Assembly (NCBI GenBank): GCA_028713325.1
Contig: JAQTON010000001.1
Coordinates: forward strand, 124,001-188,000
Length of the DNA: 64,000 bases
Reading direction: 5' to 3'
Origin: Candidatus Altimarinota bacterium
GTDB taxonomy: Bacteria; Patescibacteriota; Gracilibacteria; BD1-5; UBA2023
Within the stretch, counting starts at the first letter, position 1. Each line of letters starts with the position of its first letter. The position numbers and the translations under genes are program-made. Below the pieces are notes generated by a model that saw only the letters and a list, made by a program, of their open reading frames with translations, had not been told where the DNA came from and did no database searches. This document shows positions 1-64,000 of the stretch, piece after piece.

Positions 1-163
1 GTCCTTCGTGGGCATTTCGAGCGTAGATATACGCTTTTTGTACCTCTTCGGCGATAATTTCCTTTGACGTATTTTTCATATACCCAGCCACCTCATCGAT
101 GATGGATTTGACGAGGATATTGATATGGAAATAGTCGGGAGCGATGGGAAGATTTTTGATCAT
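1..163 (-). CDS. RelA/SpoT-family (p)ppGpp synthetase/hydrolase, N-terminal part
   Basis: Reading leftward from an ATG at 161-163 there are 54 open codons running off the window edge. The segment ends in AYIYARNAHEG, which matches the start of the HD hydrolase region of RelA/SpoT proteins (usual form: A..yA...H.gq.R.sG). The preceding residues are a helical lead-in, as in that family. If correct, the enzyme makes or degrades (p)ppGpp in the stringent response. Only the first 54 residues are visible, so the synthetase half cannot be checked. Other HD-domain proteins remain possible. Confidence 0.6.
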   Translation of the reverse strand, partial: MIKNLPIAPDYFHINILVKSIIDEVAGYMKNTSKEIIAEEVQKAYIYARNAHEG

Positions 164-242
164 GTGGAGAGTTTTGTTTATGTATTATATATGGAAGAGT
201 ATACAGGTTTTTGGGAAGTTTTCAAGTGGGAAAAAGAAAAAT

Positions 243-278
243 AAAACCCCCATTTCTTCTTGGAAAAAGTGGGGGTTT
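243..278 (-). terminator. Rho-independent terminator of the pilin gene
   Basis: AAAACCCCCA at 243-252 pairs with TGGGGGTTT at 270-278. On the minus strand the stem ends in a T-rich stretch, 74 nt after the pilin stop codon. It could also serve a plus-strand transcript. Confidence 0.65.
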
Positions 279-351
279 GTGGAGTTATTACAGCAATGAC
301 TAATGTGTTGCGAGATAGACATAACTCGCTTTCGGTATTATTGATTGTCGA

Positions 352-2511
352 CTACTGGTATATTCCGGTATTATAGGTCGTGGAATCCCATGCGGAATAC
401 CCGGAAGGGAGCGGATAAACAAAAGAGGTGACTCCGGTGTTGAGAGTCCCAGCTCCGTGTAAATTATTACCACTAGAGATAAACAATGTTCCAGAAAGTC
501 CGGTAAAAGAATTGGTTTGCAATACTCCGTTTTTATACATTGACAAAGTACCTACATTAGCATCCAATGCAAAACCCAAAACATCTCCTGCTGAAAATGT
601 TTCATTATTTGATGATACTATACCACTATGATATATTTTTCCATCTCCACCGTTCCATCCCCAACTGTTCGCACTTGAACCATTCCAGGATCCTGCTGAA
701 GCATTGGCAACCCCAGGAGACAGTCCTGCCGTATTAATAGTAACCTCCCAATACCATTTTCCAATAGACTTGCTAGTATTGGTCCTAATCAACGCCAGAG
801 TGGTGCTATCGGTAGTAGTAAGATTATTATTCGATGTTGTAATTCCTATGCCAGCACTCTTCGGATTCCAGAATGTTCCATTCGGTGGAGTATAAGTCAT
901 TGGAGTGGCTCCGAAATTGGCGGTAGCAGCCACTCCTCCTCCTCAATCACTTCCTGTTGCTGGGTAAATCGCACCCGTGAGTCCAGTATATGCAATTCCT
1001 TGGAATATATTGTTCTTGAGAAAACTCACTGTTCCATTATCCATATCCAACATGACACCGAGTGTATCGGTACTAATGTACGATGCTCCATAAGCAGTGG
1101 CGATATAATTGGTATATTTTGTTCCTAAGTTATAGTACATCCATCCGTTGGCTGTTCCGCCCAAATAGTTATCGAGTGAAGCAGTACTGTTCGCAATGCC
1201 CGGTTCTATACTGGTTGTATTTTGTAGATACTCCCAATACCATTTTCCAGAAGATTTTCCTATCGTTGCCCTAATCGTATTAGCACCACTAGGACATGTA
1301 GCGGTAAGATTTCCATTGGAAAGAACAATACCGGAATTCTTATCATTCGGATTCCATGTCGCATAGATTTTCGAACAATTGCTAGTGCTTGCACTACTGA
1401 GTGTTGTCGCTGTACTACAATTTCCGGCATTGCAAGCTTTTACATATCGTGTATAGCTTGTTGCACAAACGAGTCCCGTTTCACTAAAACTTGTGACGTT
1501 TCCTTTGTCGCTCCATGTGGTGTTGTTATTGCTAAACTGGTAGCTTGTGGCATTTTCGGATGATTGCCAGTTCCAAGTGATGCTGGTTGTAGTGACGTTA
1601 CTTACCGCACTTGCGGTCGGAGCAGTTTGACCAGTAAAATTGATAGAAGTGACATTGGTGGTTTTTCCAAAAACCGCAGCTTCTATGACGGAGATGTTTC
1701 CTCCGAAACTTGCAAGAAGTGCTCCAGTAAAGAGGGAAGATACTTCAGTTGGGATATTTGTTGCGATGACGGCGGTGATATTCACTCCTGTGAGAGTGGC
1801 AGTCGTTGTATTGGTGATGGCCCGTATAATTTCTGTTGCATTTTTGTTCTGTGTTGGGATTTTACTGTCTATTGCATAGGGAAGATTATGTTGTTTATCT
1901 ACGACGAAATAGGTGGTGGTTCCAAGAAGATTGGTACTGCCGGTATTGTTGAAAAGGAGAGAAGGAATATTCGTGAGCCAAGTTTGTGCTGCTCCATTAT
2001 TGAATTTGATGTATCCGGGATAGTTTCCGCTGACCATTGCCTGGAAAGAGGCGTCAGCATAAACAGTTTGAATAATAGAGAAAGTATTGTACGCTATCGC
2101 GTTTTCGAGAGTGGTGGCGATTTGATACTGTGATTGGGAGGAGTTTGTTCCATAAACATAATTCGTCTTGGAAAGAGGATCCACGGGAGTTTTGTTTATT
2201 TTGATGATTTGAGATATAGTGTCTCCGATAATTCCGACGGAGGAAAGAATTTTTTCGTTAATCGTTCCGGTTCCAGTAATGTTTTCAGGAATTGGGTACG
2301 AACCGGATTTTATCTGGTGGAGATTGAGACCATTTTCTATGTTTTTGAGAGTCGTTACTCTATCAGAGTCCCGAGCATTTCCAGAGTAACCGGTGAGGCT
2401 CGTGAATGCGATCGTTCCGAGAATGATGAGGATAGTGATGACGACTATGAGCTCGACGAGAGTGAAGCCACGAAGTTTTTTTGCAAGCATTGGTATTTTT
2501 GGTATTTGCAT
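352..2511 (-). CDS. Large type IV pilin-like protein with Fn3-like and two SPRY domains
   Basis: 719 residues, read through one TGA (943-945) that lies in a Gly-rich linker. Residues 1-15 end in a prepilin peptidase site (RG before FTLVE), followed by the hydrophobic pilin helix (about 16-37) and a pseudopilin-like region with TLKNIENGLNLHQ and SGSYP. A middle region of unknown fold follows. An Fn3-like domain lies at about 295-375 (SITWNW, YQFSNN). Two tandem SPRY-like domains lie at about 380-520 and 545-719, with SSGKWYWEY and IGKWYWEV, then TLGVMLDMDNGTVSF and DVLGFALDANVGTLSM. Pilins are normally 120-200 residues, so this is a pilin stem carrying a long display region. SPRY is a protein-binding fold, so adhesion or host-surface recognition is a reasonable inference. 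The stop is TAG (352-354). The assembly genes lie far away at 51988-56657. Confidence 0.8.
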
Positions 2512-2589
2512 GGAGAAAAAATAATGAACTAAATTGGAGGCAATTGTAGTACATTATTTTGGAAATGCAAGAGAAAAATAATCCCAATT

Positions 2590-3615
2590 TTACTTCCCCA
2601 ACCGTATATATTTCTCCCCGCTCTCCGAGAGCTTCCGACCTCGCGGAGTACGCTCCAAAAAGCCGATTTTCAGGAGATAGGGTTCCACCACGTCCTCGAT
2701 GGTTTCCTCTTCTTCTCCGACGATGGAAGCGAGCGTATGGAGTCCGACCGTTCGTCCCGCGAAACTGTAGGCGAGCGTTTCGAGTATCTTTCGATCGAGT
2801 TCATCGAGTCCGAGCGAGTCGATACCGAGCGAAGTGAATATCTTCTCGGTTTCCAGAGAATCTCCGATATCGTGCCCGACGATCTGATAATCGCGGAGGG
2901 TCTTTACGAATCTATTCACGATACGGGGAGTTCCCCGGCTTTTTTTCGCCACGAGTTCCCAGATTTCACTGTTTTTTATAGGTATGTCGAGGATATGAAA
3001 GGATCTGCGGACGATTTCCGCCAAGTGGGGGATTTCGTAGAAATCGAGTTTCAAAACATTTCCGAAGCGGTCCCGAAGCGGTCCCGAAATCTTGGCGAGC
3101 TTGGTGGTCGCACCGACGAGCGTAAATTTCGGTATGTCCATGCGGATGGAAGTCGCTCCGGTTCCGGTTCCGATCATGATATCGATGGAGAAATCCTCCA
3201 TCGCACTATAGAGAATCTCCTCTATCTGCGGTTTCAGACGATGAATCTCGTCGATAAAGAGGATGTCTCCTTCCTGGAGGCTCGTGAGAAGCGAAACGAT
3301 ATCGGATTGTTTTTCCACCGCGGGACCGCTCGTCTGTTTCAGGTGCGATTGCATCTCGGAGGCGATAATCGCGGAAAGAGTGGTTTTCCCGAGTCATGGG
3401 GGACCGTAGAGGAGAATATGTTCGAGTGGAACTTTTCGAATCTGGGCTGATTGTATGGCAATCCGAAGGTGTTTCTTGATGGATTCCTGTCCGATGTATT
3501 CGCTCAATGTTTTCGGGCGGAGGATATTCTCGTTGACTGTATCGTTTTCCCGCTCCACGGGAGCGACGACACGAGTTTCCGAGACCTCGGATATTTTCGT
3601 GGATTTTATAGCCAT
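2590..3615 (-). CDS. ruvB: Holliday junction DNA helicase RuvB
   Basis: 341 residues, the usual RuvB length. It is an AAA+ ATPase that drives branch migration of Holliday junctions with RuvA. Visible are Walker A GPPGLGKTTL (about 71-80), Walker B DILFIDEIHRL, the sensor segment LVGATTK, and the C-terminal winged helix (SFAGRTVGLHTLA, then FLERTPRGR). The second glycine of GPPG is encoded by TGA (3394-3396), one of the clearest proofs of recoding in the window. The stop is TAA. ruvA and ruvC are not nearby. Confidence 0.97.
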
Positions 3616-3654
3616 AATGTTTTGAGTTAATTTGGTAGATTTTATGATTTATGT

Positions 3655-3820
3655 TTGTCATTCCGAGCGAAGTCGAGGAACCCCTTTAAATAAGCATTTT
3701 GACATCAAAGGACAAAAATCAAACTGTATTTCTTTAAAAGAGATTAAAAATACTTTACTCCAAATGATTTGATCTAAAGAGATCCCTCGACTTCGTTTCT
3801 CTTCGCTCGGGATGACACAA
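3655..3820. repeat. MITE-like inverted-repeat element, copy 1
   Basis: The left end (TTGTCATTCCGAGCGAAGTC) is inverted at the right end (3783-3820), enclosing an AT-rich centre of about 110 nt. The same ends and parts of the centre recur at 27814-27964. No coding capacity. It fills the ruvB-rplK gap. Confidence 0.65.
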
Positions 3821-3877
3821 ATCCTATTCTTCATTCCCTCCTTTATACCCATTTTTCGAAAAAAATCTATTTTTTTA

Positions 3878-3904
3878 TTGATTTTTTCGATATTTCCCTA
3901 TAAT
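3878..3904 (+). promoter_or_regulatory. Possible sigma70-type promoter of rplK
   Basis: TTGATT (3878-3883) and TATAAT (3899-3904), 15 nt apart, lie about 100 nt upstream of rplK. The spacing is short, so this is tentative. The leader of about 95 nt could hold L11 autoregulation. Confidence 0.4.
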
Positions 3905-4002
3905 ACCCGTGCTTCTTAAAAATATATATTCGATTCCTTGTTTATTTCTCCATAAACAAGACACCTTTTCAGTTATTTCTTATTCATTATTCAATACCCA
4001 TT

Positions 4003-4440
4003 ATGGCACCAAAAAAGAAACCAAGCAAAGTTGTAAAACTTCAGCTTAAGGCAGGTATGGCTAACCCAGCTCCTCCGGTCGGAACGGCCCTCGGACCTAC
4101 AGGAATACAGATTGCGGAATTTTGTAAACAATTCAACGAAGCGACTCGAGATCGAATGGGGATGGTTCTTCCGACTATCATCAATATCTACGAAGATCGT
4201 TCGTTTGATTTCTACACCAAGCAACCGCCGGTAACCTACCTTATCAAGACAGAATTGAACCTCAAAAGCGGTTCGAAACTTCCTCATAAAGATAAAGTTG
4301 CCAATCTTACGGTTGACCAACTCAAGAAAATCGCCGCTCTCAAGATGGTCGATCTCAATGCACACGACGAAGCACACGCTATGTCTATCATCGCCGGTTC
4401 CGCTCGTTCTATGGGTATCACTTCCGATCTGAAGAAATAG
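4003..4440 (+). CDS. rplK: 50S ribosomal protein L11
   Basis: 145 residues, full family length. L11 binds the GTPase-associated region of 23S rRNA and takes part in factor binding. The N-terminal domain (LKAGMANPAPPVGTALGPTG) and the C-terminal rRNA-binding domain (ending SIIAGSARSMGI) match the family closely. There are no TGA codons. rplK is normally followed by rplA, but here a tRNA-Glu gene and then a tRNA cluster come next, so the usual L11-L1 operon is split. Confidence 0.97.
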   Translation: MAPKKKPSKVVKLQLKAGMANPAPPVGTALGPTGIQIAEFCKQFNEATRDRMGMVLPTIINIYEDRSFDFYTKQPPVTYLIKTELNLKSGSKLPHKDKVANLTVDQLKKIAALKMVDLNAHDEAHAMSIIAGSARSMGITSDLKK

Positions 4441-4539
4441 TATTAAACCGAAAACATTATGGATAGCGACGCTTCTTAATATTGTTCTCTTTAAATCATC
4501 TCTGTGGGATTGCGGAATAAAACCGCATCTCATGGTTTT

Positions 4540-4614
4540 GGCGTCATCGTCTAACGGTTAGGACGCGGGATTCTCATTCCCGCAATCGGAGTTCGATTCT
4601 CCGTGACGTCACCA
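4540..4614 (+). tRNA. tRNA-Glu (CTC)
   Basis: A cloverleaf can be drawn: 7-bp acceptor GGCGTCA/TGACGTC with one G-T pair, anticodon loop TTCTCAT with CTC at 4573-4575, T-loop TTCGATT, and encoded CCA. It lies 99 nt after rplK and may share its transcript. Confidence 0.95.
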
Positions 4615-4632
4615 AAATTATAAAACAAAATA

Positions 4633-4658
4633 AAAAACCACTTCAAGTGGTTTTTTTT
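4633..4658 (+). terminator. Rho-independent terminator after tRNA-Glu(CTC)
   Basis: A perfect stem AAAAAACCACTT/AAGTGG followed by eight T. It would end an rplK-tRNA-Glu transcript. Confidence 0.8.
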
Positions 4659-4751
4659 ATTGAAAAATCCCCAATGAAATATCTATAATTACTAAAAAGA
4701 ACGATGACAATCATCTATTTACTAGAAAAGCAAAGAAATTCCAAAAAACTT

Positions 4752-4779
4752 TTGACAAACCCCCCACTTTTTATACAAT
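4752..4779 (+). promoter_or_regulatory. Promoter of the tRNA cluster
   Basis: TTGACA (4752-4757), a 16-nt spacer and TACAAT (4774-4779), ending 28 nt before tRNA-Gly. This is the best sigma70-like match near the cluster. Confidence 0.65.
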
Positions 4780-4807
4780 AGCCCTGCTTTTGTACGAGAT
4801 ACATTAT

Positions 4808-4883
4808 GCGGGTGTAGCTCAATGGCTAGAGTCCCTGCCTTCCAAGCAGACTGTTATGGGTTCGAGTCCCATCACCCGCTCCA
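4808..4883 (+). tRNA. tRNA-Gly (TCC)
   Basis: Acceptor GCGGGTG/CACCCGC, anticodon TCC at 4841-4843, T-loop TTCGAGT, encoded CCA. This reads GGA/GGG codons. The tRNA-Gly(UCA) needed for UGA decoding is not in this window. Confidence 0.95.
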
Positions 4884-4950
4884 ATTATATTCAAAAGCAT
4901 TAAGCCGAAATTCTGGAGCATTCCTTCTGGTTTCGGCTTAATATTTTCTC

Positions 4951-5027
4951 GGGTGCATAGCTCAGTTGGTTAGAGCGCGTCTCTGATAAGGACGAGGTCC
5001 GTGGTTCAACTCCACGTGCACCCACCA
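4951..5027 (+). tRNA. tRNA-Ile (GAT)
   Basis: Acceptor GGGTGCA/TGCACCC, anticodon GAT at 4985-4987 in loop CTGATAA, T-loop TTCAACT, encoded CCA. Confidence 0.95.
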
Positions 5028-5107
5028 TTAATATAGTACAGCTTACTAATGAACCATTACGATTTTCGTTAATAATTTGTAATTCGGACATTAGTTTTTT
5101 AGTCTTT

Positions 5108-5184
5108 CGGGAACTGGCGCAATTGGCTAGCGCACACGCTTTGGGAGCGTGGGGTTGTGAGTTCGAGTCTCACGTTCCCGACCA
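5108..5184 (+). tRNA. tRNA-Pro (TGG)
   Basis: Acceptor CGGGAAC/GTTCCCG, anticodon TGG at 5142-5144, T-loop TTCGAGT, encoded CCA. Confidence 0.95.
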
Positions 5185-5188
5185 TTTT

Positions 5189-5263
5189 GGCGCTATCGTC
5201 TATCGGTTAGGACAGCGGGTTTTCATCCCGTAAAGCGGAGTTCAACTCTCCGTAGCGTCACCA
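5189..5263 (+). tRNA. tRNA-Glu (TTC)
   Basis: Acceptor GGCGCTA/TAGCGTC, anticodon TTC at 5222-5224, T-loop TTCAACT, encoded CCA. It lies 4 nt after tRNA-Pro. Its last 21 nt (5243-5263) recur identically at 5419-5439. Confidence 0.95.
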
Positions 5264-5273
5264 AATAAAATCA

Positions 5274-5310
5274 AAAATAGCCTCACTTTTGTGAGGTTAT
5301 TTTGTTTTTT
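5274..5310 (+). terminator. Terminator of the tRNA cluster
   Basis: Stem AAAATAGCCTCAC/GTGAGGTTATTTT followed by a T-run. Confidence 0.8.
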
Positions 5311-5325
5311 TGTGATGTTTAATGT

Positions 5326-5439
5326 CGGAGAGTTGAATAGAAGGGTAAAATCGTAAAACGATTTTAGAAAGCCAACGATTTGGCTTTCGGCCCGGAGCCG
5401 TCTCCGGCGTCTGAGGAACAACTCTCCGTAGCGTCACCA
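5326..5439 (+). repeat. Palindromic element ending in a copy of the tRNA-Glu 3' end
   Basis: CGGAGAGTTG (5326-5335) pairs with CAACTCTCCG (5419-5428), closing a long hairpin that contains three smaller ones: around TAAAATCG/CGATTTTA, AAAGCC/GGCTTT (5368-5387), and CGGAG/CTCCG. The right arm is part of an exact 21-nt copy of the tRNA-Glu 3' end including CCA (5419-5439). The 20-nt core at 5368-5387 is identical to the one beside tRNA-Lys at 48883-48902 (opposite strand). No protein is encoded. Confidence 0.7.
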
Positions 5440-5453
5440 TTGTACAATCAATT

Positions 5454-5487
5454 ACGAAAAAGAGCTTCATTTGAGGCTCTTTTTCGT
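5454..5487 (+). terminator. Terminator after the tRNA-end element
   Basis: Stem AAAAAGAGC/GCTCTTTTT with flanking ACG/CGT. Its position after the copied tRNA end repeats the tRNA-then-terminator layout of the true gene. Confidence 0.7.
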
Positions 5488-5604
5488 TTCAATACATCGG
5501 ATCTAATAAAGTTTATTATATTTCGATTCAAAAATTAATAAATTTTTAATAATTGGTGGTATATTGCTCCTGTAAAGATTTTTACGTTTTTAATCGGCAC
5601 ATAT

Positions 5605-6129
5605 ATGATTAATGCTTTTGGAGGGAATTGTATTAGGGTTACGACATGAGAATCGGAAAGACCTATTTTATTCGGTGCGGGTATAATGGAATTATCCCGT
5701 AACAGTAATCAAGCTCATTGTTACACATATGCTAAAATAGACGGGGAATTCAGGCACCATACCGGAACATGACTTCCTGCCTATACTGACTCTGTGCGTT
5801 TTCGTGTCGCAGACATAATTCCTCTTTGCCCGATAAGCAAAGGGTTATTGTGTCAAGACGTGGAAATCCTGCAGGATGAAGTGTGGAGAAAAGTTTCCAA
5901 ACATCTCTGCTTGCATTCCATGGTAGAGGCGGGGCTTTCTGATGAGGAGATGAAGAGGTATCGGTCCTTGTTGCTAAAGGGCCAAAAATTTCAGTTGGCA
6001 GATTATGAAAAGTTATTTCTTGAGAGAGTAAAAGAGCAATCAACATTCTTCTTGCAACGTTTCAAAGAAAATCTTCTTTATCAAAGAAATCGGGAAGGTT
6101 GAAACGCCGGGAAAGTAGAGTTATTTTAA
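5605..6129 (+). CDS. Hypothetical protein, 174 aa
   Basis: ATG at 5605, TAA at 6127-6129, read through three TGA codons. There is no signal peptide or membrane segment. The N-terminal half is Gly/Thr/Arg-mixed. The C-terminal half (about 90-165) is charged and probably helical (EEMKRYRSLLLKG, then YEKLFLERVKEQ). No family recognised. It stands alone between the tRNA cluster and a membrane protein and is closed by a strong terminator. Confidence 0.65.
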
Positions 6130-6183
6130 CGGCGAAAATGGTATCGTTCTCCTTTTGTGCGAGGCATTGCTATTCCATTATAT

Positions 6184-6213
6184 AAAAAGTCCGTATGAAA
6201 ATACGGACTTTTT
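6184..6213 (+). terminator. Rho-independent terminator
   Basis: AAAAAGTCCGTAT, loop GAAA, ATACGGACTTTTT. It lies 55 nt after the stop of the 174-aa gene. Confidence 0.85.
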
Positions 6214-6362
6214 ATTACTTTTTGACACAGAGTATGCCGGGTATTTAGTATGGTAAACTTGCAATATCCGTTTGTTCGGTATAATTGCTCTTGAAAACTT
6301 ATGGCACCGGGTATCTTCGGCGAAGATCTCACATTTTTCTATATAATTTCCCCATTCTTTTT

Positions 6363-6998
6363 ATGTGTTTTTCCGCAACTGCGAGTTTTACATCCGGAGC
6401 CATACTCATCGTTGCCGGAATATTCACGCTCCGGCATGTGAGGGTGAAGTCCTCAATCCCTTTTGCGAGTATCCCCTTACTTTTTGGTATCCAGCAGACT
6501 ATTGAGGGCATGGTGTGGATATCCTTCGGTTCGCCGATTTTCCACTCGGTCGTCACCTATATATTTGCTCTGTTTGCGTACGTACTCTGGCCGATTTTTG
6601 TCCCTATTACGATATGGCTCATAGAAAAAAATCCAGTGCGAAAAAAAATACTTTTTGGCATATCCATCGTAGGGACGTTGGTAGGCATATATCTTTTTGC
6701 TTGCAGTATAGCGGGTCCGGTAACATGCAGTATAGTGCAAAAAAGTATCGCGTATCAAATAAACGTGCCCTATCCCTTTCTGAGCTTCCTTCTTTATTTT
6801 TTCGCTACCTGTGTGGGAAGTATGGTCTCAAGTTCTCTAAAAATTCGTATTTTTGGAACCGCTATGCTTTTGTCCTTTTTTGTCGCTCATGCATTGTATC
6901 CCGAGACATTGTTTTCGGTTTGGTGCTTTTTTGCGGCCCTTCTGAGCCTGATTATTTATATCCATATGAAGGATCTGCGAGCACTTGTAGCGAGTTAA
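6363..6998 (+). CDS. DUF6629-like integral membrane protein
   Basis: 211 residues, 7-8 hydrophobic segments. I chose the ATG at 6363 because MCFSATASFTSGAIL is the conserved N-terminus of a prokaryotic membrane family (MCFSA..SF), followed by IPLLFGIQQTIEGMVW. The open frame extends further upstream but without conservation. Function unknown. The family name is from memory. The membrane assignment is directly visible. Confidence 0.75.
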   Translation: MCFSATASFTSGAILIVAGIFTLRHVRVKSSIPFASIPLLFGIQQTIEGMVWISFGSPIFHSVVTYIFALFAYVLWPIFVPITIWLIEKNPVRKKILFGISIVGTLVGIYLFACSIAGPVTCSIVQKSIAYQINVPYPFLSFLLYFFATCVGSMVSSSLKIRIFGTAMLLSFFVAHALYPETLFSVWCFFAALLSLIIYIHMKDLRALVAS

Positions 6999-7052
6999 AA
7001 AATACCCTGCTTTTTTTATTCAAAATATCAATACCATAGTCTTCATCCTATC

Positions 7053-7475
7053 TTAGGCACAGACAAGATCGTTTCTTCCGCTTCGTTCTATGGGCAGTCT
7101 CTTTTTGAAATTAAGATTTTCTCGGTGTTCTTCCAGTAAGATAGACAGAACAGTGCCTCATATTCGAGTTTTTAGTACTCTGGCATAGGCAAATCTATCT
7201 TCTAATAAGAGTGGCATTTTGCCCCCTTCCTCCATTTCTATCAGATGATTCATATCGTGCATCTGTTCTCGGGAGAATTTGCCTGACAGTAAAGCAGAGT
7301 CTTTTCGATGTGTTTTCAATAATAGAGAGAGGGCAGCTCCGCATATTCTCCCTCTTAATTCCTCCACACGCTGACTTTTTTGTTCTATAGGGACAACTTG
7401 TTCGTTTCCAACGATAATGTCATTGAGGGAATGAATATCCTGTATTACTCCTTTTGGCAAATCATTCAATAACAT
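7053..7475 (-). CDS. Hypothetical protein, 140 aa
   Basis: ATG at 7475, TAA at 7053-7055, one in-frame TGA (7158-7160). Soluble, mostly helical, rich in charged residues (KSQRVEELRGR, LEEHRENLNFKKR). There are no transmembrane segments and no recognised family. It converges on the upstream membrane protein gene. Confidence 0.6.
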
Positions 7476-7729
7476 ATTTTTATAGAGTTATGCAAATAAA
7501 AAATCCCCTTTTTGCAGGAGATTTATGGTCGGAAAAACATCGGTATTTTGGTTCTAAGTTTTGGGTTATTTCGTAGGTTCATAGCAAGTTGTTTACTACT
7601 AAACGATAAGGATACTATTCTTTTTTCGGCTTCTGTCAAAAGTTTATCTGGCACTTACGATGAAACATCCACTATATATTGTGATTTCTCATATATACGG
7701 GAGATATAATCGCTCAATAAAGACATTCT

Positions 7730-7757
7730 AAAAACTTCCCAGAAATGGGAAGTTTTT
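7730..7757 (-). terminator. Terminator of the 1255-aa gene
   Basis: AAAAACTTCCCA, loop GAAA, TGGGAAGTTTTT. It lies just after the stop of the large minus-strand gene. The 288-nt gap 7476-7763 otherwise shows nothing convincing. Confidence 0.8.
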
Positions 7758-7763
7758 AGGTTT

Positions 7764-10700
7764 TTATGTAACTCGATCCGTTGTAGCAGCGTTCATCGAA
7801 CCTCTATATCCAGTCTTCTCGAGAACATTCTCGACACTTCCCCCTACATTTTTTATTTCCATTTTGATATTATCCTCTCTTCCTCCATTTAAAAATGCTT
7901 CAAAATCCTCTTCTGCCGTTTGTATATAGGAAGTTGTTTCTAACTGAGACTTTCCTCCAGGAATATGACGAATACCATATTTCTGGGTAAGCTCCTTCAT
8001 ATAATCCTGTTTTGGGAGATCTTCCTCATAAACGGATTTCTTTAAACGGTCATCGCTAAAATAGGTCCAGAGAGCTTTATGATATTTCATATAAAGTTCT
8101 TTTTGTATCTCCTTTGTTGTTTCAGGATTTTCAGCCTTCATATCCTTGATTGCCCCCAAACTTTTTTTGAAACTTGGCCAAAAACGTTCGGTATTTTCAT
8201 CTTTTTCAAAGGTCGCCTGTCCCGCGTTCATCTTGATAAATCTGAAATAGTGATCAGGATTAAGTCCGAGAAAGGATGATCCTCCGTGTTCGTAAACTCC
8301 ATTACTACGCTCGTCTTCATCGAGTTTACCTATCTCCCCAACACTTTCCCCGCATGTTTTTAAATATGTTGCACAATCGGAATCCGTTTTTGCAAGATGG
8401 AGAAGTTCTCCGTCTTGAGTGACATTGAGTTTATCGTTCAGTGTTTTTCCATGATCCGCCCAGAACTTCAGGATAGTTTTTATGAGTTCTTTTTTTGGAT
8501 CACTTTTTTGAAGTGCTTCAATCTTCTCATATTCTTTAGCCATTCCGTTACTCATAGAGAGTTTCTTGATAACCGAACGAAAAGTATTTTGGGTTCCGGC
8601 AGTTTCAAGGAAGAGTAGTGCAGTATACGGATGTCCTCCAAAAAATTTCCCTTTTAATGTGTTTAATTGGTCTTGATGGAGGGTTCTCGGAACATTACTG
8701 AGGGCGAGAACGATGGCAGGCAGATGCATTTCATGAGATGGTCATCATTTCCCCCAAATCGCATCAAATCCACCAAGTGCATGAGCATTCTCTCCTCCTT
8801 CGAGTTTTTCCATAACGTGTTTGATCCGTCATTTTGACATTTGATATTGTCAAGCGAGCTCCTTTCATTTTTTAGATTCCTCATCTCTTCAGGACCCCCA
8901 GGCTCTTCCGATGTCTGTCCAGAGAGTTGAATCCAACTCGTTCTTATCACCAGCGGATTTTATATACGAGACGATAAGTCCCTCCTCAGTAAAAGACTCT
9001 CCGGTATCATCACATCGCTTTCTGTAGCTTTTAACAGTTTCGAGATTTTCAGAGAACTTTTGTCCAGAGAGTCGCTCAAAAAATACAAAGCTCCCCTGCC
9101 ATACTTTCAACTTTCCGATATAGAGCGTTCCGTGTTTTTGGAGCATTGCCATCGTTGCAGCCTGTATTTCATAATCGTGAGAACCTCGATTTGAAAGGAT
9201 ATGCATAACTTCCTCCTGTCTATCGGGTCCCGACATATTTTTAAGCTCATCTACCATCTCTTGCATGAGTTTCTTATTTTTCGTATGAACCCCCGATCGC
9301 ATTTCTCGAAGAAACCCTTCATCCACAAGACCCATCGATTTCATTCTCTTTCCGATAGCAAGTTGCACATTGGCGGCATGGAGATGTGATCCGTGCTCGA
9401 GTTTGTGTTTTATTGCATCTATAACCCCCTTAGCTCCATGAAGTATATCATGAAGACTTGGATTTCCCATATAGTGCTTTATCCGACCTTTGTGGTAGTG
9501 AATGTGCGGATCTATTTGATCTGGCACTTCTGTTTCTTTCGGTAGATTTTTTGGAGTAAATGTCTCGGAATTGAGAAAAGTATAGAGGAGGTTGTACCCA
9601 CCACTATATTTAGAGGGTTTTGAATCTTGTTTATCGAGACCTTTTGATTCATCGAAATCTTTATATACAAGAAATTCCACTTTTCAAGGAGTTTTGATAT
9701 CGAGTATCTTGATATACCCTTTTGCCCCGGCAAATTCGGTAATACCTGTATACTTTTCTTCTCCTTTCCTGTCTTCAGGAACAATCTTATTTCCATCTAA
9801 TGAAAGCTTACTGTAAGCATCTTTTTTTACACTATGTGATTTCATAGCCGAGAGAAATTCCTCCGCCGTCTTCATAGAAGGGAGTCTCTTCGCTTTCTTG
9901 GATTCAAATATAGTATAAAACGTCACATAATCAAAAATCTCACTATTTTGCCCATTGGTGAGCTCTATCGTTCCTTTTGCTTCATTGATAGATTTTACCT
10001 GGAAAAGACAGTAGTCCTTATCTCCTAGTTTTCCGACTTCTATGGAGGCACCACCATCAGCTTTCAGACCATAAGCAATTCCTTCCGAATCGATAGAATT
10101 CAAAGCTCGATTAAGATCAGAAAGAGATTGTATCTCCTCTTCCAAAACAGTTTCTTTGAGAGTTCCGGCTTGTATTCGGTGTTGTGTAACTTCTGGAGTA
10201 AGTATCTCCACACTGGTTCGTGCTTTTTCAAAGATATGATACATCTCGGCATAACTATACCCTGCACCCTTACTTTTTACTTTCCCGAGATGGAGGAGCC
10301 CGTTTGGAAGGAGTATATCGCTCAATGCGAATACGCGACCATTTCCTCCAGTCGTTTTATTTTCCCCAGGGTTATCTGAGATACCGTCGATGCGGTAGGC
10401 AAAGGCAATATCCTCACCATTGTTTCCCCTTATAGTTCCTTGGATAACAGAACCTTCTTTCAAATCAACAGGATTCTTTATACCGAGTTTGTTCAGTTTC
10501 TCGATAAATACAGGGAGAAAAAATCCCTCTTTTGTTGGTTTCATCTTGAGTGCATTTTCTGCATCTATTTCGTCGTAGCGAGCAATATTGATTCTTGATA
10601 ATTCCTGTGCAATCATCTTACTTCCCTCTCCGAGAAGGATCGTATCCACCAATTCTTTCGGAAATAACATCGTCTCTATGACAATGTCATTAGGGTCGAT

Positions 10701-11531
10701 CTGGTCTACTGTATCCTGTTTTTCCGTATCACTCATGGATGCAAACTCTGGAACGAGATCTCCTCGCTCAATACTCTGATATATCACGGATTTTACCTGC
10801 GTTTTAGTTAGCACTCTCATATCTCGGAGTTGTCCGAGTGTCACTGTTGGGAGAAATGTCTTCAAAAGGAGTTGTTTCTGGGTATCATCAAAGAGAGAAA
10901 GAGACTCTTGTACTTCCTGTGGATCAATATACCTCTGTACGAGAAGTTTCAGTACTTGTTCTTCCTGCAGGGGACTCAGAGTATTTTTTCCGAAAATTGT
11001 AATGATCTGGTCTTTTTTAGATTTATAGGGAAGGGTTTTCTTGGGAAAAAGATTCTTGAGGAATTTTTCACGCTTCGATTCACTCTGAACAAGAGTTGTG
11101 AGCTCATCACGAGAGAGATTTTCGTATTCTGATTGTATCTTTTTCGTCTCAGAAGCAGGGAAATCATACTCGCGAGCAATCATATATTCCAAAGCTTTAC
11201 GTTTGCTTGTAAATGCAGCTCCGAGAGCTATAGTCTCACGGAGGAATTGTACCGAAGTTACCGCTCGAAAAGCTTCTTGCTGTTCCTTTGATTGCTCGTC
11301 AAAATCCCGATTCTTGGCGATAAAATCCAGAAATTCCGTTTCAAGCCCCACACATTTTGATCTCATCATCTGATTAAAAGCACCTCCTCAAAGAAAAAAT
11401 TTCTTCTCGATGAATCACTTAATTGCACGAGTTGTCATGGATTCATCCGCCTTTTTTGATTTCTGGGTATTTACTATCTCTCATACATCAGAGCCAGCAT
11501 TTCTACTATTTCCCGCCATATTGGATACCAT
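7764..11531 (-). CDS. Very large protein of unknown function, 1255 aa
   Basis: One frame from ATG 11531 (alternative ATG 11519) to TAA 7764, read through at least nine TGA codons, among them 9684-9686 and 8889-8891. No signal peptide or clear membrane seg­ment. The N-terminal third is helical and charged. A middle part (about 430-620) is richer in beta strands (SVIQGTIRGNNGEDIAFAY, then YCLFQVKSIN), possibly small barrel domains. The C-terminal half is helical again (SHLHAANVQLAIGKRMK, HYFRFIKMNAGQATFE). I recognise no family. It is divergent from the VirB6/TrbL-like gene at 11744, which suggests a shared, perhaps envelope-associated, role, but this is inference. Confidence 0.7.
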
Positions 11532-11673
11532 AAAAATATAAATTCCCCACGAGTATATCCTATAATACCTAAAAAATCAAAAAAAATCACACAAAATCAA
11601 AACTCCTATCTTTTTCTCAAAAACAGAAAAAACTCCAATCTCCACAAAAACTCCAAAAGTCAACAGAGAAGTT

Positions 11674-11702
11674 TTGCAAATAAAAGAAATATATGATGTA
11701 AT
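11674..11702 (+). promoter_or_regulatory. Promoter of the VirB6-like gene
   Basis: TTGCAA (11674-11679), 17-nt spacer, TGTAAT (11697-11702), 41 nt before the ATG. The rest of the divergent gap 11532-11743 is A-rich with three repeats of AACTCC. Confidence 0.5.
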
Positions 11703-11743
11703 AGTGAAAGAAAAGAAAAAACTAATTCATAAACGTAAACGAT

Positions 11744-13972
11744 ATGTTTCAATCTCGAATCCTTTCTCGCTTCTCCCGACTCGCTCTCTTGTCAGTTTTT
11801 TGTGTCGGGCTCTTTATTACGAGCGGAGAACTTTCTCTCAGTACCAATGAAGTCGAGATAACAAATAGAGGAATAGAGAGTGTTATGGCAGCAAATTGTG
11901 GTTGAACATGACAACCAGAATGTCCAAAAGAAACCACTGATACTACCATCAATACAATTATCAGTATCCTCAATCTCGGAATAGGCATTCTCACTTTCCT
12001 TATCACTCCGCTCATCATGCTCGCTGGATGGCTCCTCTCTCCCGACTGGACATTCGGAGAGATTTTCGGACTCCGTCCCATTCTTCATCAACTCTGGATT
12101 CTTATTTCCAATGTCGTCTATGTGATATTCGGATTTATGCTCGTATTTATTGCCTTTGCGAATATATTCGGATGAGAACACTCTAAAGCGTACGAGATGA
12201 AAACGATGCTCCCGAAACTCGTAACCGGGATGCTCATCGTCCCGTTTACCTGGTTTATCGTCAGTGCGGTACTCTCTGTTTCCAACGTACTCACCGCATC
12301 GGTTATACAACTTCCCGTTTCAACCATACTGAAAGCAGGCGGAGAAACAAGCGGATTCTTAAAAGACCCTATTATACCCAAAACGATTATTTATAGTAAA
12401 TGAGCAGGCTTTGGGACAGAGTCAAGCACATGAGCAAATTGATTCACAAACAATAAAGAATTTACCGCATCAAATTGTTCTTGAGGAAGTGCAGACTGTC
12501 TTACCATAGAAGAATTTCTCACTAATGGAAAATGAGGAGCCTATAATCTCCTATCGGTCTATGCCTACGGAATTTTTCGAATTCAAGAATACAAAGAAAT
12601 CAGCGTTGAAGAATGAATCAATAAAATATTGGACATAGCGAGTAAACTCGGGTTCGGAATCATATTTTTCGTGATATTTGGCATACTTGTTATCGCTATA
12701 ATATACGCTCTTTTCAGCCGTGCTCTTATGCTCTGGCTTTATGCGATGTTTTCTCCAGTATTTGCACTCACTTTTGTACTGTGAGATAAAGCGAAAAAAC
12801 TTGAGAAATTCACCATTAAAGAATTTATCTCCCTTGCAATGGTTCCCGTGTATGTTTCTGCTGCTCTTGCCTTTGGTCTGATGTTTCTTGGGCTCGTTAT
12901 GGGAGCGACAAATAGTTGAGGTGATGGAAAAATCACATCAGATGTAGTAACCATAACTCCGGAAGGGGATTCTACGACGACTTTCAAATTCTGAGAAATT
13001 ACCCTTACCACGGTTTGACTCCTTACTCCAAAACTCAAATCTTGAACAGGAAAAGCTCTTGATATAGGGAAAGGAGTCATCGGAACGATCATAGTGAATG
13101 TTCTCGCCCTCGCAATCCTCTGGATGGCGGTTATGGCAGCCCTCGGAGCGAGTAAGATTACCGAAGCAGCAGTACAGCCTATCAAGTGATTCGGGGACGA
13201 AATCGGAAAACTCGCCATGAAAGCTCCGCAGTATGTGCCGATACCGTTGCCCTCAAAGGATGGGAAAGACAGGAGTCTTACTATGGCAGGAGTTTGAGCT
13301 ATGTGAGGAAGTATTTCCAGTGCCATAAGTTCTGCTGCAACGAAATGATGAATGGAATTTGGACAGACTTTCGGTAATTCCATGGCTTCAGCTATGTGAT
13401 TGGAAGTAAATAAAACAGCATGAATACTAAAAGCCCTTGAGAATGATGCTATTAATCATAATAAAACTCCTGATACCAAGGCACAATATATAGCTCGAAA
13501 CTTTGAAACAGGAAAGTTAGACGCAGGTGGATATGCAAAAGATACGATTAGTCGTCACCAGCTTGCCACAAATTTTGAGAAAGTAGGAATTGATACAAAA
13601 TTAGTTGAAGAACTTAAAAAAGCTAATGATGAGCCCAAAATAGGTGAGGTGTTGCATAAAATTGATAAAGAATTAAATTGAAGATTATTTAAAGATAAGA
13701 AAGGTGCTGATTCTTCAACATCTATCATTGAGCAAATGAAAGAATATTCTGGAACCGCAACTACAACTCCAAGATATACAATAGACACCGGTAAAAAAAT
13801 ACACATAAATATTGATGGTAAAAAATCAGAGGAAATAACTTATATTATTGATGAACAAAAAAATCTTAAAGTCGGGAAATCTTCACTTGAGGAAGTACTT
13901 AAGTCTAAATGACTTGAGAATCCTGAAATTAAAGAAATCATTGATCATATAAAGGACAATCCTCATTTATAA
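11744..13972 (+). CDS. VirB6/TrbL-like polytopic membrane protein
   Basis: 742 residues, more than 20 in-frame TGA codons, TAA stop. It starts with a signal-like segment (LALLSVFCVGLFI), then a Cys pair (NCGGTGQPEC). At least six membrane helices follow between about 75 and 500, including LGFGIIFFVIFGILVIAII and LMLWLYAMFSPVFAL, and a soluble C-terminal tail of about 230 residues. The helix pattern with the LW.Y.MFSP.FAL segment resembles VirB6/TrbL inner-membrane components of type IV secretion systems. No VirB4, VirB8 or coupling protein is in the window, so the assignment rests on topology. Confidence 0.55.
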
Positions 13973-14002
13973 TTTCCTATTCACCAAAACAAAAACACAT
14001 CT

Positions 14003-14260
14003 ATGAAACAATTTCACGCTCTCATGACCAATACCACGAGTCTCGTCGGCTACATCGCCGTTCTGATGTTCGTCGGCGCCTATCTTGGTGGGAACAAAAG
14101 TTACACGTTCGATCCGATACTCCTTAAGGGGAGTGTTATGGAAAGCGGTGGTGCGATAAAACACGATCCTCTTCGTTCGATGGTGATTACCATCGACGGT
14201 CGCCAGTATGAAGTTCAAATCAATAGGGAAATAATCCGGCAACCGGAGTTTCAGTACTAG
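14003..14260 (+). CDS. Small single-pass membrane protein, 85 aa
   Basis: ATG at 14003, TAG stop, no TGA. One hydrophobic segment (about 13-30: SLVGYIAVLMFVGAYLG), then a soluble part of about 55 residues with ITIDGRQYEVQ. It lies 30 nt after the VirB6-like gene, so probably the same operon. Family unknown. Confidence 0.65.
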   Translation: MKQFHALMTNTTSLVGYIAVLMFVGAYLGGNKSYTFDPILLKGSVMESGGAIKHDPLRSMVITIDGRQYEVQINREIIRQPEFQY

Positions 14261-14272
14261 GAAATTTTAAAA

Positions 14273-14309
14273 TAATCCCCATAAATTCGATTCGAATTTA
14301 TGGGGATTA
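14273..14309. terminator. Bidirectional terminator
   Basis: An 18-bp perfect inverted repeat (TAATCCCCATAAATTCGA and its complement) with a 1-nt centre, between two convergent genes. Confidence 0.8.
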
Positions 14310-14327
14310 AATATTCAAAAAAAGGTT

Positions 14328-17300
14328 TTATCTTTCTCCTTTGTAATCTCAGATTTGTATCTGAGTAAAGGGTACCGGTCTGGCAAAGTGGTATCATTGA
14401 AAGAAATTAACTCCCAATTCATGAAGAAAGTGAAATACCTCTTTCGATTCGATGCGTTCCGCAGTGACGGTTGCTCCAATGAGTTTCGCATGGTAAATAA
14501 CAGTTTCAATCGCAGCAATAGCCCCAGCCCTGTATTCATCTTCATAGAGACTTAAAATCACGGACTGATCTATTTTTATGTTATCGGGCTTGACGTGTAT
14601 GATCTTTTTAATATTTCCTTCACTTTCCCCATAATCATCAATAGAGATTTTATATCCGAGAGATTTGAGTTCGCGTATTTTTTCCCTATCTTCCGGTCTA
14701 TTAAACGGAACTGTTTCGAGAACCTCGAGACTTATGCGGTTTACGATGGAATTTGGCTCTATGCTCAATGCCTTGAGTTTTGTTATAATTCAAGTATCGT
14801 TCCAGTCTTGTTCATGGATATTGATGGAAACATTCAGGCTTGTATCCTCTTTCATATCCGAGATTATCTGATGGAGCATGGACATAGTGAGGGCTGAAAG
14901 ATATCTTTTATTTTCTGCTATTTCCACAAACTTTCCCGGCTCGATAATCTCCGTTTTTCCGTCGTCTCATTGACGTTCAATTCTCACTAGTGCCTCAACT
15001 CTTTTGGCATAAGGGTTTTTTGGGTCGTGGATATATTGATAATAGGGAACAAATTTTGTAAAAATATTGTTGGGGTCAAGTGCTTCGACAAGTATGTTTG
15101 TATAGTAACGTATTTTCTCCGGCACTTGCTCGTCTCCCGTTTGAAAAATATACAGATGTTTTTCTCGGGATTGCCTTGCTTTTATAAGGGCCGTATGCGC
15201 ATATTTAATATGTTCCGTTTTTTGTCATATAACAATTCCCGCATGAAATTGTACATTCTTCCCGTGTTCTATATGAAAATTCGTTAAGAGAAGCTCTATG
15301 AAATCAGATACGGTATCCTGTAGATCTTCTCCGACGAGCATCGCCATCTCAGAAAATTTATTTGGTTCATATACGAGGCAAAAGGTTGTTTTGTCATAAC
15401 TATACACCGCTGCTTTAGTTTTCGTTTTTAAATACTCCGCCACCTTTTTTATTATCTCTCTCCAATCTTCTTTTCCTCCTTGCGTTGCCACCATATTATT
15501 ATAACCGGCAATATCGATAAGTACTATCGTTTTTTCTCGTCAGAATATGTCCCTGCTCAGTTTATTTTCATTCGGCAATCCTGTTTCATCATCATAAAAT
15601 GCCAATCTCTCAAGCTCCGTTTGAGATTCTTGAAGAAGAGCGTTTTTATGATGTATGGTAATGAGATTTAAAAAACGTTCTTTTATTAAGAGGTGTTGTT
15701 CTGAAAAGATTTTTGAGAAAATCTTTTCAGAGACAGCCGGATAGGTGAAAACAATCGAAATTCCTCAAGCAAGCGATATATATTTTTCTTGAAAACCACG
15801 CTTGAATGGAACGAGAGAACATTTTTCTCCCTTTGTCTGAGGAGAATTTTTATAAGATCGACATTCGACGGTATCTTGATTTTTCTCACAATTTTGACAA
15901 TCTCCTATCACCGTAATAGTACAGAGATTATAAAAAATAGTTTCCGCAATCTTTTTTCCAAACAAATCATTGACCTGGTCCTGTGAAAATATGCCATCTC
16001 AAGCATTCATAGAGGCAATGATTTTACCAATCTCTGCTTCCACGGAAAGCATTGCCATCAATTGGTATCGTTCCACAGCCTCTTCGAGTGCAAATTTTCA
16101 TGCTTTTTCCAGTCAGGCATAATGATGAATCGATGTTCCATATCGCATTATTTCGCTTGTACGTCAAAGAGTTGCATAGAAATATTTTTCATCCTGAGTT
16201 TTGCTGGGGTTTCTGTCAGTATCGACAAGACCAGCACTGAGATCTCTATATCTACTAAAACACATTTGAGCATATTCCATATACTCCTTTCCTTCGCATT
16301 CAATATAATAAAGAGCCAAAGAAAGATATATTCTGGAGTAAGTTAGAACAGAACAGGAGATTTCTCACTCTTTCAAAGAAGCATGGATTTTTTTTATAAG
16401 CGGAAGAAATCTCAGACGCTCCTTGGAAGCACGGAATTTTTTTATAGTCTGAGCAATGATTTTTATATCCGATTGTTCATAGAAAAAATTATTAACCTGT
16501 TTTTTATTGTTGAGAAAAAAAATCATCAATTTTTCAAGAGAGGTTTCTTTTATATCAACGCCATATAAGATGAGATAGTAGAGTGCTTCGATTTGAAATT
16601 CGTTTTTAATGCCGTTGCGATCGATATCCATAAATATTTCTTCTAGCGTCTCTAATTTTTTTTCTGCGGCATAACTGTAGATATGAATAATTCCCTTAAG
16701 GGATTTCATCTTTTCTTCGTAAAGTTCGGGTGAGATACTTCATTGCAATTTTTCTATTTGTTCGATTCTAATAAGTTCCGTGAGGGCATTGTTTCAGAGA
16801 AAAACTATTTCAGAAATTTTTTTCTCTTTTTTGTAAAGTTCCCCAGTTATGTCATCCTGTCAAAAATCAGCCGCTTCCTGAAGAGAAAACCCCGCTTGCT
16901 GATCTTTTTTTATATGGGAAGCCTGTTCATTTATCTGAGCGACGGAACCTTTCATGATGATTCCATGTGCAAAATTGCCTTGAACTTTTCCGGAGAGATT
17001 GCGGAGCATTTTCCCTATGATGTGCTTTTCTATGAAATTTGGATCTAATTGTCGCAAAAGAGAGTCAATGTTATTCCTGATGATTACACCAAGATCAAAG
17101 GATATTTGGCGTTCCTCGAAGTTTACGGAATGAATGAGGGCAAGTTTATTGATGGTTTCACCGAGTTGCATGCAGCGATGTAATTCTAAAATCAGTGTTT
17201 CCGATGGATTTTTGGACATCCATACCTTCATAACACCGAGCGAATGTGAAACTCTTGAGGTGGAATCAACAAAAAGTGCACTGATTTTGGTAAAATAATC

Positions 17301-17792
17301 CGACTGCACATCCTTTACAAGATCAAAATCCTGATCCATTCAAAGAAGAAACAAATGAAAGGCTATGGTGTCATATTGTTCGATATGTTGACTTGATAGA
17401 ATTTGTGAATTTCCCTGTTCGATATAAGAGATAATCCCATTTTGCAGAGAAGGATGGTTCAGGAGTATTCTTCTGATATTTTCGGGAATGGAGATATTTC
17501 TAGAAAAATAATTTCATTTTAAAAAATCAAAAAAAGGAAAAAGAATATTTACGGTGTGTTCTTTAAAAAAATCACATATTCATGTATCGGTGTTTTCAAA
17601 AAAATGGATAAACCCTTCGAGATTCACGGTATTGAAATCAATCTTTTCATGCCGGTCAAGAATGTTTCGAGCAAAAAACCCCGTATAGTCGACAAGCTCT
17701 CGAGAGTCCGCTCATTTTTCCCGTATCTGAGAGATTCAAGATCAACAAGATCAAGGTGGGATATCTTCGGAAAATGCGATTTTTGTTGGCAT
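14328..17792 (-). CDS. Large c-di-GMP phosphodiesterase: sensor region, degenerate GGDEF, EAL
   Basis: 1154 residues from ATG 17792 to TAA 14328. I checked the frame through all intervening TGA codons and found no TAA or TAG. The first 550 or so residues are helical and unrecognised. At about 580-720 is a PAS/GAF-like part with a cysteine set (GDCQNCEKN, VECRSY, EKCSL, about 630-650). A GGDEF domain starts with YDDETGLPN (about 734), but its catalytic loop is SYDKTTF (about 800), so it is probably non-catalytic. The EAL domain (about 900-1154) keeps EALVR (about 936), SIDDYG, IKID and AERIE, so hydrolysis of c-di-GMP is likely. The cysteines could bind metal or sense redox (inference). A terminator separates it from the convergent 85-aa gene. 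Confidence 0.8.
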
Positions 17793-17918
17793 GAACTCTA
17801 TTTCATAAAATATATATGAAGGTGAGTGTATCTATAGTCAATAAAAATGCAAAATATTTTATAAAAATCTTGCATTTTTGTTTATATAATGAGTTATTAA
17901 GATTTAATTAAAAATAGC

Positions 17919-17946
17919 TTGACTTATAAAAAATATAGTATATTCT
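17919..17946 (+). promoter_or_regulatory. Promoter of the candidate small RNA
   Basis: TTGACT (17919-17924), 16-nt spacer, TATTCT (17941-17946), in a very AT-rich stretch. Transcription would start near 17953. Confidence 0.5.
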
Positions 17947-17951
17947 ATATT

Positions 17952-18139
17952 TAGTTTTTAGGAGATATCCCAAAAACAAAAACAAATATTTTTTTAATCT
18001 TTCTGGCTTATGTCATTTGGACACTAAAAAAACCTAGGACACCTGTCCTCAAAATTTTTTAAACAGAGTCAGTCTCTGTTCTCATCGCTGTATATCTATT
18101 ATAGAGCGAAATCCTGCCAAATATTGGCAGGATTTTTTT
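17952..18139 (+). ncRNA. Candidate structured small RNA, about 188 nt, family unknown
   Basis: It lies between a promoter-like signal and a strong terminator, with no open frame. Hairpins: GTTTTT-A-GGA/TCC-C-AAAAAC (17954-17977), AGGACA/TGTCCT (18035-18048), AACAGAG/CTCTGTT (18062-18080), then the terminator stem AATCCTGCCAA/TTGGCAGGATT (18110-18134) and seven T. I looked for, and did not find, signature motifs of tmRNA, SRP RNA or RNase P. The ends do not form the single long helix expected of 6S RNA. It could also be a leader of rsmE, but the terminator precedes that gene. Confidence 0.45.
18110..18139 (+). terminator. Terminator of the candidate small RNA
   Basis: An 11-bp perfect stem, 3-nt loop and T-run, 65 nt before rsmE. 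Confidence 0.85.
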
Positions 18140-18203
18140 AAATTCGATTTTAAAAAAGGAATATTTCCATATACTAAAGATACCTATCCTCGTTTTCTCC
18201 ACT

Positions 18204-18905
18204 ATGCAACGTTTTTTCTTTCCTCATCTTTCGCTCGGAAAAGATATTATCATCTCAGATATCTCCTTTATTCATCAGGTTTCACGGGTTCTCCGATACT
18301 CGATCGGAGAGAATATCGTTCTGTTTAATGGCGATGGACGAGAGTATATATATAGCATCCATTCTATCACCAAGAAGGAGATAGGATTGTTATTTGATTC
18401 AAATCATGAGAACAGATGAGATCCAAAGATGCCTGTCAGACTTTATCAGGCTTTGCCCAATAAATATGAGAAGATTGAATATATTTTACAAAAAGGGGTG
18501 GAAGTCTGAATACAGGAGTTTATATTCTTTCGATCGGAAAGAAGTCAAAAACTTATAATAAATGCTCGTAAAATAGAGCGTTTTCAAGAAATAGTACGAG
18601 AAGCAACCGAACAATGCGGTGGAAATCGAGTGGCATCCATTATTTTTCTGGAAGATAAAATGGTAGTGCCGGAAAACGGACAAAGTTACGTACTTCATAC
18701 GGAGGGAAAAGGGAGTGAACATATACGTGATATTGATACAAAAAATACACCCATCAATATCTTTGTTGGACCGGAGGGCGGATGGTCTTGCGAAGAGGTA
18801 TCCTCTTTTGAAGAAAGGAATGTACAAAAAATACATCTCTGAGAGCGAATTTTACGCACGGAAACAACCGGACTGATTGTTGCGTTTTTTCTCATCCAAA
18901 AGTAG
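18204..18905 (+). CDS. rsmE: 16S rRNA (uracil-1498-N3)-methyltransferase
   Basis: 233 residues, TAG stop, three TGA codons. A SPOUT-fold enzyme that methylates U1498 of 16S rRNA from S-adenosylmethionine. Visible are the N-terminal PUA-like part (HQVSRVLRYSIGE, VLFNGDG), the middle QKGVEVGIQEF, and the knot region IFVGPEGGWS with LGERILRTETTGL. Two of the conserved glycines are TGA-encoded (18843 region, LG in LGERIL). Confidence 0.93.
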
Positions 18906-19017
18906 CAGGACTTTGTTATTTATGTAAAAAATACTCTTTTTTTATGACAAAATCTTTTGCATCCCTTTTTTTTTGTAGTACAATGAGACCGTTTTTACTC
19001 TCTATCTCCTACTTCTT

Positions 19018-20022
19018 ATGAAGAAACTTCCTATCTTACAAATCGCTTTAATCGTTCTCTTGGTGGGGGTTATCGCTTTCGGATTCTTTATGACAAAGAA
19101 AAACTCAAATAGAGAAGAGTCGAGCAAGACACAAACGGAAACGACCGATTCCGATGCGGTTGATTCATGAAATATGTCTCTGTACGAGGCAGAGCAGAAG
19201 CAACTTCAAAAGAAGATGGATGATTATGCTCTTTACAACAGTGCCGTAGATACACTGGATATTGGTGCTTGCGAGAAAATCGTAGAAAATGATACACTTA
19301 AAGCAGAATGTCTTGATAATGTCTATTCCGCACAGGCTTCCAAAGAAAAAAATGCTACATTGTGTGAAAATATTCAGGATGCTACGACCAAAAGTCGTTG
19401 TGAGGGTAGTTTCGCCTATGATTTTGCAGTAACCTCTGGAAAACAATCCGATTGTGACAAGATTATTGGAGACAGTGATCTCAAAAATGCGTGTGCAAAA
19501 AATATCGTTTTTACGAAGATTGAAGATGTATCATTTTCAGGAACCGTTGATACTTGTAACACTCTCTCTGGAGTCGATAAAGACTACTGTATTAATCGTA
19601 TCAGGAAAGATGCTGATATCGATCTTCTTCAAAAAGGAACAAACACAAAGGATATAAAAATTTGCGGACAAATTCAGGATGCGGGTATGAGAAATACCTG
19701 CAATGATACTGTCTATATGACGCTCGCCATGGAAAAACAAGATGGATTACTGTGTGCAAAGATTGTCGATACTGCCCGCAAGACAAATTGTACCACTCAG
19801 TTTATCCGCATCAACGATGTAACTATTCTGAGTAAAGCCCTTGCAGAGAATAGCCTTTCGCTCTGTGCAACCATTACCACTCCTGACTTGAAGACGAAAT
19901 GCAATGACACCCTTCTCTTGAAACTATGAATAACCAACAAAGATACTGCTATCTGTGCGAAGATCAGTGATGCAGGAACTAGGAAACAGTGTGACGATTC
20001 GGTAAAGCTTATTTTGAAATAA
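19018..20022 (+). CDS. Membrane-anchored cysteine-repeat protein, 334 aa
   Basis: N-terminal anchor (IALIVLLVGVIAFGFFM, about 8-24), acidic linker, then at least six degenerate repeats of about 25-40 residues in which a Cys-x2-Ile-x(5-10)-Cys unit recurs (CEKIVEND...C, CENIQDA...C, CDKIIGDS...C, CGQIQDA...C, CAKIVDTA...C, CATITTPD...C, CAKISDA...C). The even Cys spacing suggests disulfide-stapled helical hairpins outside the membrane. I recognise no named family. Partner and function unknown. The stop is TAA. It is followed 35 nt later by another exported protein. Confidence 0.75.
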
Positions 20023-20057
20023 ATCAATAAATAAAGTATCTCCTTACCTCATCTCTT

Positions 20058-22544
20058 ATGAAACGCCTATTTTTATATACAATTCTTCTCTGTACAACTT
20101 TTGGTGCCAGTATGTCGATTTCTTCTGCGGCAACCGGTACGTTGTCGACTGCTGCTCCAATTCTTGGAAGTGCCGTCGGGGAAAATGCGGGGAATTTGAT
20201 ATTTGATTATCTCACATGACTTCCGTCTTCAGAGCGAGTGTCAATAAATGCGAATACTCTCGATTTCATTGGGACTTTTTGGTCTCAAAATGTGGGGTGG
20301 ATTACTTTCGGAGGATTGGGTGCAAATGGTGCTAAGCTCACGGGGGCGGGAAATAATATGCCTATGATAGGATTCGCTTGGTCTCAAAATGCCGGATGGA
20401 TTTCTTTTAATCCAACCGGATCCATATCTCCGGGAACGGATGTATATTTCACGAAATCCACTGGATTATTCCATGGATTCGCTTGGAGTGAAAATCTTGG
20501 GTGGATAAGTATGGAAGGTCTTATGACGGATATAACTGCTCCGGATATTGTTGCAAACTTTGAACCATTTGCTGCAAATAGTTCAAAGGTATTTGCACTC
20601 AGTGATCCCTCGCCAACAGTACCAGTGGGAGGAGGTTATACTTTCAATGTAGAAGGATGGAATAGTACCGCAATATCTCCCATCGGATCTTCCACTCCAA
20701 ACTTTACCCATGACTTCCGTCAGGCAAAATATTATTACCTCAAAATAACCGATCCGTTTGGAAATAGTTCCGAGGGGAATGTGCAAGTGGTTGCGGACGT
20801 ACCAGCCGATGTATTGAATGCGACGAAAACAATTACAAATGCGGAACCGAGTGCTTATGCTTCTACTTTTGCTGAATCAAAAGTAGCGGATGCTTCTGAT
20901 ATTCATTCTATGAACATCAGTCTCCGTGACCAGTATGGAAACCCCATTATCAATGAATCATGAATCAAAACCGTGAAAGTTTGTGTGGCTTTCAATAATA
21001 ATGTTGATACAGACCAATCCCTCTCTATCTGAGGAGTCCTTGGCGATGCGATCAGTTTTCCTGTTAATAGTTTCGCGGGACTTTCGTATCTCAATGGAAC
21101 GATAGGTACTGACAGTAATACTTCCGGAAATTATTTTCTCCATATTGCATCTTACGCTCCAACAAAGACGGGATATGCTTTCACCAATCCAAATAATATT
21201 TCCCTTCAAAAACTCACCTACGAAATCATCGCCATAGGTGGGAATTCCTGAATTGGCGAAACGGGAGGACAAATTGATAAAAAAAATAAAATAGGTACGA
21301 ATAATTTGAGATTTTCTCCGGCACTCTTTATCGGAAATGTTACCAATAGTGATAACTGGACTATTTTACAGGGGTATAATACAAATTTTAGTGCAAGTCT
21401 CCTGACTGGAACGACCGTATCTCTTATAAGTCCAAAAGTAGCACATATTTTGGATATTGACAGCAATATTTTGATGTCGTATCAGAATCCATTGAATATT
21501 ACCGGAGGAACGGAAGTTTGTAATGGGTACATGAAGACTATTGCTACATTCAATGGGGTATATACATATTCTAATGCCTGCAACCGTCCGGATTCTTCCA
21601 ATATTCTCATGACCCCAACGACCCTGAATAGTACCATGGGATTCTCATGGAGACCGACAATAATTTATGCAACACCCGCAAATAGCGTTATAAAATATAC
21701 CTCTGAAATTTCTTATACAAATTCCAATGGTTCTGTGGTTGTGAGATATCCTTCATATGCACGATTTAGTAATTCTGATACCATTGCAGATGGAACTGCC
21801 GTGACGAGTACCGTTGGAGTGGTAAATCAATCCGTAAAGATTCTCGGAATGTCCAATGGTAGTAATATTTTTGATACCCTTTCAGGAACCACCGCGAATA
21901 ATATCAGCTCTCTCACTCGTGTCGACATTAAGAATGCCATTCATAAAAATGTGGAAACCATGACGAGAGGAGGAGTTCCACCAAGTGCCAATTATGAAGT
22001 TCATGCCGGGGATTATACTATCCCGGCAACTTGGCCAGTGGGGAAGGATACGATTATCATACAATGAGGAAATGTGACTATCGATGAAAATATCATTAAC
22101 AGCACTCATATAAAAGGTATTATCGTTCTGCAAGATGAAGTATGAAACGGAGGAAATATCTATATCAAGAAGAATGTTTCCAATATTGCCGCTGTCCTTT
22201 TTGCAGATAAGAGTATCATTTCCGGAACAATATCTCCTCTCTATTATTCTGATACGCGAACTGCAACGGGACAACTCTTTCTCGAAGGGTCTATTATCTC
22301 CGACAATACTATCGGTGGGGCTTCCATGACTCCACTCAAGTGTCCATACAATGTATCGGTGTGTACCGATGAGATTGCAAAACGCTATGATCTCAATTAT
22401 TTCCGATTCTATACCGGAACAGGAGCAACAAGCCCTGGGGCTGCAATTTGAGTACCTTCAGCCTGAATGGGATACCCCTTTGTCATAGAGTATGATAATC
22501 GCCTTCAGACAGCACCTCCACCAGGATTCAGTATGACAGAGTAG
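20058..22544 (+). CDS. Large secreted surface protein with F-W-S-x-N-x-G-W repeats
   Basis: 828 residues, signal peptide about 1-26, TAG stop, at least eight TGA codons. Three copies of a (F)W-S-x-N-x-G-W-I unit lie in the first 160 residues (TFWSQNVGWITF, FAWSQNAGWISF, FAWSENLGWISM), spaced about 40 residues. The rest is Ser/Thr/Asn-rich beta-type sequence with several immunoglobulin-like stretches and a C-terminal part reminiscent of beta-helix proteins (NNISSLTRVDIKN, GNVTIDENIINSTHIKG). This fits a cell-surface or S-layer-like protein. No catalytic motif seen. Confidence 0.75.
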
Positions 22545-22602
22545 TAAGTAAAATAATCAATTCAATAGATTACAGTTAATTATTTTTTACATTTCTCATA
22601 CC

Positions 22603-23151
22603 ATGAATAAATTTATCTTTTGGATAGGAAGAAAAGCGGTAAACGGTATCGTTACGGGAATGTTTTTTGTACTCGCAGTTCTCGGGATTGCATATGCTGC
22701 CATCAATTGGCCAGTTGGTAATCCTGGCGGAACAGAAGTAACAGGTGGAAAATTTACTACTATTTTTAATAGTATCCTTCAATCCAGTAATTATCTATTA
22801 CCAGGAGACGGGACAGTAAAAAATTCCCAAAAATTGAATGGTCTGACAGGTACTTCTTATCAAAAAAGAGTAACCGGTTCTTGTTCTGTTGGTCAATCAA
22901 TAACTACGATCAATGCCGATGGGACGGTGAGTTGTGGAATGGGTGGCGGTAGTGGAAGAGTTGATTATAGTAGTTGTACTACGATATATCACTCTGAAGC
23001 AATGGCTATAGGAACGAATTGCGGGGGTATTATAACAACCGCCTCCAATGCACAATGTCCTACTGATTATCTTCTAGTTTCTGACAGTACGGGATTAAGG
23101 TTTCCATGAGTATGTATAGTAGCTACAGCTCGTTGTTGTAAATTACAATAG
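22603..23151 (+). CDS. Small exported protein, 182 aa
   Basis: N-terminal hydrophobic segment (about 17-33: IVTGMFFVLAVLGIAYA), then INWPVGNPGGTEVTGGKF, a Gly-rich centre (GMGGGSG) and a Cys-containing C-terminus ending CCKLQ. One TGA (23107-23109), TAG stop. It follows the large surface protein by 58 nt, so probably co-transcribed and exported with it. Family unknown. Confidence 0.7.
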
Positions 23152-23204
23152 TTTTATCAATCGGAAGTTTGAATAAAAGTTTAACTAATATTTATCAAAA
23201 ATAG

Positions 23205-23236
23205 AAAAACACTCCAATATTTATTGGAGTGTTTTT
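23205..23236 (+). terminator. Terminator of the surface-protein operon
   Basis: AAAAACACTCCAATA/TTGGAGTGTTTTT with a T-rich tail. Confidence 0.85.
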
Positions 23237-23324
23237 CTTTGTTTCACAAACTTTCATCTTTTTCTTTTATTTTTGAGAGAAATTCATATAATAACTTCCA
23301 ATATCTATTATCTCATCCTCATTC

Positions 23325-25868
23325 ATGTACACCAACTTCACCGAAGAATACAAAAACTTGATGCTTGAAACGGAAAATATCGTCAAAGGAAAGGGGTTCT
23401 CTGAGATTCTTCCGGAGGACGTATTTATTCGATCTCTGGAGATTAAAACAGGACCTATTTATGATCTCTACGCGAGTTCGGGAATCAATGTGAAAATAGC
23501 CCATGAGGTGCTTTCTCGTTCTCCGTTCAATCTCTTTGGAGCTGGAAGAACCGGGGTATATACCGGTCTCTCTCCCCGACTCAAGGAACTCATCGTACTC
23601 AGTATGAAGATAGCTGCTGGGGCGGAGAAAAAAAGAGCGGGAGTGGAGGATTTTCTTCTCGCTCTTTTCCGTGCCAATACGGAAACATGGTTCTATCAAT
23701 TTTTCGATTTCATAGGACTCTCCCCGAAGGATATAGAACAAGATCTCAAGGATCTCAATGTGGCAATTGTAAAAAATGGGGACAGTACTCTCTTCGGTCC
23801 TTTGGACAATATTCTTCACGCTATAGAAGAGGGGCTTGCCGGTGGACTTGGAGAAGGAGAAATGACCGATCCGTTCGCCCACAACAAAAAACCGGAATGA
23901 AAAAAGATCGAGAGCCTCACTCCGGCACTTGATTTTTTCGGTACTGATCTCACAGAAGAAGCTCATACCGGAAAGATAGATGCGATTATCGGACGAGATA
24001 TGGAGATAGAACGACTCATATCCGTTCTCAATCGTAAGACGAAAAATAATCCCTGTCTTGTCGGGGAACCGGGTGTCGGAAAGACCGCGGTTGTTGAGGG
24101 GCTTGCCCTTCGAATAGCAGAGGGGAAAGTACCTCTTGCTATGCAAAACAAACGAATCGTGAGTCTCGATCTCTCCTGAATGGTGGCGGGAACGAAGTAC
24201 CGGGGAGAGTTTGAGGCACGCCTCAAGCAGATTATCGAAGAGGCGTCCAAGATGGAGAATGAAGTAGTTCTTTTTATCGATGAAATTCATACGATTATCG
24301 GAGCAGGTTCGGCTGAAGGGACGCTTGACGCTGCGAATATCCTCAAACCTGCGATGGGGCGTGGAAAGGTGTGTATTATCGGAGCGACGACGCTTAATGA
24401 ATATCAGAAATACATAGAAAAAGATTCGGCACTTGAGCGGAGATTTCAGAAGATAGATGTGGATGAACCAAAGGAAGAGGTGGCGATAGAGATTATCTCG
24501 GGACTGAGAAGTTCTTTTGAAGAATTCCATAATCTCGTCATCGATGACGATGCGATCGCCGATGCGGTTCGGCTCTCCATACGTTATGTAACGGATCGTT
24601 ATCTTCCGGATAAAGCCATTGACTTGATTGATGAAGCATGTAGTGCAAAGAGCATGAAATACAATGGCGATGAGACGGAAGTAAAAGGTTTGAAACAAGA
24701 AATTGAAAAACTTCAAAAGGAAATTGAAGAATATGTTCTCTCCGGACAGTATCACAAGGCTATAAAAATCAAAGAAAAACAAAACGATATCGAGAAAAAA
24801 ATCCAAGAGAAAAAAGCAAAGAAAATAATTCCCCGAGCGAAGCGACAGCATATCACTTCTGACGACATCCAGAAGATAATAGAACGAATCACCGGAGTTC
24901 CTGCGAAAAACATCGCAATAGAAGATATGAGAAAGCTCCAATCTCTGGAGAAAAATCTCGCTCATCACATTATCGGTCAGGATGAGGCCATCTCTTCCAT
25001 CGTTAGTGCTATCAAACGAAATCGTGCCGGAATCAGCAATAGGAATCGTCCCATTGGAAGTTTTCTCTTTCTCTGACCTACGGGGGTCGGAAAGACGGAA
25101 CTCGTGAAACAACTCGCTGAGGAGTTTTTCGGTGATGAGAAGGCACTTATTAAGCTCGATATGTCCGAATACAACGAACGTTCCTCGGCATCCAAACTCA
25201 TCGGTACGACTGCGGGATACGTGGGATACGAGGAAGGTGGTATGCTCACGGAGCGTGTTCGAAGAAAACCTTATTCCATAGTGCTTTTTGATGAGATTGA
25301 AAAAGGAAGCTTTGAGGTTTTTAATCTCCTTCTTCAGATTCTGGAAGACGGAACCCTTACGGATGGTAAGGGGCGAAAAATCAATTTCAAAAATACGATT
25401 GTCATCATGACTTCCAATATCGGGGGAGAGGAATTCACTTCCAAAGCTTCGCAGATCGGATTCGATGTGTCGTCCGATGCGGAAGCGAAAATTATTCGAG
25501 ATTATGAAAAAATCAAAGAAAAGATTACCGGAAGCCTGGGTGAATATTTTTCTCCGGAGTTTTTGAATCGTATCGATCGGGTGGTAGTATTCAATCCACT
25601 AGATAAAATCGTTCTCAAGAAGATCATCGTTCTTCAGCTTGATATCCTCAAAAAACGGCTTAGAGAACTCGGTATCACTCTGGAATATGATACCAAAGCC
25701 ATTTCTCTGATTCTTAAAGAGACCTATAATCCAGAATTTGGAGCACGTCCAGTCAGACGCTACATTCAAGATAAAATCGAAGACACGATTGCCGATCGCA
25801 TTATTCAAGGAAAAAAATCTTCTATCATTACGGTAACGGCCTTGAAGTGAAAACTTTTGGTTAAGTAA
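23325..25868 (+). CDS. clpC: ClpC/ClpB-type AAA+ unfoldase
   Basis: 847 residues from ATG 23325 to TAA 25866-25868. There are four in-frame TGA codons, including the glycines just before [11 protein letters not shown] and just before PTGVGKTE, plus one that extends the tail by six residues. Order: divergent Clp N-domain (1-150), first ATPase domain ([23 protein letters not shown]), short coiled middle domain (about 450-490, ending IQEKKAKK), second ATPase domain ([22 protein letters not shown], sensor TSNIG) and D2-small domain ([11 protein letters not shown]). The short middle domain favours ClpC over ClpB. It unfolds proteins, probably for ClpP. No clpP is nearby. Confidence 0.93.
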
Positions 25869-25873
25869 ATTGT

Positions 25874-25903
25874 AATAATCCCCCGATAATTCGGGGGATT
25901 ATT
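25874..25903. terminator. Terminator between clpC and the convergent small gene
   Basis: AATAATCCCCCGA/TCGGGGGATTATT, 4-nt loop. Confidence 0.85.
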
Positions 25904-25916
25904 GAAAATAGGAAGA

Positions 25917-26084
25917 TTATTTATATTTTTTATCGAAAGCCATAAGTCTTTCTCGATTTCTTTTTACTATTTCTTCTGCTTCTGCGACACTTCCTCATAC
26001 CTTCCATTCAATATGTTCTGGTGGTTGGGTATCGTTTTTTTCAGGTGTTTTCTTTGTCTTATAATTATCCATCCAATCCGTCAT
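25917..26084 (-). CDS. Small hypothetical protein, 55 aa
   Basis: ATG at 26082-26084, TAA at 25917-25919, with one TGA giving KVGGSVAEAEE. It is a charged, soluble protein with a helical second half (SVAEAEEIVKRNRERLMA). Under the standard code it would be cut to 29 residues. It converges on clpC with a terminator between. No family recognised. A competing plus-strand frame over the same bases is Phe/Cys-rich and starts without an RBS, so I regard it as a shadow. Confidence 0.6.
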
Positions 26085-26232
26085 AGAAAGGTTGATACTT
26101 ATGTGGTAAAAACTCACTATATATATTTGTGGGTATTCGTCAAATGGAATTTGAAAAAACTTCCCTACAATCTTTTGCTGTTTCTTCCATTATCTGTTAT
26201 AATACAGGAAATATTCGGTATCTCTCTCTTTC

Positions 26233-27789
26233 ATGCAGGCACGTATTTTCGCTCTCGTAATCTGTATGCTTCTCGTTATTTTTTCGTTTCCTGTTTTTGC
26301 GGAAGACGGGTATATCGGTGAGGATTTGTGAAACGATATCTATAAGCGTATCGATGAAGGAACGTATAAGCTCAAAAAGCAACTTGTGGAGAATCGCCTC
26401 AAAGGAAGTACTGAGTTTATCAATGAGAAGGTGGGAAAGATATGTTTCACAAAAGAAGGAGCGAAAATCTTCTGTTTTCGAGAATGATTGGATTTCACTG
26501 TTTCCGAGCTTGATGAGATCATGGGAGGAGATCTCGGGGCTATGGATGTTCATATGAATCCGGAAAATATCTGAATGGATGTGGAAAAATCGATGCGAAT
26601 TCGCTCAATTATCATGGAACACTATAAAAAGTTGCAAACCGAAGTGAATGATGAACAAAAAAAACTTCAATCGGTCGGATCCATAGGACTCTTCAGTGAT
26701 GGAAATAGGGATAACTCCAGTTATGACCTGATGGTGGATCTGGAAAATATTCATAATGTTATCTTTGCACGGGATATTCCGTATAATGGAACGGATAATA
26801 TGGGGGCTTCATCGGTAGCGAATCTTCTTGCCAACGTATATCCGCATCCGTTTCTTCCACTTGATAGCTTGATTCTCTCTCCTTCTCAAGATCCGGGGGT
26901 TTCACTCATTCCACCAACGACTTCAAGCTGATTGACACTCTCATGATTTTTGAGTAACTGTCCAAAGTGTACCGACTTGAGCCAAGTTCCAAATAATCTT
27001 GATTCCGGTTTTTTGTCGGATGTGCAATCTCAATTGCTTGTGGGAACGAATCCAAATTCCTCCGTAGCTTTCAGTGATAATGGAATGCTTCCGGAACATT
27101 GGGCAAGCGTTGCTCAAGGAAATGGGGCAGGAGGTTCGCTCGGATGAGCCGGTGGAGGAAGCGACACATTTCCTTGCTCGGGGAAAGATTTTTTCTGTAT
27201 CATCGTGACTATGACCGATTACGCCCAGAATATCCTCTCTGGAGGAAAGGCTGCAACCATCGAAAAAATATTGGATGAGAATTTGAAAATCGCTGACAAA
27301 TTCGCACCATCGAGTTTCGTGCAAGCAAAGATGACCAAGATGTTTTTCGGACTTTCTCTGAAGAATCTCGATCTCCCATCCCTCTTGCATATAGGGGTCA
27401 TCGTTTCTCGTCTCCCTCCTCCGATTCTCAATCTCACACCAAAGACGACGGACGAAGACGACGAATTCAATAAAATTCTTGTCGGTACTTTCGAAGAACT
27501 CTGACTCGATTTTAAACGTCAGAATTCTCTCGAGAAAAATGATGAATCCCGCATGGTACACAATCTAACCCATCTTACCACCGATAGGGTGAACGAGAAA
27601 TCAGACATGAGCCAAGCTCCCATGAAATCCGGGTACATACGGACAAAAGAGATGGAACTGAAGAAAAGTTACGGAGATTCCTTCAATGACGATCTCTTCG
27701 AGCTTCATGATTTTACTCTTGCCTTCTCGAAGAGCATAACAAACGTCACCAATGTTATCAAGGCTATGTACGAAATACCACAAAAATAG
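26233..27789 (+). CDS. Secreted protein of unknown function, 518 aa
   Basis: Signal peptide LVICMLLVIFSFPVFA (about 8-23). TAG stop, nine or so TGA codons. The body is mixed: a helical N-terminal half, a CPKC pair (about 240), a glycine/serine linker (GNGAGGSLGGAGGGS, about 300-315) containing mostly TGA or GGN glycines, and a helical C-terminal third. It has the same architecture as the next gene (signal peptide, helical body, scattered Cys), so the two may form one export operon. No family recognised. Confidence 0.7.
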
Positions 27790-27813
27790 AGATATTCCCG
27801 AAAAACTCGAATT

Positions 27814-27964
27814 TTGTCATTTCGAGCGGAGTCGAGAAATCGCTTTTAATCATCACATTTGAATCAAAGCTTGATAGATCTGAAAAATACACTCTGTAAT
27901 TTCTTTGAAAATAGTTTCGTAATATCGGTTCAAAGAGATCCCTCGATTTCACTCGGGATGACAA
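27814..27964. repeat. MITE-like inverted-repeat element, copy 2
   Basis: The ends TTGTCATTTCGAGCGGAGTC and GATCCCTCGATTTC...GGGATGACAA match copy 1 at 3655-3820. The centre shares CTGTA(A)TTTCTTT with it. It sits between two secreted-protein genes. Confidence 0.65.
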
Positions 27965-27991
27965 TTTTAATTTCAATCTATAGAAAGTCCT

Positions 27992-29290
27992 ATGAAAACA
28001 TTCTCTCTGATCCTCAATCGCACACTCATCACGATTTTTGTTTTGCCACTCCTTGTTGTTTCGACATATGCCTCTGGGAGCGATTGTGCCATTAAGGACG
28101 GGATGAGTGAAGAACTCGCGACATATATCAAAACAACGGAGAATCTCCTTTCTCAGATTGAAAAAGAGGCGGCAAAAAAACAATGCAATACGAATGCCAA
28201 TGGTGAGAATAGTGCTTCGGCAAGCGTGAATAAAACCATGTCCGCAGTCGTTGGTTCCATGAACGAGAGTATTGGGTTTTCCAATTTCGCTACCTCCGGA
28301 CGTTTTTATATAGGTATCGCTCTGAGTACGGAGATTCCCGCAGGTATTACACGAGACCACGAACGACTCGGAAAAGAAATAGAACGCATTAATAATATGA
28401 TTGAGAGGGTACATAACCGATGTGCTGAAAATACCGTTCCGACGTCTAATCTTTCAGAAGACCCGGTGTACAGTACCTCTGGAAAAACTCTCGGAATTAT
28501 GCTCACGGAAGTTCTGAAGAATCAAGTGGATATGATGAACTTCTATCGAGAAACGGTTTTGGGAGATAAAACGGATGACAAATATGTGTTTATCCTTGTC
28601 GGAGATTCAAATGTTTTTCAATCGAAACTGAGATGAAGTTATGGCCCGCAGGCATTTGAAACATGCAATAAAAATTCTGATTTTTTTCGAGATATAAAAG
28701 ATGCTTTCGGACGTATCACGAGTCTTGGCGGAGGTATAGGAAAGGGTATGAAAGAATGGGAAAATGCCATGAATCTTCTCAATTCCAACAGTTCGAACCC
28801 GGAGTATGCCGAGACAGAACGAAATGTCCTCAGAAATGAATTGTCCCATCAGGGAATGAGTACGAAATCCTCTCAGGTCATTATGAACAATCTCGCGAAA
28901 TACAATAGTCAACATGCGAGCGAGGGGCTTTCCGGATTCGTCACCTCCATAGGGGAGCGTATGTACGCGAGCATCGCCGAATTTGGAAAAGCGTATGATG
29001 ACATAAAAGCTCTGCTTATGAAACCGCAAACGACCGATAAATACATGGAAACCAAAGAGATTCTTGCGACTCTGAAGACGGATATCAACGAAGAGATAAT
29101 AAAAGATTATCTCCATGCGAAAGATCTTATAGGACCGGAAAATCAGAGTGCCGATGAGACGGTCGCAAAACTCATAGATACGCATATCTTACTCGAAAGC
29201 ACAAACTCTCGTGCAAAATCTTATATCAAGATTGCAGAACAGACTTGTGACGCACAATCTACTGGACAAGGGAATTGCCGATATCGTTAA
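27992..29290 (+). CDS. Secreted protein of unknown function, 432 aa
   Basis: Signal peptide LITIFVLPLLVVSTYAS (about 12-28). TAA stop, one TGA (28634-28636). It is predominantly helical with paired cysteines (SDC, KKQC, NRC, ETC, QTC, GNC). A glycine patch LGGGIGKGMKEW lies near residue 250. No domain recognised. The mature protein probably acts outside the membrane. The neighbour at 26233 is of the same general type. Confidence 0.7.
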
Positions 29291-29293
29291 AAT

Positions 29294-29334
29294 AATCATA
29301 ACCCCTGTGGCAACTGCCACAGGGGTTATGATTT
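29294..29334. terminator. Bidirectional terminator overlapping the dnaB stop
   Basis: An 18-bp stem ATCATAACCCCTGTGGCA and complement, 2-nt loop, between convergent genes. Confidence 0.85.
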
Positions 29335-30668
29335 TAGTCCTCGTATCCTCCTTCTCGACTTCTTTCCAAATCATAGAATTTCATATATTTTTTCTCAAAT
29401 TTGAGGTCTGCTCCTCCGACCGGTCCATTTCGGTTTTTTCGGACAAATACGTTGGTGATTCCTTTATTTTCCGTAAACTCATCATAATAATCTTCACGGT
29501 ATATCATGAGAACCACGTCGGCATCTTGCTCGATGGATCCTGATTCTCGGAGATCTGACAGGATTGGTTCTTTGCTGACACGGGATTCCACCGCACGAGA
29601 GAGTTGCGAAAGTGCCATAATCGGTACTCCAAGCTCACGCGCGAGAGACTTGATTCCGCGACTGATATCGGATATCTCTTGTACGCGATTCATCGGGTTA
29701 CCGGCACTCATAAGCTGAAGGTAGTCGATGACGATGAAATCGAGTCCGGACTCGATTTTAAGTCTACGAGCCTTGGATTTAATCTCGAGGAGATTTCCTG
29801 CTGCAGAGTCATCGATATAGATATTTGCCTTCGAAAGACGCTCGAGTGCATCACCCATTCGCATAAACTCATCGTCCTCGAGGAGTCCTTTATTGAGCTT
29901 CCAGCTATCCACTCCCATAGTCGCACAGATGAGACGATCGGTGAGTTGTTCCTTGCTCATCTCGAGAGAGAATACCGCAACATTTTTCCCACCCTCTCCG
30001 ATGTGTTGTGCGATATTCAGAGCAAGAGCCGTCTTACCCATAGACGGTCGTGCTGCGAGGATAATCATATCTCCCGGTTTAAATCCTCCGATTTTCCCAT
30101 CGAGACTCTTAAAGCCCGTATGTACGAGTCCGTCATTGGCATGTTCCGGATTTTCGTGAATCTCCGCGAATTCTTCATACCGGAGATTGATGATATCTCG
30201 AATATGTACGAGTTTATTCTGTATGAAAGTTTGAGTAACCGTAAAGAGCGATTGCTCTGCTTTTTCGAGGAGTTTATTGATATCTGATTCTTCGTCATAT
30301 CCAGCAAGAAGTATGTCATTTCCCGCTTTTATAAGTTTTCGGAGAATTCCTTTTTGTTTGACAATCTGGGCATACTGATAAATGTTGGCACTCGTAAAAA
30401 TAGACTCCGTGAGCTCGATAAGATAGGAATTTCCTCCGACTTTTTCCAAATTCTGTCGGTCATCCAGGTGCTCGCGAATCGTCAGGATATCAATCGGTTT
30501 ATTCCGCGTAAAAAGATCCATCATTGCTCCGTATATGAGACCATTGTTTGGATCATAGAAATCTCCTTCTACAAGAAGAGGAGAGACCTGAAACATCCCT
30601 TCTTTATCGAGAAGGATAGATCAGAGAACTCATCGTTCTGCTTCTATCGAATGCGGTGGGATTTTCAT
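29334..30668 (-). CDS. dnaB: Replicative DNA helicase DnaB
   Basis: 444 residues. The true start is ATG 30668: MKIPPHSIEAERGVLGSILLD is the conserved DnaB N-terminus and both its G residues (ERG, VLG) are TGA codons. It is the hexameric 5'-3' helicase of the replication fork. RecA-like motor with Walker A ARPSMGKTAL, Walker B IVIDYLQLM, then SQLSRAVESR and the R-finger segment DLRESGSIEQDAD. The stop is TAA. Upstream is a TPR protein in the same direction. Confidence 0.96.
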
Positions 30669-30683
30669 GGGAGAGCGGTAGGG

Positions 30684-31583
30684 TTAGGAGGTTTCTTCTT
30701 CAACTTTGAAATTATTTTCCATTTCCAGTTCGAGTTCGATTTTCTTGATGAGTTCTTGAATTTTCCCATTATAAGGATCAATAGTTCGAATCTTTTTGAG
30801 ATTTTCGAGAGCCGAAGCTCGTTCTTCAAGATTGATGTGATTTATGGCAGTAAGATAGAGGATATCGGAACTGTGAGGATTCTTTTTTAGAAACATATAA
30901 GCATATTCATTGGATTCCCCGTGGTGTCCGAGTTGATGCCCGAGATTGGCGAGCATATCAACCGTTTCAGTACTATGTTCATCGAGAGAGAGAAGTCTCT
31001 TGTATATCTCATAAGCTATCTCATACTTTCCTTGAATGGAGAGTGCAAAACCGAGCTTCAAATAGAGTTCCGGGTCGGTATCATTCATCAAAATAAGATC
31101 TTTATAAATGAGTTCCGCTTTCTTGTAATCCCGTTCCTTTTCATAGAGAGAAGCCAATAGACAATTCAAATCTTTATTGAATTTCTCTATGGAAAGCCCC
31201 TCGATAATACGAGCCCGTGCTTCACTGAACTCTCCCCGTGCTATTCGGGTTTTGATGGTTTTTATGAGTTCGGCGAGGTATTGTTTTTGATCCCCAGAAA
31301 GCCCCTCTTCCTGCGGCTTTATTTCTTCGGTGGAAATTATTTCATTTTTTCATTTTTCCAAAACTTCTTCTTCCAGAGCCTTTTCTTTCTGTTCTTCCAT
31401 AATACGCTCAGCCGTTTTTTTCTTCCCGAGAAAAGTTCGTAATCTGAGATACGAATGAAAAAGACTATGGAGCATATGAAATGCTATGTAGGCGAGATTA
31501 ATACCAAGAAAAGCAATCTCGTATTTCGCAAAAATATTGGAAAAGAAGATATCCATGAAGATGATATGGAAAATAGAATGCAC
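30684..31583 (-). CDS. Membrane-anchored TPR-repeat protein, 299 aa
   Basis: Starts at GTG 31583 or, more conservatively, ATG 31556. The N-terminal 45 residues are hydrophobic (NIFAKYEIAFLGINLAYIAF). An acidic linker with TGA (31350-31352) follows. Then come four or five TPR units (SLYEKERDYKKAELIYKDL, LGFALSIQGKYEIAYEIYKRL, ASALENLKKIRTIDP). TPRs bind other proteins. The partner is unknown. It ends 16 nt before dnaB begins, so the two are probably co-transcribed. Confidence 0.75.
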
Positions 31584-31632
31584 GTATTATATGGATTTCT
31601 TAAAATTTTCAAGGTATATTCATCTACTTATC

Positions 31633-31730
31633 TATTTCAGAATATATATTTCTCAAATCCTCGCGGAACGTGCCTCTTAGTTGACGGCTCAGACAGTCCT
31701 CGGGGCGTTCAAAAAATATATTCTGAAATA
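31633..31730 (-). other. Long-hairpin intergenic element, possible structured RNA
   Basis: TATTTCAGAATATAT (31633-31647) pairs exactly with ATATATTCTGAAATA (31716-31730). Inside, GAACG pairs with CGTTC, and GAC with GTC. The central 50 nt are GC-rich compared with the arms. It fills the gap between the lipoprotein stop (31734) and the TPR gene start. There is no T-run, so it is not a typical terminator. Confidence 0.5.
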
Positions 31731-31733
31731 ATA

Positions 31734-32786
31734 TTATCTTCTGACTTTTGGACAATCCGATTCAAAAATAGTATGAAACATCTTCGTAAATTCCGGAGAA
31801 CTTCTGGTGAGTATGCCGATTTCCCGATTGGCATCGAGAGAATTGGTACTGAAGTTCTCGCTTCCGATGTAATTATACTCATCATCCACGAGAGCGGATT
31901 TGGCATGGATAACGGGTTTAACAGAAGTCCGAACGTCGATTCCTTTGCTTCTTAGAAGTAGTATCGCTTCCGTGTTGGATTTCACTTTGGAGGGGTCTGC
32001 CATACAGAGAGTTACCGGAATACCATTCGCTACTTTTTGCGAGAGAATAGAGAGAATATGCTCATCTCAGAAATTCTCGGCATAGAGAAATATATCTTTT
32101 TTCGCACTTATGAGCAGAGTTTCGATTTTTTTTCTGCTATTTACGGGAGAGACGACGAGATTATCGGTACTTTCCAATATCTCCTGCCCCCGGAAATCCG
32201 CGAGGAAAATACTTCGGAGCGTTTGTATATCTGCAGAATTTTCCCCGATGACATAGAATTCGCGATTGATCGTGAAACTCGAATAACTCACATTTCCAGT
32301 CGTGATAATGTAGGTATCATCGACGATCAAGAGCTTCGTGTGGACGAAATTGTAGAGTTTGGAGTTATCGTACGTAACAGACACTCCGGCACTTTGCAGT
32401 TCTTTAAAAACTTTCCTATTTATGCTCGTCGCACCGAACACATTCTTCTCGAGAACGACCCGTACGTCGACTCCTCGTTTTTTCGCATCTTTGAGTGCCT
32501 GGAGTATTCGTTTTTCGGTAAAAATATATACTTCGATAAAAACCTGTTTCTTCGATTGTTCGATCATGGACACGAGCCTATCAAGCACTTTTTTGTCAGG
32601 TGTGGTGAGGATTTCAACTTCTCGATCCTCTATCTGGTCTACTTGAAAACTTTGAAGAGCCTGTGTCGTTTCTTGTTTCTGTTTCGCATGCTTCGCTTTT
32701 TGTTCGTGAAACTGCCAATATTCACTTCAACAGGAGGAGAGAAGAAAAAGAGAGAGAAAGGCAAGAAATATTTTTTTCGGAAACAT
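31734..32786 (-). CDS. Phospholipase-D-family lipoprotein
   Basis: 350 residues, start ATG 32786. The signal peptide ends in a lipobox (LLSSC, Cys about 20, followed by TGA-Gly). Two HKD motifs define the PLD superfamily: HTKLLIVDDTYI (about 170) and HAKSALVDDEYNYIGSENF (about 280). Members hydrolyse or transfer phosphodiester groups, including cardiolipin synthases and nucleases. A lipid-anchored extracytoplasmic enzyme is likely here. There are two internal TGA codons (32067-32069 and the lipobox Gly). Confidence 0.85.
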
Positions 32787-32811
32787 GGCATTGTAGATTA
32801 GCGGGAGCATC

Positions 32812-33090
32812 TTAAATAAGTACTATCTTCCTCTCCATTTTCGCAATCCCGAATGTCTGAAAGCCTTCTTCGATGCGTTCCTTGATCGCTTCTCTATGAT
32901 TCGAGAGTTCCATATTCACGATGGGTTTTCCGGTTTTTATCGTGATGCGAGTATTGGTAACTTTTACGGATTCTACATACTTCACCAGCTCTCATTTTCC
33001 TGATTTCTCAAGACTATCCCGTACCGCATTCCAAGCGAGGGATGATATAATGATGGGACTGGAGACGTGAGGTGTTAAATTGAGATGCAT
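32812..33090 (-). CDS. DUF721/DciA-like small protein, 92 aa
   Basis: ATG 33090, TAA 32812, one TGA. The core SSLAWNAVRDSLEKSG, then ITIKTGKPIVNMELSNHREAIKERIEEGF resembles small DUF721 (DciA-like) proteins: a W..V start, a strand of alternating residues, a final helix. DciA proteins load DnaB in bacteria lacking DnaC, and dnaB lies 2.1 kb away on the same strand. The similarity is weak and unverified. Confidence 0.5.
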
Positions 33091-33112
33091 GAGAGAGGTG
33101 ATGAAGTGAGTT

Positions 33113-33796
33113 CTATTTAATCCGTATCTTCATAAATCTCCGTATCCCGAAGCAATCGGCGAAGAAAGAGAATTTCCATCCGTACTCTGCGAGTATCTTT
33201 GTCGCAAACGTTTCTTGGTCATCTCCCATCTCGGCAAGGAGAGTGAGTTTCTCGGGATGGTACTTTTCGAGGAAAGCGGGGATTTGGGCAAAGAGTTTCT
33301 CATAGAGTTCAAACCCGGTTTCTTCTCCGCCAAAAAGGGCTATTTTCGGTTCGTATTCCGTATCTCTGCTCATATTTTCCCAATCTCCGTTTTTGATGTA
33401 GGGAAGATTGGCGACGATCAAAATATTGACATTTTCCGGAATCTTTTGAGCATCGTTTTTTATAAATGTTTCAAGCAAATCCGCCTCAAGAAAGGTGATA
33501 ACTTTCCCTTGATTCCGATTATTTTCTTCTGCTACTTTCAGAGCCTCGGAACTCACATCCACGGCGAATACTTTCGGAATATCGATTGCAGAGAGTATGG
33601 AGAGTGGAATAATCCCGGAACCCGTTCCTATATCGATGAGGACATCTGGGGAAGTGGCCCGACAGAATTTTATCGCTTCTCTCACAAGGTCTTCCGTCTC
33701 AAAACGGGGGATGAGGACATGTTCGTTCACCTGGAAGTGTTGGTAGTAAAATTCCACCCAGCCTCTATCGTATTCTTCCGGGTAATTAGTTTTCAA
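33113..33796 (-). CDS. prmC: Peptide chain release factor N5-glutamine methyltransferase
   Basis: 227 residues if started at TTG 33796, which has AGGA 8 nt upstream and overlaps the preceding gene by 11 nt. An in-frame ATG at 33859 would cause a 74-nt overlap. PrmC methylates the GGQ glutamine of release factors. Seen are NEHVLIPRFETEDLV, the SAM-binding IDIGTGSGIIPLS, and VANLPYIK (family NPPY; Pro-to-Leu at position 2). The usual N-terminal helical domain of about 70 residues is nearly absent. In a code-25 organism with UGA reassigned RF2 is dispensable, so RF1 would be the target. Confidence 0.85.
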   Translation of the reverse strand: MKTNYPEEYDRGWVEFYYQHFQVNEHVLIPRFETEDLVREAIKFCRATSPDVLIDIGTGSGIIPLSILSAIDIPKVFAVDVSSEALKVAEENNRNQGKVITFLEADLLETFIKNDAQKIPENVNILIVANLPYIKNGDWENMSRDTEYEPKIALFGGEETGFELYEKLFAQIPAFLEKYHPEKLTLLAEMGDDQETFATKILAEYGWKFSFFADCFGIRRFMKIRIK

Positions 33797-34547
33797 AGGT
33801 TTTCCTGTTAAATATAAGCACTGCGAAAGTGAGAATGAGTCCGAGGTAGAGCAATGCATGCAGAATGTTTATCGCAAAAAACGAAGGATTGAGTGCGATG
33901 GGAGTTCCAATGAGAGACTTGATATTCAGGGCTTCAAAATTCGGAAATATCACCATCAACGCTTTGCTAAAATAGAAAAGTATTTGATTTCCGGAGCGAA
34001 GTGCCATATCGGTCATAGTGGTGACGGAATGACTGATGATATAGACCCCCATAACGAGCAGAATCGAAAGAAGCGGAGAGATAAAAGTCGAGAAGAAGAG
34101 GATGATGGCGAAAAGGAGAAGAAGTTTCAAATAAATGAACCCAATCGATGTAAAAACCAGAAGAGAAAGCGGAGTATCGGCGACAAAAAACACTCCCGTC
34201 GATATGATGGATTGTATGAAAATAATGAAGAAAAGAATGGCAGCGAAACCGAAGAATTTTCCGAGAATAAAGTCTCCTCTCGCGACCGGTTTCGAGAGGA
34301 TTAGATACACGGTTTTTCCTTCTATTTCCCGAAAAAGAAGCTGACTTCCGATAAAGATAACCGAAATAATCCCGAAAATTTCTACCATTGCAAGACCGAA
34401 GTCCACGACTATTTTATCGGATTGACCGAGCGAGAGAGTGGCAAGCACGAGAGAAAAACCGATGAGAGCGATCCCGAAGAACACAATCATGTAGAGAATC
34501 TTGTTTCGGGCGAGTTCCCGGAAAGTATTGAGTGCGATATTGAACAT
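33786..34547 (-). CDS. ABC-2-type transporter permease
   Basis: 253 residues, no TGA, TAA stop. Six hydrophobic segments and the ABC-2 (NosY-like) signature near the start: FRELARNKILY, then FREIEGKTVYLILSKPVARGDFILGKF. The partner ATPase is not adjacent. It overlaps prmC at its 3' end and is followed upstream by a small gene, suggesting one operon with fmt. Confidence 0.85.
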   Translation of the reverse strand: MFNIALNTFRELARNKILYMIVFFGIALIGFSLVLATLSLGQSDKIVVDFGLAMVEIFGIISVIFIGSQLLFREIEGKTVYLILSKPVARGDFILGKFFGFAAILFFIIFIQSIISTGVFFVADTPLSLLVFTSIGFIYLKLLLLFAIILFFSTFISPLLSILLVMGVYIISHSVTTMTDMALRSGNQILFYFSKALMVIFPNFEALNIKSLIGTPIALNPSFFAINILHALLYLGLILTFAVLIFNRKTFEN

Positions 34548-34562
34548 AGGGATTTTTTTAGG

Positions 34563-34817
34563 TTATTTAAACATACGACCTTCTTCAAATGCCCGATTTG
34601 CAGCGGTCGTGAATGCTGTCGCCATCTCGGAAAATTTTTGTGCCTCTATTTCGGCAGGCGAGAGGATTTTCCCTTCGAAAACGATCTCATTGCAAGCATC
34701 GGTAACAATCCGTGAAACTCTATGACTTCATGGAACCATAGTGAAGTCAATATCTGTTGCCCCGAGCCTTTTGGATCGTTCCACAAGTGTCTCTCTTTCG
34801 ATCAAGTGTCTATTCAT
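34563..34817 (-). CDS. Small hypothetical protein, 84 aa
   Basis: ATG 34817, TAA 34563, one TGA (VPGSHR). Soluble and charged. It starts 7 nt after the fmt stop, a translationally coupled arrangement. The C-terminus AQKFSEMATAFTTAANRAFEEGRMFK is helical. Family unknown. Confidence 0.65.
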
Positions 34818-34823
34818 AAAAAA

Positions 34824-35771
34824 TTAAGAATGATGAGGTAAAATACTTCCGATAAAATCTCGCTGTCCGTTCAGAAACTCTTTTATGGATTGTGATTTTT
34901 TTCATTCTAATTTTACTTGCGATAAAGTCAAGAGTCATTTGCCACAAACGATTCAGATTTCGGTTCCCTTTTGCACAACAGTGCCGATTTCATTATCTCC
35001 CTCTGAATGAGGGGTATAAAAACACTTTTCTATGATACACTTCTTTCATTTATACATCGTGTATACTCCGGGCCAAGGAGTAAGCCCTTGATGGAGATGA
35101 TAGAGTTTCTCTGCACTTTTTGAAAAATCAAGTAGTCAGTCCTCTTTCATAATTTTCTTGCAGTAGGTCGCTTCATTCTCATTTTGTTTTCTCGGCACTA
35201 ATTCCCCTTTGTCGAGTTTTTGAATGGTTTTTATGGCGAAATTTCCGGATACTTCCTCGAATTTTTCGAAAAGAGTTTCCGCCGTTTCACTCGTTGCTAT
35301 CCCGATCTTTTTCACATCGATGATATCTCCTTCATCCATTTTCTCGTTCATCACCATAATAGTGACTCCCGTTTCTGTTTCTCCATTAATAAGAGCCGCT
35401 TGAATGGGAGAGGCTCAGCGATATTTCGGAAGGAGAGATCCGTGAATATTGATGGGGTATTTTTTTGGTACACGCAAGGCTTCCGTCGGTAATATCTTTC
35501 CATAGGCAACCACGACGAAATAATCTACTCCGTAGGATTGCATCTCTTCGAGAAATTCGGTATTTCCTCGAATGCGAGCAGGCTGAAGCACTGGAATGCT
35601 TTGTGAAAGAGCAAGATTTTTGACTTCGTTCGGTGTGATAATCTGATGCCTCCCGATGGGTTTGTCTTCCCCTGTCACCACAAAATCCACTTTAAACTGA
35701 GGAGAGTTTAAAAAATCCTGCAAAACTCTTGCGGAAAGATGGGGGGTTCAGAAAAAACCGATACGAATCAT
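34824..35771 (-). CDS. fmt: Methionyl-tRNA formyltransferase
   Basis: 315 residues, start ATG 35771. It formylates initiator Met-tRNA from 10-formyl-tetrahydrofolate. Visible: MIRIGFFGTPHLSARVL, VVVAYGKILP, the INIHGSLLPKYRG catalytic block (canonical N-x-H-x-S-L-L-P), ETGVTIMVMNEKMDEGDI, and the C-terminal tRNA-binding part. Its glycines are TGA-encoded at eight or more places, including FFG and KYRG. RG here is the conserved RGASPIQ. Confidence 0.95.
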
Positions 35772-35805
35772 AGGAAGGTGGTATTATTTTTGTATTATTT
35801 TTGTA

Positions 35806-36975
35806 TTATTTTTTCTTTTTCGTTTCATTTCCTCATCCGTCCTCCCTATTTTTCCAAACAAGAAGATCTCTCACGACAATCTGGAGAATCGCGGTAAACG
35901 GTATGGCGAGGAGGATTCCCATTATCCCGAAGAGACTCGCCATGATGGTCATCATGAGGAGTATGAAAAATGGAGAGAGGTCGAGTGCTTTGCTCATCAC
36001 CATCGGAACAAGGATATTATTTTCCGCTTGTTGAATAAAGATATAGAGAGCGATGATGGATACTATGGGAACTATTCCCATGCCCGCTACGATGGCAAGT
36101 GCCGGGAGGAGAGCGAGAAACGGTCCGATATACGGGATGAATTCCATAAGTCCCGCAATGAGAGCGAGAGTGAAAATAGAATCTATTTTTATCCCAAAAA
36201 ATCGAAGACCCCAGAGTCAGAGGAGGGTGAGTGCAAAAATGGAGAATGACAAAATGAGCTGTCCTTTGAGCCAAGCCGCAAGAACCCGTAAAAAAGAATC
36301 TTCCCGAGAGAGGAGATAGGTGCTTATATTCTTTGGAAATATCCGATACAGAAACTTCTTAATCGAGTGACGTTCCAGACTCATAAAAAACGTGAAAATC
36401 CCAATCATAATCCCTTGAAAAATTCCGCCCGAAAGCGTGGAGATGAGAGAGGATGAGCCCTGGAGGAGGTTCGTTGAGAGTGATGTTGCGATTCCCGAAA
36501 ATGATGAAACATTGCTCTGTATCCATTCGAAGAGCGTACCGAAATCCACGTTTCCTATATATGATTTCAGAAATGAGGGGAATCAAAGAGCGTCAATACC
36601 TCCTCACTTATAGAGTGCTTCAAGCGTACTGAAGGAACTGCTGATATAGGAAAACAAAAGCGTTATCTGTTGTACGAATATCGGAATGATAGCGAAGAGA
36701 ACGATGAAGAAAAAGAGGAGAATGCCCAGAAATATGAAAATAATTCCGAGCCAATCGGGGATATTTTTTTTATTCATATTGTCCAAAAAAGACGAAAAAA
36801 GAATCGTCAAAAACCCGGACAGAAAAAGAATAATGAGAATAGAATTCAGAAGTGAGAGCATATAGATACCACCGATGAAAGCAAGAAGTATGAGGATTTT
36901 CTGACTAAAAACTTTGAGCGAAGGGGATGAAACATTTTTCTCTGCGACGAACTCCTTCGTTATCGTTGTTTTCAT
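35806..36975 (-). CDS. AI-2E-family (PerM-like) membrane protein
   Basis: 389 residues, about eight membrane helices, three TGA codons, TAA stop. The end GLMEFIPYIGPFLALLPA and the later QQAENNILVPMVMSKALDLSPFF, GILLAIPFTAILQI are the conserved blocks of the family. Members export autoinducer-2 or act as Na+/H+ antiporters. The substrate here is unknown. Downstream at 35781-35814 the sequence TTGTATTATTT is repeated three times. Confidence 0.9.
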
Positions 36976-36999
36976 AAAAATAAAAATGAAAGAATAGGA

Positions 37000-37359
37000 T
37001 TATCTGAGGAGTATGAGTTCAAATTTGATAAGCATGTATGCAAGATATTTAGTACCTGCTTTTTTTTCGAGACTTTTATCGAGTGCCTGAGTGGCTCTCA
37101 TCGTAGAGAGAATAGTTTCCAGTTTTCCTAAAATATTCTCCGTGAGTCTGTTCGCTTCCATTTTATCCATCTTTGCAATTTTTGCTTTGTACTGATTGAT
37201 AACCGTCATTATCTGCGTTTGCAATTTCGCATCGAGTTTATACTGTATATCTTCGCGAAAAAGCTGATCGTTTTTGGTCAGACCCTGAGCACTGATCGCC
37301 GGAGAGGAAAAAAACATGGATACTGTGAGCAGCAGGCTCGCTGTAAGTATTTTTTGCAT
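37000..37359 (-). CDS. Small exported helical protein, 119 aa
   Basis: ATG 37359 begins a signal peptide (ILTASLLLTVSMFFSSPAISA). An in-frame ATG 60 nt upstream gives a less likely start. The mature part is helical and charged (KLDAKLQTQIMTVINQYKAKI). TAA stop, no TGA. Family unknown. Confidence 0.65.
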   Translation of the reverse strand: MQKILTASLLLTVSMFFSSPAISAQGLTKNDQLFREDIQYKLDAKLQTQIMTVINQYKAKIAKMDKMEANRLTENILGKLETILSTMRATQALDKSLEKKAGTKYLAYMLIKFELILLR

Positions 37360-37494
37360 AAGAGTGCGTATGAGAGGATAAAATACATTTGTATTATACA
37401 TCCTTTCTGAATTTATCAAGTTATTTCACACATACCAAAAAAGTATCGGTATTTTTCTGAAAATACATATTTTAGTAAAACTATGAAAAATCTT

Positions 37495-37522
37495 TTGCAA
37501 AGGGGAATATTTTACATATAAT
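37495..37522 (+). promoter_or_regulatory. Promoter of the lexA-like gene
   Basis: TTGCAA (37495-37500), 16-nt spacer, TATAAT (37517-37522), 27 nt before the ATG. A LexA operator probably overlaps this region but I cannot identify its sequence with confidence. Confidence 0.6.
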
Positions 37523-37549
37523 GTGAGTGTATTATATAATTTCTCTCTC

Positions 37550-38161
37550 ATGAAACGTCTTGATTCCCAACAAAAAAAGATTCTTGATTTCCTTGAATTC
37601 GGGGAGGATGAGTCCTATACTCTTATGGATATAGGGGAAAAAGTCGGTATCGATCACCCCCAGAAAGTCCAGAACAAGATTAATCAACTGGAGAATGCCG
37701 GGTATTTGACTAAAACGTCTTCTGGGATGTACCGAGTTCTCAAACACTATGAGGAAGGAAATCAGCTTCATATCCCATTTTTCGGATTTGCCCAGTGCGG
37801 GCACGCAGGTAAGACGATTCTCGAAGATGAGTACCCACGCAAGCAGATTCCCGTTTTGAGTGAGTACATCGATGTCCACGATGTCGCGAACTATTTCATC
37901 ACCAAGGCGAAAGGGGATTCCATGGAACCGTTCATCCATTCGGGAGACCTCGTACTTATCAAGATTCAGTCTGGGTACCAAGCCGAGGATATGGTTCTCG
38001 TCGTTCAGAATCAACAACCGAAGATCAAGCGAATCAAAGCCGTTGGAGGACAGAGATTCCTCCTCTCGCTCAATAAAGAACACCAGGATCTCGAACTTAC
38101 CGAGTTCGACGAGACCCATATCGTTGGAGTGGTGAAGAAGGTGCTCGGAGAGGAGGGGTAG
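37550..38161 (+). CDS. lexA: LexA-like repressor, S24 peptidase family
   Basis: 203 residues, no TGA, TAG stop. N-terminal winged-helix region (LDSQQKKILDFLEF, MDIGEKVGIDHPQKVQNKI). C-terminal S24 domain with catalytic Ser in AKGDSMEPFIHSGD and Lys in KIKRIKAVGG. A likely self-cleavage site lies in QCGHAGKT. LexA represses SOS genes and cleaves itself when RecA is activated. Start at 37550 because an upstream GTG lacks an RBS. The winged helix is somewhat different from classic LexA, so another S24 repressor is possible. Confidence 0.85.
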   Translation: MKRLDSQQKKILDFLEFGEDESYTLMDIGEKVGIDHPQKVQNKINQLENAGYLTKTSSGMYRVLKHYEEGNQLHIPFFGFAQCGHAGKTILEDEYPRKQIPVLSEYIDVHDVANYFITKAKGDSMEPFIHSGDLVLIKIQSGYQAEDMVLVVQNQQPKIKRIKAVGGQRFLLSLNKEHQDLELTEFDETHIVGVVKKVLGEEG

Positions 38162-38179
38162 GGGTTTTTTCTGACGTCC

Positions 38180-38206
38180 AATAACAAGATCTATTCCTTG
38201 TTATTA
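38180..38206. terminator. Possible terminator between convergent genes
   Basis: AATAACAAG/CTTGTTATT stem, no clear T-run. Confidence 0.4.
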
Positions 38207-38214
38207 ACAGAAAG

Positions 38215-39165
38215 TTACAGAGAGGAAGAAGCGAGGATAGTATCGCTATTTCCAATAACGAGGAGACTTCCGGAAATTGGACTGAAACGAGGATTTCGTC
38301 AGAGAAGTCCCAAGGCATTGACTCGGATCGCCCCTTTGGAACGTTCTATAGCAGAATCATATCCAGCATCCAGTGCTCAAGAATATTCTAGAAACCGATT
38401 AATGGTTTTTGGGATTCTGAGACAACCCTGAGAAGCTTGAGATCAAAATTTCGCCTCGAGCATGGGATCGGTTGAGTGAATCATAAATCGAATTTCCATA
38501 TTTTCTCCATTCCAAGCTCGTTTGGTTTTCATAGGCCCTACATCGTAGACACGATTGCCTCTCTCTCAGAACCCACGAATTCCATTCTTGTTTTTGGTTC
38601 CTTCCGCTCGATATCCGATGGCACCGGTAATATTCGGATTAGTGGTATAAACACCCGTTCCTGTGGCGAACTTGGTTTCATTTGCGGGTTTTCTGGGCTT
38701 TGGATCAGGATAGCCACTCGATATTTTCGAAGCTCCGATGAAGCTGTAAATTCGTTCATTTCCCTTGGTTTCTTCCAAAAGCCAGATAGAAAGATTTTGT
38801 CCATTCTTCGAGACATCCGAATAGAGAAGGATTTGTGTTCTCGTAAGATCGCATCCCTTAGAAGAATGACAATCTCCGGAGAGTTGCTTGTCCATATCTT
38901 GTTGGTAGAATTTCAGTTCTTCATTTGAAGGTATGTAGGTCGCAGGATCTTTCTGGGTAAGATTCGCGAAAAGCAATCGAAGCTCCGAAGTATAGCACTT
39001 ATTCCGTGTGGGAGCAGAGTCGCAGATTCTCTCGATCTCCTCGATGGTTTTATTTCTTGTATTCAGGATTTCAGTTACGGCATCCGATGTCTGAGCGGTG
39101 TTTATTCCCGTCGAGAGCAGTGCTGCGGTAAAAAACCCCGTAGTTATATTGTTGATGAGATTCAT
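38215..39165 (-). CDS. L,D-transpeptidase-like (YkuD-family) secreted protein
   Basis: 316 residues from ATG 39165 to TAA 38215, four in-frame TGA codons. Stopping at the first TGA (38566) would remove the catalytic part. Signal-like N-terminus (ITTGFFTAALLSTGINTAQT). The C-terminal half contains MIHSTDPML (about 228-236) and SQGCLRI (about 241-247), matching the H-x-x...S-x-G-C-x-R active site of L,D-transpeptidases, which cross-link peptidoglycan through a cysteine acyl-enzyme. The H of ShGC is Q here. It carries its own Cys-pairs in the N-terminal half. Alternative: a related cysteine peptidase of the same fold. Confidence 0.75.
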
Positions 39166-39214
39166 ATCTATATGAATGTAGGGTACGGATTGATAAAAAT
39201 TTCCCTTTCGAAGA

Positions 39215-40705
39215 TTAACGGATTGATTCGCCCGAAACGGATGGTCTTGGGAAGGTTTGCAACTCGCCCGAAACGGATGGTCTCGGAAGGAGAACCGGCA
39301 AAGAAACTTTTGGTTTTACCGGGGGCGGTGGCAGTCCAGGCGTTGACGTCTTTGGAAGGGGAGAGGGGAGAGAAACTCACGTTTGGGTGGTTTCTGCCGG
39401 AATCGGTTTCAAAATTTCTCGAAGCCTTTCATTTTTTTCTTGTTTCTTCTTCTCAATGTGCGTTTCTATTCCACTTCTTACTTGTTTATCTGAAAGATCT
39501 ATCAGGATGGTACCGCTCAAGTAGACTGATTCTTTTCCATCGTCTCGAAGGATGGTATTCGATTCAAGATTGAGGAGCGGATCGATATCCTGTGCCTTGA
39601 TAACCCCATCGATGGTTTCTTCCATCTCTTTTCGAATCGAGGATTTTTTCTCCTCTATGACTTTCTGTGTTGCTGGAGTAGCTTCTTGCTGGAGAAGTTG
39701 AAGAGTCTGTTCGGTCTCGAATCGCACGCTCGTGATATACACCTCTTTCTTGGTTCCGAGAATAATATCTTCCGGCTTGACGGTGCCGGTCATGGAAGCG
39801 ATTTGCATACGAATCGCTCCTTCTGTAAAAAATTTCTGTATCTCTGTTCATTTTGGGAGCGTAGCGGCAAGTTCCCCAGAGACTTTGTCCGACAGATTTT
39901 TGGAGCCGCTGAAGGTTTTTTGCAGATGATCCATAAGGATTATGTCTTTCTGCGTACTTTGTCGCTTAAAGTCGTCTGCGTATATCTCATCCACCTTGAA
40001 ATCCTGCTTGAGGATCGTCGGAGTGTCCCCGGTATTGAGGATGAGTCGTTTCTTTGGTTGAATCTTCTCTTCGATTGACTGGCTCGTCTTCGGATCTTTG
40101 TAACGAACCGTTACTCCCCGTTTGTCGTCGGTTTCCGCAAAAGAATCGATTACTTCAAGCTGCGTTTTCCCTTTTCGTGTGGTGATAGAAAGAGATGTTC
40201 CGCGAACTCCCGTACTCAGATCTCCCGTATTGATGGTGAAAAATGAGACATCATAGAGCGGCTTTAGTACACGTGCCCAGATTTCACCATTTTTCAGTTC
40301 GAGCTGAGTATCCTCTTTCATGAGTTTCTGAAAAGATATCTCGGAGTTATTGTTGAGACGGATAACGGAATTATCAGAAAATGTCACGGTTGCCGTTCCA
40401 TCGTCGCCGGTTTTAAGCGTGTCGCCGACCGCGAGAATCTCTCCAGATTTTTTGAGAAAATACGCCCCGTTGGCACTCGTCTTTTTTATATTTCCCGATA
40501 GCTCGCTCACATATGCGAGCATAGAAGAAACGTCGTTTTGTACGGTTCCTGTGGCAGAAACTTCGACCTCCCCGCTTCCGGTGCTGACGGAGTACCGATA
40601 GGCATTGTCGTTACTCGTTTGAAAGCTCACAAAAGCTATAATGGAAGCGATGAGCATAAACCCAATCCCCGCGAGGATCATAATGTTTCTTTTGGAATTT
40701 TCCAT
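39215..40705 (-). CDS. Membrane-anchored FecR-domain protein with proline-rich tail
   Basis: 496 residues, start ATG 40705, TAA stop, read through TGA at 39848-39850 and 39377-39379. N-terminal anchor (IMILAGIGFMLIASIIAFVSF), then a FecR domain (GDTLKTGDDGTATVTFSDNSVIRLNNN, then STGVRGTSLSITT), a helical region, and a Pro/Ser-rich tail after residue 443. The tail repeats PRPSVSGE twice, encoded by an exact 19-nt direct repeat (39229-39247, 39265-39283). FecR domains are extracytoplasmic sensor or polymer-contact modules. The divergent neighbour is an adenylate cyclase, which suggests a signalling pair. Confidence 0.8.
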
Positions 40706-40749
40706 GGTACGGATATAATAGAGATAAATATTTCTTTCCCGAGAATTAT

Positions 40750-42735
40750 ATGCACATTTGGAAAAATACAAAAGATATTAGCATCGTTCTTTTTGTGAGT
40801 AGTATAGCAACCCTGTTTCTCTACTTCGTTTTGCGTGGACCTATTGAGTTGAACTTCAATTCCTCTCTTCTCTATAGGGAAAATTATGGAAGGAGCTCCG
40901 ATTCCATCGTCATCGTCCGGGTCGATAACCAGACGCTTGATGCTCTCCAACAAACGGATATACGAGTTCTCAATCTCACAAAGACGGTTTTTTCCAAAGC
41001 GATCGAGAAGCTCGAAGAGAGCGGGGTTAAGGCAATCGGGATAGATATCATCTTCGCGAATCTCGCGACCGATGCGGACATTCTCGCAAATACCCTGCAA
41101 AAATACAAGAACGTCGTTATCGCCGCGAAAGTAGGAAATCCCTCCGCCGGAGAAGAGCGAATTCTCCCGATCGATGCGTATTCGGGGGCGACGTGGTGAT
41201 CTATCGATACGAAAAACGACGGAAATATCGTCACCAAACTTCGGCTCCGGTACGATCTTCCGAATCGTTCCGTAGAGACGCTTTCCGTTGCGACGTACCG
41301 GAAGTATATCGAAAATAATGACATCGGACATTTTGAGGCTGGACAGTACCGTATTAACCCCATCCGCCAGATACCGGTCGACCCCGAAGGAAATGCACTC
41401 ATTCGATTCTCTCACCCTCCGGAAGGGTATCCTTCTTATTCTCTCATCGACGTATTGGAAGGGAAAATCGATCCAAAGGTTTTCGAAGGGAAGATCGTCC
41501 TCATCGGTGAGTATGGAACGCTCATTCATGACTCCTATTTTAGCCCTCTTGATTCGACGAAAAGTATGCCGGGGATCGAATTCCATGCGAATATGCTCGA
41601 TTCTCTCCTCCAGGGAAAATACCTTTCCCCTCTTTCAGATACTTCCGTTTGGATTGGCATGGTAATTTTTTCCCTGCTCCTCATCTCAAGCTTCTATTTT
41701 TTCTCGACTCAGGTCTCCGTTGCGATTCTTTGATTCTATAGCATCGCTATTATATTGGGCGGGAGAGCACTCCTTCAGTACGGCGTTTTCGTAAACATAT
41801 TTCCTTTCTTTCTCCTCGGGGGTGTCACATTTCTCATAAGTTACGTATACAAATTTTTTATCACCAACAAAGACCGAAGGTATATCCAACAAGCTTTCTC
41901 TCACTATATCGCTCCGGAGATAGTTCACAGAATCGCGGAAGACCCCGAATCGTTCCGACTCGGAGGAGAAAAACGGGAGATTACGATATTTTTCTCCGAC
42001 ATCGCTTCCTTTACGACCATTTCGGAAAAACTCGGAACCGAACGGATATTCTCCCTCCTCGAAGAGTATCTTTCGGAGATGACCGATATCTTGATTCACA
42101 ACAAAGGGACGCTGGACAAATATATCGGAGATGCGGTCATGGGGTTTTTCAACGCTCCGCTTTCCATCGAACGTCCGGAGTACTGGGCCTGCAAAACGGC
42201 ACTCGAACAACAGCAAAAGATTACAGAGCTCAATAAAAAATGGGTTCTGGAAGGGATACCGAATATTGCCGCTCGCATCGGAATCGATACGGGTGAAGCG
42301 ATGGTCGGAAATATCGGATCGCGGAATCGATTCAATTATACGGTCATCGGCGATCATGTGAATCTCGCTTCCCGTTTGGAGTGAGTGAATAAGGAGTATC
42401 TGACGAAGATATGCGTGAGCGAGGCCACCTATCAGAAAACGAAGGGGGATTTCGCCTTTCGAGAGCTCGATACCATCAAGGTTAAGGGAAAAACGAAGGG
42501 GGTGAAGATATATGAACTCATCGGATTTGCAAGCGATATGATCGATATGGAGAAGTACCAAACGTACGAACAAGCACTTGCTCTTTACTATGCCGGAGAA
42601 TACAAAAAAGCCCGCGATATATTCCATGCCAATGAAAACGATCCCGCTTCGGCGATTATGACGAAGCGGTGTGACGAAGCGATCGCCGGAGTTATCACGG
42701 TTATAGATGGAGTTTACACGATGACGAGAAAATAA
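40750..42735 (+). CDS. CHASE2-domain adenylate/guanylate cyclase
   Basis: 661 residues, three TGA codons, TAA stop. Extracytoplasmic CHASE2 sensor (about 40-300: VIVRVDNQTLDAL, KAIGIDIIF, GKIVLIGEYGTLIHDSY), three membrane helices (about 305-375), then a class III cyclase domain with metal aspartates FSDIASFT and KYIGDAVM and the substrate segment VIGDHVNLASR. The Lys in DKYIGD and Asp in VIGDHVN favour ATP, so cAMP as product. A C-terminal TPR-like tail (YEQALALYYAGEYKKARDI) follows. Divergent from the FecR gene across 44 nt. Confidence 0.92.
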
Positions 42736-42766
42736 TTGATACCAAATTAAGTTAATTCGTATTCTT

Positions 42767-42874
42767 TATGGGTATATTTGTTTCTTTCATTCACTACGGA
42801 ACTTAACCATCGTGCTCCGCACGATTGGAATTCGGACACGACCTCGTGAACTTCAGAAATCAAATATATCCATA
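42767..42874. repeat. Structured repeat with covarying hairpin, copy 1
   Basis: The ends TATGGGTATATTTG and CAAATATATCCATA pair. Inside, TTCAC pairs with GTGAA, and ATCGTGC/GCACGAT forms a hairpin with loop TCC. On the minus strand it aligns over about 100 nt with 58657-58755, where the hairpin has different bases that still pair. It fills the gap between the cyclase and the O-antigen-ligase gene. Confidence 0.6.
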
Positions 42875-42906
42875 TTTTTAGTAACATGAATGAGACGAAT
42901 TTTGTA

Positions 42907-44124
42907 TTATTCTTTCTTCTTTATAGTAGAGAGAGCGAAGATAAATATAAGCCAGTGACTTATAACCGGTATATTGAAGGAGAAAAAAGCAAAAAAGAGC
43001 AGTATTACATGAGCTCCCGGATGGTGTATCCGTTTACTCAGAAGCATCCATACGGGGATGAGAAATGCGAGAAGCCCCATGATGCCGAATGAAAACAAGA
43101 TATCGAGGAAGATATTGTGTGCCCGATCTATGTAAAAAACATCGGGAATGTACATTCGGAGCTTGTCGGACCGTTGTAATTCGAGGAAATTCCCGAGCGT
43201 ATCCGCCCCGTTTCCAAACGCCATCGAAAGGGGATCCTGTTTCCAAACACCGAGCGTCTCATGCCAGAGAACGATTCGGGTTTCAAAATTCTGCACCTTC
43301 GTACTCAGAGGAGAACTTGCCGGAGAAAAGAAGGTTATACTTCACAGAAGGATTATGAACGAGAGGAGAAAAAGAGGAGCGTGTAACAGTTTCATCGACA
43401 TTTCCCCTGTTCTCGATTTTTTATAATCCCTGAATCCGAGATAGAGAAGATAGAGAATCGCGATGATGACTGCCGAGAGGCTTTCCGTCGCGAGGACGGT
43501 CGCGATTGCGAGAGTCCCCAGGGTATATTGAAACCATCGTGAGTTCCCTTCCATAAGTATTCATGGCAGGAGGATGAGAGCGTATCCGGCAAGGTACGCA
43601 CTGTTTCCGAGAGTAGAGGAGATTATCAAATCGCCATTCGATAGGGTGCTTCAGAATCCGCAAGCTTGAATGAGAGCATATCCCGAAAGGAGTATAAAAC
43701 CGATAAATATCCCCTTTCCCCCCATCGTTCGTATCTCCGGCGACATTCTCTGTTGGAGAAGGAGATACAGGAGCACGAGACTTCCATAGAGGACGACTCC
43801 GTGTCTTCTCTCGGATGAACCCCAGAGAGCCTCGGTCGGAAACTCCGAAAAAACAGTCGAGAGAATCGTGCTCATTATGAGAAGTGCGATACCGAGAAGT
43901 GCCGTACGAGAGAGACGATGAGTATTCTCTTTTTTTCACCAGCTCAATAATGAAGTGATACAAAGAAGTGCTCAAAGGATGAAAAAAACGAGCACTTTAA
44001 CGGACTCATAGTGATACCCCGGCACGACAAACGGAGTGAGAATCGTCGGAGAGTTCGTGCTGATAAACACGAGGGGGACGAGCAGGAAGAGGAGAAAAAT
44101 GAGGCGGGAGAAAAAGGTGTTCAT
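42907..44124 (-). CDS. O-antigen ligase/polymerase-like membrane protein
   Basis: 405 residues from ATG 44124, TAA stop, six TGA codons. About ten hydrophobic helices and one large loop near 230-310 containing ETRIVLWHETLGVWKQDPL, FGNGADTL, then RAHNIFLDILFSFGIMGL. This loop, with GxG and H.N, is the Wzy_C/WaaL signature (R..W......P..G.G...H.......GI.G). Members join or polymerise glycan chains on the outer face of the membrane. No other glycan genes are adjacent. Confidence 0.8.
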
Positions 44125-44192
44125 ATATTGAAAATGAGATTATTTGCACACTTTTCTAAATTATTCTAATTTCCGTTATATAAAATATGGGT

Positions 44193-44222
44193 ATATATAG
44201 AAAATGCAAATTTTCTATATAT
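44193..44222. terminator. AT-rich hairpin, possible terminator at the island edge
   Basis: ATATATAGAAAAT/ATTTTCTATATAT with 4-nt loop. The gap 44125-44378 otherwise contains only a 22-codon frame with a good Shine-Dalgarno (44303-44382). Confidence 0.45.
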
Positions 44223-44378
44223 TATCGAGATGTGTAGAAATTTTATTCGTTTTCGAGTGAGAATCAAAAAAACCAAATTTCAAAATAGAAAAATGGTTTT
44301 ATAGAGAGGAGAAATGAATGTTGCAGTTGTAAAGAGTTTACAATGGAAAGATTGTTCATTCAAAGTGACTTATTATAC

Positions 44379-46025
44379 TTAATTTTTTTCAATATATTTA
44401 AAAATATTTAATAATTCTTCTCTTTTTGCATCATCTGAAACTTGAAAATCATCTGAAATATATTGTTCAATTGCTCAGTTTGATAATACAACTATGTTGT
44501 CTTTCTGTAAGTCACTAATTATTTCATATTTTAATTTTTTCTGCTCGGCTGTGATATTTTCATCCAATAATGTGGTTGGGTTCTTTTTGGTTGTCTCAAT
44601 ATTAAGTTTTTGGATTTTCTGCCAGATTTCTGATGAATAATTCTTTAAGGCATTGTTTGTTTTTGATAGTACATCAATATCAAAAAGAAAAAACGATTTA
44701 ATTCAGAATTTTGTACATAGGTCTTTGAATGGAGAATAGTCACTACATCAAGCCAGTAAATAAAAATCTTTTCTTAATTCATTAAATCAGTTATCTTCGC
44801 AAAAAACAGGATATCTATCATAATCATCAACTCATTCGACAAATATTGCCTTTTTTGTGAAGAAAAGTTTATGGTGATGATAAAAAAATTTTCTATTTTC
44901 CTTTAAATTTAGATCAATACTGGATTTATTTATTGAGAAGGAATTGCTTGTATTATCGTCATTTTTTCTGTATTTAATGATATTTTTTACAAGTTTACTT
45001 GCAATAAAATTTTCAGAATGTGTAGATATAAAAACTTGATGGTTTTTAGATAGTATTTTCAGAGCATTAAATAATTTTTTTTGAGCTTGCGGATGTAGTC
45101 ATAATTCAGGTTCATCAATAAAAAGAAAATGGGGCTTTTTTATCGCCTCTCATTCTTCATTCATAGATTGAGACATTCTTTGTGCATAGACCTGTAAAAG
45201 CGATAATACAACAGCTCTTTGAAGTCAATGTCCCTTTTGGTTAATATCAGTTTCTTGTCAATCATTTACAAAAATTTTAATATTCTTGAAAAGAATACTA
45301 GGTTCGGGATTTTCAAATTGAAATCTTAACTTTGCCTTTCAAAATTGATCATTCAGTATGGTCTCAGTTTCGCTCGCCACATCATTTAATTCTTTTTGCA
45401 ATCCAGAAGTATCACTATTGAAAGTGGTATCAAATATATCTAAAAATTTATTATATTGATCTTTATGATTAACTTTGAATTTATCAGAAATATCAGATAA
45501 TAAATTTCCACAAATTGTAGCACTTCAAAATCTTGTTTCATCCTCAGGATTTGTGTTTGCCCATATATTACTAATTTGGAAAAATGCCTGAAAAGATCAA
45601 TCAATTCATGATATATTTTCGTATGTTCATTCTTTTAAAAAGAGAATTTTTTTTATCTCTTCATCATCTTTGAATGACCTTTTTACTGCAAATATTTTTT
45701 CTCATTCATTTTCGTGAATACATTTTTTAAATGCCTCTTTTTTATTATCTTGAGCAAAGTCATCGATTACATTCTCAATATCTTCGCCAGTAAATGTTAA
45801 TTCAACAAAAAATTCTTGTTCTCATTCTGTGTTAAGCCTTTTAAAATCCTTTTTTGTTTTGTTACGCAAAAAATAAACTGCCTCTAATATTGAAGATTTT
45901 CATGAATTATTTTCTCATACTAATATATTTAAACCACTTCACTCTGTTCCGTTAGGAATACAAAATTGAACTAATTCCCCATTAAAACATTTAAAATTTT
46001 TTACCTTAAGTTCCTTGATAAACAT
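44379..46025 (-). CDS. OLD-family ATPase with TOPRIM domain (retron-associated)
   Basis: 548 residues from ATG 46025 to TAA 44379, invisible under the standard code because 19 of its 25 glycines are TGA. SMC/ABC-like ATPase: Walker A VGENNSGKSS (36-45), signature-like KGHGLQRAVVLSLL (about 265), Walker B FLFIDEPELGLHPQ (about 300), switch ISTHS. C-terminal TOPRIM: FVEGVDD (about 395) and DID in FFLFDIDVL (about 448). OLD proteins are nucleases with ATP control. Some retrons (for example Eco8) use one as effector. It starts 25 nt after the reverse transcriptase stop, so one operon. The best-supported role is anti-phage effector (inference from context). Confidence 0.9.
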
Positions 46026-46049
46026 TTGTTGAAAATTATTAAATAAGGC

Positions 46050-47051
46050 TTATTTTAGATTAACATTAAATTCTAATAATTTTTCATTATACTCTGGTGA
46101 AAGACTTTTTATAAAAGAAAGGTGTCATCATAGTATTTGTTTAAATTTTTCTATACTGGAAATGTTTACCTCATTTACTTTATTCCATTTACTTAGTTCA
46201 CTACCGAATCAACTTTTAGAAATGTTATAAAATATAGATTTGAACTTTTTAAAATGCTTTCTTCAAACTCATATTTTGTTGTTTACCACAACTCCAGTAA
46301 TTTTTTGCTGTTTTCAGGCTGAGATAAGATGAATTTTTTTATAGTTTGGAAAAAATCATTCTTCCAAAAGAATAGATATAATGTAATTTATTAAAATACT
46401 TACCTTTATTTTCTTGTTAAAAGAAAAAGTTAAATCATCGGCATATCTTGAATAAGATAGGTCTAATCAGGTATTTCCTTCATTATATGACTTTAAAAGT
46501 CATATCAATTTATAATCTAGAAATCTGGCTATTAAGTTTGATAAAGTTGGGCTCGTTGGAGCTCATTGAGGCAATTGATTATTGTAACAACATAATGACG
46601 AAATATACATAGATGTTGCATGATCTAAATCATACTCCTTTCTTAGTAATCCATAAACTCTGTCTTGTGTTATGCTTGGAAAAAAATCTTTTATGTCTAC
46701 TTTTAGAATAAACTTCTTGGCAATATGAAACTCTGCATTGTTTTTTATGCTTTTTCAGGGAATAAATCAGGTAACATTATTGGTTAATAACTCACTTGAT
46801 TTTTTATATAAGATTTTTTGTAAAATTAATCTCTGAGCACTTTTTAATTTAAAAACTGGTGAATATAAAGTTCTTACTCATCAAGTTCTTTTTGGAATCT
46901 CAATTTTCTTATATTTTCATTTTTTTGACATGGCAAAAAATTTCAATTCCTTTTCAGTGAATCAAAATAACTTTAACAAATCTAATTTTATGTTTTTAGA
47001 TGAATAGATATCGTTTTCCGTATCTAGAGCACCACCTTTTTTATCTTCCAT
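46050..47051 (-). CDS. Retron-type reverse transcriptase
   Basis: 333 residues, ATG 47051, TAA 46050, 16 of 22 glycines are TGA. RT motifs in order: KRTGGVRTLYSPVFKLKSAQ, the retron-specific NAEFH (about 104-108, the NAxxH motif), LKVDIKDFFPSI, LPQGAPTSPTLSNL, the catalytic YSRYADDL (Y202-D205), EGFFPNYKKIHLIS, and ITG (about 252, the VTG-like motif that binds the RNA). It makes multicopy single-stranded DNA from its own msr-msd RNA, which lies 248 nt upstream on the same strand. No intron maturase, Cas or variable-repeat features. Confidence 0.93.
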
Positions 47052-47220
47052 AAGAATAAAATTAATTACCTAATTGAGTTTTATAAATTACTATTTTTTC
47101 ATTTCTAAGAAATAGAATAAAAAGAAATTTTCGATAAATGCATACAAAAAGAAAAAATATTTTTATTCTATAAATACAATGAAATTGTAATTTTTGCTTG
47201 CATAAACAAAGTTTACTATT

Positions 47221-47273
47221 GAATAGACTTAATCTATTCCGTGATTTATAATTACCACTAACTCTAATTTATA
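47221..47273 (-). repeat. Partial second copy of the msr hairpins
   Basis: On the minus strand this stretch reads ATAAATTAGAGTTAGTGG, a hairpin (GTG...CAC), then GGAATAGATTAAGTCTATTC. It parallels 47474-47521, where the same order occurs (ATAATTTAGTG, a GTAGTT/AACTAC hairpin, GGAATAGATTAAGTCTGTTC). It lies between the 3' end of the msd and the reverse transcriptase. A further hairpin TACAAT/ATTGTA lies at 47176-47193. Confidence 0.6.
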
Positions 47274-47298
47274 AAACTCAAACATATAATTAACTTAA

Positions 47299-47530
47299 AC
47301 TAACCTTATAATTTACTATTTTTCCCTCCAATGCGGCACTCGTCAAAAAGCTTTAGCTTTGACGAGTGCAGGAGAAAAATGTAATTTTTCCCTGCTGATT
47401 GAATTTTTCAAATTCAATCAGCGGATAATTACGAAGTAATTATAATTGCGTAGCAATATATAACCTTTTCATAGAACAGACTTAATCTATTCCGTAGTTT
47501 TTAACTACAACACTAAATTATAAGGCTAGT
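47299..47530 (-). ncRNA. Candidate retron msr-msd RNA, about 232 nt
   Basis: The 5' end ACTAGCCTTATAATTTA (47514-47530) and 3' end TAAATTATAAGGTTAGT (47299-47315) pair over 17 bp with one G-U, as the a1/a2 arms of retron RNAs do. TAGC in the 5' arm offers the branching G. Inside, in order: hairpins GTAGTT/AACTAC, GAATAGA/TCTGTTC, TTGC/GCAA and TAATTAC/GTAATTA (msr-like), then GCTGATTGAATTT and complement, and a long composite arm with TTTTTCTCC/GGAGGGAAAAA enclosing GCACTCGTCAAA/TTTGACGAGTGC (msd-like). It lies directly between the upstream gene's stop (47549) and the RT. The boundary and branch position are inferred. Confidence 0.75.
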
Positions 47531-47548
47531 ATAAAACAATTATTTAGC

Positions 47549-48556
47549 TTAAAGCTTATCTACAAATTTTCACTTTGAAATACTGACTATATCACTAATG
47601 CATTTTCATCAATCCTTTGCTATAAAATAGGTATATGGGTAATTCGTATATTTATCAAATTTTGAATCCTCTTTATGAATAACGTGTTTATCGATCGATA
47701 AGTATTCAAATGTCTCTTTTAGCTCCCTATATTTTGGTATTCAATAAAAAGAAGACATTTCTTTGTAGAGTGTTTGGAGCTTTATTGATTTAATAATAAC
47801 TAAGTTATTAACAACCATTTGTAAATCTTTAACCAGTAGATATAGATTTTTAATATATTCTTCTGAATACAGATCGGTAAATTCATTCAGATTTATTTCG
47901 CCAATCTTTTTATATAGTATCTCAAGTAGTAGTTTCTCAGTTTTATTAGAGTTGATTCAGATATTATTTAATGTTTTGTCAGGATAGGACAAATTTTTAC
48001 TTTGTTTCCTCTTGTTATTATCTTTAATAATATCATCGACTATGCTTATATAAAAAATAACATTGTGCGTTTTTATGGAGTCAATTGATTCAGAGAGTTT
48101 TGAATTGGTAAAAATAAAAAATAAGTAATTGTTATCATTTTTATCTTTTTGAAAATTTATATTCTGAACAAAGTTTCTTATAGCCTTAAAAATTCAATCA
48201 TTTTTTGTTATAGTGGAATCTTTTCATCATTTTGTTTTTGCTTGAATAAAAATCAAGTTATCAAACTTACCTGAATTATTACCTGATAGTAGATTAATAT
48301 CTTCAAAGCATAATTCTTCTCATTCAAGCATTATATCAATCTTTGTATGAAAATTATCTCAAAATCTTTTACTACAAACATCTCTAAAGCGTAAAATATT
48401 TTTACTAAATATTTTCAAATCTTCAGACAAAAGCTTGGATTTTACGAGCTTATATTTATTATTCTTTAATAATGTAAATATAAACAAAGACAAAAGCCAT
48501 TGAAATATATATCCTCATCATTTTCAATGATCTATTTCTGAATAATCTATTTCCAT
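47549..48556 (-). CDS. Putative nuclease-like protein upstream of the retron RNA
   Basis: 335 residues, ATG 48556, TAA 47549, 13 of 17 glycines are TGA. The N-terminal 120 residues recall DUF4297/Cap4-type (PD-(D/E)XK-like) nucleases: GGYIFQWLLSLF (14-25), LEGEELCFEDI (77-87) and IFIQAKTKGG (102-111), i.e. the E..D..Q-x-K order. The C-terminal two thirds are helical and unrecognised. The stop is only 19 nt from the first arm of the msr-msd, so the gene and the RNA are in one transcript. The similarity is weak. A DNA-binding accessory role is the main alternative. Confidence 0.6.
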
Positions 48557-48717
48557 ACTAACTTTTACTAATTAAAGAAATTAAATTTCCATTTGAGTTA
48601 TTATATTGTTTTCGCTTGAATTAGCAATAACTTCGTAGTTTTTAAAAAATCGACATAGTCGATAATATATAAAATAATTAAAATTATATTAAAATTCAAA
48701 AGATTTTTTCCAAAAAG
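48557..48717 (-). promoter_or_regulatory. AT-rich upstream region of the retron operon
   Basis: 161 nt with about 80% A+T. A weak promoter TTGAAT with TATTTT 17 nt later (near 48660-48695, minus strand) is possible. Contains the hairpin ATCGAC/GTCGAT. No Shine-Dalgarno precedes the ATG at 48556. Confidence 0.35.
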
Positions 48718-48747
48718 AAAATAGTCTCCACTCTGGAGACTATTTTT
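48718..48747. terminator. Terminator between the retron operon and the tRNA-Lys element
   Basis: AAATAGTCTCCA/TGGAGACTATTTTTT, 3-nt loop, T-run on both strands. Confidence 0.8.
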
Positions 48748-48803
48748 TGTTTAGAACCTTTTCAATTACTAGATAATAGAAAAATTCATCTGTTATACAT
48801 GAA

Positions 48804-48978
48804 TAGTGGGTTCACCAGGGCTCTTTTTTCTCAGTGTCGTCCCGATTTCATCGGATCTCGCTTCGAAAAACGCCTTGCCTAAAAAGCCAAATCGTTGGCT
48901 TTTTACCGAATCGCCACTTCGTGGACGATACGGAAGGCTGCGGTTTCTCGCCCCGGGCAGATTCATCTTTTTGTCACT
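48804..48978 (-). repeat. Palindromic element with degenerate copy of the tRNA-Lys 3' end
   Basis: 48804-48823 matches the last 20 nt of tRNA-Lys (49019-49038) at 18 of 20 positions (CCA has become CTA). Between the two are hairpins including TCCAC/GTGGA around 48917-48928 and the 20-nt core 48883-48902 that is identical to the core in the tRNA-Glu element at 5368-5387. As at tRNA-Glu, the order along the tRNA strand is gene, terminator, palindromes, copied tRNA end. Confidence 0.65.
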
Positions 48979-49009
48979 AAAAAGACCCCGTAAAAACGGA
49001 GTCTTTTTT
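48979..49009 (-). terminator. Terminator of tRNA-Lys
   Basis: AAAAAGAC(T/C)CCGT/ACGGGGTCTTTTT stem on the minus strand, 10 nt after CCA. Confidence 0.8.
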
Positions 49010-49018
49010 GATGACAAA

Positions 49019-49094
49019 TGGTGGGTTCACCGGGGCTCGAACCCGGGACCTTCGCCTTAAAAGGGCGCTGCTCTACCAACTGAGCTATAAACCC
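49019..49094 (-). tRNA. tRNA-Lys (TTT)
   Basis: Acceptor GGGTTTA/TGAACCC, anticodon TTT at 49059-49061 in loop CTTTTAA, T-loop TTCGAGC, encoded CCA. It borders the retron island. Confidence 0.95.
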
Positions 49095-49223
49095 ATTGTT
49101 TCTGGAATAGTGGGCGTATTGTATAAAAAAACTTCCTTTTGTCCAATCTTTTTTGGAGATTTTCTTTTTTCCCCTATAATCACGGTCAAAAATAAGACAA
49201 ATAATAACTCGCAACCACTTCAT

Positions 49224-51911
49224 ATGCTCTCTATTATCGCTTTTGATCTCGAAACCACCGGACTCGATCCGAAAAATGACGCCATTATCGAAATCGCTCT
49301 GGTGAAGTTCGATGAAACGGGAATCTTGGAGCGGTATACGACTCTCATAAATCCGGGTTTTCCTCTTCCGGCTGAGACGCTGAATATCACGGGGATTACC
49401 GATGCAGACCTGAAGGACGCTCCTTTTTTTTCGGATATCCGTCCGAAACTTTTGGAGTTTCTCTCGGATGGGAGTCCGCTTCTCGGGCACAATGTGGATT
49501 TTGACATCTCTTTTTTTCGGGAGTATGGGGTGGATATCGGGTCACGTCCGCTTCTGGATACCTTTCGTATCTCCGAGTTTCTTTTTTTTGATGCGAAGAG
49601 TCTCAATCTCGGGAGTCTCCTCGAAAGCTTCGGGAAGTCTTTTGAGAGTGCTCATCGAGCCCTTGCCGATACCGAAGCGACGGTTGTGCTCTTTCAGCAC
49701 TGTATAGAGCATATGAGAGAAATAGGGGAAGACAAAAGCATGATACTTTCCTATCTCGCTGCAGCTATTTCTCCCCAGAGCGTCCTCTCCTACGTCCTGA
49801 AATACGCCGGTTTTCCTCGCAAGGACGTATCCATGAACGATATTCAAAAACTCATTCTCTCCCGTCGAAGATCCATTCCGGAGCTCACATTTTTTCACGA
49901 CGAGAATCTGGATATTTCTTGGAGGGATATATTGAAAAATGACGGAAAAAATGGAGTGGTTTTGGAGGAACGGGTGGAGCAAGGAAAGATGTTGGATCTG
50001 GCTACTCAGGCATTCAAAGATAAAGAACTCCTCCTTATAGAAGCACCGACGGGGGTCGGGAAGACTTTCGCGTATGGGATTCCCTCTATTATCACCTCGA
50101 TTCAGACTGGGAAGCCCGTCTATATCTCGACCAATACGAAGACTCTTCAGGATCAGATTTTTGAAAAGGATATCCCCGCAATGCGTATGCTCTGCAAAGC
50201 TCAAGGAATCGAGGATTTCTCGGTGACCAAAGTGAAAGGACGCTCCAATTATCTGAGTCTGTTCCTCTTTTTCGAGTACCTCGAAGGGGATATCCGGGAA
50301 GAAATCGAATATACGGTCATCGCCAAGCTTCTTTTCTGGCTCCAGAAAACGGAGTACGGAGAACTCGATGAGCTTTCCTGGTACGGACAGGAATATTCCA
50401 TCATCGACAAGCTCCGATCCAATGACCGTCGGGTGCTCATTCCGGAGAATCCCTATCGCAAGGAAGAGTTTCTCTACCGAGTCCGTCAGGATGCAAAAAC
50501 CGCCAACATCATCATCATCAATCATGCACTCCTTCTTTCGGAGACCACCGAGGAAACGCCCTCCAAGATTCTTCCCGATATCAAACTCCTCGTCATTGAC
50601 GAGGCACATAATCTGGAAGCGGTCGCTACCGACGCACTCAAGTATGGAGTGACTCTTTCCGACATAGAGAATGCACTCGCAAGTATTGATTTGATCATCA
50701 AACGACAGAAAAGCAAGCCAACACCCGAGTTTTTTGTCTTTCCCGAGTTTCGGGAGATGAATGAGTCCATCGTTCTCAATTTCGGAATGGTATTCGATGT
50801 ACTCTACCGTTATCTGGCTTTTCGGGTGCCGCAATCGCAGGACAACAAATATAATCAAACTCTCTTGGAACCAAACTTCTTCAAGCAGGAGGGAGTGACG
50901 GGGATCTATCGCATACTCGATACGCTCTCCGACCGTATTCATGAGCTCGTCACGCATCTCTATGGGGCACCGGAAGCTCTCTATGTTCAGATGGATCGAC
51001 CCATTGGAGCTCTGGAAGGAGGTCTTCGGGTACTTCAAACTATCTGTCGTGAACAGGAAAAAGATTTCATCAAGGTTATTACCATGAAAAACGGAGAAAT
51101 TTCCGCCTCCACTACTCCGCTTCATGTCGGAAAAGTACTCGACGGACACCTCTATCATTCTCTCGATGCCTGCATCGCAACGAGTGCGACACTCTCGGTT
51201 CACGGGGACTTTTCCTATATCGAAAAATCGCTCTCCATGCAGAGCTTCTCCAAGCATATGCTTGCTTCCGATTTCGATTATGCGAATCAAGCTCTTCTTT
51301 TCATCCCGTCCGATATCGGAGATGTCAAAAATACCGTTGATCGGGAACGAATCCATGATTTCATCGGGGATATTCTCTCTGTCGTTCGGGGTCGAACGCT
51401 CGGGCTTTTCACTTCCTTTGTGAGCATCAAGGAAGTGTTTCTCCAGATTAATCCCCGTCTCAAAAAAGAGGGGATTACACTTATGACTCAGGGGCTTTCC
51501 GGAGGGCGTCAACGGATGATCGAATATTTTCGGCAACACTCCGATTCATCCGTACTCTTTGGAACGGATAGTTTCTGGGAAGGAATCGATATTCCCGGGA
51601 AAAGTCTCGAGACTCTCATTATTTACAAATTCCCGTTTGCGGTTCCCACGGATCCGGTTTTCATCGCCCGTTCCAAACTGTATCGGGACAGTTTTGCAGA
51701 GTATTCTCTTCCCGCGATGATTATCAAGCTCCGACAGGGACTCGGACGACTCATCCGTACGAAAACGGACAAAGGAATTATCGTGCTTCTGGATTCTCGA
51801 ATAGGCTCAAACTGGGGGGAGAAAGTGAAAGAATGATTTCCCGAAGGAATCAAAATCCGCACGGGAACAAAGGAGATATTCTTAGAGATGCTCAAAAAAA
51901 AGAAGATGTAA
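49224..51911 (+). CDS. dinG: DnaQ exonuclease-DinG helicase fusion protein
   Basis: 895 residues, start ATG 49224 (an open frame continues through tRNA-Lys but is meaningless), one TGA near the end, TAA stop. Residues 1-165: DEDD 3'-5' exonuclease (FDLETTGLD, GHNVDFD, HRALADTEAT). From 230: superfamily 2 helicase with Walker A APTGVGKTFAY, DEAH box LLVIDEAHNLE, LFGTDSFWEGIDIPG and GLGRLIRT. This is the gram-positive-type DinG layout. The KGRSNYL segment lacks the Cys that bind the iron-sulfur cluster in XPD/E. coli DinG, so the cluster is probably absent. Role: DNA repair or nuclease, exact substrate unknown. Confidence 0.93.
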
Positions 51912-51987
51912 AGCGTTTTTTTTGTATTTATTTCGCTTTTGTGGTATTATCGTCTCAGTACGTTTAATTTATCATTCTTTCTCTCTT

Positions 51988-52863
51988 ATGGAAGAAACAA
52001 AAAATACAGAAGAAACGGTAATTATAGAGCAAAAGTCCAATTATATAGAGCTTTCGGAAGATTCTCATCGTGTTGGAAATATTTTCAATGAACTCTCCGG
52101 AGAGCTCTGAGAGCTTGATTTCGCCGAAAGAAATACGGTGCAGGAAATAGAAAAGAAAAATCCTCTTCTCGTTGCCTATGAGGTGAGCGGGTATGTATTC
52201 ACCCTTGGTATTATCGTTACCATCCTCTTGACTCTCGATGTTTTTGCCCGTTCTTCGGAGGATAATTCCCTCTTTGCAAATCTTCCCATCTGCTCCTATC
52301 TTGCGTATGGAATAGACGACTATGATAATGCAGGTTGCAAAACCCCTTCGATGATATTTTCAGAGCTGAATACTGAAAAAGAAAAACTGGAAAAAAACAT
52401 TGCCGGCAATCTCGTTCTATTGGTACCGAAACTGATGCAGTCTTTCGATATCGCGAATTCGCCAAAAGTACAGTTTATCCAGGAACATACGGGAGATTCG
52501 AGGGTTTCTATCACAGAAGCGATGAATCGTTTTCTGGAGATAAAGAACAGAACGAATTATCAGTGAGAGGATATTGAGTGTAAAGCCATTTCTGTAGATG
52601 AAAAAGGAAAAATATCCGTTTCCTGTCAGGTATACGGGGGAGCTCTCATCGCTCCGGCGGGACTTACGACGAAAACATCGAGAGAAACAGCCCTCTCATT
52701 TCTCGAGAGACTCGACGATGGAAAGAGTGGTTTTCAGGTTCTTTCCTATCCGAAGACATTGGATATTTCAGTATTCAATAGTACTGACGGATTCAAAACT
52801 GTTTTTTCCACGCAAACGTCGTTAAATCTCAATCTTCAATATTTACCCGCTAATAAAATGTAA
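51988..52863 (+). CDS. Single-pass membrane protein, first gene of pilus operon
   Basis: 291 residues, two TGA codons, TAA stop. A cytoplasmic N-terminal part with ELSGELGELDFAERN, one membrane helix (about 70-92: YVFTLGIIVTILLTLDVF), and a soluble outer part with two Cys (PICSY, AGCKT) and an LQYL tail. Position, topology and 2-nt gap to the PilO-like gene suggest a PilN-like or other platform-assembly subunit. I cannot name the family. Confidence 0.65.
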
Positions 52864-52865
52864 TC

Positions 52866-54071
52866 ATGGAAGCAATGGATAAAAGAAAAAAAGATCGTCT
52901 TATAAAAGGTATCGTGCTTAATGCTCTCGTCTTTACGGGATGTATCGTGTATGTTATTGCATATGTATTTCCCAAATACGATGAGATAAGTGCGACCATC
53001 ACAAAAATAAACGATACCGCAATAAACACTTCTTCTCTTAAAAAGGACGGTGTGGACAGGGTTTCTTTTGAAGCTCTCCTTAGTAAATTAGGAAAGAAAA
53101 AAGAAGTCCCCGCCATCGTTTTTTCCGATGGAGAAAAACTGAGCAAAGTGCTTGCGAAACCGGCAACAATACAGACGGATTATCTTACTTGGCTTATTGA
53201 GGAGAATGGAAAGGTGAATGTTCTCGATAAAGAGATACAGGAAAACGATGTCATTCTCGGGAACATTATCCCGATATTTGCGAATTCTCCAACCCTCAAT
53301 ACAGAAGACGATATAGACAATCAAATCACTCTTGCAAGTTTCATTTCCTATGTGGAAAAGGATATTCTTGGCAAATATGCACTGACGAGCTACGCTCCGC
53401 TTGGTATCTCGAATATCTCATTTCCTGATAAAAAGGATACTACGGTGAATATCGGAAGTTTCAAAATTTCTCTCGATTTTAAGGGAAAAAATAGCAATAT
53501 CCTCTCGCTTATGGATGCATTGCAAAAATCCGGGAAACTCACGGTTCGCAACGGGAAGCTTATTTCCGAGGGCGATACCTCTCCCGTGTCGCCGAAGGGA
53601 AAATGACTTTCTCGTCTCTCCAATCTTCTGGTAAGTGTCGATGCTTTTTCTCTCGATGCCGTTCCAGACGCTTCTTCTCTTGATAATAAGGGAAGTATGA
53701 CTCTTGAATTCTACGTGGAGGGAATGAATTATCAAAAAATTCTCGTACTTCGATCCCTTTTGGTTACGAAATTTGAATGATTGCAAAAATCGGTCAAGGA
53801 AAAAGGTCTTCTTTGTACGAAACCGGGAAATCCTCTTTGTAACGAAACGGTAACCGCCAATGCTATTGCCACGATCAAAGGTCTTATAAAAAATCTCTCG
53901 ACGCTCCAGCCAAAGCTCATCGCTTTCAAAAAGGGAGATATTACCATCGATATCAATAAAGAAATGGATACCCTCTCCGATATAAAAGCATCGCTCCAGA
54001 CCATCGAAATGATTTACTTGAAAAATAAATCTATTTTAGAAAAAGCAAAAAAACAGCCTAGCACCAAATAA
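52866..54071 (+). CDS. PilO-like type IV pilus assembly protein
   Basis: 401 residues, one N-terminal membrane helix (LVFTGCIVYVIAYVF), a coiled segment (DEISATITKINDTA), then repeated ferredoxin-like stretches (VNIGSFKISLDFKGKNSNILSLMDAL, MTLEFYVEGMNYQKILVLR). In PilO/GspM proteins these form the outer dimer that aligns the pilus machine. Two TGA codons. It lies directly before pilB and pilC, which supports the role. Confidence 0.7.
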
Positions 54072-54082
54072 CAGTCTATCCT

Positions 54083-55339
54083 ATGGAAAACACTCTCGTA
54101 AGCCTCTTGAAAGAGGAAATATACAAAGGAGATAACGCTCAAAGAATCTGTGATTTGGTCATATCCGCAGCTGCGGATATGGGAGCATCGGATATCCATA
54201 TCGAACCGCTTTCCAATGTCGTTCGTATTCGGTATCGTGTGGATGGAGTACTTCAAGAGATTCTGGAATATCAACTTTTTCTTCACCCGCAAGTGGTGGC
54301 GAGATACAAGATTCTTGCGAATTTGAAAATCGACGAGTCCCGTATTCCTCAGGACGGACGTATCTCTATCTCCCTCGAAGGAAGGGGATTAGACATGCGT
54401 GTGTCCACACTTCCGACGGTTGTCGGAGAGAAAATCGTTATGCGTATCGTTGACAAGAGCAAAAAGGCTCCTCCTCTCGAGAAACTCGGTATCGAAGGAA
54501 AAAACGGGAAAATACTCGCCAAGGCCATCTCTCTTCCGAATGGAATTATTCTCACGTCCGGTCCGACCGGATCGGGAAAGTCCACCACTCTCTATTCTTG
54601 TCTCGCGGAACTCAACAAGCCGGATGTGAATATCATGACGCTCGAAGACCCGGTCGAAAATACGATCGATGGAGTGAATCAGAGCCAGGTATTTCCCACT
54701 ATCGGATATACTTTTGCGAGCGGACTTCGTACGGCTCTTCGTCAGGATCCGGACATCATCATGGTGGGAGAAATCCGCGATTCGGAAACCATCAATATCG
54801 CGATTGAAGCTTCTCTCACCGGACATCTCGTGCTTTCCACTATCCATACCAATTCCGCAGCGGAGACCATCACTCGAATTCTCAATATGGGGATCCAGGC
54901 ATTCCTTCTTCCCGCTTCCATCAATGCCATTATCGCACAACGACTTATTCGTCGGCTCTGCGATTGCAAGAAGCCCATTTCGGCAAACGATCTCGATGAG
55001 CGTACGAAACAATCGGTAAAAAAAGCGATTGCGAGAACGGACAAAGCGGAACTCACTTCCCGCGTTTCCGCGGAAATTCTTGCAAACCCCACATTTTATG
55101 AACCAGGAGGGTGTGAAAAATGCAATCAAACCGGATACAAAGGACGTGTCGGTATCTATGAAATCATGGAGATTACCCCGAAAATCAAAGAGCTCATCCT
55201 GAAATGATCGAGCGGCGTAGAAATCAATGAGGTAGCCATAACCGACGGTATGATATCTCTCGAACAGGATGGTATCATGAAGGCACTCAATGGACTCACT
55301 TCGCTCTCGGAGGTATATACCGCTGCAAAAGAAGAATAA
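54083..55339 (+). CDS. pilB: Type IV pilus extension ATPase
   Basis: 418 residues, one TGA (55205-55207), TAA stop. Hexameric ATPase that powers pilin polymerisation. The sequence starts at the N2/N1E-like region (ASDIHIEPLSNVVRIRYRVDG), then Walker A GPTGSGKSTTLY, Asp box LEDPVE, Walker B IIMVGEIRDSET, His box TGHLVLSTIHTN, and a Cys pair CEKCNQTGYKGRVG (GspE zinc site). The N-terminal GspE_N domain is missing, making it shorter than the usual 560 residues. 11 nt after the PilO-like gene. Confidence 0.94.
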
Positions 55340-55514
55340 TGGAAATCGTACAAAAATATTGATATTTGCATTCAAATTTTACGTTTCCTCGCTCTCTGTA
55401 CAGTCGTACAGTTCGCTCCGGTACGCAATTTTCATACAAATTTCTTCATTTTAGAACGATTTCCAAAAATCAAAGAAAGAAAAAAATTTCACTTTTAATT
55501 TTAAATTCATCCAT

Positions 55515-56657
55515 ATGTCTGATTTTCTTATCCTTGATATCAAAACCGAAGAGCAAGAGGCTATTGTTACTCGGGGCTTTAGTATGGATGCGTTTGATGC
55601 ATGGCTCATCTCCAAACAAAAAATCAAACTGGAACAAAAGGTGATATTTTTTCGATTGCTGGCGACCATGGTGAATGCCGGACTTTCTATTATGAAAGCT
55701 ATAACCATTCTTGAGAAACAAGAAAAAAATATACTTCTTCAAAAGGCTTATGCCAATATTATCATCGGTATAAAATCCGGAAAAAATCTGAGTCAGACAC
55801 TTCGTGAGTATGGGGAGAATTTTTCCGACTCCGAATGCTCCATTATCGAGGCGGGAGAAAAGACCGGAAAACTCAATACTTCGCTTATTCAACTTGCCGA
55901 TCAAGTAGAAAAGGTATCGGGTATGTCAAAAAAACTGAAAGGAGCCCTTATGTATCCGGCAGCCATCGTGGTGGTTATGATCGGATCCATCATGGTACTT
56001 ATGACTATGGTAGTGCCAAAAATCGTGGAGATATTCGGCGATAAAGACAAACTTCCGCCGCTCACGAAATTTCTTATCGCAACGAGTGATTTTTTCGTGA
56101 ATTATTGGTGGGCTATTATCATATTTTTCGTCGGATTTATTATCACCGTTTCTTTTTGGAAACAAACCGAATCAGGAAGATATCGATTCGATAGAATTAT
56201 GCTCCATCTTCCTATTATCGGGAAAGTGACGCAAAAAGTTATTCTCTCGAAATTTTCCCGCGTCCTTTCCAATCTCCTTTCCAGCGGTATATCCATCGTG
56301 GAATCCCTTCGAATCGTTTCCGAGGTTGTTGGGAATGAAGTCTATCGGCAGCGTATTCTCCTCCTCCGAGAGGATATCAAAAAGGGTATCAAAATCGGAG
56401 AAAGTCTGGAGGATGATTCACTTTTTCCCGATATGCTCGTGCAGATGATTAAAGTCGGAGAAGAAACGGCGAAACTTGATACAATCATCCTCAAAATCGC
56501 CGATTTTTTCGATGAAGAGGTGGATACGACCATCAATTCCATCAATAAGCTTCTGGAGCCGATTATCATTGTTACTATGGCAGTCGTTGTCGGTGTAATC
56601 GCAGTCGGTATTATGCAACCGATTATGAATTTGGCGGATGTCGTGAGCGAGAGCTAG
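55515..56657 (+). CDS. pilC: Type IV pilus inner-membrane platform protein
   Basis: 380 residues, no TGA, TAG stop. Two T2SSF domains (VIFFRLLATMVNAGLSIMKAI and LSKFSRVLSNLLSSGISIVESL), each with a membrane helix group. VPKIVEIF and the C-terminal ITVTMAVVVGVIAVGIMQPIM-like segment are conserved. PilC is the rotor-platform partner of PilB. The 175-nt gap before it contains a palindrome GTACAG/CTGTAC near 55400 and no gene. Confidence 0.92.
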   Translation: MSDFLILDIKTEEQEAIVTRGFSMDAFDAWLISKQKIKLEQKVIFFRLLATMVNAGLSIMKAITILEKQEKNILLQKAYANIIIGIKSGKNLSQTLREYGENFSDSECSIIEAGEKTGKLNTSLIQLADQVEKVSGMSKKLKGALMYPAAIVVVMIGSIMVLMTMVVPKIVEIFGDKDKLPPLTKFLIATSDFFVNYWWAIIIFFVGFIITVSFWKQTESGRYRFDRIMLHLPIIGKVTQKVILSKFSRVLSNLLSSGISIVESLRIVSEVVGNEVYRQRILLLREDIKKGIKIGESLEDDSLFPDMLVQMIKVGEETAKLDTIILKIADFFDEEVDTTINSINKLLEPIIIVTMAVVVGVIAVGIMQPIMNLADVVSES

Positions 56658-56678
56658 GAGAAAATTTCTGCAAAACCA

Positions 56679-56707
56679 AAAAAGTCCATCTCTCTGTGGA
56701 CTTTTTA
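56679..56707 (+). terminator. Terminator of the pilus operon
   Basis: AAAAAGTCCA/TGGACTTTTT, 8-nt loop. Confidence 0.8.
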
Positions 56708-56865
56708 TTTTGAATTCGATAAGAAAATTGAGTAAGAAAAACAAAAAATTCCCATTTAAAAACCGCCACTGGCTTTGATATTCGCATATCGGCAATGAGC
56801 GGTTGCGTACAATATACTGCCAATTATTAAAAATTTATTAAAATTTGAAAAGAAAATTACTTTTT

Positions 56866-57519
56866 CTAGAATATCACGACAAATTCTCCTTTGCAGACAT
56901 TTTTCTCGTAATACGCTCGTACTTCCGCAACAGTTCCGTGTTGAAATTCCTCGAATTTCTTGGTAAGTTCCCGTCCGATTACTATCTGGTGATCGGGTCC
57001 GAGGTATTTCTCCATATCGGAGAGTGTTCGGAGGATGCGGTGAACGGATTCGTAGATGACGACGGTATGGTCCTTGTTCTGGAGGGATTTAAAGAGGGTT
57101 TCGCGACCCTTTTTCACCGGGAGGAATCCGAGAAATCGGAAATCGTGCATATGCATTCCGGATCCGACCAGTGCGGAAAGTACCGCAGAAGCTCCGGGAA
57201 TGGGAACGATGGTGATATGTTCCTCTATCGCTCGCTTTACGAGGATATAGGCGGGATCGGAGATTCCAGGGGTTCCGGCATCGGATATAAGTGCGACATT
57301 TTTCCCTTCTATGAGAAGAGCGATGATTTTCTCTACCTTTACATCTCCGGAGTGAGCGTGAAAAGATATGAGCGGTTTGTGAATTTCGTAGTGATTGAGA
57401 AGGACTCCGGAAGTTCGAGTATCCTCACAGGCGATGACGTCCGCCTCGCGGAGAATACGGAGTGCCCGGAGAGTGATATCTTCAAGGTTACCGATGGGAG
57501 TAGAGACGATGTAGAGCAT
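56866..57519 (-). CDS. rsmI: 16S rRNA (cytidine-1402-2'-O)-methyltransferase
   Basis: 217 residues, no TGA, TAG stop. Tetrapyrrole-methylase-type fold: STPIGNLEDITLRAL, the DTRTSGVLLNHY segment, LISDAGTPGISDP, PIPGASAVLSAL, FLGFLP. It methylates the 2'-OH of C1402 near the decoding site. At 217 residues it lacks the C-terminal HemK-like tail of longer homologues. Confidence 0.95.
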   Translation of the reverse strand: MLYIVSTPIGNLEDITLRALRILREADVIACEDTRTSGVLLNHYEIHKPLISFHAHSGDVKVEKIIALLIEGKNVALISDAGTPGISDPAYILVKRAIEEHITIVPIPGASAVLSALVGSGMHMHDFRFLGFLPVKKGRETLFKSLQNKDHTVVIYESVHRILRTLSDMEKYLGPDHQIVIGRELTKKFEEFQHGTVAEVRAYYEKNVCKGEFVVIF

Positions 57520-57555
57520 GGATGGAAGTGGGGGAATTAAAATGAAATAAGTTTT

Positions 57556-57656
57556 CTTGTCATCCTCGGCTTGACCGGGGATCTAGCCTTATAGAAGTTA
57601 GTTTTATGATAAGCGAAAGTTTCGGCTGGATTCCCGTTTTCACGGGAATGACGAAG
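57556..57656. repeat. Dispersed inverted-repeat element, different family
   Basis: Ends in CTTGTCATCC and GGGAATGACGAAG, with internal palindromes CGGCTTGACCGGGG and CCCGTTTTCACGGG. About 100 nt, no coding. It resembles common bacterial GTCATTCC-type repeats but not the two copies at 3655 and 27814. Confidence 0.5.
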
Positions 57657-57664
57657 TATCATTA

Positions 57665-58630
57665 TTACTCTTCGTAGAAAATCCGGGAGATTCCGAGATA
57701 ACCTGCGAAAAAGTAGATGAATATAATCCCGGTGAATCCGATAGTGAGCGATATGTCGAATATGGCATGTACGAGTATGGAGAAAGCGAATCCATAAAGT
57801 ACGGTCTTTATGTAGGGAAGGACTTTTTTGAGGGGAGCATAGGCGATATATGCCCGGGAAAAATAGAGTCCCACGATGACGCTCGATATGATGTGCGTCA
57901 TAAGAGAGAATATAGATCGGAATATCCAGGTAGTGAGCACTCCTGAACTCCAAAACCCCGATTGTTCCGCTATATTCTTGAGATAGAGAATATTTTCTAT
58001 AAAACCGAATCCAAGAGCGATGAATACGGAAAAAAGCACTCATTTTTTTACGGAATCGATGAAGGGAAGGGAGCTCGTGAGGACGCAGAAATGTTTGCTC
58101 GTCTCTTCTATTATGGCGATAATTATATAGTAGAAGAGTACGAGTTTGAGGGTTCCGAATACCACTCAAGCGATGGTGACCCCTCCGTTTGCAAGAGCCC
58201 CATCAAATATATGGAGTTTCAACAAGAGGAAGTGAAACAACGAAAAGAATACCCCTATGGAGAGAACTATCAAGGTATTTCTCATGAAAGTTCTCCAGAT
58301 TTGGACGATATGGAGCGAGAAAATCCCGAGAGAAAAAACAAGAATGCTCGTCACTATGAGTCCTATGGTGACGAGGAGAGAGAAAAGAAGCCCCATCTCA
58401 TTACCGGAACTCGCCAGAAGCGGGAATATATTCCAGGAACCGAGATTGCCGAATACCATTATGTCGCTCATAAAGAGCACCGGAATGACCGATAGAGCAC
58501 CAGCTATAATGCCGAGTCCAAATCTCCGAGCTCCAAGCGGAGAGTTATCAAGATATGAAAATATATACCCCCAGATGAGAATCGGGAGGAAAGTGATGAT
58601 GATAATGGGGATGAGGGAAAGAAATTCCAT
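57665..58630 (-). CDS. PrsW-family intramembrane metalloprotease
   Basis: 321 residues from ATG 58630, read through TGA at 58166-58168 and 58046 region. About nine membrane helices. Active-site motifs: AIIEETSKH (EExxK), FGFIENILY, HAIFDI (H..D). These zinc-binding residues define the PrsW/CaaX-like group, which cleaves membrane-bound regulators such as anti-sigma factors. The substrate here is unknown. Confidence 0.85.
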
Positions 58631-58656
58631 AAATAACTAATTTTTGTAGAATAGGG

Positions 58657-58755
58657 CGAATTTGATTTCTAAAACGAAGCGAGGACTTGTCCGAATCCCA
58701 ACTATGCGAAGCATAGTGGTTGAGTTCCACAGTAAGTGGAAGAAACAAATTTGTC
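58657..58755. repeat. Structured repeat with covarying hairpin, copy 2
   Basis: GAATTTGATTTCT pairs with AGAAACAAATTTG. The inner hairpin ACTATGC/GCATAGT corresponds to ATCGTGC/GCACGAT in copy 1. Shared blocks include TGTCCGAAT, TGGTT and AGTTCC. Intergenic between prsW and a small membrane protein gene. Confidence 0.6.
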
Positions 58756-58805
58756 CTCTCTTTAGAGAGAGAAATGGAATATTATCTTCGAAAAATTTCA
58801 TATTT

Positions 58806-58970
58806 TCAGAACTTCACACTTTCTCGTTTTCCATTTTTAAAGAGTATGGAAGCAAGAAAGATATTTGCACCGATAAGGATGAGGAATACTCCGATTATAT
58901 AGGCTATGAGAGCAGGAGCGAGTATGACGAGCACTCCAAAGAGCATGAAAACAAGACCGATGAGATTCAT
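58806..58970 (-). CDS. Small two-helix membrane protein, 54 aa
   Basis: ATG 58970, TAG-type stop at 58806. Two hydrophobic segments (LIGLVFMLFGVLVILAPALIAYI and GVFLILIGANIFLASIL) joined tightly, then a basic tail KNGKRESVKF. No TGA. An upstream ATG adds 11 residues. No family recognised. Confidence 0.55.
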   Translation of the reverse strand: MNLIGLVFMLFGVLVILAPALIAYIIGVFLILIGANIFLASILFKNGKRESVKF

Positions 58971-59098
58971 AAAAGTTATTTTTAATAGATAAATCAGTAT
59001 CACTCTATAGCAAAAATCGAAAAAATCAACTTTTCGAATTGATTTCCGAAAATATTGTTGTACTATGTTTGCAATAATTTTACTCTCCTCTGAAAAAT

Positions 59099-59989
59099 AT
59101 GCACAAAATATACCTCTTTCTCACACTCCTCCTCGTATCGTTCCATGTTTCTGCCTCAAGTGTGGATGTTGTTGCGACCCCTCCTTCGGGAACATACCAT
59201 ACTCCCGTACATATCACTCTTACTCCGACGCAAGCTGGAACGAAAACCTTCTATAGTTTCAAACCGGATGGATATCCGCAGGATGCTTTTCTCTACACAG
59301 GATCTATTCTTTTGAAGCACTCTTCTCCTCTCATTTATTTTTCGATTATTAGCACGAGCAATGAATCGAAAATTAAGCAAAATGATTACATAATAGAGTA
59401 TCCATCGGCTATTCATTTTGAATCTGAATCTATTTCGGGTTCCGGGCAAGTGGAGGTAATAATGGTGAATAGTGGATCTGAGAATGTGAATATCGGATTT
59501 TGGCAGGTGCAATCTGAGTCTGATACGGTGATTATCCCCGAAGATACTATATTGGCTCCATGGGGAAAACAGAGTGTTTATGTGAATTATCCCGGAAAAA
59601 GCTCTATAGTCCTCAGAAGTCCGGATGATGACGAACGAGATATCCTCATATCGGAAAGTACCCCAGAAAATACTCTGCCAGTTCTTCCGAAGAAAAAGAG
59701 CGTTACTACAAAAATAGTCCCGAGAAAGATTATTTCTACCAGAGAGACTGCTTCTGAAGATATAAGTACTTTACCGAAAGTTTCTGATATTCCAGTGGTG
59801 CAAATTCCTACCGAGGAGAAAGTTTCTACCTCTCCTCCTTCCACCCCGCTCGATATTAATCAGATAATGAAAGCATCGACAGCGGAATCGGGTCAAAAAA
59901 GCTTAAATCCTCTCTATCCTATCCTATTTCTGCTCCTCTCTTTTGGAATAGGATGGATTCAGTGGTTTATAAGGAGAAAACAGAAATAA
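59099..59989 (+). CDS. Surface-anchored protein with chitobiase-C-like domain
   Basis: 296 residues, no TGA, TAA stop. Signal peptide (LFLTLLLVSFHVSAS), then VVATPPSGTYHTPVHITLTP, as in CHB_HEX_C domains (beta-sandwich, carbohydrate or wall contact). A second beta domain (about 110-180), a Thr/Pro/Lys-rich linker, and a C-terminal membrane helix (LYPILFLLLSFGIGWIQWFI) with basic tail. A cell-surface wall-linking protein is likely. No enzymatic motif. Confidence 0.7.
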   Translation: MHKIYLFLTLLLVSFHVSASSVDVVATPPSGTYHTPVHITLTPTQAGTKTFYSFKPDGYPQDAFLYTGSILLKHSSPLIYFSIISTSNESKIKQNDYIIEYPSAIHFESESISGSGQVEVIMVNSGSENVNIGFWQVQSESDTVIIPEDTILAPWGKQSVYVNYPGKSSIVLRSPDDDERDILISESTPENTLPVLPKKKSVTTKIVPRKIISTRETASEDISTLPKVSDIPVVQIPTEEKVSTSPPSTPLDINQIMKASTAESGQKSLNPLYPILFLLLSFGIGWIQWFIRRKQK

Positions 59990-60051
59990 TACGAGAGTAA
60001 TTTGAAAAGAATGCCTTTCTGCATATACTGCTGGTACTTTACAGTAAATGC

Positions 60052-61770
60052 ATGCACATGGATCATATCATCATCGACATCCAGAAATACGAAGTCCGAG
60101 GGAAGGAAATCCTCTCGGATATTTCGTGCGTCATTAATGCGACCGATAGAATTGCGATTGTCGGGGGAAACGGAGTGGGGAAGACGACTTTTATGAAGGT
60201 TTTGACGGGAGAGATTAGAGAATTTGACGGGAGTATCAATAATATCGGAAGTATCTCGCTCGGGTATCTCTCGCAGATTCATTTCGACACGGAAGAACGA
60301 AAAGTTCGGGATGATCTCCGGCTTGCTTTTCGGGAGGTCCGAGAAGCAGAAAAATCGCTTATGGATGCAGAGAAGTACATGGAAGGGCATTCGGACGATA
60401 TGGATGCTATAGGTCGGTATACCGAAGAGCTTGATCGATTCCAGATGCTTGGCGGGTATGAAGTGGAGAATAGATTGGAACGAGTCGCTCGTGGAATCGG
60501 GATATTCGAGCTTTTGGAGCGACCCATTCGTGAAGTGAGCGGAGGACAGAGAACGAAGATTGCTCTGGCAAAAGTACTCCTATCAGCCCCGGATTTCCTC
60601 TTGCTCGACGAACCAACCAATTTCATCGACCTCCAGAGTGTCGAATGGCTCGAAAAATACTTGATCGACAACTGGAAAGGCGGGTATATGATTATCTCTC
60701 ATGACCGAGAATTCCTCGACAAGACCTGTGATATCGTCTATGAAATCGTCCCAAGTCACCCGCTTCAGATATACCACGGAAACTATACTTATTCCGTCGA
60801 GCAGAAGAAGAAACTGCGAGAGAAACAGTGGAAAGTGTATGACGAACAACAAACGATGATGGAGAGTGAAAAAACTCTCATTAACCGCTTTCGTGCGGGT
60901 TCTCGGGCGAGTTTCGCAAAGAGTCGAGAGCGAGCTTTGGATAAGATTGAAGTGATAACGAAACCCTATATTCCGCCCGTTACCAATTTCTCTTTTGCGT
61001 TTGGAGAACGCTCCCAGGAGAAGATATTCTCTTTCAAGGAATGTTTTATCGGACGAACGGAACCGCTTTTTTACATCCAAGATCTCGTGCTTTCGGAGCA
61101 CGAACGAGTCGGGATTATCGGGGAAAACGGGGCAGGGAAGTCCACGTTTCTAAAGACGATTCTTGGGCAAATTGAGCCTCTGGACGGATATTGTCAGAAA
61201 GGAAAATGACTGGAAATCTGCTATTATTCCCAGATGCACGAGGAACTTCTCCAAGACAAAAGTGTGCTCGATAATTTTGCACAGCACAATCTCCATTATC
61301 CCCGCGAGCGTCTCAGTTCTATCCTCAGTCAATATGGATTCGTCTTCACGGATCTCGACCGGAAAATCAATACTTTTTCCGGAGGGCAGATATCAAAAAT
61401 CCTCTTTGCTATCCTCGGACAGAAGCCTTCGAATTTTCTCGTGCTCGACGAGCCAACCAATCACTTGGATTACGAGGCACGAGAGGCACTGGAGCAATCG
61501 TTACAGAACTATAAAGGAACGATTCTTTTCATCTCCCACGATCGTTATTTCGTCAATAAAATCGCCTCCAAGCTCTGGATTATCGCGAACAATGAACTCA
61601 CCGTCAGTTACGGGAACTATTCCGATTATCAGTACAAAAAAGAACGAGGACTCCAGTACGATGCAGCTCTCTTTGATGAGAGTGCGGAACTCAATCTCGT
61701 CCTCGAAGGAAAACTCGGGAAGAATGAAGCGAAACGGATTGCGGAGAAATTTGGACGCAAAAAAAAGTAG
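60052..61770 (+). CDS. ABC-F family ATPase
   Basis: 572 residues, one TGA (61207-61209), TAG stop. Start at 60052 or ATG 60058. Two ABC domains without membrane parts: Walker A VGGNGVGKTT and GENGAGKST; signatures VSGGQRTKIALAK and FSGGQISKILFA; Walker B LLLDEPTNFID and LVLDEPTNHLD; H-loops ISHDREF and ISHDRYF. The linker (about 235-310) is charged and helical. ABC-F proteins act on ribosomes, as translation factors or in antibiotic resistance. The subgroup is not resolved. Confidence 0.92.
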
Positions 61771-61799
61771 AGATGTTTCCGAAAAACATCTCTACTTTT
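61764..61799. terminator. Bidirectional terminator between abcF and gyrA
   Basis: AAAGTAGAGATGTTT/AACATCTCTACTTTT, 6-nt loop. Confidence 0.85.
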
Positions 61800-61803
61800 A
61801 AAA

Positions 61804-64000
61804 TTATTCTTCATTATTTTCTCCTTCTACCACAATCTCTTCCTCTTCGCCTTTCTTCATAACGGTGGCTGTCGTGAAAGAGTCTTTCTTGTCCTTGAGT
61901 TTCGCCAGGATGATCCCTTGAGTGACTCGGCTCGTTGTTCGAACTCCATTGAGGGGAACTCGAACGGTTTGTCCGGTTTTGGTCATGAGCATAACTTCTC
62001 CGTCTTTTCGGGATTCCTCGGTGAGGAGGCTTACTCCGATAACATCTCCCGTTTTTGTCGTCATGGCTCCAACCTTCACTCCAGATCCTCCTCGTCCCTG
62101 CTCTCGATATTCGTCGATATTGGTAATCTTTCCCATTCCGTTCTCGGTTACGGTGAAGACGTATTTATCATTATCGCTGACAACATCCGCTTCCACGACC
62201 GAGTCGTTAGGAGCGATACGCATTCCACGAACTCCGGCAGCTCCACGCCCCATGACTCGGATATCTTCTTCTTTGAACTGGATAGCTTTTCCGTGCTTGG
62301 ATACCATGAGGATATTGTCTTCTCCGTTGGTCACTCGTACCCATCCGAGCTCGTCTCATTCTCTTGGTTTCATAACGATGAGTCCGGAAGTTCGGATATT
62401 TTTGACATCGTCCATATCGACTCGTTTAATCACCGCTTTTTTGGAAATAAGGGCAAAGTGCTTTCCTTGAACCGCAGCGAGATCTAGGATAGCAGTAATA
62501 TCTTCGTCTTTTTGAAGAGAGAGGAGATTAATAATCGGCTGACCTTTGGCGGTACGTTGTGTTTCTGGAATCTCGTACGCGGGGAGGTTGAATACTCGTC
62601 CGGTGTTTGTAAAGAAAAGAAGGTCCGAATGATTGCTGGTGGAGAGAATGATTTTTACCTCATCTTCGTCTTTGACCGCAACATTGACTCCTTTTCCTCC
62701 ACGACGTTGGGTACGGAACGAAGAGGATTTTATACGCTTCACATATGAGTTCTTGGAAAGGGTAATAACCACTTCCTCGTTTGGAATCGTGTCTTTCGGA
62801 TTCCATTCTCCGATGGCTCCTATTTGCACTTCGGTTCGACGAGCATCTCCAAATCTATCTTTTATTTCAGTAAATTCATCGCCCATAATAGTATTGACTC
62901 GTTCGGGTTTTGCAAGAATATCCTTCAAGTCGGCAATGAGAAGAAGTTTCTCCGCGAGTTCGTCCTCGATTTTCTTGCGTTCGAGTCCGGAGAGTCGTTG
63001 CAATTGCATCTCGAGAATTGCCTGAGATTGCTTGTCTGAGAGTCCGAATCGAGACATGAGATTATCGTGTGCCTCTTCTTTGCTTCCCGATTCCTTGATG
63101 GTTTTGATGACCGCGTCGATATTGTCGAGAGCGATTTTGAGCCCTTCGAGGATATGAGCACGAGCTTCGGCAATCATAAGCTCGTAGCGAGTCCGGCGTT
63201 CGATGACTTCTCTTCGATGCACGATGAATTCCTCAAGCATCTCGAGGAGATTGAAGAGTTTCGGCTGGATTCCACGATCATGCAGAGCGATCATATTGAA
63301 CGCGAACGATGTTTGGAGTTGCGTGAGCTTGTAGAGTTGATTCAGGATTTTCTTCGGGAAAGCATCTTTTTTTATCTCGATGACGATTCGAACGTCTCCG
63401 AGTCCTTTCGATTCATCGCGAATATCCGAGATTCCGACGATGATTTTCTCCTGGATAAGCTCCACCATCTTATCGATGAATGCTTTTTTATTCAACTGAT
63501 AAGGAACTTCGGTGATGATAATGGCTCTTTTGCCACTTTTGAGTTCGTCGATACTCGCCCGTCCTCGCATAGTAACCGATCCGCGACCGGTTGCATACGC
63601 ATTGAGAATATCTTTTTTATTGTAGATAATACCTCCGGTTGGAAAATCCGGTCCCTTGATAAAATCGAGAAGATTCTCGATAGTAATCTCCGAAGGACTT
63701 GGATGATGAAGGATATAATTGAGGGCATCGATAATCTCGGAGAGATTGTGCGGAGGGATATTGGTTGCCATACCTACGGCGATACCCACGGAACCATTCA
63801 AAAGGAGGTTCGGGATACGAGTCGGGAGAACGCTTGGTTCCTGAGTCGATGCATCGTAGTTATCCCTCCAATCGACCGTACCTTTATCAATATCGGCAAG
63901 CATAAGTTCTCAAAGTTTCGCCATCTTTACCTCAGTATAACGCATGGCAGCGGCACTATCTCCATCCATGGAACCGAAGTTACCCTGACCGTCGACAAGC
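61804..64000 (-). CDS. gyrA: DNA gyrase subunit A, 3' part (5' end outside window)
   Basis: About 731 C-terminal residues. The catalytic Tyr lies in [11 protein letters not shown] (near the window edge), followed by [39 protein letters not shown], and the winged and tower domains. The C-terminal beta-pinwheel has QRRGGKG-type GyrA boxes ([11 protein letters not shown]) and ends acidic ([14 protein letters not shown]). TGA glycines lie in KLGELML and PREGDELG. Gyrase introduces negative supercoils. The QRRGGKG box favours GyrA over ParC. Confidence 0.96.

Follow-up and report, generated by a model that had tools for sequence, protein, structure and literature searches.

A minus-strand locus in a 64,000-nt stretch of a recoded bacterial genome (the window) features two adjacent RNA units of the msr-msd plan, which lie between a gene for a Cap4-like nuclease and a single retron-type reverse transcriptase (RT) gene. 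The locus is probably a retron defence operon with a duplicated msr-msd template, in which one RT would make two msDNAs and the Cap4-like nuclease would be under their control; part of this reading we infer. A more specific proposal, for which the case is evenly balanced, is that the locus represents a new retron type in a recoded lineage, in which two msDNAs, one structured and one nearly linear, jointly sense infection and control the nuclease. The components themselves, a retron RNA, an RT and a guarded nuclease, are of already known kinds.

Genomic Context

The locus is located in an AT-rich island at about 44.3–48.6 kb with 25.6% G+C, compared with 43% in the surroundings. The order on the minus strand is ORF A (Cap4-like), the RNA region, the retron-type RT, and an OLD-type ATPase-TOPRIM gene (Table 1). 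The genes of the island are open throughout only when UGA is read as Gly (table 25, named for SR1 and Gracilibacteria), and the host genome, which consists of five contigs, is UGA-recoded and Gracilibacteria-like. A search for terminator-like sites on the minus strand between ORF A and the RT found none.

A partial copy of a tRNA-Lys 3′-end (GTGGGTTCACC at 48806 and 49021; window 48806–49094) flanks the island. A different AT-rich stretch precedes the equivalent tRNA-Lys segment in the congener G451, so the tRNA-Lys may be a site of insertion. No RT match was found in six congeners; however, a clean empty site was not demonstrated because the gene order near the tRNA-Lys differs among those inspected. 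The same genome encodes another RT (L001, 1279–2478), near a small protein (120–443) whose end we take to resemble a DGR variable protein, and a third RT (L003, 958–2406).

Table 1. Coordinates of the features of the locus in the window.
Feature	Position	Strand	Basis
OLD-type ATPase-TOPRIM, 548 aa	44379..46025	-	PADLOC Old 9e-63
Retron-type RT, 333 aa, 16 UGA codons	46050..47051	-	RVT_1 3.3e-20; family profile vs Ec86 RT 1.7e-58
Unit 2, second msr-msd (probable)	47074..47281	-	R1 match 47173-47281, 81.2 bits, E 9.3e-14; direct repeat D1
Unit 2 arm a2, 17 nt	47074..47090	-	Pairs with a1; fold and covariation
Unit 2 msd (putative), single 12-bp stem with large loop	47112..47171	-	1/60 shuffles as good in the window
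Unit 2 copy of 9-bp/3-nt msr hairpin	47220..47240	-	Repeat and covariation analysis
Probable branching G, unit 2	47264	-	Equivalent position relative to a1; predicted
Unit 2 arm a1, 17 nt	47265..47281	-	Perfect pairing with 47074-47090; 2/17 pairs compensatory
Unit 1, msr-msd with structured msd	47300..47529	-	Fold z -11.8; R1 match 47425-47529, 99.9 bits, E 1.5e-17
Unit 1 arm a2	47300..47315	-	Pairs with a1; fold and covariation
Unit 1 msd hairpins	47336..47422	-	Inner part z -7.2 in the window
Unit 1 msr hairpin, 9-bp stem, UAA loop	47473..47493	-	Conserved and covarying in 8 tandem units, 97.2% of cells paired
Probable branching G, unit 1	47513	-	First base past a1; G in 12/12 units; predicted
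Unit 1 arm a1	47514..47529	-	Includes TAGC 47525-47528; 5/16 pairs compensatory among four loci
ORF A, Cap4-like PD-(D/E)XK nuclease, probable effector, 335 aa	47549..48556	-	Fold comparison; upstream of unit(s) and RT

Two RNA Units in Tandem

A preliminary description of this DNA had proposed a single msr-msd at 47299–47530, just before the RT, with a possible branching G in a TAGC. The msr-msd part stood: the inverted repeat is real, in that CTAGCCTTATAATTTA (47529–47514) pairs fully with TAAATTATAAGGTTAG (47315–47300) on the minus strand with one G-U pair, the fold places short hairpins first and longer ones after between the arms, and the RT gene (46050–47051), open only with UGA as Gly, comes next downstream on that strand. 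The plan is further backed by covariation, homologous loci, and the retron-type RT. What had been overlooked is the second unit at 47074–47281, and the TAGC branch did not hold.

The fold of the minus strand over 47040–47560 reveals two closed units side by side, each with a long terminal stem of 17 pairs when G-U is counted. The predicted folding energy of this 521-nt RNA region is -156.4 kcal/mol (z -11.6), a value that none of 100 shuffles matched. The two units share a 41-nt direct repeat (D1) with 83% identity, which is located within the msr, and unit 2 begins 18 nt past unit 1. The order ORF A, unit 1, unit 2, RT is found in four genomes: the window's, G457 (L016, a Gracilibacteria MAG and the closest relative with a name), G491 (L052), and G475 (L053). 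The spacings across these loci are nearly constant, with 9–19 nt between ORF A and unit 1, 18–19 nt between the units, and 21–22 nt between unit 2 and the RT start.

Unit 1 features a structured inner part in all four tandem loci, with z -7.2 in the window and -4.6, -4.2, and -3.6 in the relatives, and the four share the sequence-conserved pieces GGGAAAAAT with ATTTTTC, and GCT[AG]AAGC. Its arms carry a mismatch at two positions, in one locus each. The spacer between the units (47282–47299) can pair with the gap between unit 2 and the RT start (47052–47073), which extends the unit 2 stem in the folds of the window, G457, G491, and G475, and this pairing might couple the RNA to RT translation; in an alternative fold of the window the spacer pairs upstream of unit 1 instead.

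The Predicted Branch Site

Retrons feature a priming G within or right after a1, usually in TAGC, and the branching G is placed right after the a1 stem in published retrons (PMC6868368). The TAGC of unit 1 was rejected as the branch. It sits inside a1 (47528–47525), at the outer end of the arm, and is replaced by CTAATC in G491. The doubt already voiced in the preliminary description, that the true branch G or a1 boundary lay elsewhere, was well placed: in all 12 units compared (8 tandem, 4 single), UA closes a1 and a G follows immediately. Since this G is invariant and the relatives G440 and G456 read TAGC at exactly this position, the branch is predicted to lie at G47513 in unit 1 and at G47264 in unit 2. 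Each of the 8 tandem units reads TAGT or TAGA here, and the single units of G462 and G423 read TAGT. The base following the predicted branch G is thus U or A in the tandem units compared with the usual C, which speaks against a two-template reading.

Covariation and Chance Tests

The arms and two hairpins were compared across the eight tandem units. In this comparison 98.2% of cells are paired and 12 of 29 pairs are changed on both sides. None of 500 shuffles equalled the observed paired fraction, the covariation score, or the counts of pairs and of cells with changes on both sides, though 177 of 500 had as many pair types. When the partners were slid by 1–3 columns, pairing fell to 35–45%. 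Part of this contrast reflects the difference between unit 1 and unit 2; within each kind, compensatory arm pairs number 5 of 16 for unit 1 and 2 of 17 for unit 2. The lack of covariation among homologues that the preliminary description had named as counter-evidence was therefore not seen, as the unit 1 arms covary. For unit 2 alone, 1 of 500 shuffles reached the paired fraction and score, 50 of 500 had at least the four pairs with changes on both sides, and 427 of 500 had as many pair types, a weaker result that is expected because there are only four sequences. The ends of retron RNAs pair over about 8–30 nt, and here the arms are 16 and 17 bp with covariation. The msr of a retron has 1–3 hairpins of about 7–10 bp, and all eight tandem units have a 9-bp stem with a 3-nt loop.

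A covariance model of the msr part (R1) was built from the six units of the three other tandem loci, with the window excluded. R1 gave two strong matches in the window (Table 1); the next is on the other strand at chance level (18.5 bits, E 0.52), and the third-best match over the window's whole genome has E 0.34. Over 341 class genomes there are five with E<=0.01, four of which have exactly two matches >80 bits, three of these four having supplied training units; the fifth is G494. R1 also finds the single unit of G423 (28.5 bits, E 0.0048), and at E<=1 the single units of G440, G456, and G462 were not recovered. The search with retron covariance models that had been suggested earlier gave, with Rfam, no retron RNA match: at the gathering score the whole window has only tRNAs, and at a relaxed score 47030–47570 has only three miRNA chance matches and no retron family.

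A single stem of at least 17 at the spacing of unit 1 occurred in 5 of 300 dinucleotide shuffles, so that the single repeat is only moderately surprising, AT-rich DNA being able to yield such stems. Two non-overlapping units with stems of at least 17 occurred in 0 of 300 shuffles of the window. The same test is weak for G457, where 17 of 300 shuffles reach it because a mismatch splits the unit 1 arm. A generic search for stems in the DNA preceding 46 RT loci was too blunt, as its cut-off removed the arms of L004 (the window) and L034 and missed both. L005 (0 of 50 shuffles) and, less strongly, L028 (1 of 50) were picked out, and inspection of these two folds by eye found no repeated msr.

The Role of Unit 2

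The two units differ in their inner parts. The msd of a retron is a long hairpin, for which unit 1 has several strong hairpins and unit 2 has one stem. This long-range stem of unit 2 covers 12, 18, 10, and 11 positions in the four loci and is matched by 1, 0, 11, and 2 of 60 shuffles, the weak case (11 of 60) being G491. The inner part of unit 2 is near the stability of its shuffles (z -1.6, -0.5, 0.1, and -1.1 in the four loci), and the unit is AT-rich with a length of 208–261 nt. The inner parts are 56% identical among units 1, 54% among units 2, and 39% between the two.

Because the inner part hardly exceeds its shuffles and the stem is weak in G491, unit 2 could be a non-template RNA. Unit 1 would then be the sole msr-msd, and unit 2 a derived RNA that is not copied, still carries the arms and the RT-binding hairpin, and serves as a decoy, a scaffold, or a leader for RT expression. 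This is considered unlikely, though it deserves more weight than the other alternatives. It would account for an inner region that is unstructured by energy, AT-rich, and divergent, as well as for the end of unit 2 at 21–22 nt before the RT start in four of four loci. However, the two arms persist in unit 2 with compensatory changes, as does the G that follows a1; a priming site would need these parts, and each unit 2 has a long-range stem at the msd position, though it is weak in one.

Decay would also explain the AT-richness and variable length of unit 2, which would then be a neutral or functionless copy. This is very improbable, since both units are present in four genomes whose RTs are 59–69% identical to that of the window across the aligned span, the arms are kept with compensatory changes, and the msr tree splits units 1 from units 2 with a bootstrap of 94. 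The tree is unrooted with respect to the single-unit relatives, and its split suggests that the template copies are probably older than the divergence of the four loci. The retention of both copies in a fixed arrangement argues that both are used.

The Reverse Transcriptase and Related Loci

Retron RTs are defined in PMC6868368 by NAxxH in region X, YxDD, and VTG in region Y, and the RT of the window features NAEFH, YADD, and ITG. Residues N105, H109, Y203-A-D-D206, T252, and G253 are invariant in eight of eight RTs; the RT of G440 reads NSKSH, and the V of VTG is I in the window and G423. A profile of the RT family has the Ec86 RT as its best match among solved chains (1.7e-58), and the match to the Eco8 RT is far weaker (7.3e-11). 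Thirteen retron types are known (PMC12548924). No type is assigned here because the PADLOC scores of the RT are spread over the III-A, XI, XII, XIII, and II-A models, on which it scores alike, and its NCBIfam matches are below cut-off. Neither do the RT and effector together match a typed PADLOC pair.

Of 353 class genomes, 27 contain RT relatives at E<=1e-8, including the window's. Stretches were taken from 13 of these 27 and from one phylum-sample genome, and eight RT loci were read closely; the loci of G493, G486, G499, G483, G424, G442, G441, and G246 were covered by ORF listing and the blunt stem screen only. Besides the four tandem loci, G440 (L054) and G456 (L057) have ORF A, one unit, and the RT. 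G462 (L055) has one unit and the RT at a contig edge, where the C-terminal remainder of ORF A (E 9.3e-5) stops 7 nt short of the unit. In G423 (L056) a single unit and the RT lie at a contig end, so that the position of ORF A lies beyond the contig. A FastTree of the RTs separates the four tandem from the four single-unit loci with support 1.0. GTGTTAC is found in an msr hairpin loop of three of the four single-unit relatives (L054, L055, L056) and is absent from the eight tandem units.

A search of viral contigs with the RT found two distant relatives, and searches of viral contigs with profiles of ORF A and of the RT gave no matches. A contig in the bin of an uncultured archaeon (L017) has an RT with 39% identity and a compact single unit (~5752–5901) with TTAGCGC past the stem.

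ORF A

Seven loci have ORF A upstream of the unit or units and the RT, one of the seven with just a weak C-terminal fragment. It was found in 9 of 341 class genomes: six have it in full, and the others are G494, G462 with its fragment, and G620 with a weak match. Among 379 genomes sampled from the phylum it was found in the window's genome only, and tblastn against plasmids and phages gave no matches. In G494 (L101, 2600–2956) ORF A is followed by an msr-like hairpin (GAATAGATTAAATCTATTC; a weak match of 33.4 bits) and then the contig end. This is possibly a fifth locus; the stretch past ORF A folds no better than its shuffles (z -0.35) and was excluded from the locus count.

Searches of ORF A of the window against family databases, including PADLOC and NCBIfam, gave no match. 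Among six members of the family there is one weak PADLOC match (PDC-S05, 0.0055). The best score of the Pfam Cap4 model (PF14130), reached by one of the six, is 17.0 bits, which is below the gathering score of 26.2 bits, and another member has equally weak matches below cut-off to Raptor_N (5.4e-4) and DUF2299 (1.8e-3). The family invariants are G-x-G, QW, E, D, and QxK, and the predicted fold is helix-helix-three strands-helix-strand.

Two structure models of mediocre confidence were obtained (pLDDT 68.6 and 68.2). Foldseek gave unrelated top rows and no meaningful match with the first model; with the second it placed LmuA (2.9e-3, prob 0.99) and Cap4 (3.5e-3, 0.97) on top, with none at <=0.001. 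VIA ranked Cap4/DUF4297-type nucleases first with both models. With the second model the Z scores are 8.2 for HerA-DUF4297, 7.9 for the Hachiman nuclease, 7.7 for LmuA, 7.7 for Avs3, and 7.1 for Cap4, and rows 1–11 of the best 50 are all Cap4, LmuA, HerA-DUF, Hachiman, or Avs3 (Z 5.7–8.2), followed by a nickase at 5.5; only one row reaches Z 8, and below this value a match may mean just a common arrangement, and ORF A may also belong to a family that the VIA lists lack. Since most of the Z scores are below 8, a Cap4-like fold is likely, not proven, and ORF A is named Cap4-like here rather than Cap4.

The Downstream OLD Gene

The OLD gene starts 24 nt after the RT stop, and OLD is the effector of Retron-Eco8 (PMC12887533). 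The effector could by this precedent be the OLD nuclease, with ORF A a mere neighbour, and the gene also matches a PADLOC type I-B effector (2.7e-23, far below its Old match of 9e-63) and, weakly, the NCBIfam Eco8 effector (1.7e-15, 56.7 bits against a cut-off of 250). This is improbable, however, as the window is the only one of the four tandem loci with OLD after the RT, so that the conserved OLD of an Eco8-type system is lacking, whereas ORF A precedes the units in the four tandem and three single-unit loci (one a fragment). The RT is followed by an AAA_13 ATPase in G457 and by other genes in G491 and G475. The G457 gene (L016, 2678–4813; AAA_13-type, 711 aa) overlaps the RT end at the position that OLD occupies in the window, and a swap of a second effector is possible.

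Proposed Function

In a retron with two templates and ORF A as effector, both units would be cut from one transcript, and the single RT would recognize both of them through the common 9-bp/3-nt hairpin. By analogy, RT-Eco3 binds an msr 9-bp stem with a 3-base loop (PMC6868368), the same shape as the hairpin common to units 1 and 2. DNA synthesis would be primed from the 2′-OH of the G just past each a1, giving a hairpin-rich msDNA from unit 1 and a second, weakly structured msDNA from unit 2. Retron RT-RNA-DNA complexes have been described that restrain a toxic effector until a phage trigger (PMC12548924, PMC12948488). Here the RT-msDNA complex would keep the nuclease inactive until a phage activity damages, modifies, or binds one of the two DNAs; the freed nuclease would then cut DNA and kill the infected cell. 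The two msDNAs may act as separate sensors, which could extend the set of triggers, or may both belong to a single complex.

If this is true, a two-sensor retron would be directly testable, and the differing msd regions and common hairpin would reveal which RNA parts the RT requires. A Cap4-like effector would join the retron list, and such a system would be placed in small recoded bacteria. Multi-template arrays have been built for genome editing, and the tandem units would be a natural counterpart of them.

Comparison with Known Systems

A retron is presented in PMC6868368 and PMC12948488 as a system of one RT, one ncRNA, and an effector. In the open-access literature searched, outside which most subscription papers fall, no report was found of a tandem msr-msd and no link of a Cap4/DUF4297 effector with a retron RT. 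The Cap4/DUF4297 nucleases (CBASS Cap4, Lamassu LmuA, HerA-DUF4297, and Avs3) share with ORF A the predicted fold and the invariant E, D, and QxK; in contrast to them, ORF A is linked to an RT and an RNA and falls below the Pfam cut-off, and the searches found no second known domain. Retron-Eco8 combines an RT with an OLD nuclease, and the window likewise has an OLD-type ATPase-TOPRIM after the RT, but OLD is absent from the other tandem loci and the RT profile match is far weaker. The single-unit relatives G440, G456, and G462 have the same order of Cap4-like gene, unit, and RT (the G462 gene being the fragment at the contig end), although they have one unit instead of two, and G440 and G456 read TAGC at the predicted branch. 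Retron-Eco1 (Ec86) and other single-template retrons likewise feature a1/a2 arms, a G after a1, msr hairpins, and the RT downstream, whereas the present loci have tandem units, a Cap4-like effector, and TAGT or TAGA in place of TAGC at the branch.

What the first reader, a model, noticed from the sequence alone, without database searches (positions are those of the whole stretch)
47549..48556. Extra nuclease-like gene placed before the msr-msd
Typical OLD-type retrons have RNA, RT and effector only. Here a 335-aa gene with DUF4297-like residues (FQW, E..ED, QAKTK) ends 19 nt before the RNA, with the same UGA-heavy codon use. A retron with two putative nucleases, one on each side of the RT, would be a new arrangement.
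Basis: partly seen in the sequence, partly recalled or inferred. Interest (0 to 1): 0.72.

Follow-up and report, generated by a model that had tools for sequence, protein, structure and literature searches.

The report
Retron with nuclease-like effector, twin RNAs
A probable DNA-cutting protein of an unnamed family sits next to a reverse transcriptase in every related locus found in an uncultured bacterial group that reads UGA as glycine, so it is probably the toxic arm of a new subtype of the bacterial virus-defence system called a retron, one that in several genomes carries two template RNAs in a row.

Summary
The gene is real: 335 codons under genetic code 25, 13 in-frame UGA(Gly), window 48556-47549 (-), ending 18 nt before a structured RNA. 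The reading 'extra nuclease added to an OLD-type retron' has core and extra swapped. In the order (77 genomes) this RT lineage occurs in seven genomes, and all seven carry a homologue of the gene just upstream with a retron-like RNA between (one survives only as a C-terminal piece at a contig end); an eighth homologue's contig ends inside such an RNA. Gene and RT distances correlate (r = 0.95). The OLD gene occurs only in this genome; two other loci carry unrelated ATPase genes. So the 335-aa protein, not OLD, is the constant partner and likely effector. It matches no retron effector model in PADLOC. Its invariant residues (GY-x-[FY]-Q, E...DI, Q-x-K) are those of Cap4/DUF4297 PD-(D/E)XK nucleases; support is sub-threshold (best Pfam Cap4_nuclease E = 0.007) and structure prediction was inconclusive. 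Unexpectedly, four loci, this one included, hold two tandem paralogous msr-msd-like RNAs, each with its own covarying a1/a2 stem. Verdict: new variant of a known kind. No biochemistry exists; function is inferred.

The parts
47549..48556 (-). Gene X, 335 aa (code 25): constant RT partner, putative Cap4/DUF4297-like PD-(D/E)XK nuclease effector. Motif residues G15-Y-x-F-Q19, E78...D86-I87, Q105-x-K107.
   Evidence: frame, homologues, invariants; linkage to RT; Cap4_nuclease E=0.0072 for the G509 homologue
47299..47530 (-). ncRNA module 1, msr-msd-like: a1 47514-47530, likely branching G at 47513, msr hairpins, msd hairpins, a2 47299-47315
   Evidence: z = -11.8; 14 pairs with compensatory change, 0/500 shuffles
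47074..47281 (-). ncRNA module 2, tandem paralogue of module 1: a1 47265-47281, likely branching G at 47264, msr hairpin, msd, a2 47074-47090
   Evidence: z = -6.7; module 1 v. 2 similarity beyond 1000/1000 shuffles in each of four genomes
46050..47051 (-). Retron-type reverse transcriptase, 333 aa, with YADD, NAxxH (NAEFH) and [VI]TG motifs
44379..46025 (-). OLD-family gene (AAA_15 ATPase + OLD-like TOPRIM), 548 aa, 24 nt after the RT; present in this genome only, not conserved with the system
   Evidence: absent from sister loci
48718..48746 (-). Terminator-like hairpin that separates the operon from the upstream tRNA-Lys gene
49019..49094 (-). tRNA-Lys(UUU); the low-G+C island lies on its 3' side, where the neighbours differ in each sister genome

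Best explanation
The locus is a retron of an undescribed subtype. Its core is gene X, then one or two msr-msd RNAs, then the RT. Shown: X and the RT lineage are reciprocally linked; the RNAs are structured and covary; in one clade the RNA is a tandem pair. Inferred: the RT reverse-transcribes the msd part of each RNA into msDNA; the RT-msDNA complex holds X inactive; phage interference with the complex frees or activates X, a PD-(D/E)XK DNA nuclease, which degrades DNA and aborts the infection. The downstream OLD gene is an independent defence gene carried in the same island, as the different ATPase genes are in two sister loci.
For: Linkage: of 77 genomes of the order, seven have the RT above 350 bits and all seven have X upstream (G462 as a C-terminal fragment at a contig end); an eighth X (G574) is followed by an msr-like hairpin before its contig ends. 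X and RT pairwise distances over six loci: r = 0.95. RNA: seven of seven RT loci have an a1/a2-bounded structured RNA between X and RT; covariation; folding z -11.8 and -6.7. RT: retron RT by PADLOC and NCBIfam profiles. OLD expendable: missing from six sister loci.
Against: No statistically sound homology of X to a known nuclease: none of seven homologues reaches the Pfam cut-off (17.0 against 26.2 bits at best), and HMM-HMM probability with DUF4297 is about 1%. Predicted structures were poor (pLDDT 57.8 and 33.1) and Foldseek found nothing. No evidence of transcription, msDNA or phage defence. Four of the loci are closely related, so the counts are not independent events.
Confidence: 0.62

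Rival explanations
1. Two effectors in this genome: X and OLD both act downstream of the same RT-msDNA sensor. Nuclease X is ancestral, and OLD was recruited as a second effector behind the RT.
For: OLD starts 24 nt after the RT stop, on the same strand, with the same UGA-heavy codons. OLD nuclease is the effector of retron Eco8 (PMC12887533). Two further loci carry a tightly packed ATPase gene beside the pair: a PDC-S06 gene after the RT in G552 and an SMC-like gene before X in G551.
Against: The three ATPases belong to three families and occupy different positions; PDC-S06 is a stand-alone candidate system (803.9 bits). G533, G509 and G542 have none. The OLD best matches stand-alone Old.
Confidence: 0.2
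2. X is not a nuclease but a sensor, adaptor or neutraliser in the complex (like the winged-helix protein of type IX retrons), and the toxic part is something else.
For: Fold unproven. Type IX retrons carry a winged-helix protein besides the toxic HEPN RNase in the same operon (PMC13405049).
Against: At least three loci with complete flanks (G533, G509, G542) show no other candidate effector: X is the only conserved protein besides the RT. The residues conserved down to 21% identity are those of a PD-(D/E)XK site.
Confidence: 0.15
3. X is an unrelated neighbour brought together with a retron by chance in a defence island.
For: The locus is a low-G+C island next to tRNA-Lys in a variable site.
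Against: Reciprocal linkage in seven of seven RT loci across two families of the order, same order and strand, always with the RNA between, with correlated distances.
Confidence: 0.03

Closest known systems
Retron type I-B (Retron-Eco8: RNA + RT + OLD nuclease; PMC12887533)
   Same: RNA, RT and an OLD-family gene in one array
   Different: The OLD here fails the curated Eco8-effector cut-off (56.7 against 250 bits), best matches stand-alone Old, is missing from the six sister loci, and none of the RT's 25 best PADLOC models is a type I-B RT
Retron types III-A, XI and XII by RT
   Same: The best PADLOC RT models are XI, III-A and XII, all at 254-256 bits
   Different: A near tie, so the RT belongs clearly to none; no PRTase/WH, protease or TIR partner; X matches no PADLOC retron effector model even at E = 10
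Retron type IX (HEPN + WH, then RNA, then RT; PMC13405049)
   Same: Effector genes listed before the RNA and RT, so 'gene before the RNA' is probably not new in itself
   Different: HEPN RNase and WH protein rather than a PD-(D/E)XK-like protein; no second RNA is mentioned in the passages read
DUF4297 of HerA-DUF4297 and Cap4 of CBASS (PD-(D/E)XK nucleases; PMC11291478)
   Same: GY-x-[FY]-Q, E...DI[ND] and Q-x-K in the same order; weak Cap4_nuclease match
   Different: Below family cut-offs; longer spacing between the motifs; partner is a retron RT, not HerA or a cyclase; no recognisable sensor domain
Retron-Sda1 with PDC-M66 (PMC12548924)
   Same: An unusual gene set beside a retron RT
   Different: A rare association in which the extra genes defend without the RT; here the association holds in all seven loci and tracks the RT's divergence. 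It cautions that adjacency alone is not function

Membership tests
Retron | Retron-clade RT (YADD; NAxxH and VTG motifs) | tested here: met
   PADLOC retron RT models to 256 bits; NCBIfam retron St85 RT 220 bits, below its own subfamily cut-off 235; motifs NAEFH, YADD and ITG in P0002. Motif definitions are from my own knowledge
Retron | Structured msr-msd RNA beside the RT, closed by a1/a2 inverted repeats, with a G just after a1 | tested here: met
Retron | Production of msDNA (RNA-DNA branched molecule) | not testable with these tools
   Needs extraction and sequencing of RT-DNA
Retron | Conserved adjacent effector | tested here: met
   X beside the RT in seven of seven loci; toxicity not tested
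Retron type I-B (Eco8-like) | OLD effector of the Eco8 family | tested here: not met
   NF038234 56.7 bits against cut-off 250; PADLOC best hit Old, 210.9 bits, against ATPase-Toprim_I-B, 80.6
Retron type I-B (Eco8-like) | OLD gene conserved with the RT | tested here: not met
   No OLD beside the RT in G552, G533, G509, G542, G551 or G462
Cap4/DUF4297 nuclease (PF14130 and relatives) | Score over the family's curated cut-off | tested here: not met
   Best of seven homologues 17.0 bits against 26.2; window protein no match
Cap4/DUF4297 nuclease (PF14130 and relatives) | Motif residues Q, E, (E/D)D, Q-x-K in order | tested here: met
   Invariant in seven homologues; same order in the DUF4297 alignment; in register in HMM-HMM alignment
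Cap4/DUF4297 nuclease (PF14130 and relatives) | PD-(D/E)XK fold | tested here: inconclusive
   Model of pLDDT 57.8 shows the order helix 14-31, strand 70-78, strand 99-107, helix 118-132, strand 144-149, compatible with the core, but Foldseek gives no match
HerA-DUF4297 system | HerA ATPase partner | tested here: not met
   The partner is a retron RT in all seven RT loci; no HerA gene was recognised beside X

The most novel reading that the evidence does not exclude
A new retron subtype whose effector is a nuclease family not seen before in retrons and in which one RT serves two tandem, diverged msr-msd RNAs, making two msDNAs that act as two sensors or as two parts of one guard complex.
Probability: 0.4. 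Interest if true: 0.75.

Novelty: new variant of a known kind. Interest (0 to 1): 0.62.

Why it matters
It would add a nuclease class to the known retron effectors and the first retron that I know of with two template RNAs for one RT (no report found in the open-access library searched, and most subscription papers are not held). Two diverged RNAs under one RT would let one test directly what the msDNA sequence senses, by removing one RNA at a time. It would also document a retron system in Gracilibacteria, which read UGA as glycine; standard-code annotation would break all three island genes (13, 16 and 19 in-frame UGA codons), so surveys that ignore code 25 will miss such systems.

Tried and rejected
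No weight is put on them. Wider homologues of X: none in plasmids, phages or viral contigs; genome contigs gave only two already known loci. The weak hit in G240 and the G505/G580 hits were not counted. Comparison with DUF4297 through plasmid homologues of a Patescibacteria protein worked as a motif check but not as proof of homology. Rfam has no family for the RNAs. Chance neighbour: rejected by reciprocal linkage. Type I-B filing: rejected on the OLD cut-off and on conservation. Empty-site test: the tRNA-Lys/helicase side is syntenic in three sister genomes but the other side differs in each, so a clean empty site could not be drawn. First pass over G551 missed its RT because longer overlapping frames hid it; the profile search recovered it.

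Full report
WHAT IS THERE. The window is part of a 1.05-Mb genome (G000) read with code 25; relatives in the same order found by sequence are labelled Candidatus Gracilibacteria. On the minus strand, behind a terminator-like hairpin (48746-48718), lie gene X (48556-47549), two RNA modules (47530-47299 and 47281-47074), a reverse transcriptase (47051-46050) and an OLD-family gene (46025-44379). The 44166-48700 stretch has 25% G+C against 41% and 44% on either side, and its genes use UGA for 48 of 65 glycines against 151 of 1268 in the other long frames of the window. This points to arrival from a more AT-rich relative with the same code (inference). It lies on the 3' side of a tRNA-Lys gene whose neighbours on that side differ in each of three sister genomes. 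None of the six other genomes of the genus has X or the RT.

THE GENE BELONGS TO THE RT. A profile of X found eight genomes in the 353 searched of the class, all in one order, apart from two marginal hits not counted. A profile of the RT found seven genomes in the 77 of that order above 350 bits; the next hit falls to 174 bits. The seven RT genomes are a subset of the eight X genomes. In every case X lies directly upstream of the RT on the same strand with about 200-550 nt between them. G462 is the weakest case: only about 55 codons of the X C-terminus remain before the contig ends. The eighth X, in G574, is cut off 250 nt after its end, but those 250 nt hold the same msr hairpin, AGAATAGATTAAATCTATTCT; no RT was found in the rest of that draft genome. 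In six loci with both complete genes, pairwise distances of X and RT correlate at r = 0.95 over 15 pairs (the pairs are not independent).

OLD IS THE VARIABLE GENE. G533, G509 and G542 have no ATPase gene beside the pair. G552 has a 711-aa gene after the RT that matches PADLOC PDC-S06, a stand-alone candidate, with 803.9 bits. G551 has an SMC-like ATPase before X. G000 alone has OLD, which fits stand-alone Old best (210.9 bits) and misses the Eco8-effector cut-off by far. OLD-like hits occur in 44 of 192 genomes of the class; only a minority of those had any hit for this RT. I therefore read OLD as cargo of the island. That it acts with the retron in G000 is not excluded (rival 1).

THE RNA. 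The X-RT gap in G000, G552, G533 and G509 aligns along its length at a mean column identity of 75% and holds two units, each closed by its own a1/a2-like stem of about 17 bp: ACTAGCCTTATAATTTA with TAAATTATAAGGTTAGT for module 1, TTGAGTTTTATAAATTA with TAATTTATAAAACTCAA for module 2 in G000. Each a1 in G000 ends in TTA followed by G, and each a2 is preceded by G. The outer stem and inner hairpins of module 1 covary: 14 of 63 pairs have compensatory changes against 5.7 in shuffles, 97.2% of cells paired against at most 45.2% when slid. Module 2 has the same kind of outer stem and msr hairpin with 6 such pairs. The G000 modules fold with z = -11.8 and -6.7. Modules 1 and 2 are paralogous: local alignment scores 52-64 against shuffled maxima of 31-38. 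The G542, G551 and G462 loci have a single module. So the doubling marks one clade. Both modules being reverse transcribed is inference.

THE RT. It has the retron motifs and scores 254-256 bits with PADLOC RT models of types XI, III-A and XII, a near tie. It is below the NCBIfam St85 cut-off. I do not assign it to a type.

WHAT X IS. No library names the window protein. Seven homologues share 26 invariant positions; among them are G15, Q19, E78, G79, D86, I87, Q105 and K107. DUF4297 proteins of HerA-DUF4297 systems show GY-x-YQ, E-x3-DI and Q-x-K in the same order and are PD-(D/E)XK nucleases by structure and mutation (PMC11291478). HMM-HMM comparison puts E78, FEDIN and IQAK opposite their E, EDID and VQCK but with low probability. 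The G509 homologue matches Pfam Cap4_nuclease with E = 0.0072 over residues 78-224, below the cut-off. I put nuclease activity at about 0.75.

HOW IT LIKELY WORKS. By analogy with characterised retrons, RT and msDNA form a complex with the effector that keeps it inactive, or inert until triggered; a phage protein perturbs the complex and the effector kills or arrests the cell (PMC12887533, PMC12548924, PMC13405049). Here the effector would be a DNA nuclease, and two different msDNAs might give two triggers or two structural roles. These steps are inferred.

WHAT IS KNOWN. Thirteen types (PMC12548924) or sixteen subtypes (PMC13405049) of retrons are cited. X matches none of the retron effector models in PADLOC-DB 2.0.0 even at E = 10. 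Type IX operons already list effector genes before the RNA. I found no report of a Cap4/DUF4297 effector in a retron or of tandem msr-msd RNAs in the papers searched; the founding classification paper is not held, so this is absence in a partial library.

Noticed in passing
L046:2678-4813 (G552): The gene directly after the RT is a 711-aa AAA_13 ATPase matching PADLOC PDC-S06 with 803.9 bits: another defence candidate in the slot that OLD fills in the window.
   Followed up: partly
L048:7453-9753 and 6487-7422 (G551): A 766-aa SMC-like ATPase gene lies 30 nt upstream of the X homologue, on the other side from OLD and PDC-S06 in their loci.
   Followed up: partly
L047:1-6706 (G574): X lies right behind type I restriction-modification genes (specificity subunit and a 1069-aa HsdR-like protein): a defence island.
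   Followed up: no
L050:993-1256 (G521): An 87-codon remnant starting MKHINFSLGGGFIYQWW looks like a broken X N-terminus, about 1 kb before a recombinase frame; a retron RT of another lineage is on a different contig.
   Followed up: no
L029:6257-7384 (G462): A 375-aa gene directly after the RT has no Pfam or PADLOC match; possibly a further cargo or accessory gene.
   Followed up: partly
window 48830-48985: A degenerate repeat beside tRNA-Lys, with two partial copies elsewhere on contig 1 (80-87% identity) and a similar stretch beside tRNA-Lys in a sister genome (L175).
   Followed up: partly
G000:C3:30746-31423 and G000:C1:421554-421991: Two further reverse transcriptase genes in the same 1-Mb genome, not examined.
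   Followed up: no
L063:1474-2676 (G128): A Patescibacteria member of the HerA-associated DUF4297 family (27% identity to annotated plasmid proteins) with a weak Cap4_nuclease match.
   Followed up: partly
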